A stretch of DNA of 64,000 nt from Pseudomonas sp. 10S4 (lineage in GTDB: Bacteria > Pseudomonadota > Gammaproteobacteria > Pseudomonadales > Pseudomonadaceae). Numbering within the stretch: position 1 is the first letter of the stretch; every line of letters starts with the position of its first letter. Of the stretch, positions 1 through 64,000 are shown in pieces. The notes under the pieces are model-generated. The model saw only the letters and a program-made list of their open reading frames with translations. It had not been told where the DNA came from and did not search any database. A program made the translations under genes and the position numbers. The stretch lies in assembly GCF_034344865.1 (NCBI RefSeq), contig NZ_CP133774.1, positions 4,650,001-4,714,000 on the forward strand. Reading direction: 5' to 3'.

Positions 1-81
1 CGCCCAGAGCAACGGTATGACCGTTACGAGGAATATCGGGATCAACAGCACGGCGATTTGCCAAAGCAGATCGAGCAGTAA
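1..81. other. Left-edge open frame, strand unresolved
   Basis: Two readings are possible for the cut edge. On the plus strand, frame 1 is open from base 1 and stops at TAA 79-81, giving a charged tail (RYDRYEEYRDQQ) that could be the C-terminus of a gene starting outside the window. On the minus strand the same bases read as a strongly hydrophobic stretch (LLIPIFLVTVIPLLW) like the first membrane segment of a protein running out of the window, but no good start codon precedes it. I cannot decide between them. Confidence 0.25.
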
Positions 82-422
82 TCGAGGCAGGTTTTTTCGT
101 CAGCGCGTTGATCGGAAGAGTGGGGCACCAGGACCTCGACAATAGATGGGCAGTTTCAAAAATGGGCTGAATGGTTTATCGACCTACCAATGGGTAATGC
201 TTGATGCGACAGGCATAGTCATTGCCACCGCCTTTACAGATGCCATAAAGGTTTAATGGGACTGATTATTGGGGGCGTCTGAAACGTTGTTCCGCGTCAG
301 GTGATTTTGGCAGCAACTCTGCAACAAATGGTTTTATTTTGTGCCCTGACGATCTTGCGGTCGGTCTCAACCTGATTCGGCAAGGTCTGCCGACTGTCAT
401 TGCCCAACGATTGGATTTACGG
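82..422. other. Intergenic stretch, no supported gene
   Basis: No convincing coding region. A 36-codon ATG frame runs on the plus strand from 146 to 256 but has no ribosome binding site and no recognisable product. Nothing else is visible here. Confidence 0.4.
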
Positions 423-752
423 ATGAAACCAACGCTACGCCTCCCGTTCTACACACAGAAAATCATCGCCATCACCACCTTGTTTCTGTTTCTCACTGGC
501 TGCGTCGGCGTGATGGTCTCGGTGCCGGAAGAGCGCACAAGCTACACATCCCCCGACTTGACCACGCGGGCGTGGTGTGGGGTCACGCTTTGGGCGGTGA
601 TCGTGCCGATTCCCTTGCAATTGCCGGTGTGCACGCTTCACCAAGGGCAGTATTTGACGTCGCCTTTTTATGCCTGCGGCCCGCTAATGTTCCTGGGCGG
701 TCTTTCTCCGATTTACGAAGGGTATGGGCTGTGTGGAATGTTTCCCAAGTAG
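423..752 (+). CDS. Small predicted lipoprotein of unknown function
   Basis: The 109-residue product starts MKPTLRLPFY and has an N-terminal hydrophobic segment ending in the lipobox LTGC (Cys about residue 28), so it should be exported and lipidated. The rest is rich in aromatic residues and Cys and contains no domain I recognise. The open frame extends upstream to 339, but the lipobox position only makes sense with the ATG at 423. The ribosome binding site is weak. It stands alone, upstream of the endonuclease gene and separated from it by about 290 bases. Lipidation is a motif-based prediction; function is unknown. Confidence 0.6.
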   Translation: MKPTLRLPFYTQKIIAITTLFLFLTGCVGVMVSVPEERTSYTSPDLTTRAWCGVTLWAVIVPIPLQLPVCTLHQGQYLTSPFYACGPLMFLGGLSPIYEGYGLCGMFPK

Positions 753-879
753 TCGTGACCAGCCGAAGCCACTTCATCATGTAAGGTCCGTGCGGGCAGG
801 AACCTCCCTCGACGAGTCTTGGCGATCAGAATGCAAACGCCACCCAGCACTAATGTGACTTGTCATGGTCAATAAATCC

Positions 880-903
880 CGCACGACCATCAGCGGTCGT
901 GCG
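880..903. other. Perfect 9-bp inverted repeat in the gap before the endonuclease gene
   Basis: The arms cgcacgacc (880-888) and ggtcgtgcg (895-903) are perfectly complementary around a 6-base loop. No T-run follows, so it is not a standard terminator. The remaining 753-1038 gap shows no gene. It may be a REP-like hairpin or an operator for the endonuclease gene. Confidence 0.45.
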
Positions 904-1038
904 ACTCGCATCGGTATTTAGATCAAGGACAGTAAAAGCATGCTCGCCGCCATGTAATCAAAAACCACCGCCACTTGGTTCCGTGAATCGGGACTCGCCG
1001 TACGTATTCCCCTCTATCCAATTCGAAGAATTTAAAGC

Positions 1039-1911
1039 ATGCACCTACGCAAAATTGCAGTTGGGCTCTCGGCCCTTGTTTTGCTCTCGACCGGGGCGCA
1101 AGCCCGCAGTCTGCTGGATCTCCTCAAGCCGCCCACCGAGCATCAGGAACAAACGCATCGCTCTGGCTCGATCAGCCAGAACGCGGCCCTGGACCTCTAT
1201 TCAAGCAAACAGCAACAGGCATCGTTTGACGGTTGCGCCGATCTGTTCCCGGCTGCGAAGCCGATCAACCTGGCCACTGTGCCGGCAACCATGAAACCCC
1301 TGGCGTTGTGTTCCGACAACTTCGCGGTGCTGTACTCGCAAACCAGCAAGACGCCGATAGTCGTGGTCGAACGCCTTAATTCGGCTCAGTTGCAGGACGC
1401 CAAAGGGGAGGAGCGCACCAACCAGTTCTACCCGGACCCACGCATCCCCAAGGGTGCTCGGGCCGAGTTGAGCGATTACCGCAGCCAGCATCCGGCCGTG
1501 GACCGTGGCCACCAATCCCCGGCCGCCGATGCACCGAGCCCCAATGCCATGGCGCAGTCCTTTGCGCTGTCGAACATGGTGCCGCAAGACCCTACCAACA
1601 ACCGGAAGATCTGGAGCAAGGTCGAGGCTGACGTCAGGAAGTTTGCCAAGCGCGCCGATGGCAATGTGTTTGTCTTTACCGGCCCGCTCTTTGATGAAGG
1701 CCACGCCACCATCGGCGACAACAAGGTCTGGGTGCCGACTCGCCTGTTCAAGCTGGTTTACGATGTATCCTCCAAGCGCGCCTGGGCCTACGTACTACCC
1801 AACGCTGAGACCCGTATCGAGAAGCCGATGGACTACGATACTTTCGTGAAAAGTACCGGGCTCAAGTTGTTGGGCAATCTACCGGTTACCGGTTCCGTAG
1901 GGCGCACTTGA
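1039..1911 (+). CDS. Secreted DNA/RNA non-specific endonuclease (Serratia nuclease/NucA family)
   Basis: The 290-residue protein begins with a Sec signal peptide (cleavage expected after about QA, residue 22). The central region carries the family active-site motif DRGH at residues 155-158, followed by SFALSNMVPQ and the Asn pair at about 187-188. In this family the motif His is the general base and the Asn binds the catalytic Mg2+. It should cleave single- and double-stranded DNA and RNA in the periplasm or outside the cell, for example in nutrient scavenging or removal of extracellular DNA. No immunity gene is visible next to it. It ends just inside the left 104-bp repeat and is followed by a terminator, convergent in design with the NCS1 permease gene now 13.8 kb away. 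Confidence 0.85.
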   Translation: MHLRKIAVGLSALVLLSTGAQARSLLDLLKPPTEHQEQTHRSGSISQNAALDLYSSKQQQASFDGCADLFPAAKPINLATVPATMKPLALCSDNFAVLYSQTSKTPIVVVERLNSAQLQDAKGEERTNQFYPDPRIPKGARAELSDYRSQHPAVDRGHQSPAADAPSPNAMAQSFALSNMVPQDPTNNRKIWSKVEADVRKFAKRADGNVFVFTGPLFDEGHATIGDNKVWVPTRLFKLVYDVSSKRAWAYVLPNAETRIEKPMDYDTFVKSTGLKLLGNLPVTGSVGRT

Positions 1912-2012
1912 TGGCTTGACGAACCGCTCCCGGCCTACCTGAAAAGAACAGAAAAAACCCGCAACCGAGTGCGGGTTTTTTTGCTTGAATGGTGCGCGTT
2001 ATCCCTGACACA
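1909..2012. repeat. Left copy of 104-bp direct repeat bracketing the T1SS block
   Basis: The 104 bases from 1909 match 15701-15804 in the same orientation, with six mismatches by eye (about 94 percent). The sequence spans the last bases of the endonuclease gene, a rho-independent terminator, and a sequence equal to the last codons of the NCS1 permease read on the minus strand. In this copy the permease stop TAA is changed (TTA to TGA on the plus strand), so this is the displaced copy of the permease 3' end. The two copies suggest that the endonuclease and permease genes were once convergent neighbours and that the block between was inserted with duplication of the junction. Confidence 0.8.
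1951..1983. terminator. Rho-independent terminator after endonuclease gene
   Basis: An A-rich run precedes the perfect 7-bp stem acccgca/tgcgggt with a 6-base loop, then a T-tract of 7. The A- and T-tracts make it bidirectional, as expected for a terminator between convergent genes. Confidence 0.85.
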
Positions 2013-2673
2013 AGTTCCTCGACGAAGACGTTGGCGAAACCTTCGAAAATCTTGGCAAGGGTTCGTGTCGGCTTGCTTTGATCGAGAAGTAGTTATCAAG
2101 CAGATACAGGATCAAGCCCACTGAGAGAAGCTCGCCAAGATTCCGGGGAGGGTCGGTGGCAATGCTGAACGAATGCTGAACGGAATTGAAGTTTATGAGG
2201 TTGGATCGGAGAGAGATTGACCTTTTTTTGCCTGAGCAGTGTTGTTATTTGTGGAGTAAGCAGTGGTGAGTACTTTAATTGTAGAGTTTGTGTTACACAG
2301 TTCGTCAGTTGAAAGTCAAGCCTGTGATCAACTAACTCTTTGATTTATATAGTATGTATGGTGCGAAAAAATCGAGTTTGTATATTTGTTATTTGATTTT
2401 CGATACAAATTTGATGCTGAGTTATTGGTTTTATTGGCGCTGCAAACAAACGTTTTGGGATGGAAAACAAAGTTTTTGGGTAGCAGTGATAGGTGCTAGC
2501 CTCTGATGGCTCTTTGATATTTTGCTTGGCTAAGTATCAAGTGCTGGATGTCTGACAGGTCGCGATTTTAGCGGCAACGCTTTTTGAATGTATTCGCCTG
2601 CTACAAGGTCGGTTCGACGCGCTTGATCTAAGTACGACGTGCTTCCATCATTCGTTAATGCCGTTGAGTCGCC
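2013..2673. other. AT-rich leader region of the T1SS block
   Basis: No supported gene. Bases 2013-2210 are GC-normal and contain a short tandem (gaatgctgaac twice near 2165-2186) and fragments of frames I cannot assign. Bases 2220-2530 are markedly AT-rich compared with the rest of the window, typical of a promoter of acquired DNA open to H-NS-like (MvaT) silencing. A 50-codon ATG frame near 2354 has no ribosome binding site and is not called. Confidence 0.5.
2446..2480 (+). promoter_or_regulatory. Pair of 14-bp direct repeats, 21 bp apart, upstream of the exporter gene
   Basis: Sequences acaaacgttttggg (2446-2459) and acaaagtttttggg (2467-2480) differ at two positions and are spaced 21 bp start to start, two helical turns, about 200 bp before the ABC exporter start. 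This layout is typical of tandem binding sites for a regulator on one DNA face. No regulator is identified. Confidence 0.4.
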
Positions 2674-4851
2674 ATGACTGACCCTAACGCAAGGACCCGC
2701 GTTTCGCCCGAAACGCCACAACACAATGGAAGTGAAGACAGTGGTATTGCATCACTCGTCGTCATTGCCCAGTTGTCCGGCGTCGCCATCAGCGCCGACC
2801 GCCTCAAACACCTGTCAGGGCTGTCCCGGCCTATCGATGCCTTGACGTTGGTGCGTCTGGCCCGGCAGGTCGCGCTCAAGGCCCGCTCTACCACCAGCCA
2901 GATCAGCCGCATTGCGCAGACGCCGCTTCCCGCTATCGCCGAACTTCGGGACGGACGCTTTCTGGTCGTGGCCAAGTGTGCGAACGACAACGTCTTGCTG
3001 CACGATGAAGTGCAACAGCGCACCTTTCAACTCACCTTGGCCGAGTTTGAACAAATCTGGTCCGGTCGTTTAATCCTGATTACTTCCCGCGCCATCCTGG
3101 CACAAGGCGGCGGCAAGTTTGATATGTCGTGGTTCATTCCGTCGATTGTCAAATATCGCAAACAATTTCTGGAAGTGTTGGCTGGCTCGTTTTTCCTGCA
3201 ACTATTCGGTTTGGTTTCGCCGTTATTTATGCAGGTCGTGATTGATAAAGTGCTGGTGCACAAATCAATGTCGACTCTGGATGTATTGGCGTTCGGCCTG
3301 ATTACCATCTCCGTGTTCGAAGCATTACTGGGTGGATTGCGCACTTACGTGTTCAGCCATACCACCAACCGGGTCGATGTCGAACTGGGTGCGCGCCTGT
3401 TCAATCACTTGCTGGGGCTGCCGCTGGCGTATTTCCAGGCGCGGCGAGTGGGCGACAGTGTGGCGCGGGTGCGCGAGCTGGAAAATATCCGCAACTTCCT
3501 CACCGGTAACGCGTTGACCGTGGCCATGGATATGTTTTTCACCCTGGTGTTCTTCGCGGTGATGTTGACCTATTCGCCCATGCTGACCTTGATCGTGTTT
3601 ATCTCGTTGCCGTGCTACATCGCCTTGTCGGTCATCGTGACGCCAGTGCTCAAGGCCCGACTCGATGAAAAATTTCGCCGTAGCTCGGAAAACCAATCGT
3701 TCCTGGTGGAGTCGGTGACCGGCATCGAAACCATCAAGTCGATGGCCGTCGAACCCTTGATGCAGCGTCGCTGGGAAGAACAGCTGGCCGGCTACGTGTC
3801 CAGCGCCTTCAAGGCTTCCAGCCTTTCCAGTTCGGCCAATCAAGTGGCGTCCCTGATCAGTAAGCTCACCACCGCGGCCTTGTTGTGGTTTGGCGCCAGG
3901 CTGGTCATCGGTGGCGACCTTTCGGTGGGCGAACTGATTGCCTTCAATATGCTCTCCGGTCGGGTCAGCGGCCCGGTCTTGCGTCTGGCGCAACTGTGGC
4001 AAGACTTTCAGCAAGTGCGGCTGTCGATGGACCGCTTGGGCGACATCCTCGACAACCGCGCGGAATCCGGCGTCTCTGCCGGGCAAGCTTCAATGCCGCC
4101 GGTCAAGGGTGAAGTGGTGTTCGATCGGGTGGTGTTTCGCTACCGCGCCGACGGTCCGGAGATTCTGCGCGGTTTGTCATTGACCGCCGCAGCCGGCGCC
4201 GTCATCGGCATCGTCGGCCCCTCCGGTTCTGGCAAAAGTACCCTGACCAAATTGATCCAGCGCCTCTATTCACCCGAGCGCGGACGGGTACTGATCGACG
4301 GCATGGATTTGTCGGTGCTCGATCCCGCGTCACTGCGGCGGCAGATCGGAGTGGTCCTGCAAGAGAACATGCTGTTCAAAGGCACGGTGCGCGACAACAT
4401 CGCCTTCGCTTCGCCGGGCATGCACTTTGATCAGGTGGTCGAAGCCGCAGAACTGGCCGGTGCCCACGAGTTCATCCTGGAACTGCCGCAAGGTTACGAC
4501 ACCGAACTGGGGGAGCGCGGCAATGGTTTGTCCGGTGGTCAGCGCCAACGCATCGCCATCGCGCGGGCACTGGTGACCAATCCGAAAATCCTGATCTTTG
4601 ACGAAGCCACTTCCGCACTGGACGCAGAATCGGAATCGATCATTCACGGCAACATGCACAAGATCTGTAAGGATCGTACGGTGTTCATCATCGCTCACCG
4701 GTTGTCGGCGGTCAGAATTGCCCAACGGATCATCACGGTCGAGAAAGGCCTCATCGTCGAAGAAGGCAGCCACGACGAGCTGCTGCAACAAGACGGTCGT
4801 TACGCCTCGCTGTGGCGTCATCAGACAGGGCACCTGCATGTCGCTGCTTAA
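2674..4851 (+). CDS. Type I secretion ABC exporter (HlyB/LapB type, peptidase-dead C39-like domain)
   Basis: The 725-residue inner-membrane ATPase energises export of a T1SS substrate from cytoplasm to outside. Domain order: C39-like domain (1-140), membrane domain (about 160-430), nucleotide-binding domain (about 480-720). Walker A GPSGSGKST (about 514), signature LSGGQRQR (about 619), Walker B ILIFDEATSALD (about 639) and the H-loop AHRLS (about 675) are intact. In the N-terminal domain the peptidase motif DCGxAC is replaced by DSGIAS, so it should bind but not cleave substrate, as in HlyB- and LapB-type exporters. It overlaps the adaptor gene by 14 bases and heads the T1SS block. The Shine-Dalgarno sequence is weak. 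Confidence 0.93.
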   Translation: MTDPNARTRVSPETPQHNGSEDSGIASLVVIAQLSGVAISADRLKHLSGLSRPIDALTLVRLARQVALKARSTTSQISRIAQTPLPAIAELRDGRFLVVAKCANDNVLLHDEVQQRTFQLTLAEFEQIWSGRLILITSRAILAQGGGKFDMSWFIPSIVKYRKQFLEVLAGSFFLQLFGLVSPLFMQVVIDKVLVHKSMSTLDVLAFGLITISVFEALLGGLRTYVFSHTTNRVDVELGARLFNHLLGLPLAYFQARRVGDSVARVRELENIRNFLTGNALTVAMDMFFTLVFFAVMLTYSPMLTLIVFISLPCYIALSVIVTPVLKARLDEKFRRSSENQSFLVESVTGIETIKSMAVEPLMQRRWEEQLAGYVSSAFKASSLSSSANQVASLISKLTTAALLWFGARLVIGGDLSVGELIAFNMLSGRVSGPVLRLAQLWQDFQQVRLSMDRLGDILDNRAESGVSAGQASMPPVKGEVVFDRVVFRYRADGPEILRGLSLTAAAGAVIGIVGPSGSGKSTLTKLIQRLYSPERGRVLIDGMDLSVLDPASLRRQIGVVLQENMLFKGTVRDNIAFASPGMHFDQVVEAAELAGAHEFILELPQGYDTELGERGNGLSGGQRQRIAIARALVTNPKILIFDEATSALDAESESIIHGNMHKICKDRTVFIIAHRLSAVRIAQRIITVEKGLIVEEGSHDELLQQDGRYASLWRHQTGHLHVAA

Positions 4852-6202
4852 TCGATGGTTCCCACGGCTGCAGCATTACCGCGACATTGCCCGCGCGGCA
4901 CTCGATGCTGAAAAAGCCCAAGGCAATCCCCTGCAACGCCAGCGTGACGAAGTCGAGTTTTTGCCGGCGGCGCTGGAGGTACTGGAAACGCCCGTGTCCC
5001 CGGTCGGTCGCGGCTTGATGTGGGCGCTGATGCTGTTGTTCGCCATTGCCCTGGTCTGGTCGACTGTCGGCAAACTCGACGTGGTTGCGGTGGCGGAGGG
5101 CAAGGTCGTCCCCAACGGCAAAAGCAAAACGATCCAACCGCTGGAAGCCGGCATCGTCAAGGCGATCCTGGTCGACAACGGCCAGCACGTGACCCAAGGC
5201 CAGGCCCTGATCGAACTGGACCCGACCGAGGCCACGGCGGATGTCGGTAAATCGAGGACGGCGCGGGTCGATGCAATGTTGACGATCAACCGCGCCCAAG
5301 CCCTGCTCGATGCGCAAACCGTCAATCGGACACCGACCGTCCAACCGGTGCCGGACGCTACCGAGGATCGACAACGAGATACCCAACGCTTCGCCGAAGG
5401 CGCCTTCTACGAACACCGCAGCAAACTCACCAGCTTGCGCTCGGAGTTGCAAAAACGCGTGCAGGAACTGCAAACCACCCAGCACAAAATCAGCAGCCTG
5501 CAGCAGACCTTGCCGATGACCCGCGCGGAAGAGGAGGACTACCAGACCTTGCTCCAGCAAAGCTACGTACCGCGCCATGCCTACCTGGAAAAGGTGCAAG
5601 CGCGCATCCAGCAGGAACAGGAGCTGGCCGGGCAACAGAGTTACGCCAAAGAACTGCAAGCCACGATCCAGGAACAACGCGACGACATCGACACCGCCAT
5701 CGCGCAATTTCGCCGCGAACAACTCGACGCCCTCAATCAGGCGCAACAGCAACTGACCCAGGACCAGGGCGACGAAACCAAGTCCCGACAACGGCAATCG
5801 CAAACCCATTTGACTGCACCGGTGGGCGGCACCGTGCAGGAACTGGCCGTGCATACGATTGGCGGCGTCGTCACCCCGGCGCAAGCCCTGCTGGTGATTG
5901 TGCCGGACGACGCCGGACTGGAAGTTGAAGCGCAGATTCTCAACCGCGATATCGGCTTTGTCCGCCCGGGGCAGGACGCCGAAATCAAGCTGGATGCCTT
6001 TCCGTATACGCACTACGGGACTATTGCCGGCAAGGTCATGTCGATTTCCCAGGACGCGGTCAAGGACGACAAGTTGGGGCTGATTTATCCGGCAAGGATA
6101 CAACTCAGTACGCATGTAGTTATGGCGGATGGAAAAAATTCAACTGGAGCCGGGGATGTCGAGTTCGGTGGAGATCAAGACCGAGCAGCGGCGGATTATT
6201 GA
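4838..6202 (+). CDS. T1SS periplasmic adaptor (HlyD family), 3' end frameshifted
   Basis: This membrane-fusion protein should link the ABC exporter to the TolC-type outer-membrane protein. After a cytoplasmic N-terminus comes one membrane segment (about 58-78), a biotinyl-lipoyl half (GKVVPNGKSKTIQPLEAG), a long Gln/Glu-rich coiled coil (about 180-320), the second lipoyl half (LTAPVGGTVQELAV) and a beta-barrel region ending near QLSTHVVMADG. The start ATG at 4838 lies inside the exporter gene. At the A6 run 6133-6138 the frame slips: as written, the protein ends after a non-family tail (454 residues). With one A fewer it continues through KIQLEPGMSSSVEI and stops at 6257 (472 residues), the normal HlyD C-terminus. 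Confidence 0.9.
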   Translation: MSLLNRWFPRLQHYRDIARAALDAEKAQGNPLQRQRDEVEFLPAALEVLETPVSPVGRGLMWALMLLFAIALVWSTVGKLDVVAVAEGKVVPNGKSKTIQPLEAGIVKAILVDNGQHVTQGQALIELDPTEATADVGKSRTARVDAMLTINRAQALLDAQTVNRTPTVQPVPDATEDRQRDTQRFAEGAFYEHRSKLTSLRSELQKRVQELQTTQHKISSLQQTLPMTRAEEEDYQTLLQQSYVPRHAYLEKVQARIQQEQELAGQQSYAKELQATIQEQRDDIDTAIAQFRREQLDALNQAQQQLTQDQGDETKSRQRQSQTHLTAPVGGTVQELAVHTIGGVVTPAQALLVIVPDDAGLEVEAQILNRDIGFVRPGQDAEIKLDAFPYTHYGTIAGKVMSISQDAVKDDKLGLIYPARIQLSTHVVMADGKNSTGAGDVEFGGDQDRAAADY

Positions 6203-6257
6203 GTATCTGTTGACACCATTGTTGAAGTATCAGAGTGAGGCGTTGAGGGAACGGTGA
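6133..6257 (+). other. Frameshifted C-terminal coding segment of the HlyD adaptor
   Basis: Reading this stretch one base out of phase with the preceding adaptor frame gives QLEPGMSSSVEIKTEQRR and then the usual HlyD ending (YLLTPLLKYQSEALRER) with a TGA at 6255-6257. The slip coincides with a run of six A; five A would restore the family-typical C-terminus. A sequencing error or a real lesion are both possible. Confidence 0.75.
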
Positions 6258-6291
6258 AATATATGACCAGGTTGGGGATGAGGGGAGCTTT

Positions 6292-6903
6292 ATGACGGCT
6301 AAAGAGAAGATGTCCTGGTTCACCGCGTTTTATCAGATGTGGGGCGGGAAAGCCGTTGGGCTTGGGAAAAATCATCGAGCGAAATCGGTATGGATGATAG
6401 CAGCGGTAATTTTATCCATTTTGGGTCCCCTATTTCAGATTATGCATAGCCAAAACTACTCAGGTGCCTTGCCGCCTGAGGCGCCTATGATAAAAACGAC
6501 AGGCACATTCATTCGTTATATTGGGCATGCGGGTCTGAAAGAAGTGCCCTATATCGTGTTTACTACCGACAGTGGTATCACTTACCGCACTGAAGATATC
6601 GTCGCTCCTGGGGTGCTGTCCGACTTGGGCGATAAAAAGCCGCCCGTAAAAGTGTATGCCGAAGGCTTTCTTCTTAATAATGGGGCAGGCTCATTTTACC
6701 CGCTCTATTTGGCTAATCTGAATGGAGTACCTTTAGCCTCGTCAGATAAGTTGATGGCTCAGCTTTTGATCGGTAGAGATCCATTTTATTATAAAAAAAT
6801 GGAGTTTATTTTGTTGATGGTTGTTATTTCTTGGGCAGGGGCGGCCTATTATGCTTGTCAACTGAGGAATCTGGGTTTGGAGAAAAATAGAAGGGGTGTT
6901 TGA
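6292..6903 (+). CDS. Two-pass membrane protein of unknown function within the T1SS block
   Basis: The 203-residue product has hydrophobic segments at about 32-52 and 170-188, leaving a loop of about 115 residues between them, probably periplasmic, with short cytoplasmic ends. The loop (KEVPYIVFTTDSGITYRTEDIV) looks like a small beta domain but I do not recognise it. A good ribosome binding site (gaggggag) precedes the ATG. It lies 34 bases after the restored adaptor stop and 155 bases before the giant repeat protein, on the same strand, so it is probably co-transcribed with the secretion genes and may help assembly or retention of the substrate. The local base composition is AT-richer than flanking housekeeping genes, consistent with transfer. 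Confidence 0.7.
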   Translation: MTAKEKMSWFTAFYQMWGGKAVGLGKNHRAKSVWMIAAVILSILGPLFQIMHSQNYSGALPPEAPMIKTTGTFIRYIGHAGLKEVPYIVFTTDSGITYRTEDIVAPGVLSDLGDKKPPVKVYAEGFLLNNGAGSFYPLYLANLNGVPLASSDKLMAQLLIGRDPFYYKKMEFILLMVVISWAGAAYYACQLRNLGLEKNRRGV

Positions 6904-7058
6904 GATTGATTTTTGCACAATTTCGTTGCAGGTCGTTTTTTGTTTGGCTGCACAGGGTGGGTGATTGATAGCGCATCAAGCGCGCGTAGCATGGGTTTAT
7001 AAAATGGGTGTTATATATTTTTCACGCCACTTAAGTAGTGTGCGTGCAGGGGGTTATC

Positions 7059-10000
7059 ATGTCTGAAATAACAACGCTCGATGCTCTTGCTAAACTCATC
7101 GGTGGTCAAATGATTGGCGGAGCCGCATCAAGTGCGGACGCCGCCAATGAAATAATAGCCACAACGGATACTAAGGAAACCGACTTTGGAAAAATCGCCG
7201 ATAGCATAGTTGCAAGTTCTGATTTGGCGGGTATCGCTGCCGGTAATATTCAAATGTTTCAGCAGTTTTTGTCTGCGTCGAGTGAAGCGGGAGCTTTGGC
7301 TGCGGGACTTGCGACCAGGGCTGGAGCTATTGGAGTGGTCGCGAACATCCTGGCAATGGGTGACACTGCCCTGGAGCGAGGGTATGACAAAATCAAAACG
7401 GGTACCATTGTCAGTACCGTTGGAGGTGTATTGCTGACTGCTGGAACGGTGGCTCTTGCACCAGAGGCAGTCATAGCATTGGGCATTTTGGGTGCAGGCC
7501 TGACTATTGCCGGACTGACTAACCTGGGTACGGTTGGTAGTAACGAGGCTTGGCTCGCAAGTGCGTACAGTTCCATGGCTGACACGATAAAGCCTTACTA
7601 CGACAGTCTTTCGATAGACGAACAGACCTCCTTCCAGAGTGCGCTGACAAATGCCGTTCAAAGCACTTTAAATGGCGGCATGTTGGTCCCGACAATCGAT
7701 TCGGACGGTCAAATTGACGGGTATTCAATGCAAGCCCCGACTTCTGTCGTCCAACAGGATAATGGCAGTACGGTCAGCTACTTTGACGGTGGCATAGGGG
7801 TTGTATCTCCTGCCCCCGGCGATACCTCGTCAGGTTTAGTTTGGACTATTCCTCAGCCAGGCTCTGAAAACTCAGTAGAGATTTCAACGTACAAGGATGG
7901 AAGTTATACGTACAACAGCGTTGACCAAAGTCAAACAAAGATCAGCATTGACAGCAATACTGCAAACACAGCTACAGCGTCTGCTCAAAACGAGGAAATG
8001 ATTCAGACGTCGTCAAACGGTAGTGTTAGCGCGACCTTGGGTGGCACAGGCGCTACCGCGAACTTAAACAACGCTAACGAGGTGTTGATTGATGGTGCTA
8101 GTGCGACAATAACGGGTTCCAACAACAACGTTAATGCCGGTGCAGATAGCCAAACCACCATCAATGGCTCCAGCAATAACATCACAGGCGATACTGGCGC
8201 CACAGTAGATCTGGCAAACGGATCGGACTGGGATGTCGTGACGATGATGAAAAATGGCGAAGTCATCATCGCTGACGCAGATACCGGAATAACCATCAAC
8301 GCCAGCGACAGTACTGTGGCCATTGGCACCTATGCCAGCGTTTCAATCAACGGCAGCACTGACGTAGTTACTGGAGGCAATGGTGACAACGTCACCACCC
8401 AGGGAACTGGACAGAACATCACACTGGGTACTGGAAGTACATTGGTCATGACTGGCACCGATGAAGAAGCCAGCCTGTCCAACGGTACCGTTTGGTTGGG
8501 AGCGAACACAACACTGACCGGTAGTGGTTTAACCGGTTCCAACGATGTTTTAAACGTCAGCCAGAACGACTCCGTCGTCGAGAACGGCAAGGACGACACC
8601 GTTAACCTGAGTTCAGGTGACAGCCTGGTCAGCAATGGCGGGGGGAATAACATCATCAATGCTGGCGTAGATGACACTGTGGTCATCGACAGTATCACCG
8701 CGGGGTATACCGATACGGTGAACGCCACCGGTGATCAAAGCATCACCTTGGGCAACGACGTATCGGTCGATGTCGTGGGCAGTGGCAATACGATTTTCGT
8801 GGCAGGCACCGGCGACGTGTTGACGGACTCGGGCGACACGATTGCAAGCAGCAATGCCTCCCTGACGATAATGAACACCTCGGGGACTGCGGATCTTATC
8901 AGCGGCAGCAACGACACGATTACGGCCAACCACAGTTCGATTTCGTTCAGTGGGATGGACGAGGTTTTGTCTGGAGTCTATGACACGGTAGGGCTGGAAA
9001 CGGGTAGTTCGCTGACGCTATCGCTCTATGACGACACCCTCAACCTGAGTTCAGGTGCCAGCGTGGTCATTAGTGGAGGCGTTGGCAGCGGAAACGTCAT
9101 CAATGCTGGCGTTGATGACATCGTGGATATCGACAGTATGACTGCCGGGTATACCGATACGGTGAACGCCACAGGTGATCAGAGCATCACGTTGGGCAAC
9201 GACGTGTCGGTTGATGTGGTGGGCGGTGGCAATACGATTTTCGTGGCAGGCACTGGCGATGTCTTGGCGGATTCGGGTGACACGATTGCAAGCAGCAATG
9301 TCTCCTTAACGATTATGAACACCTCGGGGGCTGCTGACCTTATCAGCGGCGACGGCGATACGATTACGGCCAACCACAGTTCGATTTCGTTCGGTGGGGT
9401 GGGTGAGGTTTTGTCCGGGGTCTATGACACGGTTGGGCTGGAAACGGGTAGTTCGCTGACGCTTTCGCTCTATGACGACACCCTCAACCTGAGTTCAGGT
9501 GCCAGCGTGTTCATTAGTGGCGGCGTTGGCAGCGGCAACATCATCAATGCTGGTGTTGATGACATCGTCGATATCGACAGTATGACTGCCGGGTATACCG
9601 ATACCGTGAACGCCACGGGTGATCAAAGCATCACGTTGGGCAGCGACGTATCAGTCGATGTTGTGGGCAGTGGCAATACGATCACCGCCAATGGCGGCGA
9701 TAGCGTGTCAGCCAATGGCGATACGATCCTGATCGCAGGAATCGGCAATTCGCTTGCGGGGGCGGGCGACACGATTTCAAGCAGCAATATCTCCTTAACG
9801 ATTATGAACACCTCGGGGGCTGCCGATCTTATCAGCGGCGACGGTGACACGATTACAGCCAGCCACAGTTCGATAATGCTCAGTGGAGTGGGCGAGGTGA
9901 TGTCCGGAAGCTATGACACGATCGTGGTGAACACGGGTAGTTCGGTGACGCTGACTAACTATGACGACACCATCAACCTCAGTTCAGGCGCCAGCCTGGT

Positions 10001-10079
10001 CACCAGTGGAGGGGGGCAACATTATCAATGCCGGTGTGGATTCCACCGTGTATATCGGCAGTACCACAATCGGTGCTGA
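7059..10079 (+). CDS. Giant T1SS-exported beta-repeat protein, N-terminal fragment
   Basis: This is the first of three frames that together would make one protein of about 1971 residues (7059-12974). The ATG at 7059 follows the ribosome binding site aggggg; an upstream GTG frame lacks one. The N-terminus MSEITTLDALAKLIGG resembles a double-glycine leader. Residues about 60-165 are an Ala/Gly-rich hydrophobic region. Next come low-complexity Ser/Thr/Asn/Gly beta-strand repeats, then long near-identical units containing GDQSITLG, SVDVVGSGNTI, MNTSG, YDTVGL and YDDTLNLSSGA. The frame is lost at the G6 run 10011-10016: one G too many gives a 20-residue nonsense tail. Classical RTX nonapeptides are essentially absent. 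It is probably a surface or extracellular adhesin-like stalk. Confidence 0.85.
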   Translation: MSEITTLDALAKLIGGQMIGGAASSADAANEIIATTDTKETDFGKIADSIVASSDLAGIAAGNIQMFQQFLSASSEAGALAAGLATRAGAIGVVANILAMGDTALERGYDKIKTGTIVSTVGGVLLTAGTVALAPEAVIALGILGAGLTIAGLTNLGTVGSNEAWLASAYSSMADTIKPYYDSLSIDEQTSFQSALTNAVQSTLNGGMLVPTIDSDGQIDGYSMQAPTSVVQQDNGSTVSYFDGGIGVVSPAPGDTSSGLVWTIPQPGSENSVEISTYKDGSYTYNSVDQSQTKISIDSNTANTATASAQNEEMIQTSSNGSVSATLGGTGATANLNNANEVLIDGASATITGSNNNVNAGADSQTTINGSSNNITGDTGATVDLANGSDWDVVTMMKNGEVIIADADTGITINASDSTVAIGTYASVSINGSTDVVTGGNGDNVTTQGTGQNITLGTGSTLVMTGTDEEASLSNGTVWLGANTTLTGSGLTGSNDVLNVSQNDSVVENGKDDTVNLSSGDSLVSNGGGNNIINAGVDDTVVIDSITAGYTDTVNATGDQSITLGNDVSVDVVGSGNTIFVAGTGDVLTDSGDTIASSNASLTIMNTSGTADLISGSNDTITANHSSISFSGMDEVLSGVYDTVGLETGSSLTLSLYDDTLNLSSGASVVISGGVGSGNVINAGVDDIVDIDSMTAGYTDTVNATGDQSITLGNDVSVDVVGGGNTIFVAGTGDVLADSGDTIASSNVSLTIMNTSGAADLISGDGDTITANHSSISFGGVGEVLSGVYDTVGLETGSSLTLSLYDDTLNLSSGASVFISGGVGSGNIINAGVDDIVDIDSMTAGYTDTVNATGDQSITLGSDVSVDVVGSGNTITANGGDSVSANGDTILIAGIGNSLAGAGDTISSSNISLTIMNTSGAADLISGDGDTITASHSSIMLSGVGEVMSGSYDTIVVNTGSSVTLTNYDDTINLSSGASLVTSGGGQHYQCRCGFHRVYRQYHNRC

Positions 10080-11620
10080 CGATACAGTGAACGCCACCGG
10101 TGATCAGAGCATCACCTTAGGCAGCGATGTATCAGTCGATGTGGTGGGCAGTGGCAATACGATTTTGGTTGCAGGCACCGGCGATGTGTTGTCGGGTTCG
10201 GGTGACACGATTTCAAGCAGTAATGTCTCGCTGACTATTTTGAATACCTCGGGTACTGCCGATCTTATCAGCGGTAACAACGACACCATTACGGCCAACC
10301 ACAGTTCGATTTCGTTCAGTGGGATGGATGAGGTTTTGTCCGGAAACTACGACACGGTTGGGCTGGGCACGGGTAGTTCTGTGACGCTGACCAGCTATGA
10401 CGAAACCCTCAATGTGAATTCGGGGGCCAGCGTCGTCATTAGCGGAGGAGGTAATAACATCATCAATGCTGGCGTTGATGACACCGTGGTCATCGACAGT
10501 ATGTTTGCGGGATATATTGATACGGTGAACGCCACAGATGATCAGGGCATCATCTTGGGCAGCGACGTATCGGTCGATGTGGTGGGCGCTGGCAATACGA
10601 TCACCGTCAATGGCGGCGATAGCGTGTCAGCGAATGGCGATACGATCCAGATTGCGGGAATCGACAATTCGCTTTCGGGTTCGGGCGATACGATTTCAAG
10701 CAGCAATGGCTCCTTGACGATTATGAACACCTCGGGGGCTGCCGATCTTATCAGCGGTAATAGCGACACGATTACAGCCAACCACAGTTCTATTATGTTC
10801 GGTGGGGTGGGCGAGGTGTTGTCTGGAAACTACGACACGGTTGGGCTGGGCACGAGTAGTTCTGTGACGCTGACCAGCTATGACGATTCCATCAACCTGA
10901 GTTCAGGTGCCGGTGTGGTCATCAGTGGAGGGGGAAACAACATCATCAATGCTGGCATTGATGACAGTGTTGTCATCAACAGTAGCTCTGACGGGTATGC
11001 CAATACAGTGAACGCCACGGGTGATCAGAACATCACTTTGGGCAGTGATGTATCGGTCAATGTGGTAGGCAGTGGTAATACGATTTTGGTGACAGGTACT
11101 GGCGATGTGTTGACGGACTCGGGAGACACGGTTTCAAGTAGCAATATCTCCCTGACGATTATGAACACCTCGGGTACTGCCGATTTTATCAGCGGCAACA
11201 ACGACACGATTACAACCAACCGCAGTTCGATTATGTTCGGTGGGGTGGGCGAGGTGATGTCCGGAAACTACGACACGGTTGGGCTGGCCACGGGTAGTTC
11301 CGTGACACTGGCCAACTATGACGACACCGTCAACATGAGTTCAGGTGCCAGTGTGATCATTAGTGGAGGGGGAATAACATCATCAACGCTGGCGTTGATG
11401 ACACCGTGGTCATCGACAATAGCTCCAGCGGGTACACCGAAACGGTGAACGCCACGGGTGATCAGGGCATCACCTTGGGCAGCGACGTATCGGTCAATGT
11501 GGTGGGCAGTGGCAATACGGTCGCCGCCAATGGTGGGGACAGCCTGTCAGCGAATGGCGATACGATCCTGATCGCAGGAATCAACAATTCGCTGACGGGT
11601 TCAGGTAATACGATTACCAG
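8610..11620 (+). repeat. Seven tandem DNA-level repeats of about 438-483 bp inside the giant gene
   Basis: Using gtgatcag/gtgatcaa of the GDQ codons as anchor, copies begin near 8731, 9175, 9619, 10100, 10538, 11021 and 11458, giving spacings of 444, 444, 481, 438, 483 and 437. The longer spacings contain an additional 39 bases encoding a NGGDSVSANGDT segment. Units are nearly identical over long stretches at DNA level, so copy number probably changes by recombination, and short-read assembly would be unreliable here. Confidence 0.85.
9961..11448 (+). CDS. Giant T1SS-exported beta-repeat protein, middle fragment (frame 2)
   Basis: From about 10017 this frame continues the repeat protein directly: NIINAGVDSTVYIG follows SGGG of the first fragment. 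Codons before about 10010 are out of phase and not genuine. It holds repeat units 4 to 6, alternating between short and long forms; the long form carries an extra segment NGGDSVSANGDTI. The frame is lost again at the G5 run 11368-11372, where one G is missing relative to the equivalent GGGNN codons of other units, and the protein continues in the original frame. The two slips are opposite in sign and therefore compensate overall. There is no separate start signal, so as it stands this part would not be translated. Confidence 0.7.
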   Translation: MTTPSTSVQAPAWSPVEGGNIINAGVDSTVYIGSTTIGADDTVNATGDQSITLGSDVSVDVVGSGNTILVAGTGDVLSGSGDTISSSNVSLTILNTSGTADLISGNNDTITANHSSISFSGMDEVLSGNYDTVGLGTGSSVTLTSYDETLNVNSGASVVISGGGNNIINAGVDDTVVIDSMFAGYIDTVNATDDQGIILGSDVSVDVVGAGNTITVNGGDSVSANGDTIQIAGIDNSLSGSGDTISSSNGSLTIMNTSGAADLISGNSDTITANHSSIMFGGVGEVLSGNYDTVGLGTSSSVTLTSYDDSINLSSGAGVVISGGGNNIINAGIDDSVVINSSSDGYANTVNATGDQNITLGSDVSVNVVGSGNTILVTGTGDVLTDSGDTVSSSNISLTIMNTSGTADFISGNNDTITTNRSSIMFGGVGEVMSGNYDTVGLATGSSVTLANYDDTVNMSSGASVIISGGGITSSTLALMTPWSSTIAPAGTPKR

Positions 11621-12974
11621 CAGCAATATTTCCCTGGCAATTGTAAATGCGTCGGCAGTCGCAAATACAATCACTGGTGATCACGATGTCATTGCTGTCA
11701 GCCATAGTGTGCTCAATCTGAATGGGTCGAATGAGGTCGTGTCCGGTAACGATGATGTGATCACAGTTGCACACGGTGAAAGCGTCATCATCAGTGGTGC
11801 AGGCAACACCGTCACAGGGTCTTCTGACCGCATCACGTTATCTGGTGATAACAGCTCGCTGACTATCCAGGGGAACGGCGACAACCTGACGGCGTCGGGT
11901 GTCAATGACCGGATCATTGACAATCGTGCCGATGGCTCGTCGGTTCTCTACGGTTGGAACAGCAGTGGGACCGAAACGGAAACCGTTTATTCCGAGGCCA
12001 ACGACGGTGGTCAAATAATCGGTGGATATGGGTATTCGGGGCCGGGTATAGGTGTTGACGTCCCGGTTGGATATGGCGGCGATGACGGTGGTGATGGTGG
12101 TGATGGCGGTGGCTATGGCTTTGCGGGTGATCGATCTCTAGTGTCGTCTGCTGTTGGCAAGAACATCGGCGCCATCGCGCAATACGATCTCAATCACGCA
12201 AACCTGTCTGCCGCGGATGCTGCTGAGGTTGCGCAGCATCAGGTCCAGGCCATAGCGAGCCAGGCATCCACAACCGGAGCAGGTTCCGCAGTGCTTGAAG
12301 GCGCCAAATTCGACCAGCAGGTCATTACCTGGAGTCTTGCGGACACTCAGGGAACCCAGGCCGCGCAATTCAGTGGCTATATGGGGAGTGCCGACGAGTC
12401 GGTCGTTCAGGGCGCTTTTAACACCTGGGCTGCCGCCATGCCGGGCGTGACGTTCAAAGAGGTGGCCGACTCCGCGCAGTCTGACATCCGGCTGGGCTTT
12501 GGCGATTTCAACACCGCGACTACCGGGGTTATCGGCTACACCAGCTATCAGGCCAATGACGGTCAGATTGAGCCCGATGCCATCGTGCGCGTGGAGGATT
12601 CTGCCCAGGATGCGCTGACAACAGGCGCCGACGGGCAACAGATCTTCGCCGGCACCGACGCCACCCTGTCGCAAGTGTTGCTGCATGAAATTGGCCACGC
12701 GCTGGGCCTGGGAGACAACGCCGATCAAAACTCGGTGATGAACTACCAGCTCACCACCAGTAACCGGGCGCTGGACCGTACGGACCTCGGCGGTATCGGT
12801 TCGCTTTATGGTGCTGGCGCGAGTACCGCGCCAGTGGGCGGCAGTGGTGTGAGCCAGTTGATTCAGGCCATGTCTACCTTCAATGCGGATGCCGGTGTCG
12901 CCGATACCGCCTTGCTGCCGGCCTCGTTATCAACGAGCAGCATCACCTTGGCCGCCACCTCGCGCGCGGCCTGA
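11406..12974 (+). CDS. Giant T1SS-exported protein, C-terminal fragment with metzincin-like protease domain
   Basis: This frame carries the last repeat unit, a Gly/Asp linker (GGDDGGDGGDGGG near 12080), and a domain of about 230 residues resembling serralysin/matrixin metallopeptidases. The zinc motif HEIGHALGLGD (codons 12684-12716) has two His plus a third ligand that would be Asp, not the usual His. The catalytic Glu is present and the Met-turn is SVMNY. The last about 50 residues (SQLIQAMSTF to LAATSRAA) are uncharged and small-residue rich, as in C-terminal T1SS signals. Having the protease after the repeats is the reverse of serralysins, where the protease precedes the RTX repeats. The start at 11406 is only the first GTG in the frame; true coding resumes about 11373. 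Confidence 0.8.
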   Translation: MVIDNSSSGYTETVNATGDQGITLGSDVSVNVVGSGNTVAANGGDSLSANGDTILIAGINNSLTGSGNTITSSNISLAIVNASAVANTITGDHDVIAVSHSVLNLNGSNEVVSGNDDVITVAHGESVIISGAGNTVTGSSDRITLSGDNSSLTIQGNGDNLTASGVNDRIIDNRADGSSVLYGWNSSGTETETVYSEANDGGQIIGGYGYSGPGIGVDVPVGYGGDDGGDGGDGGGYGFAGDRSLVSSAVGKNIGAIAQYDLNHANLSAADAAEVAQHQVQAIASQASTTGAGSAVLEGAKFDQQVITWSLADTQGTQAAQFSGYMGSADESVVQGAFNTWAAAMPGVTFKEVADSAQSDIRLGFGDFNTATTGVIGYTSYQANDGQIEPDAIVRVEDSAQDALTTGADGQQIFAGTDATLSQVLLHEIGHALGLGDNADQNSVMNYQLTTSNRALDRTDLGGIGSLYGAGASTAPVGGSGVSQLIQAMSTFNADAGVADTALLPASLSTSSITLAATSRAA

Positions 12975-12994
12975 CAGGCAGTTTTCAAAGCGTA

Positions 12995-13042
12995 AAAGCT
13001 GTCACGACATCCGCGTGGTTTGCAGCGGATGTCGTGCTCCAG
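12995..13042 (+). promoter_or_regulatory. Long hairpin between giant protein gene and sulfotransferase gene
   Basis: Arms cacgacatccgc (13001-13012) and gcggatgtcgtg (13023-13034) are a perfect 12-bp inverted repeat with a 10-base loop, extended by outer arms agctg/cagct (12995-12999, 13038-13042). No T-tract follows. It could stabilise the upstream mRNA or damp read-through into the sulfotransferase gene, lowering its level relative to the substrate. Confidence 0.6.
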
Positions 13043-13103
13043 CTATGGCGCAACGACGCCTGTCCACAACACGTTGACCGTTCTGATCGAACAGGGAACA
13101 ACT

Positions 13104-13931
13104 TTGAAAACCAGATTTCATTTGATTTCCGGCCTGCCACGCTCAGGCTCGACCCTTCTCTCGGGCCTCTTGCGCCAGAACCCGCGTTTTGCGGCCACGA
13201 TGACCAGTCCCGTGGCTGCACTTGTCGGCACCGTGCACCCGAAGATGTGCGGCGGCGAGTTCGGCGGGTTCTTTGACGACACCAAACGGGCAGCCATTCT
13301 GCGGGCGGTGTTCGAGTCTTATTACGCCGACACACTCGCGACGATGCCCGGCGACGCGGTGGTGTTCGATACCAATCGCACATGGACCGGGCGCGCTGCG
13401 TTGTTGGGATCGATTTATCCTGAATCGCGGATTATCTGTTGCGTACGCGATGTCGGCTGGATCATCGACAGCATTGAAAGCATGCTCGCGAAAAACCCTT
13501 TACAACTTTCACGCATGTTCAATTTTCAACCCGGTGCTTCGCTTTATGCGCGAGTTGAAACGCTGATGAATTCAGATAGTGGCCTGATTGGTTTGTCCTG
13601 GAGCAACCTGCGCGAAGCCTGGTTTGGCGCAGAAGCAAAACGTCTGATCGTGGTGCCTTACGACCATTTGGTGAAAGAACCCGCGCGTACCTTGCAGCGG
13701 CTGTATACGGAGTTGGGTGAAGCTTATTTCGAGCACGATTTTCATAATGTTGCGTATGACGAGCCGGACTACGACGCCCACATCGGCATGCCAGGTCTGC
13801 ACAGCGTCCGAAACAAGGTCGAATACCGTGAGCGTAAGCCGTGTATTCCACCGGATGTCTTTGCCAAATATGCGAGTACCCACTTTTGGGATAAGGCCGA
13901 ACTCAATGTTCGAGGTGTGACCATTGTTTAA
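13104..13931 (+). CDS. PAPS-dependent sulfotransferase in the T1SS block
   Basis: The 275-residue protein starts FHLISGLPRSGSTLL, where PRSGST (residues 12-17) is the 5'-phosphosulfate-binding loop of sulfotransferases. A second motif CVRDVGWIIDSIES (Arg about 114, Ser about 122) fits the 3'-phosphate-binding Arg and Ser. It should transfer sulfate from PAPS to a hydroxyl in the cytoplasm. I prefer the TTG start at 13104 because aggg lies upstream and the P-loop then begins near residue 10. The open frame extends to 13020, with an ATG at 13029 inside the hairpin. Its position between the exported repeat protein and the TolC-type gene recalls RaxST in the Xanthomonas rax locus, which sulfates a tyrosine of a T1SS substrate. 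The substrate here is inferred. Confidence 0.85.
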   Translation: MKTRFHLISGLPRSGSTLLSGLLRQNPRFAATMTSPVAALVGTVHPKMCGGEFGGFFDDTKRAAILRAVFESYYADTLATMPGDAVVFDTNRTWTGRAALLGSIYPESRIICCVRDVGWIIDSIESMLAKNPLQLSRMFNFQPGASLYARVETLMNSDSGLIGLSWSNLREAWFGAEAKRLIVVPYDHLVKEPARTLQRLYTELGEAYFEHDFHNVAYDEPDYDAHIGMPGLHSVRNKVEYRERKPCIPPDVFAKYASTHFWDKAELNVRGVTIV

Positions 13932-14000
13932 ACCGAGGTTGTCGAGGCGATCTGATCAATCACGCGGTGAGTTCCAGGTCAAAAGGATGAGTGGTCAGGC

Positions 14001-15473
14001 ATGGTGAGTTTTAGTCGAGCGGCCCTGCGTACTGGCGTCGCGTGTGTTCTTTTTTGTGTGGGTACGGGCCAAAGTTTTGCTTTCGAATTAGCGCCAACTG
14101 ATCCGTTGCGGCAATTAAAGGGTGTATCTGCCACGCCGGCCAATCACATGTTCGATCCGTCGTCCGCATTGGACGTGTGTGCGGGCGATGCAAAGACCGA
14201 TCTGACGTTACTCGATATCGTCTCCAGCGCGTTGTGCCACAACCCGAAAACCCGTGACGCCTGGGCCAATGTCAAAGTGCAAGCTGCGCAGGTCGGTGTA
14301 TCCGAGGCCGCCTATCTGCCGACGTTGAATGGCACGATGCAGGCAGCGAAAGATAATTCGAACAGTCGCGGAACCGCCGCCGATCCGTTCGACGTTCAAT
14401 CCAGCAGCCGCTACCAGAGCGCCGGATTGACACTGACGTGGCTGCTCTATGATTTCGGCGCCCGATCGGCAGGCGTCGATTACGCCAAGAGCAAGCTCGC
14501 ATCCGCTCTGGCGGGACAAGACAGCGCATTGCAGACGGTGTTTGCCAATACGGTCAAGGACTACTACGCCGCCTTCGTCGCGCAAAAAAACATGCAGGCG
14601 ACGCGAGACATTGAAGCAGATGCAAAGCGTGTATTGGACGCGGCAACGGTACGAGTACAGCACGGCGTGGCGGCCGTCAGCGATCAGTTGCAAGCGCAAA
14701 CGTCGTATTTCCAGGCGACCTTCAATCGCCACAAGGCCGAGGGCGATTGGTTGTCTTCGCTTGGCTTGATGGCGATCGACATGGGACGACGTCCCAATCA
14801 ACCCTTGCATCTGGTCGACGCGGACAACGTCACTTTGCCCACCAAGTCCTTTGGGCGGTCTGTCGATCAATTGCTGCAAACCGCCCAGGAGCGACACCCT
14901 TCATTAATCGCTGCCCGAGCTGATCTGGCGGCGGCGCAAGCCAACGAAGAAGTCGTCCGGGCGCAGGGCCGACCGACGATCAGCTTTGTCGGTAAATACA
15001 ACTACGATAATCAACCCCAGAGCTCAGGCGCCGGTCAGCAATATTTTGGTGAGACCGTTCGGGACCGCTCGGTCGGGCTACAAGTCAACATCCCGCTTTT
15101 TGAGGGGTTTACCCGAACCTATCAAGTGCGCGGCGCGCAGGCTCAGGTCGAAGGCAAGGAAGCCAGCTTGAGCGATGCTGAACTGCAAGTAGCGTCCAGT
15201 GTCTGGACCGATTACCAGACATTGACGGTAGACACGGAAAACGTGCACACCAGCCAGCAAATTCTCGACAGTGCCCATCAGGCATTCGATGCCGCGCAAG
15301 CGCGCTATGGGAAGGGCGTGACCGGTATCCTTGAGGTCATCACGACCCAGACGGCATTGGCCAACGCGCTGCAACAGCAGATCAGCGCGCTGGCTGGCTG
15401 GCAGAACGCACGGATTCAATTGGCGTCGAGTTTGGGGAGCCTGGATTTGAAGAGTCTTTACTCGACGCCTTGA
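14001..15473 (+). CDS. TolC-family outer-membrane channel of the T1SS
   Basis: The 490-residue protein has a signal peptide (cleavage expected after QSFA, about residue 28) and two long alpha-helical halves typical of the TolC/OEP fold, for example AQARYGKGVTGILEVITTQT near the C-terminus, where R-Y-x-x-G is a family hallmark. It should form the trimeric outer-membrane exit duct contacted by the HlyD-type adaptor. It is the last gene of the block, 69 bases after the sulfotransferase gene. An aagga sequence lies about 12 bases before the ATG. With exporter, adaptor and channel all in one block, the secretion apparatus is complete apart from the frame problem in the adaptor. Confidence 0.92.
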   Translation: MVSFSRAALRTGVACVLFCVGTGQSFAFELAPTDPLRQLKGVSATPANHMFDPSSALDVCAGDAKTDLTLLDIVSSALCHNPKTRDAWANVKVQAAQVGVSEAAYLPTLNGTMQAAKDNSNSRGTAADPFDVQSSSRYQSAGLTLTWLLYDFGARSAGVDYAKSKLASALAGQDSALQTVFANTVKDYYAAFVAQKNMQATRDIEADAKRVLDAATVRVQHGVAAVSDQLQAQTSYFQATFNRHKAEGDWLSSLGLMAIDMGRRPNQPLHLVDADNVTLPTKSFGRSVDQLLQTAQERHPSLIAARADLAAAQANEEVVRAQGRPTISFVGKYNYDNQPQSSGAGQQYFGETVRDRSVGLQVNIPLFEGFTRTYQVRGAQAQVEGKEASLSDAELQVASSVWTDYQTLTVDTENVHTSQQILDSAHQAFDAAQARYGKGVTGILEVITTQTALANALQQQISALAGWQNARIQLASSLGSLDLKSLYSTP

Positions 15474-15700
15474 AGTCCGCTCGGCGTATCCGTACCGTTT
15501 TGGTTGGTTTTGTTCCACGACTGACCAGTCTCCGGTCATTGGTGATTACCTGATGTACCCACTTGGTAGCCACCAATAGTAGGTGCGCTGCTCGACAAGC
15601 GAATGGAGAGGCGAGCATTTGAGAAGGCACAGTCGGTTGAGCGCCCTCTACAAGGGGCAATACGTTTAGCTTCAGCAACTCATCGCGAATATCCAAAATT
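15474..15700. other. Non-coding right end of the T1SS block
   Basis: No gene, integrase or insertion-sequence end is recognisable. A 104-codon minus-strand frame (15382-15696) covers it but overlaps the TolC gene and has no family resemblance, so it is not called. No tRNA gene is visible at either border of the block. Confidence 0.4.
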
Positions 15701-15804
15701 TGATGGCTTGATGAAATGCTCCCGGCCTACCTGAAAAGAACAGAAAAAACCCGCAACCGAGTACGGGTTTTTTTGCTTGAACGGTGCGCGTTATCCCTTA
15801 CACA
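15701..15804. repeat. Right copy of 104-bp direct repeat bracketing the T1SS block
   Basis: Matches 1909-2012 with six mismatches. Here the sequence is in its native context for the permease: it contains the true TAA stop of the NCS1 permease (tta 15798-15800). The left part repeats the tail of the endonuclease gene (tgatggcttga) although no endonuclease gene is present here. Confidence 0.8.
15743..15774. terminator. Rho-independent terminator, second copy
   Basis: Same hairpin as at 1951-1983, but the right arm reads tacgggt, introducing one mismatch in the 7-bp stem. It serves the NCS1 permease gene on the minus strand and any transcript leaving the TolC gene on the plus strand. Confidence 0.75.
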
Positions 15805-17214
15805 CCCATCGCCAGTTTCCCACCCGACAACCGACGCTTATACGCGCTGTCCCGACTCGCCAGCCACCAGTACAACGGCGTCGTAATCAGCAACCCGACC
15901 ACCCAGGACAAATCCGCGCCATCGATGTGCGCCGAGATCGGCCCGACGTACAGCGGCGTGTTCATGAACGGAATTTGCACCACGATCCCGATCGCATAGG
16001 CCAGCAGCGCCTGCGGGTTGTAGCGGCCATAAATCCCGCCATCGACGTGGAAGATCGAATCGATGTCGTACTGACCTTTATGAATCGCATAGAAGTCGAT
16101 CAGGTTGATCGCGGTCCATGGCACCAGCACCACGAGTAGCACCAGCACCATGTCGACGAAGTGGCCGATGAAGTTGGCGGAAGCACCGACGGCGGCGAAG
16201 CAGCAAGCGCCCAGGACGATGATCGAGATGACAGCGCGGCTTTTCGCCGTGGGGATCCAGCGGTAAGCGAAGGTCTGCACCAGGGTGATCAGTGACAGCA
16301 CGGCACCGTAGAGGTTGAGGGCGTTGTGGCTGATGACGCTCAGCAGGAACAGCAACAGCATCAACGGGCCGATGGAGCCGGTGGCGAGTTTGACCGCGTC
16401 CATGGTGTCCATGCCGACGGGCGTGGCGAGGACCGCGACGGCGCCGAAGATGAACGACAGGCTGGAGCCGAGCACGGTGCCCAGATACGTGGTCCAGAAG
16501 GTCGAGGCCACGGGCACATTGGCCGGCAGGTAGCGCGAGTAGTCGGAGACGTACGGTGCGAAGGCGATCTGCCAAAGTGCGGCCAGGGACACGGTGGCCA
16601 GCCAGCCTGAGATGTTGAAGCTGCCGCGGGTGAGGAAGTCGGCAGTCTGCACGTGGGTGAAGATGTAGCCGAAGCCGAGCACGATGCCGGCGCCGAGCAC
16701 CCAGGTGCCGATGCGGTTGAGCACGTGGATGAAGCGGTAGCCGATGATGCCGATGATGCCCGAGCCGAGGGCGCCGATGACGATACCCACCGGCACCGGC
16801 ACGCTGTCGACCACGCCGTGCAGGGACTTGCCGGCGAGGACGATGTTGGAGGCGAAGAAGCCGATGTACATGATGCCGGCGATCAGCACCACCAGCAGTG
16901 CGCCGAGGGAGCCGAACTGGGCGCGGCTCTGGATCATCTGCGGAATGCCCATTTGCGGGCCTTGCGCCGAGTGCAGCGCCATCAGCACGCCGCCGACCAG
17001 ATGCCCGACCAGAATGGCGACGATGCCCCACACCAGGTTCAGGTGAAACAGTTGCACGCCGAGGGCGCCGGCGACGGTGAGGCAGCGGCGCGATATTGCC
17101 GCCGAACCAGAGGGTGAACAAGTCCCGGACCTTTCCATGGCGATCTTGCGGTGGGACGTAGCCAATCGTGTGCTTCTCGATCAGCGGGGCGGAGGTTGTT
17201 GCGGAGGTGACCAT
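15798..17214 (-). CDS. NCS1-family nucleobase/cytosine-type permease, frameshifted near the N-terminus
   Basis: The protein is a 12-helix cation symporter of the NCS1 (purine, cytosine, allantoin) family, seen from WFGGNIAPLP, the GIPQMIQSRAQFG loop and the helix pattern. The uninterrupted frame covers 15798-17165. The natural N-terminus (MVTSATTSAPLIEKHTIGYV) lies in another frame starting at ATG 17214, with a ggag ribosome binding site. Deleting one base near 17079 joins them (APLPTVAGALG) into a 471-residue protein of normal size. The substrate cannot be read from sequence. It is divergent from the LysR gene and next to an ArgE/DUF1028/RidA/monooxygenase set, so it may import their nitrogenous substrate. 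Confidence 0.82.
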
Positions 17215-17583
17215 GACGAACTCCAAGGCAATATGAGTACGTGTACGTACTTCGGTGAGCGCCACGTGAGCGACGCTTTTCTTGTTGGAGTGATCATGTG
17301 CAATGCTTCGGGATAGATAAATTAGTAAGTTTGTTGCTTCAAACCTTAAAAAATATATGCCCGGGGTTTTGGCGGCTCCGGTATGTTCTGGGTTGATCAT
17401 TTGCCCAAAATCTTCAGGTCTGACACGGACCTGTGGCGAGCGAGCTTGCTCGCGCTGGGCTGCGGAGCGGCCCCCAAATCCGGGATCGATTGTAGATTTT
17501 GTGAGTGCTACGCACTCAAGCGGGAGCAAGCTCCCTCGCCACAACAGCATATGGGTGCACCCCGATGTTTTCTGGAGGTCCGC
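17215..17583. promoter_or_regulatory. Divergent control region between permease and LysR genes
   Basis: About 370 bases without a gene. An AT-rich stretch near 17310-17360 is the likely promoter zone of the permease; the remainder is a REP-type pair. A LysR protein commonly autoregulates across such a divergent gap, but no clear T-N11-A palindrome was picked with confidence. Confidence 0.4.
17431..17546. repeat. REP-type inverted pair (tgtggcgagcgagcttgctcg variant)
   Basis: Starts ctgtggcgagcgagcttg and ends gcaagctccctcgccaca, with an inner gtgagtgctacgcactcaag hairpin. Typical intergenic repeat of fluorescent pseudomonads; others occur in this window with the same start and end. Confidence 0.75.
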
Positions 17584-18495
17584 ATGGCCGCTTACAACCT
17601 GCGACAGCTTCGCTATTTCGTCACCACCGCCGATTGCGGCAGCGTGGCGGAAGCTTCGCGCAAGCTCTATATCGCCCAGCCGTCGGTGTCGACGGCGATC
17701 AAACACCTGGAAGAAAGCTTCGGCGTGCAGCTGTTTATCCGGCATCACGCCCAGGGTGTTTCGCTGACGCCGAGCGGGTCGCGGTTTTACCGCAAGGCGC
17801 TGGAGTTGCTGCGGGTCGCGCACGAGTTTGAGCAGAACGCGTTGGCGGACAACGACGTGGTGGCGGGGCAGATCGATATTGGTTGTTTCGAAACGGTGGC
17901 GCCGCTGTACCTGCCGCGCCTGATCGCCGGTTTCAAAGAGCGCTGGCCCGGCGTGGAAATCCGTATTCGCGACGGCGAGCAGCAGGAGTTGGTGCATGCA
18001 CTGACCGCCGGCAGCATCGACGTGGCGATGCTGTTTGAACACGATCTGGACAGCACGATTGAGACCGTTGCACTGATGCCGCCGCAGCAGCCTTACGCGT
18101 TGCTGCCGGTCGATCACCGTTTTGCGCAACAGGCAAAAGTGTCGCTGGACGACCTGGTGCTGGAGCCAATGATTTTGCTCGACGTGGTGCCGAGCCGGAC
18201 CTACTTCGTCAGTATCTTCGAAGAGCGCGGGCTGACGCCGCACATCGTGTTCAGCTCGCCTTCAATCGAGATGGTGCGCGGGATGGTCGGGCGCGGTTTT
18301 GGCTTTTCGATCCTGGTGACCAAGCCGTTTTCGCCCTACACCTATGACGGGCAAAAAGTGGTGTGCGTACCGCTGGCGCAAACCGTGACCGGTTCCGGAT
18401 TATCGGCGGCATGGTTGAAAAGGTCGCAGCTGACCAAACCGGTGCAGTTGTTCGTCGATTATTGCCAGGAAGAACTGGCCCGACTCTATACCTGA
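17584..18495 (+). CDS. LysR-family transcriptional regulator
   Basis: The 303-residue regulator has an N-terminal winged helix-turn-helix (LRQLRYFVTTADCGSVAEAS to PSVSTAIKHLEE, residues about 5-60) and a periplasmic-binding-protein-like effector domain from about 90. I chose the ATG at 17584 because it follows ggagg and gives the usual family length; the open frame extends 67 codons further up into the REP. It is divergent from the NCS1 permease and convergent with the ArgE-like gene, so it probably controls uptake and breakdown of the substrate of that cluster. The effector is unknown. Confidence 0.88.
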   Translation: MAAYNLRQLRYFVTTADCGSVAEASRKLYIAQPSVSTAIKHLEESFGVQLFIRHHAQGVSLTPSGSRFYRKALELLRVAHEFEQNALADNDVVAGQIDIGCFETVAPLYLPRLIAGFKERWPGVEIRIRDGEQQELVHALTAGSIDVAMLFEHDLDSTIETVALMPPQQPYALLPVDHRFAQQAKVSLDDLVLEPMILLDVVPSRTYFVSIFEERGLTPHIVFSSPSIEMVRGMVGRGFGFSILVTKPFSPYTYDGQKVVCVPLAQTVTGSGLSAAWLKRSQLTKPVQLFVDYCQEELARLYT

Positions 18496-18510
18496 GCGTC
18501 GGGCCAACCC

Positions 18511-19662
18511 TCAGCAGCAGATCGATAGCAGCATCCGTTGCAGCATGGCGTCGCAGCTATTCAGTTGCTCAACGCTGACAAACTCGTCCGGTTTGTGGCC
18601 TTGATCCATGCTGCCTGGACCGCAAACCACTGTTGCAATTGCGGCAGCGTCAAACAGGCCACCCTCGGTGCCGAACGCCACTGTGCCGAACTCCCGAGAG
18701 CCCGAAAACGCAGCGATCAACTCAGCGGCTTCGCTGTGCGCATCGGTGGCCAAACCGGGGTACGCCGACAACTCGCTGAAGCGGATTTCACTCTGATCAC
18801 TCACGGCACGCATACGCGGCAAAACGTGTTGTTCGGCGTAGGCTTTCAGCTCCTGCGCGACATCGCTTGGGTCGTATGAGGGCAGGGCGCGGATTTCAAA
18901 GTCGAAACGGCAATCGGCGGGAACGATGTTCAAGGCTTTGCCGCCAGAAATCACTCCGGTTTGCACCGTGCTGAACGGCGGATCGAAGCGTGCGTCGTGA
19001 AGCTCGGGGGCTTTGAGTCGTTGGCCGATGCGCCCGAGCTCACCGATCAGTTCGGCGGCGTATTCGATGGCATTAACCCCGAGCGGCGCATACGCCGAAT
19101 GACAGGCTTCACCATGAATGTCGCAGCGCATCGCCAGTTTGCCTTTATGGCCGAGCACCGGTTTGAGCTCGGTCGGCTCGCCAATGATGCAGAGCATCGG
19201 TTTGACCGGGCGCTGCTCCAGCACTTTGAGCAATGAGCGGACGCCGAGGCAGCCGATTTCTTCATCGTACGACAGCGCGATGTGCACCGGCAGCCGCAGC
19301 GAGGCCTGCACCAACGATGGCACCAGGGCGAGTACGCAAGCGATGTAGCCTTTCATATCCGCTGCGCCGCGCCCGTACAGCTTGCCGTCGCGCTCGGTGA
19401 GTTCGAATGGCGGCACGGTCCAGGGTTGGCCGTCGACGGGCACCACGTCGGTGTGCCCCGACAGCACGATGCCCGGTCGATCCGCCGGGCCAATGGTCGC
19501 GAACAGATTAGCCTTGCTGCGTGGCTCGTCGTAGACCAGTTCGCACGGCACATCGAAGCTGGCGAGGTAGTCACGGACAAACTCGATGAGGTGCAGGTTG
19601 GATTCGCGGCTGGTGGTGTCGAACGCCACCAGCGTTTTCAGCAAATCGCGACTGTGGCTCAT
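18511..19662 (-). CDS. argE: ArgE-type M20 metallo-deacylase (acetylornithine deacetylase-like)
   Basis: The 383-residue enzyme shows the M20 pattern: SGHTDVVPVDGQPW with the metal His and catalytic Asp, GRGAADMKGY with the bridging Asp, DEEIGCLG with the general-base Glu pair, and GEPTE. It hydrolyses an N-acyl amino acid amide, classically N-acetylornithine to ornithine. The context (NCS1 permease, DUF1028, RidA, flavin monooxygenase) is not arginine biosynthesis, so a catabolic N-acyl or carbamoyl substrate is equally likely. The start at 19662 overlaps the DUF1028 stop by ATGA, indicating translational coupling; the longer upstream frame runs into that gene. Confidence 0.85.
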   Translation of the reverse strand: MSHSRDLLKTLVAFDTTSRESNLHLIEFVRDYLASFDVPCELVYDEPRSKANLFATIGPADRPGIVLSGHTDVVPVDGQPWTVPPFELTERDGKLYGRGAADMKGYIACVLALVPSLVQASLRLPVHIALSYDEEIGCLGVRSLLKVLEQRPVKPMLCIIGEPTELKPVLGHKGKLAMRCDIHGEACHSAYAPLGVNAIEYAAELIGELGRIGQRLKAPELHDARFDPPFSTVQTGVISGGKALNIVPADCRFDFEIRALPSYDPSDVAQELKAYAEQHVLPRMRAVSDQSEIRFSELSAYPGLATDAHSEAAELIAAFSGSREFGTVAFGTEGGLFDAAAIATVVCGPGSMDQGHKPDEFVSVEQLNSCDAMLQRMLLSICC

Positions 19663-20336
19663 TGGTCGTCTCCGGCGACGCCGTAACCAGGGGATTTGTC
19701 CGGGGCGAGGGCGCGGTCGATGTAGTCCTGAACTTGTGGGCGATAGGCGTCCCACAAATGTTCCAATTGGCCGATTGGGTCTTCATCGGCCCAATCGACG
19801 CGCAGGTTGATGATTGGCCAGGTCAGTTCGCCGACCACCACCATCGCCGCCGAATGCACCGGCCCGGCTTCGCCGCCCGCCACGATGGCGGCTTGCATTG
19901 CCGCCAGCAAGCGATCGGCCAGTTGACCTTCGCCCTGTTCGAATGCCCGGACCATCGCCTCTACAACAGAACGATCCGCCAACATGTTGCCGGCTGCGAC
20001 GCATTGTTCGCCGCAGACCGCGTTGTGGTTGCCGAGGGTTTGCGCGCCGCTGAAGTGCGCGGTGCGACCGAGGTGGTCAATGGCGGTGATCTGGCGATAT
20101 TGGCTGTAGCCGTTGCGGGTCAGGACTTTGTCCAGCGCCTCGGCAGGCGCGAGGCCTTGCTCAATAAGGGCGAGGGTTTCCGGGCCGAGGGATGGCAGGG
20201 TGATGTTTTGAGTGGAAACGGCGCCAACGCCGGGCAGCAGCCACGGGCAGCGGGCGCCGACGGCGATGCTGGAGGAACTGATGGCGATGCCGAGCTGACC
20301 GGTTTCGGGGCAGCGGGCGGCGATGGAGAAGGTCAT
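19659..20336 (-). CDS. DUF1028 family protein (Ntn-hydrolase-like)
   Basis: The 225-residue protein starts MTFSIAARCPETGQLGIAISSSS and contains GARCPWLLPGVGAVSTQ, the hallmark of DUF1028 proteins, which have an Ntn-hydrolase-like fold and unknown biochemical role. Members are repeatedly found with RidA-like proteins and amidohydrolases. The gene is between the RidA-like and ArgE-like genes on the minus strand and overlaps the latter by 4 bases. The ATG at 20336 has ggagc just upstream in the mRNA sense. It is probably an amide or peptide hydrolase in the same pathway; that role is inference. Confidence 0.85.
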   Translation of the reverse strand: MTFSIAARCPETGQLGIAISSSSIAVGARCPWLLPGVGAVSTQNITLPSLGPETLALIEQGLAPAEALDKVLTRNGYSQYRQITAIDHLGRTAHFSGAQTLGNHNAVCGEQCVAAGNMLADRSVVEAMVRAFEQGEGQLADRLLAAMQAAIVAGGEAGPVHSAAMVVVGELTWPIINLRVDWADEDPIGQLEHLWDAYRPQVQDYIDRALAPDKSPGYGVAGDDQ

Positions 20337-20381
20337 GGTTTTGCTCCTTGTTTTGCCTTGGCGAAATGGTCGTCTGTGCGG

Positions 20382-20486
20382 GCGCCTTCGCGAGCAGGCT
20401 CGCTCCCACATTTGATCTTCGTCGTACATAAATCTGTGCCCACTGGAGATCTAGTGTGGGAGCGGGCTTGCTCGCGAATGCCGCGA
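20382..20486. repeat. REPIN: inverted pair of REP sequences
   Basis: gccttcgcgagcaggctcgc at 20384-20403 is answered by the inverse tgtgggagcgggcttgctcg starting at 20455. The pair separates DUF1028 from the RidA-like gene, where the intergenic space is otherwise short. Confidence 0.75.
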
Positions 20487-20502
20487 CGCGGTCTACCGGT
20501 GT

Positions 20503-20919
20503 TTACTCAGGAATCACCGCAATCACATCAATCTCCATCAACCACTGCGGTTGCCCCAACGCCGACACCACCAACCCGGTCGAAATCGGAAACACGCCTT
20601 TCAACCACTTGCCCACTTCCTGATAAACCGGCTCGCGGTAACGCGGATCGATCAGGTAAGTGGTGGTTTTCACGATGTGGCTAAGGTCGCTGCCAGCCTC
20701 TTCCAGCAACTGTTTAACGTTGCGCATGGCTTGCTCGGTTTGCGCCCGCGGGTCACCGAGGCCGACCAGTTGGCCCTCGAAATCGGTCCCGACCTGGCCA
20801 CGAACATAAACGGTATTGCCCGCCCGGACCGCTTGGCACAGGTCATTGTCCAGGCTCTGGTTCGGGTAGGTTTCTTTGGTGTTGAACATGCGAATACGGG
20901 TATGGGTTGGCGTGGACAT
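20503..20919 (-). CDS. RidA/YjgF-family protein
   Basis: The 138-residue protein has the RidA-superfamily pattern: VRAGNTVYVRGQVGTDFEGQ, GDPRAQTEQAMRNVKQLLEEAG, HIVKTTTYLID and a C-terminal EIDVIAVIPE. Archetypal RidA deaminates reactive enamine/imine intermediates using a conserved Arg; that exact Arg is not evident here (the region reads TTTYLIDPRYREP), so this is likely one of the pathway-specific subfamilies. The ATG at 20919 has a clear aggag upstream and gives standard length. It probably handles an unstable intermediate produced by the neighbouring monooxygenase or deacylase. Confidence 0.85.
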   Translation of the reverse strand: MSTPTHTRIRMFNTKETYPNQSLDNDLCQAVRAGNTVYVRGQVGTDFEGQLVGLGDPRAQTEQAMRNVKQLLEEAGSDLSHIVKTTTYLIDPRYREPVYQEVGKWLKGVFPISTGLVVSALGQPQWLMEIDVIAVIPE

Positions 20920-20953
20920 TTGCAGCTCCTGAAAAGAATTCGACGTGGCGCGC

Positions 20954-22264
20954 TTAAGCGCTGACCGTGGTTTTATGGGCGAGCGGGGCGGCTTCTGCTT
21001 CGCGTTGCTCTGCATCGCGGTAGTCGAGGTAAGAACGCTGGATGCCGATGTGATCAGCCACGTACTTGGCGTCGTGCCAAACACCCCAGATAAACGAAGA
21101 ACCGCGCCGCGACTGCCATGGCAGACCAAGGAAATACACGCCTGGCTCGCTCGAAACGCCGCGCTGATGTTTTGGTTTGCCGTTTTCGTCGAAGGCATCA
21201 ACCTTCAGCCAGCTGTAATCCGTGGCGAAACCGGTGGCCCAGATGATCGAGGTCACGCCGGCCTGGGCCAGGTCGAGTTCCAGAATCGGGTTCGTCACGC
21301 AGTCCGGATCCGGGAAGGTGATGCGGGCTTCAGGCTCTTGCGGCAGGTCCAGGCCATTGCGCTCGATGTAGACGTCCGCAGCATTGAGCAGCGCCAGATA
21401 GTTCTCATCGCCGCGTGCCAGGTTGTCGGCCAGGTTCGGTTGGAAGGTGGCCACGGAACCGTTGAACGATTGAGTCAGGCCGACCAGCGTCATGCCGCGA
21501 TGGGCCAGGCCACGGAAGTCCACCGTACGACCGCCGTGCGCACCGCTGACCGCGATGGTCACGTGTTCCCGGCCGGGTTTCATGGCCGCTTGATCCCACT
21601 CACCGAGCACGCCCAGCCACCAGCAAAAATCACGGTTGCGATAGGCGCGAGGAGGGCGGTCATGGGCGCCGACCGAGAGATAAACCTTTTTGCCAGAACG
21701 CTGCAGTTCATCGGCGATCTGTACCCCCGACGACCCGGCGCCCACCACCAGCACAGCGCCTTCAGGCAACTGCTGCGGATTGCGGTACTCGGCGGAGTGG
21801 ATCTGGGTGAATGGCGCGTCTTTCGGCGCAATCGGCGGAATGACTGGACGCTGGAAAGGCCCGGTCGCGGCCACCACGCGGCTGGCTTCGATCACACCCC
21901 TAGAGGTTTCAATGGTGAAGCCCGGACGACCGATATTGCGCTCGACTTTCAGCACGTCGACGCCCGTTTGAATCGGCGCCTTGAACTTCTTGGCATAGGC
22001 TTCGAAATAGTCGGCCACTCGCTCTTTCGGGGCAAAGCCGTCAGGGCTGACGTCGTCGAACTCAAGGCCCGGAAACCGGTCGTGCCAGGCCGGACCATTG
22101 GCCACCAACGAATCCCAGCGCCCGGTGCGCCAGCGCTCGGCAATGCGGTTACGCTCGAGCACCAGGTGCGGCACTCCGAGTTCGCTCAAGTGCTCACTCA
22201 TGGCCACGCCAGCCTGACCGGCGCCGACAATCAAGGTGTCTGTTTTTATTGTTTCTGTGGTCAT
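20954..22264 (-). CDS. FAD-dependent monooxygenase (flavoprotein, CzcO/FMO-like)
   Basis: The 436-residue flavoprotein has an N-terminal FAD-binding GAGQAG (about residues 14-19), a second dinucleotide motif VVGAGSSG for NADPH (about 170), the linker ATGPFQRPVIPP and the C-terminal ATGF motif (IIWATGFATDY), as in flavin monooxygenases that hydroxylate N or S atoms or perform Baeyer-Villiger reactions. I use the ATG at 22264 (MTTETIKTDTLIVGAG), not the upstream in-frame start. It is the first gene of the minus-strand array monooxygenase, RidA, DUF1028, ArgE. The oxidised substrate is unknown, likely a nitrogenous compound imported by the NCS1 permease. Confidence 0.85.
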   Translation of the reverse strand: MTTETIKTDTLIVGAGQAGVAMSEHLSELGVPHLVLERNRIAERWRTGRWDSLVANGPAWHDRFPGLEFDDVSPDGFAPKERVADYFEAYAKKFKAPIQTGVDVLKVERNIGRPGFTIETSRGVIEASRVVAATGPFQRPVIPPIAPKDAPFTQIHSAEYRNPQQLPEGAVLVVGAGSSGVQIADELQRSGKKVYLSVGAHDRPPRAYRNRDFCWWLGVLGEWDQAAMKPGREHVTIAVSGAHGGRTVDFRGLAHRGMTLVGLTQSFNGSVATFQPNLADNLARGDENYLALLNAADVYIERNGLDLPQEPEARITFPDPDCVTNPILELDLAQAGVTSIIWATGFATDYSWLKVDAFDENGKPKHQRGVSSEPGVYFLGLPWQSRRGSSFIWGVWHDAKYVADHIGIQRSYLDYRDAEQREAEAAPLAHKTTVSA

Positions 22265-22438
22265 CTCTCTACCCTTCGAAGTGGGAGTCAGGTCGGTTAT
22301 GGCCTGCCATCTCTTGGGTTCAAGACTAGGGATCACCTTGGTATCGGTAAAATATTATTAAGCTGGGAACTGAGCATAAATAACGGAGGCAGAGCGTATG
22401 GTTCAGGATTGAAAAGGTTTAAAGGGAGATAGTGAGCC

Positions 22439-22828
22439 ATGAACAAGCACGCACTCAGCGACACCTATCGCGCCTATATCGACTGCCTCAACCGACAGGA
22501 TTGGCCAGCCCTGAGTCAACTCGTCGATGAAAACGTGCACTACAACGGCCTGCGCGTCGGGCTGTCCGGTTACCGGGCGATGCTGGAACGCGATTTTCGC
22601 TCGATCCCCGATCTGCACTTTGTGATCGACCGCCTTATAACCGACCCGCCGCATATCGCCGCCAGGCTGTGCTTCGATTGCACGCCAGTGGGGGAGTTGT
22701 TCGGCCTACAGGTGAATGGTCGGCGAGTGGTTTTTACCGAAAACGTGTTCTATGAGTTCAAGCACGCAAGGATCTGCAACGTCTGGTCAGTCATCGACAA
22801 GGCTGCGGTCCAGGCGCAGATTATTTAA
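22439..22828 (+). CDS. SnoaL-like/NTF2-fold polyketide cyclase-type protein
   Basis: The 129-residue protein has the ester-cyclase SnoaL pattern (YRAYIDCLNRQDWPALSQLV near the start, LHFVIDRLI, then CTPVGELFGLQVNGR and VFYEFKHARICNVWSVID). Such NTF2-fold domains are small binding or isomerase units and the substrate cannot be predicted. gggagatagtgagcc precedes the ATG. It is divergent from the flavin monooxygenase gene with 174 bases between, so they may share regulation. Confidence 0.75.
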   Translation: MNKHALSDTYRAYIDCLNRQDWPALSQLVDENVHYNGLRVGLSGYRAMLERDFRSIPDLHFVIDRLITDPPHIAARLCFDCTPVGELFGLQVNGRRVVFTENVFYEFKHARICNVWSVIDKAAVQAQII

Positions 22829-22930
22829 AAGGGGCAGATACACTTTTCGAAGTACCCACGAACCCCTATGGGATGATCCTTTAAAAGGGGACTGGCTTAT
22901 TTTCGAGAAAGTAAACCTGCCCCTTTGTCG
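22825..22930. repeat. aaaaggggcagatacact element with inverted tail
   Basis: The segment aaaaggggcagatacact followed by cgaagtacccacga recurs at 24230-24262, so the two copies bracket the MFS gene as direct repeats. Downstream, aaaaggggactggctt and the inverse cctgcccctttgtcg (to 22930) form a related pair. This is an intergenic repeat type known in pseudomonads; no open frame is present. Confidence 0.55.
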
Positions 22931-22989
22931 TTTAAAGATCAGGCCTGCTAGATTGGCCCTTCAATCAACCTGATCAGTACCACCCTACG

Positions 22990-24225
22990 ATGACCGACCT
23001 GAACAACGGAATGTCCTTGCCCGCGTCACAACCCGCCGATGCCTCCATGCGTCGCCGATCTTTACTGGCGGCTTGCAGCGCGCACGCCGTGCATGATGGT
23101 TTGACCGACGTTATCTACGTGTTGCTGCCCCTTTGGCAGTTGCAGTTTGGCCTGAGCTTCGCGCAGGTCGGGCTGTTGCGCGGCGCCTATTCCGGGGTGA
23201 TGGCCAGCATGCAGCTGTTGGCGAGCCGTGCGGCCAAACGTTGGGGGCGCGGACGCCTGCTGGTGGGCGGAACAGCACTGGTTGGGGTGGCTTATCTGTG
23301 TGTGGGGCTGGCGGATGGGTTGCCGTTGCTGTTGCTGGCCCTGATGTTGGGTGGGTTGGGCGCGAGTACCCAGCATCCACTGGCGTCTTCGATGGTCAGT
23401 GATACTTTCGAGGCGGGCGGCGGGGTCAAGGAGGCCTTGTCGCAATACAACTTTGCCGGCGACATCGGCAAGATGCTGATACCGGCACTGGTCGGCGTAT
23501 TGCTGACGGTCGTCAGCTGGCGCACCAGCGTGACGCTGATGGGTTTGCTGGGCCTGGCTGCCGCTGGGTTGTTGGGGTGGTTGATTGCGGCGCGCGGCGT
23601 GCCAGCCTCCCGTTTGAAGAAAGCCCCCAAGGTGTCGGCCGGGAACGGCTCGGTCGGCGGGTTGCGGGCACTGCTGGTGACCGGCATCCTGGACAGCGCG
23701 GTACGGATGGGGTTTCTCACCTTCTTGCCCTTTCTGTTGACGAGTAAAGGTGCCGGGACGGCGGGTATCGGTCTGGCGTTGGCGTTGTTATTCGTGGGCG
23801 GCGCATTCGGCAAGTTGCTGTGCGGCTATCTGGGCGCACGTATCGGCATGATGAAAACCGTGTGGCTGACGGAATCCGCGACCGCACTATTGATCGTTCT
23901 GGTGGTTTATTTGCCGCTGACCAGCATGATGGTGATGTTGCCGCTGCTAGGGCTGGCGTTGAACGGCACATCGTCGGTGCTCTACGGCGTGGTGCCGGAG
24001 TTATCGAATGCAGACAAACGTGAACACGCCTTCGCACTGTTCTACACCGGCACCATCGGTGGCGGGGCGCTGGCGCCGGTGTTGTTTGGGCGCCTGGGGG
24101 ATGCTACCGGGATCCCGGTAGCGGTGATGACGCTGGCGGCGATTCTGTTGCTGACACTGCCATTGGCCTGGTGTGTGCAGCGGGGGCTGGACCGCAATAG
24201 TGGCCTGAGTCAAAGCCAGGCTTAG
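22990..24225 (+). CDS. MFS transporter, fosmidomycin-resistance-like (Fsr family)
   Basis: The 411-residue protein has about 12 hydrophobic segments and an N-terminus with HAVHDGLTDVIYVLLP, typical of Fsr-type drug/proton antiporters, followed by QLQFGLSFAQVGLLRGAYS. The motif HPLASSMVSD in the middle of the first half supports the same group. It probably exports a small toxic compound across the inner membrane. It is a single gene bounded on both sides by the aaaaggggcagatacact element. The start ATG at 22990 lacks a strong ribosome binding site, and Met-19 (MRRRSLLAA) is an alternative. Confidence 0.8.
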   Translation: MTDLNNGMSLPASQPADASMRRRSLLAACSAHAVHDGLTDVIYVLLPLWQLQFGLSFAQVGLLRGAYSGVMASMQLLASRAAKRWGRGRLLVGGTALVGVAYLCVGLADGLPLLLLALMLGGLGASTQHPLASSMVSDTFEAGGGVKEALSQYNFAGDIGKMLIPALVGVLLTVVSWRTSVTLMGLLGLAAAGLLGWLIAARGVPASRLKKAPKVSAGNGSVGGLRALLVTGILDSAVRMGFLTFLPFLLTSKGAGTAGIGLALALLFVGGAFGKLLCGYLGARIGMMKTVWLTESATALLIVLVVYLPLTSMMVMLPLLGLALNGTSSVLYGVVPELSNADKREHAFALFYTGTIGGGALAPVLFGRLGDATGIPVAVMTLAAILLLTLPLAWCVQRGLDRNSGLSQSQA

Positions 24226-24229
24226 AGCA

Positions 24230-24262
24230 AAAGGGGCAGATACACTTTTTGAAGTACCCACG
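24230..24262. repeat. Second aaaaggggcagatacact element
   Basis: Nearly identical to the copy starting near 22830 (one changed base in the first 35) and in the same orientation, immediately after the MFS stop codon. Confidence 0.55.
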
Positions 24263-24267
24263 ACCCC

Positions 24268-24359
24268 CTGTGGGAGCGGGCTTGCTCGCGAAGGCGGTGT
24301 GTCTTTAGCATTGATGATGACTGACACACTGCCTTCGCGAGCAAGCCCGCTCCCACAGG
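24268..24359. repeat. REPIN: near-perfect inverted REP pair
   Basis: cctgtgggagcgggcttg runs into ctcgcgaaggcggtgt, and the exact inverse ends at 24359. The arms are over 30 bases with a short spacer, so the RNA would form a long hairpin between the convergent MFS and NTF2-like genes. Confidence 0.8.
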
Positions 24360-24374
24360 GATGATAGAAATCGG

Positions 24375-24803
24375 TCAGGCTTTACTGGCGGCCAGGTAGG
24401 CGCCAAGACGCTGGCCCATTTCTGCGCCCAACGCCTGCAAGCCGCTCAGCGGACGGACCATGACTTCAAATTCAACGATTTTTCCTTCTTCGTTGAACTG
24501 GATCATGTCTATCCCTTTCAGCTCTTTGCCGCCAACCGTCGCGCTGAATTCCAGCACGACATTCAACCCGTCCGCCGTCGCCAATTCGCGGTGGTATTCA
24601 AAATTCTCGAAGACGTCGAGCACTGTTGCGAGAATCATCGCAACCACGTTCGCGCCCGGGTAAGGCGTGTGCGCCATGGGCGAGCGGAACACCGCTTGCG
24701 GGTCCAGTAATTCGGGCAGGGCTTTCAAGTTCCCGGTGCTGATCATGTGGTGCCACTGCTTCAGGGACTCCGCGGCGTTAGGGTGCAAGTTCAGTTCAGA
24801 CAT
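24375..24803 (-). CDS. NTF2-like nuclear-transport-factor-fold protein
   Basis: The 142-residue protein (MSELNLHPNAAESLKQWHHM) has the SnoaL/NTF2-like pattern PELLDPQAVFRSPM, GANVVAMILATVLDVFENFEYHRE and GIDMIQFNEEGKIVEFEVMVRP. No catalytic role can be assigned. I chose the ATG at 24803 because aggagttgaaa precedes it; the upstream TTG lacks this. It lies 14 bases after the SRPBCC remnant on the same strand, so the two were probably an operon. Confidence 0.75.
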   Translation of the reverse strand: MSELNLHPNAAESLKQWHHMISTGNLKALPELLDPQAVFRSPMAHTPYPGANVVAMILATVLDVFENFEYHRELATADGLNVVLEFSATVGGKELKGIDMIQFNEEGKIVEFEVMVRPLSGLQALGAEMGQRLGAYLAASKA

Positions 24804-24817
24804 TTTCAACTCCTGTT

Positions 24818-25111
24818 TTATTGTTGTTCTGCAAGCGTCAAACGGTGCGCGTTGGCCCGTAAATACTCAGCCATCGCGACAAAGCGCTGGCGGGTTTCAT
24901 GTTCGAAAAGACGGTTGGCCAGCGAGTCGGGCAACCATTCCAGCTAACGCGACCGTAAATGTACGCTAAAGGTGTAGATCAACTCCGAGGTGTTGTCATC
25001 GAGATCACGATGGTGCATCGACGCGGCCCACCACTCAAATACGCCTTGCGGCTCGACCAACAGGGCCGCTGCGACCTGTGCAGGCTGAAGGTTGACGAAA
25101 CGGGCACGCAT
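24818..25111 (-). pseudogene. SRPBCC-family protein remnant with in-frame stop
   Basis: Reading the minus strand from ATG 25111 gives MRARFVNLQPAQVAAALLVE, then VFEWWAASMHHRDLDDNTSE, ending FEHETRQRFVAMAEYLRANA, which is the C-terminal helix style of SRPBCC (START-like lipid-binding) proteins. An in-frame TAG (cta 24944-24946) interrupts it about codon 56, and no normal-length N-terminal half is present (98 codons against the usual 140-160). It is probably a decayed gene formerly paired with the NTF2-like gene. Confidence 0.55.
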
Positions 25112-25308
25112 TGAAAAATAACGTTTCCAGCCCGTTACCGGAGGCGATATCGGTTTTCAGGCACCAGGGTGGGGAAGGTCGGCTTGAGGTGCGCGCGCTG
25201 ATCGGGTGGCTTGAAGAGCAATTGCGAAGTGAGCGCTGACCTGAACGGGGGCTGCAACGCTACCGGAAAACCCCTCCAAAGCGCGGCACTCTCGGATACA
25301 CTCCGGTG

Positions 25309-26928
25309 ATGCCAAAACATCATCACGCGCCCCTGAATCTCGCCCGCATCGGTAACAGCATCGTCACGCGACTGCTGATATTGGCGTTGTGCATCGTCAT
25401 TTTCGGTGCCGTGGTGCGCTATTACGTGTTGACCAACTTCTTGCGCGAAGATTTGAGCGCAGTGGTGGAGGGCCAGCAGTTAACGCTGGCCACTTACGTC
25501 GCCCGCGATATCGATAACAAAATTGTTCAGCGCCAGCAGTTGTTGGAGCATCTTGCCGCCACCGTCCCGGCTGATCTCCTGACGCAGCCCGAACGGCTGA
25601 AAGCGTGGCTGAAAGAGCATTACGACGACCAAACGCTGTTCACCGCAGACTTGTTCATCGTGAACACAAAAAGGCGTTTACTTGCGAACTATCCCGTCCT
25701 GGATACCGATTACCCTGACGGTGATTACATTCAGGCGGGGTTGGCGGGGCGTCCGTTTATCGGACAGCCGAGGATGGGGCGCGCCACTAAAGCACCGATC
25801 CTGCCGATGTCGGCGCCCATCAAGGATGCCGGCGGTGAGGTCCAGGCTGTGCTGGTTGGCGTGACCGCGCTGGGTGCTTCAGGGCTGCTTGATTCGTTGC
25901 TTCAAAGCCGCGTGGGCGACGCCGCCAGTGATTTCCTGTTGGTGTTCCCGGACAGCAAGTTGTTTGTCGACACCTCGACACTGAATGTGCAGCTCAAGCC
26001 AACGTCGTCTCCCGGCATCAATGCGCTGCACGATCGAGCCATGGCCGGGTTTCGCGGCGCCGGGATAACGCTCAACGCCAAGGGTGTCGAGGAGGTGGCG
26101 GCGATGGCTTCTGTCCCAAGCGCCGGTTGGTTCATAGTTGCCCGTTTGCCGACCAGCGAAGCGTTTGCCACCGTGGATCGAACCCAGCACTTTTTGATCA
26201 AGGGTGCGTTTTTATCGATTCTGTTTTTTGCCACGTTCGCCTCCATCGGTTTGTACTTTGTCTTTCGTCATCTGTTTAGTGCTGCCGCCCAGGCGGACCG
26301 CATGACCCGAGATGAATTGCCGCACGCGCCGTTGGCGGTTGTTCGGGATGATGAAGTCGGGCACTTGATCTCGGCGTTCAATCGTTTGCTGGTCAAGTTG
26401 AATGACAAGCAGGACGAACTGAAAAAGATCGCGCATCACGACACCCTGACAGGGTTAACCAACCGGCATTATCTTTCCGGCCGGCTTAGGCTGGTGTTGG
26501 CCCAGGCACAACGCAACCAGACGCAGGTGGGCTTGTTGTTTATGGACCTTGATGGGTTCAAGCACATCAACGATTCCCTCGGGCACGAGGCTGGCGATGA
26601 GGTTCTGCGGCAGGTAGCGCGGCGTTTTTCAGCTGTCGTGCGAGTGAGCGATACCCTGGCCCGCATCGGCGGAGACGAGTTTGTGGTGCTGCTCAATGAC
26701 CTCGGCGACAATGCCGAAGAGACATTGACCCGCGTGGCGACGCAATGCATCGATGCCTTGGCCGCGCCGTTTTTTATCTCCGGCTCGGTGTGCATCGTCG
26801 GCGTTTCGATTGGTATCGCGCTGGGAGACGGGCAGAGTTCTGCCGATAAACTGTTGCTGGCCGCTGATCGAGTGATGTACCAGGCCAAGAAAACCGGGCG
26901 CGGTCGGTATCTGACCTACAAGCTTTAG
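25309..26928 (+). CDS. Membrane diguanylate cyclase (Cache-HAMP-GGDEF)
   Basis: The 539-residue protein has a membrane helix (about 21-41), a periplasmic Cache-type sensor domain to about residue 300, a second helix (about 304-325), a HAMP linker (HAPLAVVRDDEVGHL) and a GGDEF domain with intact IGGDEFVVLL. The allosteric inhibition site RVSD lies five residues before GGDEF, as usual. The segment HDTLTGLTNRHYL opens the cyclase. It should make c-di-GMP from two GTP in response to a periplasmic ligand. The ATG at 25309 follows a GTG at 25306; neither has a strong ribosome binding site. No phosphodiesterase domain is fused. Confidence 0.92.
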   Translation: MPKHHHAPLNLARIGNSIVTRLLILALCIVIFGAVVRYYVLTNFLREDLSAVVEGQQLTLATYVARDIDNKIVQRQQLLEHLAATVPADLLTQPERLKAWLKEHYDDQTLFTADLFIVNTKRRLLANYPVLDTDYPDGDYIQAGLAGRPFIGQPRMGRATKAPILPMSAPIKDAGGEVQAVLVGVTALGASGLLDSLLQSRVGDAASDFLLVFPDSKLFVDTSTLNVQLKPTSSPGINALHDRAMAGFRGAGITLNAKGVEEVAAMASVPSAGWFIVARLPTSEAFATVDRTQHFLIKGAFLSILFFATFASIGLYFVFRHLFSAAAQADRMTRDELPHAPLAVVRDDEVGHLISAFNRLLVKLNDKQDELKKIAHHDTLTGLTNRHYLSGRLRLVLAQAQRNQTQVGLLFMDLDGFKHINDSLGHEAGDEVLRQVARRFSAVVRVSDTLARIGGDEFVVLLNDLGDNAEETLTRVATQCIDALAAPFFISGSVCIVGVSIGIALGDGQSSADKLLLAADRVMYQAKKTGRGRYLTYKL

Positions 26929-26961
26929 GCCGCTACGACGTTTAACCCGAGGAGCACCAAG

Positions 26962-27384
26962 ATGACCCAGACCCTGGAACGAGCCATTGCCATCGCTGCT
27001 GCCGCCCATGCGGGACAGGTCGACAAGGGCGGGGCGCCTTACATCCTGCATCCGCTGAAAGTCATGCTGCGGGTCAACACCCTGGAAGAGCGGATCGTCG
27101 CGGTGCTGCATGACGTGGTTGAAGACACCGGCATCAGCCTCGAAGACTTGCGGCAAGAAGGCTTCAGCGAAACGGTGCTGACGGCCATTGCCTCGGTCAC
27201 CAAGGTGCCGGGGGAATCCTATGAGGCATTCGTCGAGCGTGCGGCGTTGAACCCGATTGGCCGGGTGGTCAAACTCGCGGATCTGGAAGAGAACAGCGAC
27301 CTGTCCCGGATTGCGCAACCGTCCTGGGAAGATCTGGAACGGATCGAGAAGTATCGGCGGGCGATCGGAGTTCTACGCTCTTAA
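26962..27384 (+). CDS. HD-domain phosphohydrolase, Mesh1/SpoT-hydrolase-like
   Basis: The 140-residue protein has the metal-dependent HD pattern of the SpoT hydrolase domain: AAAAHAGQVDKGGAPYILHPLKVM with a metal His, VLHDVVEDTG with the HD and catalytic ED pair, and VVKLADLEENSDL with the downstream Asp and Asn. Stand-alone proteins of this kind (Mesh1/small alarmone hydrolases) hydrolyse ppGpp or NADPH; which applies here is not known. gaggagcacc precedes the ATG. It lies 33 bases after the diguanylate cyclase gene, so the two nucleotide-signalling genes may be co-transcribed. Confidence 0.82.
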   Translation: MTQTLERAIAIAAAAHAGQVDKGGAPYILHPLKVMLRVNTLEERIVAVLHDVVEDTGISLEDLRQEGFSETVLTAIASVTKVPGESYEAFVERAALNPIGRVVKLADLEENSDLSRIAQPSWEDLERIEKYRRAIGVLRS

Positions 27385-27398
27385 GCGCTACGCCAAAC

Positions 27399-27493
27399 CT
27401 TGTGGCGAGGGAGCTTGCTCCCGTTCGGTTGCGCAGCAACCGCCTTCAAGGGCCGCTACGCAGCCCGGCGGGAGCAAGCTCCCTCGCCACAGG
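27399..27493. repeat. REP-type inverted pair
   Basis: tgtggcgagggagcttgctc at 27401 is answered by gagcaagctccctcgccaca at 27473-27492; the inner part contains a second small hairpin. It sits between the convergent HD hydrolase and arsH genes. Confidence 0.8.
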
Positions 27494-27608
27494 TTTTCAT
27501 TGCACCACAGGACCTGTTCAACTCTCCCCATACCTTTGTCGCACGCTGCAAAGGCGTAGACTCGCCAAGTTGTGTCCTGAAAGCGCTGCTCCAATCCCGA
27601 TTTCCTCA

Positions 27609-28304
27609 TCAAATCGACCGCTGATTCACGCGCCGGGTCAGTTCTTCAGCTGACTCCTTGCGCTCCGAATAGCGGTCAACCAGATCCGGACGATCCCGAA
27701 GCAGCAGCGTGAACTTCACCAGCTCCTCCATCACGTCCACAACCCGGTCATAGAGCGCTGAGGGTTTCATGCGGTTGCCTTCGTCAAATTCCAGATAGGC
27801 CTTCGGGACCGAGGATTGATTGGGGATGGTGAACATCCGCATCCAGCGCCCCAGCACGCGAAGTTGATTAACGACGTTGAAGGATTGCGAACCGCCACAC
27901 ACCTGCATCACCGCCAGGGTCTTGCCCTGGGTCGGGCGAATCGCGCCAATGGCCAGCGGCACCCAGTCTATTTGAGCCTTGAACACCGCAGACATGGAGC
28001 CGTGGCGCTCCGGTGAGCACCAAACCTGGCCTTGCGACCACTGCATCAGTTCCAGCAGTTCCTGGACTTTCGGGTGGTCGTTCGGTGCGTCGTCCGGGAG
28101 CGGCAGACCGGATGGATTGAAAATCCGCGTCTCGGCGCCGAAGTGTTCGAGCAAACGCGCCGCTTCCTCGACCAGCAATCGACTGAAAGAGCGGGCGCGG
28201 GTTGAACCGTACAACAGCAAAATCCGGGGTTTGTGCTGGCCGTTTTGATCGGTGGCGATGGGTTGAGTCAGTGATGGGTCGAGGTTGGGCAGCGGGTGAG
28301 TCAT
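27609..28304 (-). CDS. arsH: ArsH, NADPH-dependent FMN reductase of arsenic resistance
   Basis: The 231-residue protein carries the flavodoxin-like FMN loop [16 protein letters not shown] (about 29-44), then [21 protein letters not shown] and [22 protein letters not shown], which are signature segments of ArsH. ArsH oxidises trivalent methyl and aromatic arsenicals using NADPH and FMN. It is the last gene of the arsRBCH array, 12 bases after arsC, and is probably co-transcribed. Length is normal for the family. Confidence 0.93.
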
Positions 28305-28316
28305 GAGGCGCTCCAG

Positions 28317-28787
28317 TTACAGCGTGCCGATGCGGTCGAGTTCACGCTTCAGCGCATCGCGATCAAGTTGGGCGAAGGGCAGTGCCAGAAACGCCCGGCA
28401 ACGGGTTTCGATTCGCGCCAGGGTCGAGTGAAAGGCGGCGGATACGGCCGCTTCGTCACCCGTGACCTCCGACGGATCTTCCAGTCCCCAGTGGGCTTTC
28501 AACGCCGGCCCGAAATACACGGGGCAGGCCTCACCGGCGGCCTTGTCGCAGACGGTGATGACGATGTCCGGTGGGTTGCCCTCGAAGGCGTCATTGCCTT
28601 TGCTGCTCAAGCCATCAATGGCGATGCCGGCTTCTTGCAGTGTGGTCAGGCTACGCGGCAAGACCTGGCCCTTGGGAAAGCTGCCGGCGCTGACCGCCTC
28701 GAAACCTTCTGGCGCCAGGTGATTGAACATCGCTTCGGACAGGATGCTGCGGCAGCTATTGGCGGTACACATGAACAGAATGCGCAT
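28317..28787 (-). CDS. arsC: ArsC arsenate reductase (LMW-phosphatase type)
   Basis: The 156-residue enzyme begins MRILFMCTANSCRSILSEAM, containing the phosphatase-like P-loop CTANSCRS with the nucleophilic Cys, and later carries VITVCDKAAGEACPVYFGP with the further redox Cys. This is the family that reduces arsenate to arsenite with thioredoxin or glutathione plus glutaredoxin. ggagtctcc lies before the ATG. It is between arsB and arsH with gaps of 14 and 12 bases. Confidence 0.93.
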   Translation of the reverse strand: MRILFMCTANSCRSILSEAMFNHLAPEGFEAVSAGSFPKGQVLPRSLTTLQEAGIAIDGLSSKGNDAFEGNPPDIVITVCDKAAGEACPVYFGPALKAHWGLEDPSEVTGDEAAVSAAFHSTLARIETRCRAFLALPFAQLDRDALKRELDRIGTL

Positions 28788-28801
28788 GGAGACTCCTTTT
28801 G

Positions 28802-30091
28802 TCAGGCGGACAAGCCGAGGCGCAGGGCCAGGGCGGATAAGGTGATGAACAGGATTGGCACGGTCAGCACGACACCGACCTTGAAGTAGTAGCCCCAGGT
28901 AATACGCAGGCCTTTACGTTCTAGAACGTGCAGCCAGAGGAGCGTCGCCAGGCTACCGATCGGGGTGATTTTTGGTCCCAGGTCACAGCCGATGACGTTG
29001 GCGTAGATCATGGCGTCGCGCACCACGCCAGTGGCGTCGCTCGCCTGAATGGACAGCGCGCCCACCAGTACCGTGGGCATGTTGTTCATGCCCGAGGACA
29101 GCGCTGCCGTCAGAAAGCCGGTTCCCAGCGCGGCGCCCCACACGCCGTAGTTGGCCAGGTAGTTCAGGGCTGTGGTCAGGTAGAGGGTCAGGCCTGCGTT
29201 TTTCAGTCCATAAACAACCAGGTACATGCCCAGCGAAAAGATCACCACTTGCCACGGCGCCTCGCGCAACACCCACCGCGTCGAAATCACATGGCCGCGT
29301 GCAGCCACGGCGAACAGCGCGGCAGCACAGACGGCGGCAATCGCACTGATGGGAATGCCCAGCGGCTCCAGTGCAAACAGGCCGACCAGTAACACGACCA
29401 ACACACACCAGCCGACTCGAAACGTCAGCGGGTCTCGCACCGCGAGACGCGGATCTTGAAGCTCTTGGACGTTGTAGCTGCGCGGTATATCGCTCCGGAA
29501 AAACACGTACAGCGCGCCCAGCGTGGCAGCCACTGCCACGAGGTTGACCGGCACCATCACCGAGGCGTACTCGCTGAAGCCCAGGCCGAAGTAGTCGGCC
29601 GAAACAATGTTGACCAGATTCGACACCACCAGCGGCAGGCTGGCCGTATCGGCGATAAAGCCAGCGGCCATGACAAACGCCAACGTAGAAGCCGGCGAAA
29701 AGCGCATCGCGATCAGCATCGAGATAACAATCGGGGTCAGAATCAGTGCTGCGCCGTCATTGGCAAACAGGGCTGATACGGCGGCGCCAAGCAGTACCGT
29801 AAAAGCGAACAGGCGACGACCATCGCCTTTGGCCCAACGCGCCACATGCAAAGCAGCCCACTGAAAGAAGCCCGCTTCATCCAGCAACAAACTAATGATG
29901 ATGACCGCGATAAACGTGGCGGTCGCGTTCCAGACAATGCCCCACACCAGTGGAATGTCGTCCAGCGTCACCACGCCTGTGGCCAGCGCCAGAATGGCAC
30001 CCAACGATGCACTCCAGCCAACGCCCAAGCCCTTGGGTTGCCAGATGACCAAGACAATGGTGAATAGAAAAATCGAAACCGCAGCCAACAT
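28802..30091 (-). CDS. arsB: ArsB arsenite efflux permease
   Basis: The 429-residue polytopic protein starts [22 protein letters not shown] and contains [22 protein letters not shown] and [22 protein letters not shown], characteristic of ArsB in the ion transporter superfamily. About 11-12 hydrophobic segments are visible. It exports arsenite (and antimonite) from the cytoplasm, either alone or with ArsA; no arsA is present. It is 24 bases after arsR, in the same transcription unit. Confidence 0.94.
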
Positions 30092-30115
30092 GAGAACGCT
30101 CGATGAGTAAGAGAG

Positions 30116-30463
30116 TCAGCAGCACGCTGCAGTATTGAGAGGCCGGTCGCCCATCTGTCTGAGCCGGGCGCTGTTTTCTTCAAGCCAGTCGGCGTTGGCT
30201 TGCAGCGTGGTCTCAAGGACAGCGCGTACCCAGGCAGGCAGTTCGGGATTGAGTCGGTAATACACCCATTGCCCCTGGCGTCGATCAAGCAGCAAGCCGC
30301 ACGCCCGCAGTTGTGCCAGGTGACGAGAGATCTTCGGCTGACTGTCGTCCAGGGCACAGACCAGCTCGCAGACGCATAGCTCGCCTTCACGGGTGATCAG
30401 AAGGGTGGCGCGGGCGCGGGTCTCGTCGGACAGGCATTTGTAGATGGCTGGAGGGCTGAGCAT
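30116..30463 (-). CDS. arsR: ArsR arsenic-responsive repressor
   Basis: The 115-residue regulator has an ArsR winged helix with the metal-binding motif ELCVCEL in helix 3 (two Cys, as in the E. coli ELCVCDL type), then DDSQPKISRHLAQLR and a beta-wing, and a tail ending AACC that may add a thiolate. It represses the ars operon and releases DNA when arsenite or antimonite binds. I chose the ATG at 30463 (MLSPPAIYKCLSDETRARA); the longer frame upstream runs through the promoter. Confidence 0.94.
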   Translation of the reverse strand: MLSPPAIYKCLSDETRARATLLITREGELCVCELVCALDDSQPKISRHLAQLRACGLLLDRRQGQWVYYRLNPELPAWVRAVLETTLQANADWLEENSARLRQMGDRPLNTAACC

Positions 30464-30486
30464 GGGGCTGCCTGTAATGTGTGGAA

Positions 30487-30521
30487 ATCCGAATATACGG
30501 ATATCCATATGTATTGCGCAA
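30487..30521 (-). promoter_or_regulatory. ars promoter with overlapping ArsR-type operator
   Basis: On the minus strand a -35 TTGCGC (30516-30521) and -10 TATATT (30492-30497) are spaced 18 bp. The palindrome atccg-N6-cggat (30487-30502) covers the -10 box, placed as expected for an ArsR repressor site, 24-39 bases upstream of the arsR start codon. Confidence 0.65.
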
Positions 30522-30673
30522 GACGCTTTTTTGTTTGAGTTGAGGCAGGACTCCTCTCGCTGGAGTGAAATGTACGCAACGACAAATGACCGGGTTTGAA
30601 TCAGCACATCGAAAAAGCTGTCGCTGCTATTCGAAACCTTCCTGATCTTCCGTTTACCTCAAGTCCTTCGGCA

Positions 30674-31207
30674 TTAAAGACCCTGATTTTCGAGGTGTTT
30701 TTGGAAAGCCCCAAGCGCCGTACTGATCTGTGGGCCCATCACAGGATCATCGGCAATGCTTTCGGCACTCAACTGGGTGGACAGGAGGTTAACCGTAATT
30801 GACGCTTCCTCAATGAGGCGAGCTGACATCGTATCTAAAACCAGCCGCAGTGCGGCCTGCGCATGGCTGGCTCTGGGCGAGGCGTTGAAAAGTGCGACCG
30901 ATTTGCCCGGGAAGGCTTCACTGCTGACGAGCCAATCGAGCATATTTTTGAACGAGCCCGGAATCCCTCGAGCGTATTCCGGGCATGAAATCAGAAGCCC
31001 ATCGGCCTGGGCGATAATCGAGTGTAATTCCAGGATTTTCTCAGGAGGATGTTCAATCAAGTCCGGGTTGAAGTGCGGTAGCTCACCGATCCCTTCGTAA
31101 TGCGTGATCAAGACCCCTTTGGGGCGCAAAAGCTCGGTTGCACGTAGCAAAATCGAGTTGGAAGAGGCCTGGCGCAGACTTCCTGAGACCGCAAGCAAAT
31201 GCACCAT
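30674..31207 (-). CDS. NADPH-dependent FMN reductase family protein
   Basis: The 177-residue protein has the flavodoxin-like FMN-binding start LLAVSGSLRQASSNSILLRA and the motif CPEYARGIPGSFKNMLDWLVS, in which PEY and the following Gly-rich loop bind flavin in the chromate/quinone reductase (ChrR/YieF) group. It probably reduces quinones, azo dyes or metal ions with NAD(P)H. It lies upstream of arsR on the same strand with the ars promoter in between, so it is not a member of the ars transcript but could be functionally related to metal stress. Confidence 0.85.
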   Translation of the reverse strand: MVHLLAVSGSLRQASSNSILLRATELLRPKGVLITHYEGIGELPHFNPDLIEHPPEKILELHSIIAQADGLLISCPEYARGIPGSFKNMLDWLVSSEAFPGKSVALFNASPRASHAQAALRLVLDTMSARLIEEASITVNLLSTQLSAESIADDPVMGPQISTALGAFQKHLENQGL

Positions 31208-31403
31208 TTCAACACCATCCGTGATTTATAAGTCGGTGGAGTTTCGCACGAGGCAGACATGACTGCCATCGCCCCACCCAGTACTCGCCCCTTCGCCAAC
31301 CATTCGTCCAATCGATAGTCATCATCAAAAAAGCGAGTTTCGTTTTTCCAGCAACGGAGGAGGATAGCGCTATACCGATCTCGCTTCTGAAGGAACCTGC
31401 GCG

Positions 31404-32075
31404 ATGAGAATCTCAACTGTTTTGGCCCTTATCGCCGTACTGACCAGCGGTTTTGCCGCCACCGCCCCGGCCTACGCTGGCGACCCACAAGCCTGCCATT
31501 TCCTGCCGATGGGCGACAGCAGCGCCAACCTGAAGCATTCCCAGTCGGTGGGTGTGCTCTACAGCGAAAACACCGTCAACACTATCGAATACCTTGAGCG
31601 TTACCATTCTGTTGCGGTGAACGGCAGCAAGAACCCTGCACTCGATTCGCGCATCAGCAACGCGTTCGTCAGCAGCTCTGATCCGAAACTGGCGATCAAC
31701 TGGCTGATGAGTTCGCTGCAAAAAGAATTCGCCTCGGTGACCGTCTACGACAACCTCGACGCACTGGTGCAAGCGCACCCGGACGTGGTGGTGATGCTTG
31801 ACACCTACAGCCGTCTGGTCAGCAAACGCAATGATCAGGTCGAAGCACGGTTCCTCGCCAAGTTCTACGATTCGAACCTGCAATACATCGGCCAGGCCGA
31901 AGGCTCCCGTGAACAGAAAATGCCTTCGGTATGGGTTCACGGCAAAGCAGCGTCGGAGATTGCTGCGCAGATCGACCAGCAAACCGCATTGCAAGTGAAC
32001 GCCTTGAAGCAGTTCGATGCGTCGCTCAAAGCGTTGGTGACCTCGGGCAATGTGGCTCAGGTGGCGAACAACTGA
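31404..32075 (+). CDS. Exported protein of unknown function
   Basis: The 223-residue protein begins with a clear Sec signal peptide (cleavage about after AYA, residue 25). The mature part contains two or three Cys-free alternating strand and helix regions, YSENTVNTIEYLERYHSV and SSDPKLAINWLMSSLQKEF; I recognise no family. The gene is preceded by aaggaacctgcgcg and stands alone between the FMN reductase (divergent) and a GNAT gene. Periplasmic location is predicted from the signal sequence alone. Confidence 0.7.
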   Translation: MRISTVLALIAVLTSGFAATAPAYAGDPQACHFLPMGDSSANLKHSQSVGVLYSENTVNTIEYLERYHSVAVNGSKNPALDSRISNAFVSSSDPKLAINWLMSSLQKEFASVTVYDNLDALVQAHPDVVVMLDTYSRLVSKRNDQVEARFLAKFYDSNLQYIGQAEGSREQKMPSVWVHGKAASEIAAQIDQQTALQVNALKQFDASLKALVTSGNVAQVANN

Positions 32076-32132
32076 GGATGCGGTTATCTGGCTGTTGCGC
32101 TCAGGAGTTTTGCACGATACTGGCTGCCCATC

Positions 32133-32636
32133 ATGATAGTCAGAGCGCAAATGATGCCCGTATCACCTGATCAAAATCCGTCGCTTGTTCTGGTCCCTGC
32201 TCAACAAAACGACCTGGACCCACTTGTCGCCATTCGAATTGAGGCCATGCGCGAAAGCCTCGAGCGCGTCGGGCGATTTGATCCGGTGCGTGCGCGTGAA
32301 CGTTTTGCCAGCGGCTTTGACCCCACTAGCACACGTCACATCGAAGTGGCCGGTGAGCGGGTTGGTTTTGTGGTGGTCAAGCATCACCTCAATGAACTGC
32401 TGCTTGATCACTTGTATGTGAAACCGGGGGCGCAGGGATCAGGGATTGGCGCCGCTGTTCTTGCTCATGTTTTCAAAGAGGCGGATGCAGCCGCGCTGCC
32501 TGTCAGGGTGGGCGCGCTCAAGGAAAGCGCTTCCAACCGCTTCTACATCCGCCATGGCTTCCAATTCGTGGAAAGCGCTGAATTCGACCATTACTATGTT
32601 CGGCCGAGCGTTCCTGCAACTCGTCCAGCCGATTAG
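32133..32636 (+). CDS. GNAT-family N-acetyltransferase
   Basis: The 167-residue protein has the GNAT acetyl-CoA loop in LYVKPGAQGSGIGAAVLAHV (Q/R-x-x-G-x-G/A pattern) followed by LKESASNRFYIRHGFQF, the C-terminal motif B. It acetylates an amine of unknown identity. The first in-frame ATG is at 32133; a second at 32151 is possible, and neither has a strong ribosome binding site. It is 57 bases after the exported protein and convergent with the sensor kinase gene. Confidence 0.82.
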   Translation: MIVRAQMMPVSPDQNPSLVLVPAQQNDLDPLVAIRIEAMRESLERVGRFDPVRARERFASGFDPTSTRHIEVAGERVGFVVVKHHLNELLLDHLYVKPGAQGSGIGAAVLAHVFKEADAAALPVRVGALKESASNRFYIRHGFQFVESAEFDHYYVRPSVPATRPAD

Positions 32637-32643
32637 CCTGCGG

Positions 32644-33999
32644 TCATCCGTTGGCTACGTTTAACCACACCGACACACGCAAACCGCGGTTTTGTACCTC
32701 ATCGGCGAAGCCCAGGCTAACCCGTGCCCCGGTACGCTGCGCAATCGCCTGAACAATGGACAACCCCAGCCCGGACCCAGCCTCATCGGTCCCCAGGCTG
32801 CGATAAAACGGATCAAACACCCGCGCTCGCTCTTCCACCGCGATCCCTGGCCCCGAGTCCTTGATCTGCAGCAGCGCCGTACCGTTATCCATGACCACAG
32901 AAAGGTCAATCCGGCCACCCTCCGGTGTATAGCGGATCGCGTTGTCCACCAGGTTCTTGACCAGTGTCATCAGGTCCATTTCGTTGATCAGCACCCGCAC
33001 GTCCTGCTCACCCTCGACGCCAACGTCGAGGTGTTTTATATCGGCCAGCGGCAACAGATCTTCCAGCACCCGACGATAGACCTCATGCACCGAAACCGGC
33101 GACGTCGGCGCGCTGGTTTCGGCTTGCACCTTGGCCAGGGTCAGCAGTTGATCAATCAGGTTTCTGCCGCGCTCAATGCCCCGGCGCAATGGCACCAGAC
33201 GCTCATGGGCCACGGCCGACATATCGGCGCCAGACAGGCGTTCGGCCTGCAAGGAGAGGGCGGTCAGCGGTGATCGAAGTTCGTGGGCTGCGTCGGCGAC
33301 GAAGCGGCGCTGGGTTTCCATCGCATTCGCCACACGTTCGAGCAAGCGATTGATCGCCACCACAAAGGGCCGGATCTCGGTCGGCAAATGGCTTTCGTTG
33401 ATTGGATGCAGTTCCTGCTCGGCGCGCTGATCGATTTCAGAAGAGAGTGTCGCGATGGGTCGAAACAGCTTGCGCACCAGGTCGCCGACCACCAGCAACA
33501 GCACCGGAAATAAAATCAAAAACGGCAGCAGACTGCGCCAGGCACTTTCGCGGGCGTCCTTGTCACGGGCGCCGGTTTCCTGGCCAACGGCAATGCGTTC
33601 GCCACGGGCGGTGGTCCTGACCAGCACGCGAAACGCTTCGCCGCCGACATTCACCGTGGACAAGCCATCGGCCAGCGTCGTCGGGAAGGGCAGCGGTGCA
33701 GTGTCGTCATCGTTACCGGAGGCTTTGTTGCCATCGGCCAGGTGCTGAATAATCAGTCGGGATTCTTCATCGTCGCCGGCAATGCCTTTGCCTTCGGGAT
33801 ATTTCAGCGTCATGTGTTGCCGATCAAACAGCACGGCCACCTGGCGCAAGGTGTCATCCTGCATTTCGTGGGCTTCGTCGAACGCGGAAATGAACGCAAA
33901 GACACCGGCCACAATCGCGACGATCAGGATCGCCAGCGACAGGGTGACGGACAGCCTGAGTTGTACCGATTCGCTCAAGCGTTTTTTGAAACCATCCAT
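32644..33999 (-). CDS. Two-component sensor histidine kinase (QseC/PmrB-like architecture)
   Basis: The 451-residue kinase has two membrane helices (about 17-38 and 165-185) around a periplasmic sensor, a HAMP-like linker, and a HisKA domain with H-box AAHELRSPLTALSLQAERLS (phospho-His about 239). Its HATPase domain contains N-box LVDNAIRYTPEGG, G1 DSGPGIAVEE and G2 GSGLGLSIV. It should autophosphorylate and pass the phosphate to the OmpR-type regulator whose gene overlaps its start by 25 bases. The signal is unknown; the upstream lipoprotein and membrane protein are candidates for what it senses or controls. Confidence 0.92.
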   Translation of the reverse strand: MDGFKKRLSESVQLRLSVTLSLAILIVAIVAGVFAFISAFDEAHEMQDDTLRQVAVLFDRQHMTLKYPEGKGIAGDDEESRLIIQHLADGNKASGNDDDTAPLPFPTTLADGLSTVNVGGEAFRVLVRTTARGERIAVGQETGARDKDARESAWRSLLPFLILFPVLLLVVGDLVRKLFRPIATLSSEIDQRAEQELHPINESHLPTEIRPFVVAINRLLERVANAMETQRRFVADAAHELRSPLTALSLQAERLSGADMSAVAHERLVPLRRGIERGRNLIDQLLTLAKVQAETSAPTSPVSVHEVYRRVLEDLLPLADIKHLDVGVEGEQDVRVLINEMDLMTLVKNLVDNAIRYTPEGGRIDLSVVMDNGTALLQIKDSGPGIAVEERARVFDPFYRSLGTDEAGSGLGLSIVQAIAQRTGARVSLGFADEVQNRGLRVSVWLNVANG

Positions 34000-34640
34000 C
34001 CCACACCCCTAACGTTCTTGATGACTTGGCTACCCAACTTGCGCCGCAATGCATGGATCAAAAACTCCACGGCGTTGCTTTCCACTTCATTGCCCCAGCC
34101 ATAGAGGCGGTCTTCGAGTTCGCTGCGCGAAAGGATCGCGCCCGGCCGGATCAACAACGCCTGCAGCAGGGCGAACTCGCGGGCCGAAAGCTGCACGCCG
34201 GGACTCTCTGCGGTCGAGGCTTCTTTGCTGACCAAGTCCAGCGACACCACGCCGTTGTCGAGCACGGACAGGGCGCTGCCGCCCTTGCGCCTTAAAACCG
34301 CGCGCATGCGCGCCAGCAACTCGGCCATGTCGAAGGGTTTGAGCAGGTAGTCGTCTGCACCGCCATCGAGGCCGCGCAGCCGGTCGTCGAGGCTGTCTCG
34401 GGCGGTGATGATCAGTAACGGCACGGGATTGTTGTTGGCGCGAATGCGGGTCAACACGTCGAGGCCGTCCTTGCCGGGCAAACCGAGGTCGAGCAGCACC
34501 AGGTCGTAGTGTTGAGTCTCCAGCGCCGCCAGGGCGGTGAGGCCGTTCTTCACCCAGTCGGCGGCATAACTCGCATCGTTCAGTGCACCGTGGATTGCAT
34601 CGCCAATCATCGGGTCGTCTTCGACCAGCAGTATCCGCAT
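33975..34640 (-). CDS. OmpR/PhoB-family response regulator
   Basis: The 221-residue regulator begins MRILLVEDDPMIGDAIHGAL, with acidic pocket EDD, phospho-acceptor Asp in LVLLDLGLPGKDG (about 51) and Lys in LKPFDMAEL (about 101), followed by an OmpR-type winged helix (EFALLQALLIRPGAILSRSE; NAVEFLIHALRRKLG). I use the ATG at 34640 because ggagcgggac precedes it; the frame extends five codons upstream. A strong terminator ends only about 14 bases before this start, so its transcription probably depends on read-through or a promoter upstream of that hairpin. Confidence 0.93.
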   Translation of the reverse strand: MRILLVEDDPMIGDAIHGALNDASYAADWVKNGLTALAALETQHYDLVLLDLGLPGKDGLDVLTRIRANNNPVPLLIITARDSLDDRLRGLDGGADDYLLKPFDMAELLARMRAVLRRKGGSALSVLDNGVVSLDLVSKEASTAESPGVQLSAREFALLQALLIRPGAILSRSELEDRLYGWGNEVESNAVEFLIHALRRKLGSQVIKNVRGVGWMVSKNA

Positions 34641-34653
34641 GTCCCGCTCCGGC

Positions 34654-34686
34654 AAAAAAAGGCGCGAGGGTCATGACCCGCGCGCC
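34654..34686 (-). terminator. Strong hairpin with T7 tract immediately before the response-regulator RBS
   Basis: On the minus strand ggcgcg-cgggtcatgaccct-cgcgcc forms a GC-rich stem followed by seven T and gcc. It lies 24 bases after the lipoprotein stop and leaves no room for a promoter before the response-regulator start at 34640, so it can act as a partial terminator or attenuator within the operon. Confidence 0.8.
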
Positions 34687-34709
34687 TGTATTGAAGCATC
34701 TGTGCCCGG

Positions 34710-35144
34710 TTACTGCTTCCCTTTCATCGAGTCGAAAGCCTTCAGCAAGTCATCCATCGCAGCTTTGCAGTCACTCTGCTTCGGGCTGCTGGCACGCACG
34801 GCATCGAGGGCGCGGTCGATGGCTTTGTCTACCACGTGCCAGTCGCTCGCGGCGCGGGGCTTGATGCCGGCTTCTGCCGAGTCCCAGGAGGTTTCCAGGT
34901 CCTTGATGCGGGCCTTGGCGGCGGGCAGATCGTTTTTGTCGACCAGGCCGGCAACGTCGGCGGCGATGTTGCGGAACTCGGACAAGTCGCCGAGTTTAGA
35001 GGCCGAACCCTGGGTCATCTCGACCGCCGAAGTCGTATCGGCCTTGGGTTTGTCGGCCGGTTTCGAGCAACCGGTGGCGATGCTCAGCATGAAAATGGCC
35101 GAGACAATGCACACGTGACGAATGAGGTTTTGAACGTGGCGCAT
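34710..35144 (-). CDS. Small lipoprotein of unknown function
   Basis: The 144-residue product has a signal peptide ending SIATGC (lipobox Cys about residue 26), then a polar, mostly helical mature domain ([39 protein letters not shown]). I do not recognise a family. It follows the COG4705-like membrane gene by 28 bases on the same strand and precedes the terminator and two-component genes, so it may be a regulated output of, or accessory to, that system. Confidence 0.65.
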
Positions 35145-35172
35145 GGTGATTCCTTAATGGCTTTTGAATGAG

Positions 35173-35937
35173 TTATTGAGTGATTGCTTTACGATTGCCG
35201 ACGCTCATTTGCGCTACGGCGACCAGAATGACGATGACGCAGAGGAACAGCGCGCTGGTCCACATGGCACCCATGCCGAGGCCGCCATAGGTTTTGGCCT
35301 GGGTCAGCAAGTCGCCCAGGGACGCACCGAATGGGCGGGTCAGGATGTAGGCGATCCAGAAGGTCAGCACCACATTGCCGCCCAAGCGCCAGGCCAACAG
35401 GGTGGCGGCGATCAGCGCGCCGAAAATTACCGCGCCGAGGGTGAAACCCAATCCCAGTGCTTCGGTGGCCAGGTCACCTGCCGCGGTGCCGAGGGCAAAG
35501 GTGCAAAGTACGGTTGCCCAATAGAACAGCTCGCGCCGTGGCGTGACGATTTCGCGGATCGACAGGCTGTGTTCCACCCGGTACCAGACCCAAAAGTTGA
35601 CCGCCAGCAGCACCGAAAAAATCGCCGTGCTGGTGTACAGGCTGACGTCGAGCTTGTCGGTCAGGATGTCAGTGATCTGCGTGCCGACGATGCTCACCAG
35701 CACCACGGTCAACCAGTAAATCCAGGGTGTATAGGCCTTGGTCCGCAGTTGGCAGAACAGCGCGATCGCCAACAGGACCGCCATGCCGATACTGGTCCAG
35801 CCCGCACCGAAGCCGGCATCGACGGCCAGGAAATCGGCGCCGGTTTCGCCCACGGTGGTGGACATGATCTTGATCACCCAGAACGACAGGGTGACCTCGG
35901 GGACTTTGTTGAGCCAGCCGGCTAGGGTCGGATTCAT
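35173..35937 (-). CDS. COG4705-like integral membrane protein
   Basis: The 254-residue protein has seven or eight hydrophobic segments with polar links such as TLSFWVIKIMSTTVGETG at the start and FWIAYILTRPFGASLGDLLT near the end; the paired TTVGETGADFL and TRPFGASLGD motifs are typical of COG4705 membrane proteins, of which the activity is unknown. The frame starts at ATG 35937, with gagagac just upstream. It heads the minus-strand array with the lipoprotein and the two-component genes, a combination common in pseudomonads. Confidence 0.75.
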   Translation of the reverse strand: MNPTLAGWLNKVPEVTLSFWVIKIMSTTVGETGADFLAVDAGFGAGWTSIGMAVLLAIALFCQLRTKAYTPWIYWLTVVLVSIVGTQITDILTDKLDVSLYTSTAIFSVLLAVNFWVWYRVEHSLSIREIVTPRRELFYWATVLCTFALGTAAGDLATEALGLGFTLGAVIFGALIAATLLAWRLGGNVVLTFWIAYILTRPFGASLGDLLTQAKTYGGLGMGAMWTSALFLCVIVILVAVAQMSVGNRKAITQ

Positions 35938-36103
35938 CTGGATTGTCTCTCCTGAGCAAGTGCTTTAAGTGCGTGAGGGAGAGGCTACGGGCCGAAACTT
36001 AGCTGAGACTGAGGCGCGGGAAATTAATCGGGTGGTGCAGCTGGATTGTGTTTGCCTGGCGCTTTGGCTAATCTCGCATAAACCCGCAAAAGCAGGCATT
36101 ACC

Positions 36104-36891
36104 ATGCAAGGTCAGCATTCCATCGCCGAGCTTCCTTCGTTGCGTCGGCAGAAAATCCTGTTGATCCTGGAGCGTGACGGCAAGGTCATGGCGTCCGAGC
36201 TCAGTCAGCATTTCGCTGTGTCCGAAGACACCATCCGCCGCGATCTGGCAGAACTGGACAACGCCGGCCTGGTGCAGCGGGTGCATGGCGGGCGCTGCCG
36301 CGACCCAAGGACACCGGCAAGGACTTCTTCACCCGGGTCGGCGAAACCGATGAGGTGAAAACGAACCTCGCGCAATTTGCTGCCCGGCGCGTGCAGGATG
36401 GCCAGATTGTGATGTTCGATTCCGGCTCCACGACGCTGCAGATCGCCCGGTCGCTGCCAGCAGACATCACCATCACTGCGGTCACGGCTTCACCGATGAT
36501 CGCGATCACCCTGGCCGAATACAAAGGCATCAAAGTGATTCTGGCCGGCGGTCAGCTCAACCCGGCCACGATGTCGGCGAGTGGGCATGAAACCCTGCGA
36601 TTGCTTCAGGGCATCAAGGCTGATCTGGTGTTCACCGGTGTGTGCGCGATTCACCCCGACGTCGGCATCAGCTCGCTGCATTTCGATGAGGTGCCGGTGA
36701 AGCAGGCGATGCTCGACAGCGCTGCCCATGTGGTGGCCGTCACCACGGCGGACAAGCTGGGTGCGGTAGAACCCTTTGTTGTCGCGCCTTGCGGGCGCAT
36801 CCATACGCTGATCACCGAGCGTCATGTGGCCTCGGGCGATATCGAGTCTTATCGACGGCTGGGGATCGAAGTGGTGCAGATGGACGCATGA
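36104..36891 (+). pseudogene. DeoR-family transcriptional regulator, frameshifted
   Basis: The first frame (from ATG 36104, MQGQHSIAELPSLRRQKIL) encodes a DeoR winged helix (ASELSQHFAVSEDTIRRDL, residues about 26-44) and runs to VQRVHGG. A G missing at the GGG 36290-36292 (family sequence HGGALP) shifts the frame, so that as it stands the protein ends at 36358. The effector-binding domain continues in another frame (TNLAQFAARRVQDG, FDSGSTTLQIAR, SSLHFDEVPVKQAML) to TGA 36891. Restored, it would be 262 residues, normal for the family, where a phospho-sugar usually binds. It stands alone, so the target is unknown. Confidence 0.8.
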
Positions 36892-36974
36892 AGCGCCTCG
36901 AGCATTCAACCTCTGAGCCGTTAAGTCAGGTTGTGTGAGTCAGCCAGTTAACAAACAGAGCGAACGCTGAATAA

Positions 36975-37091
36975 CCTGTGGCGAGGGAGCTTGCTCCCGT
37001 TGGGCTGCGCAGCGGCCCCAACGTCTATAAACCGCTGCCGATTTTTGTGAGTGCTGCGCACTCAAGCGCGAGCAAGCTCGCTCGCCACAGG
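36975..37091. repeat. REP-type inverted pair
   Basis: cctgtggcgagggagcttgc at 36975 is answered by gcgagcaagctcgctcgcca ending near 37088. The inner gtgagtgctgcgcactcaag hairpin also occurs in the 17431-17546 element, so the two are the same subtype. Confidence 0.8.
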
Positions 37092-37092
37092 T

Positions 37093-37542
37093 TTAGCGGT
37101 TATGTCGCAGCAACTCGATCTGCTCTGCCGGGATCAGCGTCCTCAAGGTTTTGTAGAGGGCACGGGTTTCCAGCAGGTTCCATACCCGCAGCATGGTTTC
37201 CAGGGCATCCAGCGGTTTACTGATGAAGTCCTTGGCGCCCAACGCCAGGGCGCGCAGGCGAGTGTCGCGGGTGGCGTCGGCGGTGAGCACGAGGATCGGC
37301 AGGTATTCGCCGTGCGGGATGCGTCGGTTGAGTTGTTCGAGTACCGCAAAGCCATCGAACTCCGGCATGTGCAGGTCGAGAATTACCAGGTCCGGCTCGA
37401 AGCTGTTGAACAGGTCCAGGGTGCGCAGCGGCTGGGTGCTGCTCAGCACGTTGGTCAGCCCCTCGCGCACCAGCAGTTGTTCCACCAGATCGAGATTGGG
37501 CCGTTGGTCGTCGATGATCAGAATGCGCAGGTCGGTGTTCAC
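37093..37542 (-). CDS. Single-domain response regulator (CheY-like receiver)
   Basis: The 149-residue protein is a receiver domain only: acidic LIIDDQRPN at the start, phospho-Asp in LVILDLHMPEFDG, the Thr/Ala in LVLTADATRD, and Lys in FISKPLDALE. It has no output domain. Its GTG start at 37542 overlaps the stop codon of the hybrid kinase gene (GTGTGA), so translation is coupled. A one-base insertion upstream at 37627 places the kinase frame into this one, making an apparent fusion in the raw frame. It probably receives phosphate from a histidine kinase of this operon. Confidence 0.82.
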   Translation of the reverse strand: MNTDLRILIIDDQRPNLDLVEQLLVREGLTNVLSSTQPLRTLDLFNSFEPDLVILDLHMPEFDGFAVLEQLNRRIPHGEYLPILVLTADATRDTRLRALALGAKDFISKPLDALETMLRVWNLLETRALYKTLRTLIPAEQIELLRHNR

Positions 37543-39861
37543 ACGGGCTCCGGAAAGTACTGGTCGAGGTGGGCGAGGAACGAGGGGACGTGAATCGGTT
37601 TGGTCAGCACCGCCGTCGCGCCCGCGTCGCACGAAGGCCAGATGAGTGAGGTCGCTGGCGTCGGCGGTGATCATCAGCACCGGCGTGGTCCGGGTGATCA
37701 CCGACTGGCGCAAACGCTGCAGAACGTTCAGCCCGTCGATGTCCGGCAGTGAGACGTCGAGCAGAATCAATCGCGGCGCGTGTTGCGCGGCCAGGTCCAG
37801 CCCCAGTTGGCCTTGCATGCTCGACAGCAACTTTATCCCCGGCCGGCGTTGCAGCAAGGTTTCGATCAGCGCCAGGCTTGAGAGGTTGTCTTCGATGCAC
37901 AACACCTTGCCCTGAATGTCAGGGCCGGCGAGGGTGGGGGTCAGTGGTGGCTGCTCGACGGGCGCAGCAGCGGCGGTTTGCTGCAGGCGCACAAAGGGCA
38001 ATTCCAAGGTAAATCGGGAACCGGCGCCGGGTTGGCTTTGCACGTTCAGGCTGCCGTTCATCATCTCCAGTAGGCTCTTGCTCAGCGCCAGGCCGAGGCC
38101 GCTGCCTTCCACGTTCGGGTCGGTCTCGAGGCGTTCGAAGGGCTTGAACAGCTGACCCAAACGATCAGCCGCAATGCCCTTGCCGGTATCGCTCACAGAC
38201 ACGGCAATACGTTGTTGATCGATCGCGACCTCGATACCCACCTGACCCTGAGGCCGGTTGTACTTGATGGCATTGGACAGCAAGTTCAGCAACACCTGAG
38301 TCAGGCGTTGTCGATCCGCGACGATTGCTTGGTCAGCGGCCATCGTCGGCAATGGAACCAGATGGATGCCAGCGTCGGCGGCCATCGGTGAGACCAGATT
38401 CAGGGCTTCTTGCAGCGCAATCGCCAAGGGCACCGACTCGATGTTCAGTGGCAGGCGCCCGGCTTCGATCTTGGCAATGTCGAGCACTTCGTTGATCAGC
38501 GTCAGCAGGTGCTGGCCGGCGCGCAGGATGTGACCGATCTGGGCCTTTTGCCCGGGCGGCGAATCCATGTCCAGCAACTGCGCAAAACCCAGGATCGAGT
38601 TCAGCGGCGTGCGCAGTTCGTGGCTCATGCGCGAGAGGAATTCGCTTTTTGCCCGGCTGGCGCGCTCGGCTTCTTCGCGGGCGGTGCGCAGCGCAATTTC
38701 GGCGGCGCGGCGGTCGGTAATGTCCCGGGTGATCTTCGAGAACCCACGCAACGCTCCGCTGCTGTCGTATTGCGCAGTAATCACCACGCTGGCCCAGAAG
38801 CGGCTGCCATTCTTGCGAATGCGCCAGGCTTCTTCCATGTAGTGACCGTTGCGCGTGGCCTCACGCAGGGCCATGTCGGGATGCTGCGGGCACTCTTGCG
38901 CGAGGTAGAACACCGAGAAATGCTGGCCGATGATTTCCTGTTCCGTGTAGCCCTTGATCCGCTCGGCACCGGCGTTCCAACTGGTGACATAGCCTCGGGT
39001 GTCGAGAGCGAAAATCCCGTAGTCCTTCACGCCGTCGATGATCAGTCGCAAGCGTTCTTCGTTGTCACGCAATGCGCGCTCGCGTTCGGCCAGTAGCAGG
39101 CCGGCCTCCACCAGGCGGGTGCCCAACTGACCAATCTCATCGTTCTCCGGCGGTTGCGGCAGCAACGGCTGACCGAGGGCCAGGCGTTGGGCATTACCCT
39201 GGACTTTCTGCACTCGGGCAACGATGCCCTTGGACAAAAACAGCACCGCGACAATGGCGCCAAACAGTCCGCAAAGGGCCGCCAGTAACGTCGAGAACAA
39301 CAGCCGTTGACGGGTCGCAGACGCGGCGGCAGTGCGCTCGGCCAGCAACGTGTCCTCAAGGGTGAGCATGGTGCTGATGTGTTCGCGCAATTCGTCGAGG
39401 ATGTGTTTGTTGCTGATCAGGATGCTGGTGATCGCTTCGGGTCTGGCGTCGCGATCACGGAGCATTTCCTCCAGTCCTTCGACTTTGTTGTTGATCAGCG
39501 GCGTGATCGCGGTGAGCTGCGCGCGCACCCGTTCATCGCGCACGTTGCTGTCGAGCCGACGCAGGGCTGATTCGATCAGCGGCTTGGCTTTCAGGTAACC
39601 CGGCAGGAAATCTTCGCGATGGGTCAGCAGGTAGCCGCGCACGCTGGCGGCCGCTTCGGCGAGCAGGGTGTGCACAGTCTGGATGTCGCCTTGAACCAGC
39701 AACACCCGACGCACGTCTTCTTCGGCGCGGGCGGTCTGGCGCTCGGTGATGTAGATCAACACCAGCGACAACAACAGCACCACCAACGGCAGGGAAATCA
39801 CCACCAGGGCTTTGCCCCGCAGTGGCAGATCGGCCCAGCGCCGGGCGTAAAACACCTTCAT
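37539..39861 (-). CDS. Hybrid sensor histidine kinase (CHASE3-HAMP-PAS-HisKA-HATPase-REC), 3' frameshift
   Basis: From ATG 39861 the protein has a membrane helix (about 20-40), a CHASE3-type periplasmic domain, a second helix (about 188-208), HAMP, PAS (IIDGVKDYGIFALDTRGYV), HisKA with MSHELRTPLNSILGFAQLL, HATPase (LLSNAIKYNRP; DTGKGI; EGSGLGLALSKS) and a C-terminal receiver with Asp in LILLDVSLPDIDG. At 37627 an extra base breaks the receiver; removing it gives FVRAGATAVLTKPIHVPSFL and a stop at 37539, a 773-residue protein. As written the frame runs on into the next regulator. It is the third gene of the operon from 41692. Confidence 0.88.
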
Positions 39862-40511
39862 GGTTGAGTCACCAGGCCCAACGCAATTCCGCGCACGGCA
39901 GCCTGGGTCCGATCTGCCGCCCCGAGTTTGCCAATGACCCGTTCGACGTGGGCTTTGGCGGTGCCGGTGGTAATCCCCAGTTGCTCGCCAATTTGACGAT
40001 TACTCATACCGTTGGCCACCAGCGCGAGTACCTGGCGTTCCCGTGCGGTCAGGTTTTCGGACGGTGTGCCGCCACTGGCATTGCGCTCGGTCATGCGCCG
40101 TAGCAGACGGGCGCTGACTGCGCTATTCAGGGCTTCTTCGCCAGCGGCGACCCGCTGCAAGGCGTCGATCACTTCATCACGGCTGGCGTCTTTGAGCAGG
40201 TAGCCCACGGCGCCGGCATTCATCGCCGCTTCGAGGTGATCGGGGCTGTCGTCCATGGTGAAAATCACCACTTTCAATGCCGGCAGGCGTTGTTGAAGCA
40301 GGCGTGCGGCGCCGAGGCCGTTGAGCACCGGCATGCGAATGTCGAGGATGACGATGTCGGGCAGCAGCTGTTCGCACAGTTCGACCGCTTCCTGGCCATC
40401 ACGGGCCTGACCAACCACTTCGAATTGCGGATGACCGGCCAGCAGCGCGACGAAACCGGTGCGTGTGACTTCGTGATCGTCGGCCAGCACCAGGCGTAAG
40501 GCTTGGCTCAT
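39858..40511 (-). CDS. NarL/FixJ-family response regulator
   Basis: The 217-residue regulator has a receiver (LVLADDHEVTRTGFVALL; phospho-Asp in IVILDIRMPVLNG, about 56; Lys in YLLKDASRD) and a LuxR-type helix-turn-helix (LTARERQVLALVANGMSNRQ to GTAKAHVERVIGKL). It overlaps both neighbours by 4 bases: its start overlaps the stop of the GAF kinase gene upstream and its stop overlaps the start of the hybrid kinase gene downstream. The partner is very likely the adjacent GAF kinase. Confidence 0.93.
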   Translation of the reverse strand: MSQALRLVLADDHEVTRTGFVALLAGHPQFEVVGQARDGQEAVELCEQLLPDIVILDIRMPVLNGLGAARLLQQRLPALKVVIFTMDDSPDHLEAAMNAGAVGYLLKDASRDEVIDALQRVAAGEEALNSAVSARLLRRMTERNASGGTPSENLTARERQVLALVANGMSNRQIGEQLGITTGTAKAHVERVIGKLGAADRTQAAVRGIALGLVTQP

Positions 40512-41692
40512 TGCGGTGTTCCATTCAGGTCAAAAGGTACGCTGACGCGCAGGTGCGTTCCGCATTCGGCACTGCTGACACAGGTGAGTTGCCCGCCCAG
40601 CAGGCTCGCGCGCTCCTGCATGGCCGCCAGCCCCAAGTGCCGGGCGCCGGCCGTGTCGAGGCGTTGTTCGACGGCAAACCCTTTGCCGTTGTCGTCCACC
40701 CGCAGCAAGGCCTGGCCTTCGTGCAGTTCCAGTGCCAGTTGTGCGTGGCTGGCGTGCGCGTGTTTGAGGATGTTGTTGATCGCTTCCTGGGCGATCCTGA
40801 ACAAGGCGATTTCCACCTGGCTGGGCAACCGCGCCTCGCAGCGGGTGACCCATTGCACGCTGATCCCGGCATCGCGCAGGCGATCGGCTTCTTTGTCGAC
40901 GGCTTTGAGCACACCGAAATCGTCGAGCACTGTCGGACGCAAGCCGCCGATCAGTTGCCGGCCTTCCACCACGCAATGCTGGGCCAGCGCCAAAATGGCC
41001 TGCAGGTCTGCACCCAAGGTGTCCGGCAGTGTCGGGCAGCGTCCGGCAAAACCTTGCAGGCGCTGGTGCAGCCCGGCGAGGGTTTGGGCCAAGCCGTCAT
41101 GCAGGTCGTAGGCCACGCGTTTGCGTTCGTCTTCCTGGGCGCGAAACAACCGGTTGACCAGGTCCGACAGCGTGCGATCCCGCGTCTTGAGCGTCGTCAG
41201 CAGTCGATCGTTTTCAAGGTGCGCGGCCAGCAGGGTGGCGAGCAAGTGCAGGGATTCGATGTCTTCGTTGTCGGGCGCCCGCAGGCTGACGCTGTTGGCC
41301 AGCACCAGTGCGCCAAAGGCATTGCCGTCGCCGCCGCGCAACGGCACCCGCAGCACGTTGGGCAAGGCATCCCCCGGACGATCCTGCCAGCACGGCGTGC
41401 GCATTGTGCTGTCGGCAACCGCTTCCAGGCTGTTCACTTGATCGAGGCTGCCATGTCGGGCGGTGATACTGACGCGGCCGCCGGCGTCCCATTCCAGCAG
41501 CAGCCCGTGGTCCATCGCAAGGAACGCGCAAGCCCGGGCCAACACGCATTGGCGCATGGCGTCCGGGGCCAGTTGGGTCAACGCTTGCCCGGTGTCCACC
41601 AACAATCGCAGGCGCGCCGCGCGACTTTGGGATTGTCGATACTCAGTGCGAAAGGACAGGGCGCTACCGGGGTCGTGCGGTGGGCTTTGCAT
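40508..41692 (-). CDS. GAF-domain histidine kinase of the NarX/HisKA_3 type
   Basis: The 394-residue protein has no membrane helix and begins with a GAF domain (about 30-165: ACAFLAMDHGLLLEWDAGGR). Its HisKA_3 dimerisation domain follows, with the phospho-His in AQEDERKRVAYDLHDGLAQT, then a compact HATPase (FRIAQEAINNILKHAHASHA; VDDNGKGF; GLAAMQERASLLGG). It probably senses a cytoplasmic small molecule through the GAF domain. It is the first gene of a four-gene operon with NarL-type regulator, hybrid kinase and single-domain regulator. Confidence 0.92.
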   Translation of the reverse strand: MQSPPHDPGSALSFRTEYRQSQSRAARLRLLVDTGQALTQLAPDAMRQCVLARACAFLAMDHGLLLEWDAGGRVSITARHGSLDQVNSLEAVADSTMRTPCWQDRPGDALPNVLRVPLRGGDGNAFGALVLANSVSLRAPDNEDIESLHLLATLLAAHLENDRLLTTLKTRDRTLSDLVNRLFRAQEDERKRVAYDLHDGLAQTLAGLHQRLQGFAGRCPTLPDTLGADLQAILALAQHCVVEGRQLIGGLRPTVLDDFGVLKAVDKEADRLRDAGISVQWVTRCEARLPSQVEIALFRIAQEAINNILKHAHASHAQLALELHEGQALLRVDDNGKGFAVEQRLDTAGARHLGLAAMQERASLLGGQLTCVSSAECGTHLRVSVPFDLNGTPQ

Positions 41693-41865
41693 GGTTCGGC
41701 TCCGGATTTAGACAGGCCCGCGGGCGCACGGGAAAGTCATTAAACCTTGTTAACGGGGGCGGGCGCTATCTGCCGAATGGCATAGGCAAATGACTCCGGT
41801 TGGCCGATGTCGCACGCTTGGCGAGTCGGCAAAGTGTGCTCATCGACCACCCCTGGAGCATCGTA

Positions 41866-42384
41866 ATGAAATTGAAGATCCCGGCCATCGCCCTGTTTTT
41901 TGCCCTCAGCGCCCCGTTTGCACACGCAGCAGAGCCGGCCCCGCACGTTTACCGGTCGGTCGCCAAACAGCCGGTTAATGCCAAAGACCGGGAAATCGCT
42001 GGGCTGTTTGACCGCTGGAACAGCGCCTTGAAAACCGGCGATGCGCAGAGTGTGACCGCCCTGTACGCACCGAATGCTGTGCTGCAACCGACGGTGTCCA
42101 ATCAGGTGCGCACCACGCCCGCAGAGATCAAGGACTACTTTGATCACTTCCTGCCGTTGAAACCGGTGGGCCAGATCAACTACCGCGAGATCCGCCAACT
42201 GGGCAGCAACGTGGCCATGGACAGCGGCGTCTACACCTTCACCCTGACCGAGCCAACCGGCAAGACCAAGCATGTGCAGGCGCGCTACACCTTCGTTTAC
42301 GAACAGGTCGATGGTCAGTGGAAGATTCTCAACCACCACTCTTCGGCAATGCCGGAAGCGCAGGCGCAACACGCGTCGAAGTGA
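41866..42384 (+). CDS. Exported SgcJ/EcaC-type NTF2-fold protein
   Basis: The 172-residue protein has a signal peptide (cleavage about after AHA, residue 22) and an NTF2-like domain: FDRWNSALKTGDAQSVTALYAPNAVL, PAEIKDYFDHFLPLKP and YTFVYEQVDGQWKILNHHSS, as in the SgcJ/EcaC and calmodulin-kinase association-domain group. Role unknown. ATG at 41866 is supported by the signal peptide. It is divergent from the GAF kinase gene (173-base gap) and ends at a terminator. Confidence 0.78.
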   Translation: MKLKIPAIALFFALSAPFAHAAEPAPHVYRSVAKQPVNAKDREIAGLFDRWNSALKTGDAQSVTALYAPNAVLQPTVSNQVRTTPAEIKDYFDHFLPLKPVGQINYREIRQLGSNVAMDSGVYTFTLTEPTGKTKHVQARYTFVYEQVDGQWKILNHHSSAMPEAQAQHASK

Positions 42385-42394
42385 TCGTGAACCC

Positions 42395-42427
42395 AGCGTC
42401 CATACCCTTCGAGGGTGGACGCTTTTT
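42395..42427. terminator. Terminator hairpin between SgcJ-like and chrA genes
   Basis: agcgtccataccct pairs with agggtggacgct through a short tcg loop, followed by TTTTT on the plus strand. It lies in the convergent gap, 11 bases after the SgcJ-like stop. Confidence 0.7.
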
Positions 42428-42435
42428 GCGATCCG

Positions 42436-43782
42436 CTAGCGCAACAGGTGCACGGCCAGACCGATCAGCGCACAGCCGATCAAGACCTCGATCACCCCGC
42501 GCTTGAAGCGAAACAACGCAATCGCTGCCGCAATGGCAATCAGCAACGAAGGCCAGTCGAGGTGACCGCTGAAGCCATTCGGCCACAGCACGTGGTAGCC
42601 GAAAAAGCACGCCAGGTTGAGGATTACCCCGACCACAGCGGCGGTAATCGCGGTCAGCGGTGCGGTGAATTTCAGTTCGTTATGCGTCGATTCCACCAGC
42701 GGTCCGCCGGCGAGGATGAACAGGAATGAAGGCAGGAACGTGAACCAGGTCACCAGCGTGGCGGCGAGGGCGCCGGCCAGGAACACGTGGTCGGCGCCGA
42801 ACACCTGCTGCACATAGCCGCCGATGAAACCGACGAACGCCACCACCATAATCAGCGGTCCGGGGGTGGTTTCGCCCAGTGCCAAGCCATCGATCATCTG
42901 CGTCGGCGTGAGCCAGCCGTAATGGCCGACCGCGCCCTGATACACATACGGCAGCACGGCGTAGGCGCCGCCAAACGTCAGCAATGCGGCTTTGGTGAAG
43001 AACCAGCCCATCTGGGTAAAGGTGCCATCCCAACCGAACAGCGCGGTGAGAATGCCCATTGGCACCAGCCACAAAACGGCGCCGACGACGGACAGTCGCA
43101 ACAGTTTTATCGCGCTGAAACGCGCATGTTCAGGTGTCGGGGTGTCGTCATCAATCAATGCCGTGCCGTAGGATTTTTGCGCTGCACCGTGGCCGCCAGT
43201 CTTGAACGTTTCCGGCGCCAGACGTCCGCCGAGATAACCGATAACCGCAGCCCCCAGCACAATCAACGGAAACGGCACATTGAAGGCGAAAATCGCCGCG
43301 AACGATGCCGCCGCGATGCCCCACAACCAGTTGTTCTTCAGCGCCCGTCCGCCGATTCGATGGGCCGCTTGCAGCACAATCGCAGTCACCGCGGGTTTGA
43401 TTCCATAAAACAGCCCGGCCACCACCGGCACGTCGCCGAAGGCGATGTACATCCACGACAACCCGATCAGGATGAACAGCGACGGCAGCACAAACAGCAC
43501 ACCGGCAATCACGCCGCCCCAGGTCCGGTGCATCAGCCAGCCGATGTAGGTCGCCAACTGCTGCGCCTCCGGGCCCGGCAGCAGCATGCAGTAGTTGAGT
43601 GCATGCAGAAAGCGCCGCTCCGAGATCCAGCGTCGGCGCTCGACCAGTTCCTGGTGCATGATCGAAATCTGCCCGGCCGGGCCGCCGAAACTGATGAAAC
43701 CGAGTTTGAGCCAGAAGAGGAAGGCTTCGCGCAGGGGAATTGCCTGAGGTTTTGGTTGAGCCTGTTCGAGTACGTCACTCAA
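42436..43782 (-). CDS. chrA: ChrA chromate-transport family protein
   Basis: The 448-residue protein has two homologous halves, each with a CHR signature: FWLKLGFISFGGPAGQISIM and LPGPEAQQLATYIGW in the first, then FFTKAALLTFGGAYAVLPYV and LGETTPGPLIMVVAFVGF in the second. This is the long-chain ChrA architecture, which exports chromate (or transports sulfate-like anions) across the inner membrane. No chrB or chrF regulator is nearby. Given the sulfotransferase elsewhere in the window a link to sulfate is tempting, but nothing in the sequence supports it. Confidence 0.9.
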   Translation of the reverse strand: MSDVLEQAQPKPQAIPLREAFLFWLKLGFISFGGPAGQISIMHQELVERRRWISERRFLHALNYCMLLPGPEAQQLATYIGWLMHRTWGGVIAGVLFVLPSLFILIGLSWMYIAFGDVPVVAGLFYGIKPAVTAIVLQAAHRIGGRALKNNWLWGIAAASFAAIFAFNVPFPLIVLGAAVIGYLGGRLAPETFKTGGHGAAQKSYGTALIDDDTPTPEHARFSAIKLLRLSVVGAVLWLVPMGILTALFGWDGTFTQMGWFFTKAALLTFGGAYAVLPYVYQGAVGHYGWLTPTQMIDGLALGETTPGPLIMVVAFVGFIGGYVQQVFGADHVFLAGALAATLVTWFTFLPSFLFILAGGPLVESTHNELKFTAPLTAITAAVVGVILNLACFFGYHVLWPNGFSGHLDWPSLLIAIAAAIALFRFKRGVIEVLIGCALIGLAVHLLR

Positions 43783-44189
43783 GAGAGGAGCCTTTTTTCA
43801 GAGACCGGCGGGTTGCTTACAGTAGCGGGGAAGGGCCGGTTCGGATAGTCGGATAGTCGGCTAGGGGCGTGAGGTGGGCGTCGTGGGTGTCGGGCAGGGG
43901 CGGACTTCTCGAAATGGCAGCGCGGTGCGCCATTTTAGAGGCCCGGCGGTTCAGAGATTAGTCAGCTAAAAGGCATTTACCCTATTAGGGTGGCTCATGA
44001 ATCGAGCCACCTGTGAGAACTCTAGCCAGGCAAACCCTGTGGCGAGGGGGCTTGCCCCCGTTGGGTCGCGAAGCGGCCCCGGCATTCTTCCAGTCTTACC
44101 GTGCAAGCAGGTATTGCGACTGCTTCGCAGTCGAACGGGGGCGAGCCCCCTCACCACAGGTTTTGGTGAATGCTCAGGTGTGGGGCGCT
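43783..44189. other. Intergenic gap with hairpin and REP
   Basis: No gene. A perfect 8-bp stem ggtggctc/gagccacc lies at 43989-44011, just before the REP element. The phrase ggctcatgaatcg within it recurs near 49511, also next to a REP. The upstream part (43800-43960) should hold the chrA promoter. Confidence 0.45.
44036..44160. repeat. REP-type inverted pair (gagggggcttgcccccg variant)
   Basis: ctgtggcgagggggcttgcc at 44037 is answered by gggcgagccccctcaccaca ending near 44158. The arms contain more G/C than the other elements in the window. Confidence 0.75.
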
Positions 44190-45083
44190 TCAGCCCTTAT
44201 AACGCAACGCATCCAGCAACAGCGCAAACGCCGGTGACGCCTGCCGGCGGCTCGGGTAGTAGAGGTGGAAACCGGCAAACTGTGGGCACCAATCTTCAAG
44301 CACTCGCACCAATCGGCCATCCGCCAGGTGCGGCGCCACCAGGTCTTCAGGGATGTAACTCAAGCCGAATCCATCCAGCGCCGCGTTCAGGAGTTGATAA
44401 ACACCGTTGAACGTCACCTGGCCAGACACCCGAACATTCAGGCTTTCCCCGGCCTTTTCAAACTCCCAGGCGTACAAGCCACCGTTGGTGGGCAGCCGCA
44501 GGTTGTTGCATTGATGCTCAGTCAGGTCGCGAGGTGTCTGGGGACTCGAGCGGTCGGTAAAGTAGGCCGGCGAACCCACCACGGCCATGCGCATGTCTGG
44601 GCCGATACGGGTGGCGATCATGCCTTGGGCGACGTCTTCGCCCAGGCGCACACCGGCATCGAAACCTTGCGCGGCGATGTCGACAAAGCTGTAGTCGCAA
44701 CAGACTTCGACCGAGATGTCCGGGTATTTCGCCAGGAAAGGTTTCAACACCGGCCACAGGATGAACTCCAGCGCGTGGTCCATCGCGTTGAGGCGAATAT
44801 TGCCGGCCGGTGTGTCGCGCAGGTCGCTGAGGGCCGCCAGCTCAATTTCGATTTCTTCGAAGTGCGGGCCGATGGTTTCCATCAGCCGTTGCCCGGCTTC
44901 GGTCGGCGACACGCTGCGGGTGGTGCGGGTCAGCAGACGCAATCCCAGTCGCGCTTCCAGGCCACGAATCGTATGGCTCAGCGCCGATTGTGAAACCCCC
45001 AGTTTGGCGGCGGCCTTGGTGAAACTCCGCTCCCGCGCAACCGCCAGGAAGGCGAGCAGATCATTGGCGTTTTCCCGCAACAT
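44190..45083 (-). CDS. LysR-family transcriptional regulator
   Basis: The 297-residue regulator has an N-terminal winged helix (LLAFLAVARERSFTKAAAKL; QSALSHTIRGLEARLGLRL) with the LTRTTRSVSPTEAG wing and an effector domain from about 90. It resembles the CrgA/AaeR-type group of LysR proteins. It is divergent from the cupin gene (100-base gap) and is a plausible regulator of that gene and of the convergent pao genes beyond it. Confidence 0.9.
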   Translation of the reverse strand: MLRENANDLLAFLAVARERSFTKAAAKLGVSQSALSHTIRGLEARLGLRLLTRTTRSVSPTEAGQRLMETIGPHFEEIEIELAALSDLRDTPAGNIRLNAMDHALEFILWPVLKPFLAKYPDISVEVCCDYSFVDIAAQGFDAGVRLGEDVAQGMIATRIGPDMRMAVVGSPAYFTDRSSPQTPRDLTEHQCNNLRLPTNGGLYAWEFEKAGESLNVRVSGQVTFNGVYQLLNAALDGFGLSYIPEDLVAPHLADGRLVRVLEDWCPQFAGFHLYYPSRRQASPAFALLLDALRYKG

Positions 45084-45183
45084 CCATGAGTCCCCCTCAT
45101 AAGTCTTTTCGAATTGTAGCGGCTAATCAGGAGAATACGCGGCTGATAGATTGAACGCACTTTCATAGGCTCAGGAGACCCCG

Positions 45184-45588
45184 ATGCTGACCGTTACCCC
45201 CAATGGCTCTCAACCTTCGGCCAAAGGCCCCGCCGACTATTTCACCGGGACCGTGCGTGTCGATGCGCCGTTCAAAGGCACCGAACCGGCTCAGGTCAGC
45301 GGCGCCACAGTCACCTTCGAACCCGGTGCCCGTACGGCTTGGCACGCTCATCCGCTAGGGCAGACGTTGATCGTCACCGCAGGCTTGGGTTGGGTGCAGG
45401 AATTGAACAAACCCGTCCAACAAATCCGGCCGGGCGACACCGTATGGATTCCACCCCATGTGAAACATTGGCATGGCGCCACCGCCACCACCGCCATGAC
45501 TCACATCGCGATTGCCGAAGTGCAGGACGGCAAAGTGGTGGACTGGATGGAGCAGGTCAGCGACACGCAATACCCTGCCGCGCAATAA
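45184..45588 (+). CDS. Small cupin-domain protein
   Basis: The 134-residue protein is a single cupin barrel. Motif 1 is [21 protein letters not shown] with metal-binding His-x-His and Gln, and motif 2 is [20 protein letters not shown] with His. Similar small cupins include carboxymuconolactone-associated and mandelonitrile-lyase-like enzymes; a specific reaction cannot be read here. ATG at 45184 has ggaga upstream. It ends 5 bases before the stop of the convergent paoC gene. Confidence 0.82.
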
Positions 45589-45593
45589 CCCCT

Positions 45594-47790
45594 TCAGATC
45601 ATCGCGGGCAATTTATCCAGGATCTTGTCCAGCGTGATGGGATACTCCCGAACCCTTGCGCCGGTGGCGTTGTAGACCGCGTTGGCGATGGCCGCACTGA
45701 CGCCGCACAACCCCAGTTCGCCGACGCCTTTTGCCTTCATCGGCGACGAATAAGGGTCGGTTTCATCGAGGAAAATCACTTCTTGATGTGGGATGTCCGC
45801 ATGCACCGGCACCTCATAGCCAGCCAGGTCGTGATTGACGAAAAAGCCCTGGCGCTTGTCCACAGCCAGTTCTTCCATCAACGCCGCGCCCACGCCCATG
45901 GTCATCGCGCCGATCACCTGGCTGCGCGCCGAGGTCGGGTTGAGGATTCGCCCGGCGGCGCACACGGCCAACATGCGGCGTACGCGGATTTCCCCGGTGG
46001 CGCTGTCGACTGCGACTTCGACAAAGTGTGCGCCAAAGGTCGATTGCTGGAACTGTTTGGCCAGATCACCAAACTCGATCGAGTCTTCGGCGACTATTTC
46101 TCCGGCCTGCGCGGCATCGCGCAACGGCACGCTTTTATCGCTGGCATGCACCTGGCCATCGGTGAACAGCGCATCCTCTGCGTTCATGCCCAGCCGTTGC
46201 GCGACCGCTTCGCGCAGCTTGACGCAAGCGGCATAGACGCCCGCCGTCGAGCAGTTTGCGCCGAACTGGCCGCCAGAACCGGACGACACCGGAAAGCTCG
46301 AATCGCCCAGGCGCACGACCACGTTATCCAGCGGCACGCCCATCATTTCCGCTGCCGTCTGAGCAATGATCGTGTAGCTGCCGGTGCCGATATCGGTCAT
46401 GTCGGTTTCCACGGTCACCGTGCCCTGGCCATCAAGCCGAACCCGTGCCCCGGACTTCACCAGATTGTTATTGCGAAAAGCCACGCCGACACCCATGCCG
46501 ATCAGCCAGCGACCGTCACGTTGTGTGCCAGGTTGTGGGTGACGCTGGCTCCAGTCGAACTGTTCGGCGCCGGTGCGCAGGCATTCGATCAGTTGCCGCT
46601 GCGAGTAACGCCGTTCTGGATTGGTCGGGTCGACCTGGGTGTCATTGAGGATGCGGAACTCGATGGGGTCGAGGTTCAGTTTTTCGGCCATTTCGTCCAT
46701 GGCGATTTCCAGCGCCATCAACCCCGGGGTTTCGCCCGGCGCGCGCATGGCGTTGCCTTCAGGCAGGTCGAGGGTGGTGAGACGCATGGAAACCACGCGG
46801 TTGGCCCCGGCGTACAGCAATTTGCTTGGCTGTGCAGCCCGCTCGACTTTGCCGTCGGGCAAGTCGCCCGACCAGCCTTCGTGGGCGATGGCGGTGATTT
46901 TGCCGTCGCGCGTGGTGCCGATACGGATTCGCTGAATGGTGGCGGGACGGTGCGTCGAGTTGTTAAACATCTGTGGCCGGGTCAGCGCCACTTTCACCGG
47001 CCTGCCGGCCATACGCGCGCCGAGGGCGGCGAGCACCGCATCAGCCCTGAGAAACAGTTTTCCGCCGAAACCGCCGCCGATGTAGGGCGAGATCAACCGC
47101 AGGTTTTTCCTGGGCATGCCCAATGTGGTCGCGATGTCGGTAGCGGCCCAGTCGATCATTTGATTGGAGGTCCATACCGTCAGTTGATCGCCGTTCCAGA
47201 CCGCCATTGAGGCGAAGGGCTCCATCATCGCGTGGGCCTGGTCGGGGGTGGTGTAGGTCGCATCCAGTTGCACCGGCGCGGCGGCAAATGCGCCCTCGAA
47301 ATCGCCGTGGACAACATCTGGCATATCCTTGGGTTCCAAACCGGAGTCGCGAATGCTGGCGAGATCGAAGGCGCCGTCGGTACTGGCGTAGGTGATGTCG
47401 AGCAACTGCGCGGCGGCCCGCGCTTGTTCGAAGGTTTCAGCCACGACTAATGCGACGGCCTGGTGATAATGCTCGATGTCGGGTCCGGCGAGCAGTTTTG
47501 CGGTGTTGTATTTGCCCTTGCCGAGTTTTCCCGCATTCGCGGCGGTGACAATCGCAATCACCCCCGAGCGCAGACTTCGCCTCTTCAAGGTTCATCGATG
47601 TGATGCGGCCCTTGGCGATGGCCGAGCCGACCACGAAGCCATAAGCCGGGTTCGAGGCGACGTCGTGGTGTTCGTAGGCGTAAGGCGCGCGTCCTGTGGT
47701 CTTCAAGTGCCCTTCAATACGTGTCGTTGGCTTGCCGACTACCTTCATCTGGTCGATGGGGTTGGTGCCGGCCGGGGTCTCGAACTTCAT
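45594..47790 (-). CDS. paoC: PaoC-like molybdopterin-binding subunit of aldehyde oxidoreductase, frameshifted near N-terminus
   Basis: This is the large molybdenum-cofactor subunit of a xanthine-oxidase-family enzyme: [38 protein letters not shown], and near the end [17 protein letters not shown] with the conserved GVGE Glu that acts as catalytic base. The N-terminus starts at ATG 47790 ([20 protein letters not shown]) and runs to about LEEAKSAL, where the C5 run 47561-47565 contains one base too many; the remainder ([19 protein letters not shown]) is in another frame. Restored length is 731 residues, equal to the family norm. It oxidises aldehydes in the periplasm. Confidence 0.85.
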
Positions 47791-48743
47791 GCGTGAGTCC
47801 TCGCTTGCGCCATCACCGAAGCGAGCGTGCGCTCGACCAGCGTCAGCTTGAAGGCGTTTTGATCGGTGGGTGTGGCCCCGGCGAGCAACTGCGCCGTGAC
47901 CGCTTTTGCGCCTTGGGACATGGCGGCTTCGGCGCTCTCGTTGCGCCAGGGTTTGTGCGCGACGCCGCCGAGCGCGATACGGCCTGAGCCATCGTTCTGA
48001 ATGACCGCAGCCACCGAGATCAGGGCGAAGGCGTAAGAGGCGCGGTCGCGAACCTTTTGGTAAATGTGCGTGCCGCCGAGTGGTGCGGGCAGCGTGACGG
48101 CGGTGATTAACTCGTGCGCGCCGAGGGTGGTTTCGATGTTCGGTGTATTGCCCGGTAGGCGATGCAAGTCTGCAATCGGAATGCTTCGGGTGCTGCCGTC
48201 CGGGCGGACTGTCTCGACCTGTGCGTCGAGCAGCCGCATTGCTACCGCCATGTCGCTGGGATGGGTGGCGATGCAGGCTTCGCTGACGCCGATGATCCCG
48301 AGCGGGCGACTGAATCCGCCGATGGCCGAACAACCACTGCCGGGCTGGCGCTTGTTGCAGGCCTGATTCGTGTCATAGAAGTACGGGCAACGGGTGCGTT
48401 GCAGCAGGTTGCCGGCGGTGGTGGCGACATTGCGCAACTGGCCGGAAGCGCCGGCGAGCAGGGCGCGGGAGAGCACCGCATAGTCCTTTCTGATCCGCGG
48501 GTCGGCAGCCAGGTCGGTGTTTCGTACCAGTGCTCCGACTCGCAAACCACCCTCAGGCGTGGCTTCAATCCGGTCCAGGGCAAGGCCGTTGACGTCGATC
48601 AGGTGCGTCGGCGTCTCGATGTCCAGCTTCATCAGGTCCAGCAGATTGGTCCCGCCGGCAATGAACCGCGAGCCGTTGATCTGCGCCGCCAATGCCGCGG
48701 CTTCGGTTGGGGACTGGGCGCGAGAATAGGTAAAGGGTCTCAT
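47787..48743 (-). CDS. paoB: PaoB-like FAD-binding subunit
   Basis: The 318-residue protein carries the FAD loop [19 protein letters not shown] and the segment [20 protein letters not shown], and also [20 protein letters not shown], whose Cys cluster resembles the extra [4Fe-4S] insertion that distinguishes PaoB of E. coli from other family members. The FAD subunit passes electrons from the iron-sulfur clusters to the acceptor. It overlaps paoA and paoC by 4 bases each, so the three are translationally coupled. Confidence 0.88.
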
Positions 48744-49381
48744 GCGCTAGCCTGCGCAACGTCGGTGATGGCCTCGATGATGTTGGAGTACGCACCACAG
48801 CGGCAGATATTGCCGCTCATGCGTTCCTGCAATTCACTGGCGATCAGCCGGGGTGGTTCGGTAAGGCTGGGGCTGGCATGACTGGGAATCCCTTGGCGGA
48901 TTTCCTCCAGCACGGCGACAGCGGAACAGATTTGCCCCGGCGTGCAATACCCGCACTGGTAACCATCGTGCTTGATGAAGGCCGCTTGCATCGGGTGAAG
49001 TTTTTCAGGACTGCCAAGGCCCTCGATGGTGGTGATTTTCGAGCCCTGGTGCATGACCGCCAGGGTCAGGCACGAATTGATCCGCCGACCATCGGCAATC
49101 ACCGTGCAGGCGCCGCACTGGCCGTGGTCGCAACCCTTTTTGGTGCCGGTCAGTTGGAGGTGCTCACGTAGCGCGTCGAGCAGGGTGGTACGGGTATCGA
49201 GGTCCATGTCGTGCAGTTCGCCGTTGACCTCGATGGACAGTTTTGACAGGACCGGCCGTGCGGCGTTGGCGGCACTGGCTTGCGCGCAGATGAAGGGCGG
49301 CAGGGCGATGGCCGTCGCGGTCACGGCGCCGATAATTAGAAAGGTGCGGCGGGAAATCGGCTTCTGCTCACGGGCGTCCAT
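48740..49381 (-). CDS. paoA: PaoA-like [2Fe-2S] subunit with Tat signal
   Basis: The 213-residue protein begins with a twin-arginine signal ([20 protein letters not shown]), sending the complex to the periplasm. The first cluster motif is [11 protein letters not shown] with a preceding Lys/Gly, a ferredoxin-like 2Fe-2S site; the second is GYCTPGQI with ICRCGAY. These are the two [2Fe-2S] centres of xanthine-oxidase-family small subunits. It is the first gene of the paoABC operon. Presence of the Tat signal argues for the PaoABC (periplasmic aldehyde oxidoreductase) type rather than cytoplasmic xanthine dehydrogenase. Confidence 0.88.
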
Positions 49382-49530
49382 GGGGTCGATTCCTCTATCT
49401 GGCGTTTTTCGCGCAGCAACGTGCCTGCGCCATGGCGGTACTCGTTAGTAAGAGTGACCTGCGCGCGAGCGAAATGTTTTTGCGTTATTCGTCTATAGAG
49501 TTATGCGTAGGGCTCATGAATCGTCAGAAC

Positions 49531-49620
49531 TGTAGAGCGAAGCTTGCTCGCGAAAGCGGTATATCTGTCACATCGTCGCAGGATGTGCCGCCGTCTTCGC
49601 GAGCAAGCTTCGCTCCTACA
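49531..49620. repeat. REP-type inverted pair
   Basis: tgtagagcgaagcttgctcg is answered by cgagcaagcttcgctcctac. This is a divergent REP subtype; the rest of the 49382-49641 gap has no gene. Upstream of paoA, bases 49400-49520 must contain the pao promoter. Confidence 0.75.
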
Positions 49621-49641
49621 GGGGAGGAGTGCGCTGGAGAT

Positions 49642-50493
49642 TTATTGAGTACCAAACATCGCCGTCCAGTAAATCCCCGCATCGCTCTTCGGGTCCACCG
49701 CATACGCTGCGCCCAGTTCACGGAACTGCGGGTTCATCAGGTTGGCGCAGTGCCCTGGGCTGCCGAGCCAGCCATCGACGACTTTGCGGATGGTGTCTTG
49801 CCCGGCGGCGATGTTTTCGCCGATTTGCTGGTAACTGTAGCCGGCGAGTTCAGCCCGGTCGCCCGGCGTGCCGCCCGTGCGGTCCTTGTGGTCGAAGTAA
49901 TTGTTGTTGGCCATGTCCCGACTGTGAGCTTCGGCGGCAGTGCCCAGCGTGGCATTCCAGGCCAGTGGCGCGGTGGCGGCAAACGGTTGGCCGCCGCACT
50001 GCCGCGGCTGGGCGCGGGCGGCGTTGAGCAGTTCGAGGAGTTTTTGGCCTTCGGCCGAGGCGTCGCCCAGACGCCCGCTCAACAGCGGACGAGCGAGCAC
50101 AATGCGCCATTCGCTGCCGGAGCGGCTGACCCCGACATCAATGAATTGCGGGTTCAGCACCACTTGGCAGAAGCTCTCCTGCACAGCCTTCATGGCCGAC
50201 AGCGCATCACGCGGGCCGGACAGGGTGATCGCCTGCACGTTGACCATCGGATAGCCCGCACGGGCCATCGACTGCTGCAGGTCAACGGCGCCGCTGGCGG
50301 GCAGGATCAGGCGCGGATCGGCTGCCAGCGGTGGCAGCTCCGGCGAAGCCTGGCCGCCGCAGCGCTGTGCCTGGCTGCGATAGGTGTTGATCGACTGAAC
50401 CAACTGCGTCTCGTCAGTGGCCAGGGCCGACGTGGCAAACACCAGGCCCGACGACAACGCCGCAACACGCAAAACGGATGATAGAACGCGCAT
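49642..50493 (-). CDS. Exported CAP/SCP-domain protein
   Basis: The 283-residue protein has a signal peptide (cleavage about after ALA, residue 26). The first half (ETQLVQSINTYRSQAQRCGG) is repeated in style by the CAP domain proper: LLNAARAQPRQCGGQPFAAT, AEAHSRDMANNNYFDHKDRT, GENIAAGQDTI and VDGWLGSPGHCANLMNPQF, with the conserved two His and Glu of the CAP cavity. It is found in many periplasmic or secreted bacterial proteins with no settled function. ATG at 50493 is preceded by aaggggga, whereas the longer frame start is not. Confidence 0.85.
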   Translation of the reverse strand: MRVLSSVLRVAALSSGLVFATSALATDETQLVQSINTYRSQAQRCGGQASPELPPLAADPRLILPASGAVDLQQSMARAGYPMVNVQAITLSGPRDALSAMKAVQESFCQVVLNPQFIDVGVSRSGSEWRIVLARPLLSGRLGDASAEGQKLLELLNAARAQPRQCGGQPFAATAPLAWNATLGTAAEAHSRDMANNNYFDHKDRTGGTPGDRAELAGYSYQQIGENIAAGQDTIRKVVDGWLGSPGHCANLMNPQFRELGAAYAVDPKSDAGIYWTAMFGTQ

Positions 50494-50646
50494 GAAAATC
50501 CCCCTTGAACGGACTGCGCCCATGATGCGCGATTTCGCCCCTCACAGGGCAACGGGTTTTTGCCGTTTGTGGGGCGTTTGATGGCGCGATTTGCCGGCTA
50601 CAATTAAGCGAAGTCGGCCATCGACGTCCTACAGAGCCTGCCCATC

Positions 50647-51268
50647 ATGCGCCTCCCGTGGATAGCAACCTGCCTCGCCCTTACCCTGCTTGCAGGCCAG
50701 GTCATCGCTGATGACCAGGAGCAAAAAAGAAGTCGCGGTGGACAAGGCCCAGGTCCTGGAACAGAAAGCGGCCGAGAAGGGCGGTGAAGCACCGGCGCCG
50801 AAAAAGGCCGAGACCATCACTCAGTCCGAAGTCCAGGCCGTCGACCCGACGGGCACCGCGCCAATGGACGAGGCCATCACCTGCCTGGCCCGCTCCATTT
50901 ATTGGGAGGCCAAAGGCAAGGACTCCGCCGCCATGGAGGCCGTTGCCAACGTGGTAATGAATCGCCTCGGGCACGAGGGCTTTCCGGATACGGTATGCGG
51001 GATCGTCAAGCAAGGCTCGGAAAAGCATGCCTGCCAGTTTTCCTGGTGGTGTGACGGCAAGCCAGACACGGCCCAGGAAGAAGCGCCTTACGCGATCGCC
51101 AAGGAAATCGCCAGAAAGGCGCTGAACAAACAGCTACCGGATCGCACCCACGGCGCGATGTATTTCCATGACAGGACGGTGAAGCCGAATTGGGCGCATA
51201 AATACATCAGGACCGCCCAGGTCGGGCTGTTCACGTTTTACAAACCCCATGACGGTTCGGCGAAGTAG
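50647..51268 (+). CDS. SleB-type cell-wall hydrolase (exported), frameshift after the signal peptide
   Basis: The restored protein (206 residues) starts at ATG 50647 with the signal peptide MRLPWIATCLALTLLAGQVIA, then a Lys/Glu-rich helix (EVAVDKAQVLEQKAAEKGGE), then the hydrolase_2 (SleB/CwlJ) domain: CLARSIYWEAKGKD with the catalytic Glu, VANVVMNRLGHEGFPDTVCG and CQFSWWCDGKPD. The A6 run 50723-50728 has one A too many, so the signal peptide and the body lie in different frames; the body frame begins near 50690. It should cleave peptidoglycan in the periplasm. Confidence 0.82.
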
Positions 51269-51278
51269 CGTTTCTCGC

Positions 51279-51347
51279 TCAGACGTGACTCAGCGCAATG
51301 GCGAAAGACACCACGATCATGCAGGCAATCGCCAAATTGAAGTTCAT
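51279..51347 (-). CDS. Possible 22-residue single-pass membrane peptide
   Basis: The minus-strand frame from ATG 51347 encodes MNFNLAIACMIVVSFAIALS followed by HV and a TGA. It is almost entirely hydrophobic with a polar N-terminus, as in known small membrane peptides. No convincing ribosome binding site is visible upstream, so this is a weak call. Confidence 0.3.
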   Translation of the reverse strand: MNFNLAIACMIVVSFAIALSHV

Positions 51348-51488
51348 GACAGAGTCGTCCGAGCGGTTAGGGGAGCGGCTATCGTGAACAGGTCGAGGCG
51401 AAATGAAAAATTCGCTTTGGTGATTTGTATGATCGAAAGAAATGATGGGTTATCGGCGAGGGTGCAATATCTGCACTGACTGTCAGTC

Positions 51489-51573
51489 CGCCTTCGCGAG
51501 CAAGCCCGCTCCCACAGAGGATGTATGACCGACACAGATCCAATGTGGGAGCGGGCTTGCTCGCGAAGGGGCC
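51489..51573. repeat. REPIN: inverted REP pair
   Basis: gccttcgcgagcaagcccgc at 51490 is answered by tgtgggagcgggcttgctcg starting at 51544. It separates the SleB gene region from the WxxGxW lipoprotein gene. Confidence 0.75.
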
Positions 51574-51585
51574 ATCAGCGCCTAT

Positions 51586-51798
51586 TCAGTAAGCCCGCCA
51601 ATGCCCCGGCACCCACATCCACTGATTGTGCCCCCAACGATAATGCCCGGCTACCCAGTGGTAACCCGGTGCCGGCATGACCGGCACGACTTCAACCAGC
51701 GGCGGCGGCCGGTGCGGGCGTGCTGGCTCGACGATGCAGCCTGACAGGGTAATCGCCGTGAGACTGGCGACGATGAGCGTCTTGAATGTTCGCAGCAT
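51586..51798 (-). CDS. WxxGxW (YXWGQW-type) small lipoprotein
   Basis: The 70-residue product has a signal peptide with lipobox LSGC (Cys about residue 21) and a C-terminal region APGYHWVAGHYRWGHNQWMW followed by VPGHW, the WxxGxW repeat of the BcpO/YXWGQW group. Function unknown. Start ATG 51798 is preceded by aggaat with normal spacing; an ATG at 51819 exists but lacks one. It lies 91 bases downstream of the Spy-like sensor gene on the same strand, at the end of the ECF sigma unit. Confidence 0.75.
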   Translation of the reverse strand: MLRTFKTLIVASLTAITLSGCIVEPARPHRPPPLVEVVPVMPAPGYHWVAGHYRWGHNQWMWVPGHWRAY

Positions 51799-51889
51799 GG
51801 CTGGATTCCTGGTTTTCATACTTGCGAGCGCCTGAGTGGCAGGCTCGCAAAGGTTTAACGTCGGCCGACGGAAAATCCGTCGCCAGCGG

Positions 51890-52363
51890 CTAATTCTTGT
51901 TGGCGGCCTTGCCCTTGGCGTTACCCCGCGCATACAGCGAATCAGCGAGGGTTTGCCGCTCTTTGGCCGGCAATGTGGCGGCGAAGTCCGCCAGGTTGGC
52001 GTCGACCTTCGCCCGCAGCGTGATGTCCGCGTCACGGGCCTTGGCCAGATCGCTGTCCAGCGCGGCGCGATCCAGCGTCGGCGCTTGTAGCTGACGCACC
52101 ACGTCGAGCCGTGCATCGCGGCTGGCGGCGATCAATGCCTGATTCTCGTCTCGAGTCTGGCGCAGCAACTGGCGCAGTTGATGGCGTTTGGCGGGCGGCA
52201 ACTGCAACATCACCTGGCGCACGCCGTGTTGCGGCAGTACCAGCGCGGGTTTGGCCTGGCTGTGCCACTGATAGTAACCGCCGACCGCGCCGCCGATCAG
52301 GAACACGTTGAGCACTAGCGACACCGCCAGCAGGGCTTTGAAATGCTTGGGTGGCTGGGTCAC
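51890..52363 (-). CDS. Periplasmic heavy-metal sensor-like protein (CnrX/Spy group)
   Basis: The 157-residue protein has one membrane anchor (about 9-29) and a helical periplasmic domain: LQLPPAKRHQLRQLLRQTRD, RDARLDVVRQLQAPTLDRAA and ATLPAKERQTLADSLYARGN, matching the periplasmic heavy-metal-sensor and Spy/CpxP pattern (LTxxQ-like segments). In Cnr-type systems the sensor regulates an anti-sigma factor. Overlap of 4 bases with the anti-sigma-like gene suggests a complex. No metal ligand set is obvious, so metal sensing is inference. Confidence 0.75.
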   Translation of the reverse strand: MTQPPKHFKALLAVSLVLNVFLIGGAVGGYYQWHSQAKPALVLPQHGVRQVMLQLPPAKRHQLRQLLRQTRDENQALIAASRDARLDVVRQLQAPTLDRAALDSDLAKARDADITLRAKVDANLADFAATLPAKERQTLADSLYARGNAKGKAANKN

Positions 52364-52794
52364 TGGTCACTCTCCTCGGCGTTGATACTCATGACGATAT
52401 CGGCATCGCTCTGCTCAAAAATGCTGGGCAGGGCTTCGGATGAGCTCGGCAACGGCAGGCCCAATGAAACCACCAGCATCCCCGCCGCAATGCCGGCCAG
52501 GCCAGCGCCGACGAAACCGATACGTGACAGCCAGCCCGGATGCCGGCCCCAGAACGACGGCGGTGCGGCCGCTGGCGCTGATGCGACGATGCGCCGAATC
52601 AGCTCCGGCGTCGGTGCGGCGACCCGATGGCTATCGAGCAGACCATCGAGCCAGCGCGCCTGGTTCAAGGCTTCAAGTAACTCGGCGTTGCCCTCGGCGA
52701 GTAACGCCTGAGCGCCGGCGCGCTCAGAGGCGGGCCAGCGTTGCAGGTCGGCGCCGTAGGCATCGGCCAGATGAGTGAACCGTTCGGGCGTCAT
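52360..52794 (-). CDS. Membrane anti-sigma factor-like protein
   Basis: The 144-residue protein has a cytoplasmic N-terminal helix region (ERFTHLADAYGADLQRWPAS, LLEALNQARWLDGLLDSHRV) and one membrane helix (about 92-112), then a short periplasmic tail. There is no HxxxCxxC motif, so it is not a zinc-binding ZAS anti-sigma domain. Its ATG overlaps the sigma-factor stop and the sensor gene start overlaps its stop, the classic layout of an ECF sigma/anti-sigma pair. Confidence 0.75.
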   Translation of the reverse strand: MTPERFTHLADAYGADLQRWPASERAGAQALLAEGNAELLEALNQARWLDGLLDSHRVAAPTPELIRRIVASAPAAAPPSFWGRHPGWLSRIGFVGAGLAGIAAGMLVVSLGLPLPSSSEALPSIFEQSDADIVMSINAEESDQ

Positions 52795-53372
52795 CTTTTT
52801 CCCCTCCTTAGGCGCGCGGGGTCGTGGGCATCGACCAGATGATTGCGCAAGTTGCGCCGTGCCCGCGACAGCAGGCTTTCCAGTGCATCGACGGTAATGT
52901 TCATCAGCGCCGCCGCCTCGATGTTCGACAGGTCCTGGTAATAAGTCAGCACGATGGCTTCGCGCTGGCGGTCGGGCAACGCGGCCAGTGCAGCCGCCAT
53001 CAGTTCGTTGCGCGCGCTGGCTTCCAGTTGCTCTTCCGGCAGCGGCGCAGGGTCCACCGGCTCGGGCAACTCATCGTTGTCTGGCAGGGGTTGTTCTTTG
53101 CGACTGCGCAAGCGGTCGTAGCACAGATTGAGCGCGACCCGATGCAACCAGGTGTCAAACCGTGCCTGCCCGCTACGCCAGTTCGCGGCCTGTTTCCAGA
53201 TCCGCAGAAAGCTTTCCTGAGCGACGTCTTTCGCTTCATCGGCATCGCCCAGCAAACGACTGGCGAGTGCCAGCAGACGGGGCAGCTTGCGCGACACCAT
53301 CTCGTTGACGGCCTGTGCCTCGTTGTTGCCGATACGGGCCAACAACTCGACGTCCGGATCAGTTTCGTTCAA
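52791..53372 (-). CDS. ECF-family RNA polymerase sigma factor
   Basis: The 193-residue protein has region 2 (KLPRLLALASRLLGDADEAK to ESFLRIWKQAANW, with the RLLGD/DVAQE core) and region 4 (ALAALPDRQREAIVLTYYQD, ALMNITVDALESLLSRARRN), separated by a Pro-rich linker, the ECF layout without region 3. It would redirect RNA polymerase to stress genes, held inactive by the adjacent membrane protein. The second WxxGxW gene, 91 bases upstream on the same strand, may be its target. Confidence 0.92.
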   Translation of the reverse strand: MNETDPDVELLARIGNNEAQAVNEMVSRKLPRLLALASRLLGDADEAKDVAQESFLRIWKQAANWRSGQARFDTWLHRVALNLCYDRLRSRKEQPLPDNDELPEPVDPAPLPEEQLEASARNELMAAALAALPDRQREAIVLTYYQDLSNIEAAALMNITVDALESLLSRARRNLRNHLVDAHDPARLRRGKR

Positions 53373-53463
53373 ATGACAGCTCTCGGTCCGGTGGCGGGAT
53401 CAGATTGTGCCGGGCAGGGAAGGGGACGAACCCGGTTCGTCCCGTGCCGATACCCCCGTGGGA

Positions 53464-53784
53464 TCAACGTACCCAGCGCCCTTCGATCCAGTACCAGTTC
53501 GGCCCGCGCGCTTCCCAATGACCGGGCATCCAGCGTCCGCCGTGGTGCATCCGCTGCCAATGACCGGGCGCCCAGACATAACCGCGACCGTCCCAGCGCC
53601 AGTGGCCGTTATCCCAGGCATAACCGGGACGTGCCATGGGCACCTGCTCCATGCGCACGGGCGGTGGCGCCTGGCGAATGATGATCTCGGGCTGAGCAAA
53701 CACCGGCGTGCTCGCCAGCGCCGCCAGCGCCAGGGGAATGAGCAAAATCTGCCGCAACTTGATCAGGGGGTGCACAACTTTCAT
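53464..53784 (-). CDS. WxxGxW (YXWGQW-type) exported protein
   Basis: The 106-residue protein has a signal peptide (cleavage about after VFA, residue 30) and four repeats in the pattern GYAWDNGHWRWDGRGYVWAP, HGGRWMPGHWEA and NWYWIEGRW. Such W/G/H-rich repeats are typical of the YXWGQW group, of unknown function. It lies directly upstream of the ECF sigma gene on the same strand. A similar lipoprotein lies at the other end of the unit, so the two may be coregulated outputs. Confidence 0.78.
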   Translation of the reverse strand: MKVVHPLIKLRQILLIPLALAALASTPVFAQPEIIIRQAPPPVRMEQVPMARPGYAWDNGHWRWDGRGYVWAPGHWQRMHHGGRWMPGHWEARGPNWYWIEGRWVR

Positions 53785-53984
53785 GACAACTCCTCAAGGC
53801 TTGCATCCGAAAGTGGATGTTGCTGATGAGTTGAACGCCGGATCAGCAAAAGATCCGTCGCACGGAATATGAAATTTTTTTCAGGTTGGGGCGCGACGGA
53901 TATCGGAGGGCAACCCGTTCAATCAATAACCGCCAGCGCAGCGTTTTGTGCCGGCATTTATGATTGACCCAAGAGGAATCGACC

Positions 53985-54104
53985 ATGTCCCGCCCTTTGA
54001 AACTGTTTGCCTGTGTAGCCGTATTCCTGACCTTGAACGGTTGCGTCTATTGGGGGCATCCGCACCGTTGCTGCTGGCGGTATGACGCTGTTGAGGTGCG
54101 TTGA
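53985..54104 (+). CDS. Tiny Cys/His-rich lipoprotein
   Basis: The 39-residue product MSRPLKLFACVAVFLTLNGC ends its signal in a lipobox (LNGC, Cys 20), leaving only 20 residues: VYWGHPHRCCWRYDAVEVR follows. The mature peptide has two adjacent Cys and two His. gagga lies at normal spacing before the ATG, supporting real translation. It converges with the MFS gene 13 bases away. Function unknown. Confidence 0.5.
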   Translation: MSRPLKLFACVAVFLTLNGCVYWGHPHRCCWRYDAVEVR

Positions 54105-54117
54105 GAAAGTATGGCAC

Positions 54118-55323
54118 TCACCGACGCTTGCGGATCAGCAGTAGCAACAACGACGCGGCGGCCAGCACCGCCCCGGCGGTAAAGGTCGATTGCGAGCCTG
54201 AGGCTTGCCATAGCCAACCCGCCAGAACGCTAGCGATCAACAGGCATGCGCCGCTGACCAGATTGAACAGACCGAACGCCGTGCCCTTGAGATGGGCGGG
54301 CGCGGTGTCGGCGATCAACGTGGCAAGGATGCCTTCGCTGAACCCCATATGCAGGCCCCACAAGGCCACACCCAGCATCATCGTCATGACCGAGTTTGAG
54401 TACGCCAATACAAGGTCCGCCAGGATCAGCAGTCCCATGCCGACGCAGAGCAGTGTTGTGCGGCTGATTCGGTCTGACAGCCAACCGGCAGGGTAGGCCG
54501 ACAGGGCATAGAGCAACGACATGACTACCATCACCATCGGCACCCAAGTGATCGACAGGCCTGCCCGTTGCGCTTTCAATATCAGAAAGGCTTCGCTGAA
54601 GCGGGCAAGGGTAAACAGCCCGCCAATAATGACGACCCACCAGTAACCGGATGAAAAACTTCGCAGGACGCTCCAGTGGATTGGCGAGCGGAATCGGTGT
54701 TCATCGCCAACCTGGACCGGTTCTGTTATGCCACCGACAATCAGTGCCACCGCGATGACGGCCGGAATCACGGCGAACCACAGCACGAGCTGGATTTGCC
54801 CAAGCCAAAGCATCAGCACAACTGCCAACAGCGGGCCAAGTATCGCCCCAACGGTATCCATCGACTGACGCAGACCAAAGCAGGCACCGCGGATCTCCGG
54901 CGGTGACACATCGGCGATCAAGGCATCGCGCGGAGCGCCACGAATCCCTTTACCGATGCGATCCAGAAAGCGTGCGCTGAACACCAGTTCTACAGAGTGC
55001 GCCAGTGGGAACAGCGGTTTAGACAGCGCGGCCAGTCCATAGCCGATCAACAACAGGACTTTGCGCCGGCCAATAAAGTCGCTGATGGCGCCAGAGAACA
55101 CCTTGACCAGCATGGCAGTCGCTTCGGCGATGCCTTCGATCACCCCGACGGTCAAGGCGCTGGCGCCTAACGTGGTGACCAGGAATACCGGTAGCAGGCT
55201 GTGCACCAACTCGGATGACACGTCCATGAACAGACTGACAAAACCCAAGGCCCAGACCGTGCGCGGAATGGACAAGGATGGGTGTGCAGTCTTTGCGGGG
55301 GGCTGACCACGGCTAACCCTCAA
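54118..55323 (-). CDS. MFS transporter
   Basis: The 401-residue protein has about 12 hydrophobic segments, the A-motif-like GAISDFIGRRKVLLLIGYGL in loop 2-3, and FLDRIGKGIRGAPRDALIAD in loop 4-5, seen in a group of MFS proteins with an N-terminal FMDVSSELVHSLLP segment. The first codon of the open frame is TTG at 55323 and no strong ribosome binding site is visible, so the exact start is uncertain. It is preceded by a REP pair. The substrate is unknown. Confidence 0.8.
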   Translation of the reverse strand: MRVSRGQPPAKTAHPSLSIPRTVWALGFVSLFMDVSSELVHSLLPVFLVTTLGASALTVGVIEGIAEATAMLVKVFSGAISDFIGRRKVLLLIGYGLAALSKPLFPLAHSVELVFSARFLDRIGKGIRGAPRDALIADVSPPEIRGACFGLRQSMDTVGAILGPLLAVVLMLWLGQIQLVLWFAVIPAVIAVALIVGGITEPVQVGDEHRFRSPIHWSVLRSFSSGYWWVVIIGGLFTLARFSEAFLILKAQRAGLSITWVPMVMVVMSLLYALSAYPAGWLSDRISRTTLLCVGMGLLILADLVLAYSNSVMTMMLGVALWGLHMGFSEGILATLIADTAPAHLKGTAFGLFNLVSGACLLIASVLAGWLWQASGSQSTFTAGAVLAAASLLLLLIRKRR

Positions 55324-55355
55324 TGACGGGCGTTGATCAAGTAAGAGCCGCGAAC

Positions 55356-55444
55356 GGTGGGAGCGAGCCTGCTTGCGATGACGGCGTGTCAGGCGACGTG
55401 GATCTCGACTGATGCATCGCCTTCGCGAGCAGGCTTGCTCCTGG
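55356..55444. repeat. REP-type inverted pair
   Basis: ggtgggagcgagcctgcttg at 55356 is answered by cgccttcgcgagcaggcttg ending near 55437. The arms are imperfect in this copy. Confidence 0.65.
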
Positions 55445-55450
55445 AGGTTT

Positions 55451-56149
55451 TTACAGTTCCATACCCAGGAAAATCAGGGTGTTGCCGTGAGCCTCAACCG
55501 CTGCACGCTGGTTATAGCTCTCGCGGTGCGAGCAGTTGAAACCGTGCTCGGCTTCCGGATACACGACGATTTCAACGTTGTCGTTGGTGTCGAAACGCTC
55601 GGCGATTTTCTCCACGGCTTCCAGGGAGATGTGGCTGTCCGCTTCACCGAAGTGCATCAGCAACGGCACCTCGATTTCATCGGCACGGTCCAACTGGTTC
55701 TGGATGCCGCCGCCGTAATAGGCGATGGCCACGTCCACGAAACCGTTGGCGGCGGTGTGGTACGAAAGCAAGCCGCCGAAGCAGTAACCGATGGACGCGA
55801 TGCCGCCATCCAGGCCCGGTTGGGCTTGCAGGGCATCGATGGCTAGCTTGATGTCGGCTTGAGCTGCATTCACGTCGGTGGCATTCATTAATTCAACCGC
55901 ACGTTTCCAGCCGGCTTCGTCGTAGCCCAGCTCGATGCGCGGGCCGCTGCGCCAGAACAGATCCGGTGCAATCACCAGGTAGCCGTCGGCCGCATATTGT
56001 TCGGCGACCGAGCGGATGTGTTCGTTGACGCCGAAAATCTCCTGAATCAGCACGATCCCCGGGCCTTTTTGGGTATGGGGGATGGCCAGGTAAGCGCCGA
56101 ATTTGCCTTCGGGGCTATCGATTTCGATCCATTGGGTGGTCACGCTCAT
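55451..56149 (-). CDS. Dienelactone hydrolase family protein
   Basis: The 232-residue alpha/beta hydrolase has a Cys nucleophile in IASIGYCFGGLLS (about residue 123), as in dienelactone hydrolase, an Asp in MHFGEADSHIS and a His in EAEHGFNCS, completing the Cys-Asp-His triad. Such enzymes open lactone rings, classically in chlorocatechol degradation, but many members act on other esters. The gene stands alone on the minus strand; ggagccacc precedes the ATG. Confidence 0.87.
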   Translation of the reverse strand: MSVTTQWIEIDSPEGKFGAYLAIPHTQKGPGIVLIQEIFGVNEHIRSVAEQYAADGYLVIAPDLFWRSGPRIELGYDEAGWKRAVELMNATDVNAAQADIKLAIDALQAQPGLDGGIASIGYCFGGLLSYHTAANGFVDVAIAYYGGGIQNQLDRADEIEVPLLMHFGEADSHISLEAVEKIAERFDTNDNVEIVVYPEAEHGFNCSHRESYNQRAAVEAHGNTLIFLGMEL

Positions 56150-56334
56150 GGTGGCTCCTGTCTTCGCAAGTGGGGGAGGTTGCAGCTTATTAAGTGGGTG
56201 TGTCAGTCAGTGTGACAGTGCCCTGGGCAAGTTCACCCAATGTAGACCAATCGGCTGGCCAGTGAACAGCCGCCGTTTCAACGGCCGTCACCATAACCCG
56301 GCAAAGCCCGGCACTTCCAACCACCCCAATACCA

Positions 56335-56428
56335 ATGTGGGAGCGGGCTTGCTCGCGAAGAGGCCGGCACATGCTGCATCAATGTTGTTCTGATAGACCG
56401 TTTTCGCGAGCAGGCTCGCTCCCACAAG
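56335..56428. repeat. REPIN: inverted REP pair
   Basis: tgtgggagcgggcttgctcg at 56336 is answered by cgcgagcaggctcgctccca near 56405-56424. The gap 56150-56545 otherwise shows no gene apart from the glutaminase start region. Confidence 0.75.
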
Positions 56429-56545
56429 GGATAAGTGGTGAAGGGCGCTGCAACATTCACGAACTAAACTGTGATCTACCTCGCACCAGCGCAGTCTAGC
56501 GTCTGTGACCCCGCAATCCCATGGGGCGAGACTTCGGAACCCGGC

Positions 56546-57455
56546 ATGCAAGCGCTGTTGAACGAGATTCTTGACGCAGTTCGTCCCCTGATCGGCCAGG
56601 GCAAGGTGGCTGACTACATTCCTGCCCTTGGCACCGTGCCGGCCAATCAACTGGGGATTGCTGTGTATGGCAATGACGGCGAGTTGTACTGCGCCGGCGA
56701 CGCGCACACGCTGTTCTCGGTGCAGAGTATTTCCAAAGTGTTCAGCCTGGTGCAAGCCATCGAACACTCCGGCGAAGCGATCTGGGAACGCTTGGGCCAC
56801 GAGCCATCCGGCCAGCCGTTCAACTCGCTGGTGCAGCTGGAATTCGAACGCGGCCGCCCGCGCAATCCGTTCATCAACGCCGGGGCGCTGGTGATCTGCG
56901 ACATCAACCAGTCACGTTTCGACCGCGCCGGCCCTGTCGATGCGCGATTTTGTCCGGCGCTTGTCCGGCAACCCGCAAATCATGGTGGACGGCAAGGTCG
57001 CCGAATCCGAATACCAACACCGCGCTCGCAACGCCGCCATGGCGTACCTGATGCAGTCGTTCGGCAACTTCCACAATGACGTCGAAGCCGTGCTGCGCAG
57101 CTATTTCAGCCACTGCGCGCTGCGCATGAGTTGCGTGGACCTGGCGCGAGCGTTCTGCTTCCTGGCCAACGACGGTTTCTGCAAACACAGCGGCGATCAA
57201 ATCCTCACCGCCCGCCAGACCCAGCAAGTCAACTCGATCATGGCCACCAGCGGTCTCTACGACGAAGCCGGTAACTTTGCTTACCGCGTCGGATTGCCCG
57301 GCAAGAGCGGTGTGGGCGGCGGGATTGTCGCGGTGGTGCCGGGGCAGTTCACAGTGTGCGTCTGGTCGCCGGAATTGAACGCCGCCGGCAACTCGCTTGC
57401 CGGGATGGCGGCGCTGGAGTTGTTGAGTCAGCGGATCGGCTGGTCGGTGTTCTAA
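56546..57455 (+). pseudogene. glsA: Glutaminase (GlsA/GlsB type), frameshifted
   Basis: The gene encodes the serine-dependent glutaminase that converts glutamine to glutamate and ammonia. From ATG 56546 ([19 protein letters not shown]) it contains [12 protein letters not shown] with the Ser-x-x-Lys catalytic pair (about 64-67), [20 protein letters not shown] and up to INQSRFD, where one extra C at about 56923 breaks the frame. The second part ([20 protein letters not shown] to [14 protein letters not shown]) continues in another frame to 57455. Restored length is 302 residues, normal. I prefer 56546 over the frame start at 56471 because it matches the family N-terminus. Confidence 0.85.
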
Positions 57456-57540
57456 AGCGGTGTGGGCGGGCGTCGGTAATGACGCTTCGGGAAATTTGCT
57501 ATACATTTTCCGGCCGCCCACTGCATGGTGAAACTGCTTC

Positions 57541-59043
57541 ATGTCCCTGATGCTCGAACGTCTCGTCGCTGGTACGCCGATTCCTTTTGCCGGTAACCGT
57601 GTCTCGGTGGTCAGCCCCGAATTGGCGGCACGCTTTCAGCCCGGTGACCATCTGCTGGTGGAGCAGGTCAGCGGTGAGCTGTTGCTGATCCCGGTGGTGG
57701 ACCAGCAAGCGGCGGCGGTGGCGATTGAGCGCGCACAAACGGCGTTTACCGCGATGTCGGCAGTGTCGGATGAAGCCATCAGCGAGTTCTTTGATCGGTT
57801 TGCCGAGCGCCTGGAAACCCCGGCCTGCTGGGCCTTGATCGAGGCCGCCAACCTGGCCGACATCGAGCGCGCCAAGGCCCGCGGGCGTTCCACCACGCGG
57901 TTGCTGGCCGACGAACGCATGCGCCGCGACATGATCGCAGGCCTGCGTGCCTGGCGCGATGCGACGGCCACCCGTGGCAAAGTCATCAGTTGCGTCGAGC
58001 ATGACGGCTGGAAAGTCGAGCAAGTGGTGTCGCCGCTGGGCATCGTCGCTTTCGTCTTCGAAGGCCGACCGAACGTCTTTGCCGACGCCGCTGGCGTACT
58101 GCGCACCGGCAACACCGCCGTGCTGCGCATTGGCAGCGATGCGTTGGGCACAGCGCAAGCCATCGTCACCCACGCCTTGAACCCGGCACTGGCTGAGGCC
58201 GGCTTGCCGGTGGGCGCGGTGTCGCTGGTTGAAAGCGTCAATCACGCGGCCGGTTGGGCGATGTTTGCTGACCGACGTTTGTCGTTGGCCGTGGCCCGGG
58301 GTTCGGGCCGGGCCGTCAGCCAACTGGGCAGCATCGCCCAACAGGCCGGCACCGCCGTCAGCCTGCACGGCACTGGCGGTGCCTGGCTGATCGCCGATAA
58401 AGACGCTGATGCCACGCGTTTTGCCGCCGTGGTGCGCAACTCGCTGGATCGCAAGGTCTGCAACACCCTGAACGTCTGCCTGATCCAGCACGACCGTGCT
58501 GCCGAACTGGTGCCGCTGTTTCTCGATGCGCTGCAACAGGCCGGCACTGCCCGTGGCCAGGGCTGCAAATTGCACATCGTCGAAGGCAGCGAGTCGTACT
58601 TGCCGAGCGATTGGCAGGGCGCCAGCGTCGAGGTCTACCGCGCCGAAGGCTACGTCACCGAACCACTGGCCGAACCGCTGGCGGAAGATCAATTGGGCCG
58701 CGAGTGGGAATGGGAAGAAACCCCGGAAGTCAGCCTGAAAATCGTCGACGACCTGGACCAGGCCATTACGTTATTCAATCGCTACAGCCCGCAATTCACC
58801 GTGTCGCTGATCAGTGAAAACGCCGAGGCTCATGAGCGTTTCTACAACGCGGTGAATGCGCCATTTGTCGGCAACGGCATCACCCGTTGGGTCGACGGCC
58901 AGTACGCGCTGAACAAGCCGGAACTGGGGCTTTCGAACTGGGAGAGCGGTCGCCTGTTCGCTCGCAGTGCGATTCTGTCGGGCGATGGCGTGTTCACCAT
59001 TCGCAGCCGCATGACTCAGATAGATTTGTCAGTCAAACGCTGA
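57541..59043 (+). CDS. ProA-like aldehyde dehydrogenase-fold protein
   Basis: The 500-residue protein resembles glutamate-5-semialdehyde dehydrogenase: the NAD(P)-binding core VVSPLGIVAFVFEGRPNVFA, LRTGNTAVLRIGSDALGTAQ and the catalytic Cys segment SLDRKVCNTLNVCLI, ending VDGQYALNKPELGLSNWESG. It is about 80 residues longer than typical ProA (about 420), with a novel N-terminal 60 residues. It may reduce gamma-glutamyl phosphate in proline synthesis or act on a related acyl phosphate; it probably is not the housekeeping proA. Immediately follows glsA by 85 bases. Confidence 0.78.
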   Translation: MSLMLERLVAGTPIPFAGNRVSVVSPELAARFQPGDHLLVEQVSGELLLIPVVDQQAAAVAIERAQTAFTAMSAVSDEAISEFFDRFAERLETPACWALIEAANLADIERAKARGRSTTRLLADERMRRDMIAGLRAWRDATATRGKVISCVEHDGWKVEQVVSPLGIVAFVFEGRPNVFADAAGVLRTGNTAVLRIGSDALGTAQAIVTHALNPALAEAGLPVGAVSLVESVNHAAGWAMFADRRLSLAVARGSGRAVSQLGSIAQQAGTAVSLHGTGGAWLIADKDADATRFAAVVRNSLDRKVCNTLNVCLIQHDRAAELVPLFLDALQQAGTARGQGCKLHIVEGSESYLPSDWQGASVEVYRAEGYVTEPLAEPLAEDQLGREWEWEETPEVSLKIVDDLDQAITLFNRYSPQFTVSLISENAEAHERFYNAVNAPFVGNGITRWVDGQYALNKPELGLSNWESGRLFARSAILSGDGVFTIRSRMTQIDLSVKR

Positions 59044-59113
59044 ACGCTCCAGCCGCAAACCACAGGCGCACTATAATTAATGTGTCTGTTTTTGCGTGAC
59101 AGAGGGTTGCACC

Positions 59114-59401
59114 ATGAAACTTCATTCCTTTGAACATTATTCTCATGACCTGGCCATGGTCGCTCACGATACATTGCTGACTGCCAAGGTGAAGTCGGCC
59201 CTGACCAAGGCCGAACCCATCTTTGGCCTGCATATCCACGTCAAAACCCATGGCGGCGAAGTGCTGCTGAGCGGCATGGTCGACACTCATCGACAAAGTG
59301 AGCAGGCAGTTGACCTGGCTCGCTCGGTTCCGGGTGTCATCGACGTCGATGCCAGTGGCTTGCGCACGCATGTGTTCAAACCGGGTAGTCCTGACGAATG
59401 A
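59114..59401 (+). CDS. BON-domain protein
   Basis: The 95-residue protein is a single BON domain: DTLLTAKVKSALTKAEPIFG, IHVKTHGGEVLLSGMVDTHR and QAVDLARSVPGVIDVDASGL. BON domains bind phospholipid and are usually in exported proteins, but no signal peptide is present here, so the location is uncertain. agaggg precedes the ATG. It is convergent with the EamA gene, 9 bases apart. Confidence 0.82.
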   Translation: MKLHSFEHYSHDLAMVAHDTLLTAKVKSALTKAEPIFGLHIHVKTHGGEVLLSGMVDTHRQSEQAVDLARSVPGVIDVDASGLRTHVFKPGSPDE

Positions 59402-59410
59402 GTCAGGTGA

Positions 59411-60310
59411 TCAGCGGGAAAACTTCCTCGCCCCGGCCACACAAAGGATCACCGCAACGGTGACCCCCAGCATGCCCAGGCTGACCTGCTCGTGCAGTAG
59501 CGTGGCGGCCAGCGCCAAGCCAAAAAACGGTTGCAGCAACTGAAGCTGGCCCACTGCGGCAATTCCGCCTTGGGCCAGCCCGCGATACCAGAAAACGAAA
59601 CCGATCAGCATGCTGAACAGCGAGACATACGCCAGGCTCAGCCAGGCCGGTGTGCTGACCGTCGAAAACGACGCGGGCAGCAAAAACCAGGTCAGCGCCG
59701 CCATCACCGGCAACGACACCAGCAACGCCCAACAAATCACCTGCCAGCCGCCGAGGGTTCTGGATAGTTTTGCCCCTTCGGCATACCCGAGCCCGCAAAC
59801 CACCACCGCCAGCAGCATCAGCAGGTCGCCTTTGGGCGAGGCGGTCAGTCCTTTAGAAACCGCATAACCGACCACCAGCAAACTGCCGAGGATCGAGAAC
59901 AGCCAGAAGGCCCGCTTTGGTCGCTCACCACCGCGCAGTACACCAAACACCGCGGTGGCCAGCGGCAGCAGGCCGATAAAGACGATGGAGTGAGCGGAAG
60001 TCACGTATTGCAGGGCCAGCGCGGTCAACAGCGGGAACCCGAGGACCACGCCCAGCGCGACGACGATCAACGGCACAATCTGATGCCGGGCCGGGCGCTT
60101 TTCCTTGAACAGCCACAAAAGGCACAGCGCAAGGACACCGGCAATGGTCGCGCGCGCCACCGTCAGAAACACCGGGTCGAACTCCAGCACCGCCACCCGG
60201 GTGGCCGGCAGCGAGCCGCTGAAGATCACCACGCCGATCAGTCCATTAAGCCAACCGCTGCTGCCTTTTTTCGATAGCGTCGGGCTGTTCAGGTTCGAGG
60301 TACGTTCCAT
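59411..60310 (-). CDS. EamA-family (DMT) transporter
   Basis: The 299-residue protein has ten hydrophobic segments in two five-helix halves, with IGVVIFSGSLPATRVAVLEF in the first and MLIGFVFWYRGLAQGGIAAV in the second, the latter a typical EamA signature. It likely exports a metabolite or amino acid. I chose ATG 60310 over the GTG at 60319 because ggagc is about 10 bases upstream of the ATG. It is divergent from the MocR-type regulator gene, which commonly controls such exporters. Confidence 0.85.
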   Translation of the reverse strand: MERTSNLNSPTLSKKGSSGWLNGLIGVVIFSGSLPATRVAVLEFDPVFLTVARATIAGVLALCLLWLFKEKRPARHQIVPLIVVALGVVLGFPLLTALALQYVTSAHSIVFIGLLPLATAVFGVLRGGERPKRAFWLFSILGSLLVVGYAVSKGLTASPKGDLLMLLAVVVCGLGYAEGAKLSRTLGGWQVICWALLVSLPVMAALTWFLLPASFSTVSTPAWLSLAYVSLFSMLIGFVFWYRGLAQGGIAAVGQLQLLQPFFGLALAATLLHEQVSLGMLGVTVAVILCVAGARKFSR

Positions 60311-60398
60311 CGGATTCACGCTCCGGGCAAAGGGCTGATGTGGCGGGTTGCGTTAAGCGCATCCTATGACTGAGTATTAAGACAATCAAAAAATTGTC

Positions 60399-61745
60399 AT
60401 GGATACATTCCCGATGCCGCGCTCCCGGTACAAGTCATTGGTTGACCGTTTTGCCGCCGATATCCGTTCAGGACAATTGCCGCCCGGTACACGCTTGCCG
60501 ACCCACCGGCAGCTCGCGGCGACGGAAGGTCTGGCGCTGGTCACGGCCAGTCGGGTTTATGCCGAGCTGGAAGCCATGGGTTTGGTCAGCGGCGAAACCG
60601 GTCGCGGCACGTTTGTCCGGGAGACGGCGCTGCCGCCGAGTCTGGGCGTGCATCAGCCGAGTGTTGTCGCGGGGATGATGGACCTGAACTTCAACTATCC
60701 GTCGTTGCCGGGCCAGGCTGATCTGTTGCGTACGGCGTTGCGCCAGTTGGCGTTGTCCGGTGATCTGGAATCTCATCTGCGCTACCAGCCTCACGCCGGG
60801 CGTCTGCATGAACGGGCTTCGGCGGCGCGACATCTGCGTAGTCGCGGCTTGAACGTGGCGGCTGAACAGGTGCTGATTGTCAGTGGTGCCCAGCACGGGT
60901 TGGCGGTGACGATGATGGGGTTGCTGCAACCCGGCGACGTGATCGCCGCCGATGCGTTGACCTATCCGGGGTTCAAGGTCCTGGCCGAAGCGCTGCATCT
61001 GGAGGTGGTGCCGATTCCGGTCACGGACACCGGGCCTGATCTCGCCGCCCTGGAAAAACTCTGCCGAAGCCGTTCGGTCCGGGCCGTCTACAGCATGCCA
61101 ACCCTGCATAACCCGTTGGGTTGGGTGATGGACGCCGATCAGCGCGAGCACCTGGTGTCGATTGCGCGCCAGCATGACCTGCTGATCATTGAAGACGCCG
61201 CTTATGCGTTTCTGGCTGAAGCGCCGCCACCTCCATTGGCTGAGTTAGCGCCCGAAAGGACGGTCTACGTGACCGGCTTATCCAAGAGTATCGCCACCGG
61301 GTTGCGTGTCGGTTTCGTCGCCGCGCCAGCGTCAAGGGTGCCGGCGCTGGAGCGCACGATCCGGGCGACGACCTGGAACACCCCCGGGGTGATGACGGCG
61401 ATTGCCACGGCGTGGCTCGACGACGGTACCGTCACGCTGCTGGAAGCGCAAAAACGCGCCGATGCCCAGACCCGACAGGCCTTGGCCGACGAGGTGCTGA
61501 GCGGGCTGCGTTACGTTCGTCATCCGTCTTCTTACTTTGTGTGGCTGCCCTTGTCGGAAGAGGCAAGGGCAGATCAGATCGCCATGGCGTTGCTGCATGA
61601 GCAGGTGTCGGTGTCGACTGCCGAACCTTTTGCGACGTCAGTCCATGTCCCTCATGCTATTCGGCTAGCCCTTGGTTCGGTCGACATCAACACGCTTCGA
61701 CGGGCGCTGATGAAAGTGAAGCAAGTGGTTGGGGCTTATTCATAG
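60399..61745 (+). CDS. MocR/PdxR-type GntR regulator with aminotransferase domain
   Basis: The 448-residue protein has an N-terminal GntR winged helix (RYKSLVDRFAADIRSGQLPP; LPTHRQLAATEGLALVTASR) and a fold-type I aminotransferase domain from about 95. Its PLP-binding Lys lies in YVTGLSKSIATGLRVGFVAA, and PTLHNPLGWVM carries the usual Asn-Pro. MocR proteins sense PLP or amino-group ligands. It is divergent from the EamA exporter, suggesting it activates or represses that transporter. Confidence 0.9.
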   Translation: MDTFPMPRSRYKSLVDRFAADIRSGQLPPGTRLPTHRQLAATEGLALVTASRVYAELEAMGLVSGETGRGTFVRETALPPSLGVHQPSVVAGMMDLNFNYPSLPGQADLLRTALRQLALSGDLESHLRYQPHAGRLHERASAARHLRSRGLNVAAEQVLIVSGAQHGLAVTMMGLLQPGDVIAADALTYPGFKVLAEALHLEVVPIPVTDTGPDLAALEKLCRSRSVRAVYSMPTLHNPLGWVMDADQREHLVSIARQHDLLIIEDAAYAFLAEAPPPPLAELAPERTVYVTGLSKSIATGLRVGFVAAPASRVPALERTIRATTWNTPGVMTAIATAWLDDGTVTLLEAQKRADAQTRQALADEVLSGLRYVRHPSSYFVWLPLSEEARADQIAMALLHEQVSVSTAEPFATSVHVPHAIRLALGSVDINTLRRALMKVKQVVGAYS

Positions 61746-61761
61746 CGCTTTACGGTGTTGT

Positions 61762-62421
61762 TCAGGCGACTTGCGAGGCCTTGGCGTACACCGCGCAGGT
61801 GGTCGGATGCTCAACCAGGGAGACAAAGCTGCGGCTGTCGGCGTCCAGCGCATCGATCGAACCGGTTTCGATGTCGTACACCCAGCCGTGCAGGTTCAAC
61901 TGACCTTTTTCCTGGGCCAGACGCACGCTCGGGTGAGTCTGGATGTTGGCAAGTTGGGCGATCACGTTCTCGCGCACCATCGAACTGACCTTGGCCGCTT
62001 CATTGGCGTGAGGGCGAGATTCGTTGATGACTTTCGCCGACTCCGCGTGCTGCAACCAGCCGCTGACAGCGGGCAGGTGATCCATGCATTTGCACTTGGC
62101 AACGGCGGTCATGGCGCCGCAATCCGAATGGCCGCAGATCACGATGTCGGTGACGCCGAGCACGGCGACCGCATATTCGACCGTGGCCGATACACCACCG
62201 GGATGCGGGCTGTAGGACGGGACGATGTTGCCGGCGTTGCGGATCACAAACAGTTCGCCGGGTTCTTGCTGGGTCAGCAGTTCAGGCACTACGCGGCTGT
62301 CGGAACAGGTGATGAACAAGGTGCCGGGGTGCTGGGTGGTGGCCAGGTGTTTGAACAAGTCAGTGCGTTGTGGGAAGGCTTCGTTCTGGAACTTCAAAAA
62401 ACCGTCGATGAGCGCTTTCAT
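61762..62421 (-). CDS. cynT: Beta-carbonic anhydrase of the cyanate cluster
   Basis: The 219-residue enzyme has the zinc ligands and catalytic pair of beta-carbonic anhydrase: [13 protein letters not shown] (Cys and Asp-Arg dyad) and [13 protein letters not shown] (His and Cys). It interconverts CO2 and bicarbonate. In the cyn operon it supplies bicarbonate to cyanase and retains the CO2 produced. It is the last gene of the minus-strand unit cynS, DUF2790, cynT, though the 34-base gap after DUF2790 does not by itself prove one transcript. Confidence 0.9.
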
Positions 62422-62455
62422 GTTTGCTTCCTCAAAAGTGATGAACCGTGGCGAC

Positions 62456-62691
62456 TCAGTTCGAGCAACCGGTACCGAATTCGCTGTACTGCAAAATGTG
62501 CGTAACGCCTTTGGAGTCGAGGTAGGTCATCTCCACCGGCGTCGGACCGCAAACATCGGCGACCGGGGTGATGTTCACGACCCGAGCGATGTCCAGGTCC
62601 ATGCCGTACTGGTAGGCAACGGCGCCGTCCTGGGCTTGAGCCTGGGCAGCCAGGCCGGCGATCAACGACAGTGCGAAGAGAATTTTTTCAT
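62456..62691 (-). CDS. Small exported DUF2790 protein, start codon frame broken
   Basis: The product ends [16 protein letters not shown] and contains [20 protein letters not shown] and [15 protein letters not shown], typical of the DUF2790 family of small Pseudomonas periplasmic proteins. Family members begin [14 protein letters not shown], which the mRNA-sense sequence gives if a seventh A is added to the A6 run at 62683-62688 (ATG 62691, with ggagg at normal spacing, 78 residues). As written, only an ATG at 62698 abutting the ribosome binding site opens the frame. Function unknown. Confidence 0.7.
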
Positions 62692-62770
62692 GGGGCATCC
62701 TCCAGATGAATTTGGTGAATGAAATGTTTTGGGTGGTGGGCCCGCACGTTAAGTGCGGGCCGGTACTGAT

Positions 62771-63238
62771 TTAGAAAGGACGCAGTGGCAGGAACTTGCC
62801 GTCCAGGGTGATCACGGCGCGGGAGCCGCCTTCCGGGTCTTCGACTTTCTTCATGTCGAGCTTGAAGTTGATCGCGCTGATGATGCCGTCGCCGAACTGC
62901 TCATGAACCAGGGCTTTCAAAGTAGTGCCGTAGATCTGGATCATTTCGTGGAAACGGTAAATGGTCGGGTCGGTCGGTACACCCGACAGGCTGCCGCGCA
63001 GCGGGATGATTTGCAGACGGGCGATGCTGTCAGCGTCTAGGTCCAGCTTCTCGCCGACCACTTTGGCGGCGGCTTCCGGCAGCGGGTGCTGGCCGAGCAG
63101 GGCAGCGGTGACGTAGGCCAGGCCGAGGCCGGTGCCATCGGTCAGGTCCTGCCAGGACAGGTTTTTGCGGGCCTTGGCATCAAGGATCGAAGTGGTCAGG
63201 GCCAGACTCTGGTCGTTGTAAGCGTGGGACTGTTGCAT
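62771..63238 (-). CDS. cynS: Cyanate hydratase (cyanase)
   Basis: The 155-residue enzyme catalyses bicarbonate-dependent breakdown of cyanate to ammonia and CO2. The conserved catalytic segment is present: [20 protein letters not shown] with the active-site Arg and Glu, and [12 protein letters not shown] with the Ser. The N-terminal helical domain ([20 protein letters not shown]) is the usual one. ATG at 63238 gives the family-standard length; the longer frame upstream crosses the regulatory region. It is divergent from cynR. Confidence 0.95.
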
Positions 63239-63370
63239 GGTGTGACTCCTATCGGGTTGAGCTATTGGGTGGTTGCTGTGTGTGGAGCAATCTTCTGCCG
63301 ATTGACTCATAGCGTCCAAGACCGATATACAATGTTGCGCATAAGTACAGCCTATAGATGGAATGTTCCC
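63239..63370. promoter_or_regulatory. Shared cynR-cynS control region
   Basis: The 132-base gap between divergent cynR and cynS. CynR-type regulators bind such gaps and activate the cyn genes with cyanate as inducer. An AT-rich stretch with gatatacaatgttgcgcata around 63322-63341 is the likely site, but I could not define an exact dyad. Confidence 0.5.
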
Positions 63371-64000
63371 ATGCTGCTCCGACATCTGCGTTACTTGATA
63401 GCGGTCGCTGATAACGGCGGCTTCACCCGCGCAGCCGAAGCGCTGCACGTTTCTCAGCCGACTCTGTCCCAGCAAATCCGCCAATTGGAAGAAACCCTGG
63501 GCGTGACCTTGTTCGACCGCACCTCGCGCACGGTCAAACCCACCGATGCGGGCGAGGCCTACATCGAATGCGCCCGACGGGTGTTGGTGGAACTGGAGGC
63601 GGGTAAGCGCGCGCTGCATGACGTGAAGGATTTGTCTCGTGGCGCTTTGCGCCTGGCCATGACGCCGACTTTCATGGCGTATCTGGTGGGGCCGCTGGTG
63701 CGCGATTACACAGCACGGTTCCCGAACATCCACCTGGAGATTTTCGAGCTGTCCATGGACGGCATCGAGGCCGGGCTGGCGGATGACTCACTGGACATCG
63801 CTATTGCCTTTACGCCAGTCAGAAACCCCGAGATCGAGTGCATCCCGGCGTTTATCGAGACGTTGGGGATTGTGGTCGGGCGTGATCATCCGCTTTACGA
63901 GAGCCAGGGTGCGCTGGCGCCGAGCGAGGTAGCGCAACTGGAGTTCGCGTTGCTGGCGCCGGAATTCATTACCCGATCGTCCATCGACGAATACTTCCGC
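63371..64000 (+). CDS. cynR: CynR-type LysR regulator (C-terminus outside window)
   Basis: The 210 residues inside the window hold a LysR winged helix ([40 protein letters not shown]), the [19 protein letters not shown] linker and the first part of the effector domain ([20 protein letters not shown]). CynR activates the cyn genes when cyanate is present. The assignment rests on the divergent position beside cynS plus the LysR type. The gene continues past base 64000. Confidence 0.88.

What the first reader, a model, noticed from the sequence alone, without database searches (positions are those of the whole stretch)
2674..15473. Candidate sulfation-linked type I secretion system with a giant repeat protease
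One strand carries ABC exporter, HlyD adaptor, an unknown two-pass membrane protein, a giant beta-repeat protein ending in a metallopeptidase-like domain, a PAPS-type sulfotransferase and a TolC-type channel. Exporter, adaptor, channel and sulfotransferase together recall the Xanthomonas rax locus (RaxABC, RaxST), where RaxST sulfates a tyrosine of the exported peptide RaxX. Here the presumed cargo is a protein of about 1970 residues with repeats, so it would be a distinct, larger version: an exported surface or extracellular protease or adhesin that may be sulfated before export. That all parts act on the same cargo is inference from gene order.
Basis: partly seen in the sequence, partly recalled or inferred. 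Interest (0 to 1): 0.85.

Follow-up and report, generated by a model that had tools for sequence, protein, structure and literature searches.

The report
Sulfotransferase-linked type I polymorphic toxin system
A bacterial export cluster found, with its parts in different orders, in distantly related bacteria appears to ship a large protein with a swappable front end and a matching immunity gene, and carries its own tyrosine-sulfating-type enzyme, which would be a new use of a chemical mark rarely seen in bacteria.

Summary
The cluster at 2674-15473 is real: HlyB-type exporter, HlyD, two-pass membrane protein, giant beta-repeat protein with a C-terminal matrixin-like (M10) domain, PAPS-type sulfotransferase (ST), TolC. 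In this assembly HlyD and the giant gene change frame; Pseudomonas relatives have single ORFs. The unit is conserved: of 22 ST loci found by a two-pattern scan of 84,980 species genomes, 17 adjoin an M10 cargo (one cut by a contig end) and 19 carry T1SS genes, in three proteobacterial classes and Nitrospirae MAGs, with changed gene order. The ST model is closest to tyrosylprotein sulfotransferases. Cargos beside an ST have a Gly/Tyr/Asp tract ending Y-x-[FLVA]-[AST] (22 of 23 rows); ST-less ones mostly do not (1 of 6) and are more acidic there. This test is post hoc and not significant on independent pairs. Cargo N-termini are polymorphic over a constant C-terminal half, the gene 5' of the cargo matches the N-terminal type (2 of 2 pairs), and a genome without M10 hits keeps three such genes in tandem. 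Best reading: a T1SS-exported polymorphic toxin with immunity gene, tyrosine-sulfated before export. Sulfation, toxicity and immunity are inferred.

The parts
1908..2012 (.). left copy of a 105-bp direct repeat (94% identical to the right copy), with a terminator-like stem, downstream of the endonuclease gene
2674..4851 (+). HlyB-type T1SS permease/ATPase with a C39-like domain (EDSGIASL, Ser where the Cys is expected)
   Evidence: the Cys motif is recalled
4838..6202 (+). HlyD periplasmic adaptor, 5' part in frame; C-terminus out of frame in this assembly
6132..6254 (+). conserved HlyD C-terminus (41 aa, 95% identical to L036) in another frame
6292..6903 (+). two-pass membrane protein; predicted immunity protein for the N-terminal module of the cargo
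   Evidence: function inferred
7059..8060 (+). variable N-terminal module of the giant cargo, with two adjacent hydrophobic segments (residues 115-152); boundaries approximate
8060..11900 (+). beta-repeat region, read in three frames (changes near 10012-10016 and 11370-11373); boundaries approximate
12006..12128 (+). Gly/Tyr/Asp-rich tract ending GGGYGFAG; candidate tyrosine-sulfation tract
   Evidence: modification inferred
12120..12860 (+). matrixin-like M10 domain; HEIGHALGLGD at 12684-12716
12840..12974 (+). conserved C-terminal tail (VSQLIQAMSTF...), presumed uncleaved T1SS signal
   Evidence: function inferred
13104..13931 (+). TPST-like PAPS sulfotransferase (Arg13, Ser123 and Glu52 invariant in the alignment)
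14001..15473 (+). TolC-type outer membrane channel
15699..15803 (.). right copy of the 105-bp direct repeat

Best explanation
A type I secretion system exports a polymorphic, probably antibacterial, toxin. The cargo has an exchangeable N-terminal payload module and a constant C-terminal half (beta-repeats, a probably flexible Gly/Tyr/Asp tract, a matrixin-like domain with an altered zinc site, and a C-terminal export tail). The gene just 5' of the cargo (here the two-pass membrane protein 6292-6903) is the cognate immunity protein. The neighbouring TPST-like sulfotransferase uses cytoplasmic PAPS to O-sulfate tyrosines of the tract before HlyB/HlyD/TolC export; the sulfates add negative charge that ST-less relatives obtain from Asp/Glu. 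Shown: gene set, conservation, polymorphism, pairing of the 5' gene with the N-terminal type in the few loci compared, enzyme fold family. Inferred: toxicity, immunity, sulfation and its site, charge role, export of this cargo by this T1SS.
Against: One ST-less locus (L188) has a Tyr-rich tract with the motif. The motif was defined after seeing the data; on independent pairs it is not significant (4 pairs, sign p 0.125-0.5). Two ST-less cargos sit in genomes that hold an ST elsewhere (L086, L165). 5 of 22 ST loci show no adjacent M10 cargo. [quoted passage not shown] There are no toxicity, immunity or sulfation data. The window's own HlyD and cargo genes are broken. Glu52 is only a candidate catalytic base; the TPST Glu (recalled) is not at the aligned place.
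Confidence: 0.55

Rival explanations
1. Same exported cargo, but the ST modifies something else (a small molecule, a surface glycan or another protein) and travels with the T1SS for regulatory or historical reasons.
For: PF13469 enzymes act on many substrates (recalled); 5 of 22 ST loci show no adjacent M10 cargo; 41-48% paralogues, common in the genus, lie outside such units in the 17 neighbourhoods read; 4 genomes have the M10 T1SS without a close ST.
Confidence: 0.25
2. An exported surface adhesin or extracellular protease, sulfated or not, whose fast-changing N-termini bind hosts or substrates rather than being toxin modules.
For: Beta-repeats and an M10 domain fit a surface protein; LysM (P0037) and an FGE-sulfatase-like neighbour (L059) are not toxins by themselves.
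Against: Separate N-types with matching 5' genes, an M23 peptidase module (P0073), LprI lysozyme-inhibitor genes and an array of the 5' genes in a genome without M10 hits. The third zinc ligand of matrixins is His in only 4 of 138, which weakens a plain protease role.
Confidence: 0.2
3. In this strain the locus is a decaying cluster that does nothing (compatible with the best explanation for the system elsewhere).
For: Three frame changes in HlyD and cargo; the same-species genome G216 has neither membrane-protein nor M10 match; a relative holds only remnants of exporter genes (L038).
Against: The three changes lie at runs of one base, where sequencing errors also fall; exporter, ST and TolC are open; several relatives are intact.
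Confidence: 0.3

Closest known systems
Xanthomonas raxX-raxSTAB (RaxST, RaxX)
   Same: TPST-like cytoplasmic sulfotransferase beside T1SS genes; PAPS-binding Arg and Ser in both (RaxST Arg-11/Ser-118 in PMC6637879; here Arg13/Ser123)
   Different: RaxX is a 60-residue precursor with a double-glycine leader removed by RaxB, and TolC and PAPS genes are elsewhere (PMC6637879, abstract and passages); here a cargo of about 2000 aa, an HlyB-type exporter without the C39 Cys, its own TolC, a polymorphic N-terminus and a candidate immunity gene
Polymorphic toxin systems (CDI, Rhs, LXG and others)
   Same: constant delivery part, variable payload, adjacent immunity-like gene, arrays of spare such genes (general features recalled; the listing of PMC9484751 mentions strings of immunity genes)
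   Different: payload is N-terminal and delivery is type I; in the held part of the 2012 survey (PMC3482391) the terms 'type I secretion', 'T1SS', 'matrixin' and 'sulfotransferase' do not occur
Caulobacter Cdz system (PMC5380434, passages)
   Same: T1SS exporting glycine-zipper toxins, with a three-pass inner-membrane immunity protein
   Different: Cdz toxins are a two-protein bacteriocin said to be likely unmodified; no M10 domain or sulfotransferase mentioned in the passages seen
Animal tyrosylprotein sulfotransferases TPST1/2
   Same: fold and PAPS motifs; some of their substrates carry sulfotyrosine in acidic tracts (PMC9372746, passages)
   Different: 13-17% identity; no membrane anchor seen; catalytic Glu not at the aligned place (recalled residue)
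Matrixins / karilysin (M10A)
   Same: Pfam M10 match, HExxHxxG, Met-turn; nearest PDB matches MMP-16 and karilysin
   Different: third ligand position is Asp in 108 of 138 and His in 4 of 138

Membership tests
Rax-type sulfated-peptide T1SS | sulfotransferase with PAPS-binding Arg and Ser motifs | tested here: met
   Arg13 and Ser123 invariant in 32 of 32 rows; RaxST residues from PMC6637879 section 12
Rax-type sulfated-peptide T1SS | peptidase-type exporter and double-glycine leader | tested here: not met
   exporter is TIGR01846 HlyB-type with Ser at the C39 Cys position (motif recalled)
Rax-type sulfated-peptide T1SS | RaxX-like precursor of about 60 residues | tested here: not met
   cargo of about 1970 codons; single ORFs of 1808, 1949 and 1954 aa in L036, L084 and L085
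Rax-type sulfated-peptide T1SS | direct orthology to RaxST | not tested
   no RaxST sequence was retrieved
Tyrosylprotein sulfotransferase | PAPS sulfotransferase fold closest to TPST | tested here: met
Tyrosylprotein sulfotransferase | catalytic base between the PAPS motifs | tested here: inconclusive
   Glu52 invariant in 32 of 32 but not aligned to the TPST Glu (residue recalled)
Tyrosylprotein sulfotransferase | sulfates protein tyrosine | not testable with these tools
   needs an enzyme assay or mass spectrometry
Type I secretion system | ABC exporter, adaptor and outer membrane channel in one cluster | tested here: met
   HlyD broken in this assembly
RTX T1SS substrates | RTX nonapeptide repeats (PF00353) | tested here: not met
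   no match in any of the three pieces; 4 of 139 family proteins carry PF00353
Matrixin (M10A) | HExxHxxGxxH zinc site | tested here: not met
   HEIGHALGLGD here; His in 4 of 138
Polymorphic toxin system | variable payload on a constant delivery part | tested here: met
   (N-terminal rather than C-terminal)
Polymorphic toxin system | adjacent gene that goes with the payload type; orphan arrays | tested here: met
   2 of 2 testable pairs; extra copies in L036 and L038; seven loci compared
Polymorphic toxin system | toxicity and neutralisation | not testable with these tools
   needs expression tests

The most novel reading that the evidence does not exclude
Bacteria use a dedicated tyrosylprotein sulfotransferase to sulfate a Gly/Tyr tract in large type I-secreted polymorphic toxins, and sulfotyrosine charge stands in for the Asp/Glu of sulfotransferase-less relatives (mean Tyr plus acidic residues in the 30-residue tract 9.4 with ST, 9.8 without), giving an exported acidic segment that does the work of RTX repeats.
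Probability: 0.25. Interest if true: 0.92.

Novelty: new variant of a known kind. Interest (0 to 1): 0.8.

Why it matters
In the passages I saw, RaxX is the only bacterial protein named as tyrosine-sulfated. [quoted passage not shown] This locus supplies a defined candidate substrate family, a candidate site, natural ST-less controls (one in the same genome) and another possible role, bacterial antagonism rather than hormone mimicry. It also suggests that type I secretion carries a modular toxin class with N-terminal payloads.

Tried and rejected
Rejected: (a) a simple larger Rax system (exporter type, cargo and own TolC differ); (b) ST linkage unique to this strain; (c) the 41-48% ST paralogues as members of the same system: none of the 17 paralogue neighbourhoods read (L039-L055) holds the M10 cargo or a full T1SS set; 6 of 17 show weak or partial ABC or TolC similarity, up to 182 bits; (d) RTX repeats; (e) a plain matrixin zinc site.

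Led nowhere: broad M10 searches gave few true members, centres included: 2 of 349 in the order of G399, 1 of 337 in the class of G412, 6 of 127 in the genus of G405, 3 of 140 in its family, 1 of 11 in the genus of G1302 (in 44 and 45 a further 25 and 23 genomes have weaker matches of at most 75 bits; seven of those places were read and show no such unit). Rfam and tRNA scans of the window were empty. The cargo C-terminus model was poor (pLDDT 48.5) and was not searched. Six relatives share the right flank but not the endonuclease on the left, so no empty site was shown. A lytic-transglycosylase-like N-terminus of P0035 was seen by eye only and got no Pfam or PDB match.

Rows dropped before the count: L063 (same tract and M10 sequence as L062), L056, L058 and L075 (same contigs as L085, L037 and L036), L064 (cargo cut by the contig end); L164 was listed but left out of both groups (ST on another contig of its genome). 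16 further ST+ rows rest only on equal contig lengths and are counted separately. My notes say 137 family proteins; the ids P0009-P0147 are 139.
Full report
OBSERVATION. The window lies in a one-contig 7.27-Mb genome (G000). I take it as a Pseudomonas: contigs of named P. gingeri genomes have the same lengths as contigs of handles called 'same genus'. Searches confirm exporter, adaptor, membrane protein, repeat protein with M10 domain, sulfotransferase (ST) and TolC in the stated order. HlyD and the giant gene change frame at runs of A or G. Relatives have single-ORF cargos of 1808 (L036), 1949 (L084), 1954 (L085) and 1770 aa (L086). L037 has 3648 aa in one ORF, but its first 100 or so residues appear to lie in another frame (109-aa ORF at 3020-3346; by eye). 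A database protein, P0047 (2140 aa), matches the window at 99.6-100% downstream of 10012 but at only 79% upstream of it.

CONSERVATION. A scan of genomes of 84,980 species, using two peptide patterns from three close STs, gave 22 loci; it is a sample near the query, not a census (a protein search counts 4328 ST relatives, 120 of them listed). Of the 22, 17 adjoin an M10 cargo (16 fully visible; L064 is cut by the contig end) and 19 have exporter, adaptor or channel genes in the stretch (L070 and L073 only by weak matches, 51 and 49 bits; L077, with ABC similarity of up to 261 bits but only ST fragments, is not counted). Organisms with cargo: Pseudomonas, Caballeronia, Paraburkholderia, Pelomonas, Nitrospirillum, Methylocapsa, and MAGs of Burkholderiales, Methylococcaceae, Alphaproteobacteria and Nitrospirae. 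Order: ABC-HlyD-(5' gene)-cargo-ST-TolC in Pseudomonas; cargo-ST-ABC-HlyD-TolC in Paraburkholderia and others. In L072 the ST follows ABC-HlyD and is followed by a PF01507 protein, read as CysD, and CysN-CysC, which would make PAPS; an M10 cargo lies on another contig of that genome. On a Nostoc plasmid a related ST lies between a calcium-binding protein and cysC. Exceptions: L068, L071 and L077 show no such unit; L074 has ST and T1SS but no M10 cargo.

RARITY. M10 C-terminus in 5 of 398 genus genomes, the window's included; membrane protein in 3 of 249. ST matches occur in 68 of 249 genus genomes, but all except three of the matches listed are 41-48% paralogues; none of the 17 paralogue neighbourhoods read shows the system.

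CANDIDATE SITE. Before the M10 domain lies a Gly/Asp/Tyr tract; in the database family Tyr makes up 11% of the tract against 4% of the preceding 300 residues (125 and 111 rows). With ST adjacent, 22 of 23 rows (20 loci) have Y-x-[FLVA]-[AST] at the domain start. Without ST it is 1 of 6: L086 (the window's own genome), L165, L179, L185 and L186 lack it; L188 has it. Fisher p = 2.9e-4; adding 16 rows linked to an ST by equal contig length gives 36 of 39 and p = 2.6e-4. Tyr in 30 residues: 4.4 vs 1.3; Asp+Glu: 5.0 vs 8.5; Tyr% of the M10 body 2.5 vs 2.4 (control). The motif was chosen after looking and the rows are related. On the tree (ST-less rows scattered, 5 changes, not more clustered than shuffles; the window's sister is the ST-less L086, support 91/85) only 4 well-supported independent pairs exist: same direction in 3.4 of 4 on average, never opposite, sign p 0.125-0.5. 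No ST match in G1112, G1148 and G1302, only a remote one (108 bits) in G1188; the genomes of L086 and L165 hold an ST elsewhere.

PAYLOAD AND IMMUNITY. The C-terminal 284 residues are 98.6-99.6% identical among three P. gingeri proteins (L036, P0033, P0035); their first 400 residues show no match for L036 with either of the others, and a partial one (53% over 164 aa) between P0033 and P0035. The window and P0047 share 99.3% of the C-terminus and no N-terminal match; P0047 comes from an assembly of repeats and could be chimeric. The window's N-terminus has short partial matches to L036, L086, P0033 and P0035 (36-52% over 67-140 aa). N-terminal modules include hydrophobic segments (window, L084, L085), an M23 peptidase (P0073, 72.7 bits), LysM (P0037, 45.2 bits) and a lipase-3 match below its cut-off (P0025). 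The gene just 5' of the cargo goes with the N-type: L084 and L085 (N-termini 33% alike) share one membrane-protein family (30%), L036 and L086 (48%) another family (50%); directly 5' genes of different types do not match each other. L036 also keeps, further upstream, a homologue of the window's membrane protein (47%) and an LprI-type lysozyme-inhibitor gene homologous to one in L037 (60%). L038, from genome G141 (no M10 hit), has only fragments of exporter genes but three full-length tandem genes homologous to the L084-, L085- and window-type 5' genes (60, 65 and 56%). This is the pattern expected of orphan immunity genes, and it makes the 'unknown two-pass membrane protein' a probable immunity protein. 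Seven loci were compared, so the pairing rests on few cases.

M10 DOMAIN. The family matches MMP-16 and karilysin, but the third zinc-ligand position is Asp in 108, Ser in 17 and His in 4 of 138, so activity is uncertain. The poor cargo model (pLDDT 48.5) shows short regular strands in the repeats and very low confidence over the tract; that is compatible with a flexible segment and no more.

MOBILITY. A 105-bp direct repeat (94%) brackets the cluster at 1908-2012 and 15699-15803. Six relatives share the right flank but not the left gene. This fits insertion but does not prove it.

LITERATURE. Searches (full text of open papers; some lists capped, in 118 at 15 of 451) listed no paper whose title or abstract start describes a sulfotransferase with M10 T1SS cargos. 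PMC6637879: abstract, sections 8 and 12 and passages. PMC9372746, PMC5380434 and PMC3482391: passages only. All other papers: search listings only. The sulfated RaxX stretch I had in mind is recalled and was not confirmed.

VERDICT. A real, conserved ST-cargo-T1SS unit (confidence about 0.95). ST acts on the cargo (about 0.65). The site is the Tyr tract (about 0.5). Polymorphic toxin with immunity gene (about 0.75). All chemistry and biology remain untested.

Noticed in passing
window 1908-2012 and 15699-15803: 105-bp direct repeat, 94% identical, with a terminator-like stem, on both sides of the cluster: possible insertion footprint.
   Followed up: partly
L086 (G000:C1:5722000-5741999): Second, ST-less M10 T1SS system in the same genome with a 1770-aa single-ORF cargo and a different N-terminal module.
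   Followed up: yes
L038:10551-13120 (G141): Tandem array of three putative immunity genes beside fragments of exporter genes.
   Followed up: yes
L037:3020-3346: A 109-aa ORF resembling the N-terminus of P0047 lies in another frame just before the 3648-aa cargo ORF: this P. gingeri cargo may be frame-broken too.
   Followed up: no
L070:6114-8396: Directly after the ST, a protein with an aspartyl/asparaginyl beta-hydroxylase domain and PQQ-type propeller repeats: perhaps a second modifying enzyme for the Asp-rich tract.
   Followed up: no
L065:2931-4757: Two STs in tandem, the second diverged, beside a cargo whose linker is Pro/Ile-rich yet keeps GYGFAG.
   Followed up: no
L060 and L061: Two tandem M10 cargos beside one ST in Nitrospirillum.
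   Followed up: no
L059:851-1813: FGE-sulfatase-like gene (PF03781, 176.6 bits) 5' of the cargo; similar pieces are seen by eye in L076.
   Followed up: partly
L039-L055: 41-48% ST paralogues common in the genus, not in an M10 T1SS unit in the 17 neighbourhoods read; substrate unknown.
   Followed up: partly
L181 (Nostoc plasmid): ST between a calcium-binding protein and cysC: maybe a cyanobacterial sulfated exported protein.
   Followed up: no
P0091, P0093, P0094, P0097: RTX-bearing members (PF00353) have few Tyr and acidic residues in the tract (1, 1, 1 and 3 Tyr; 3 acidic each, of 30), as if RTX repeats and the tract were alternatives (n = 4).
   Followed up: partly
window 1039-1911: DNA/RNA non-specific endonuclease (PF01223, 154.6 bits) left of the cluster.
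   Followed up: no
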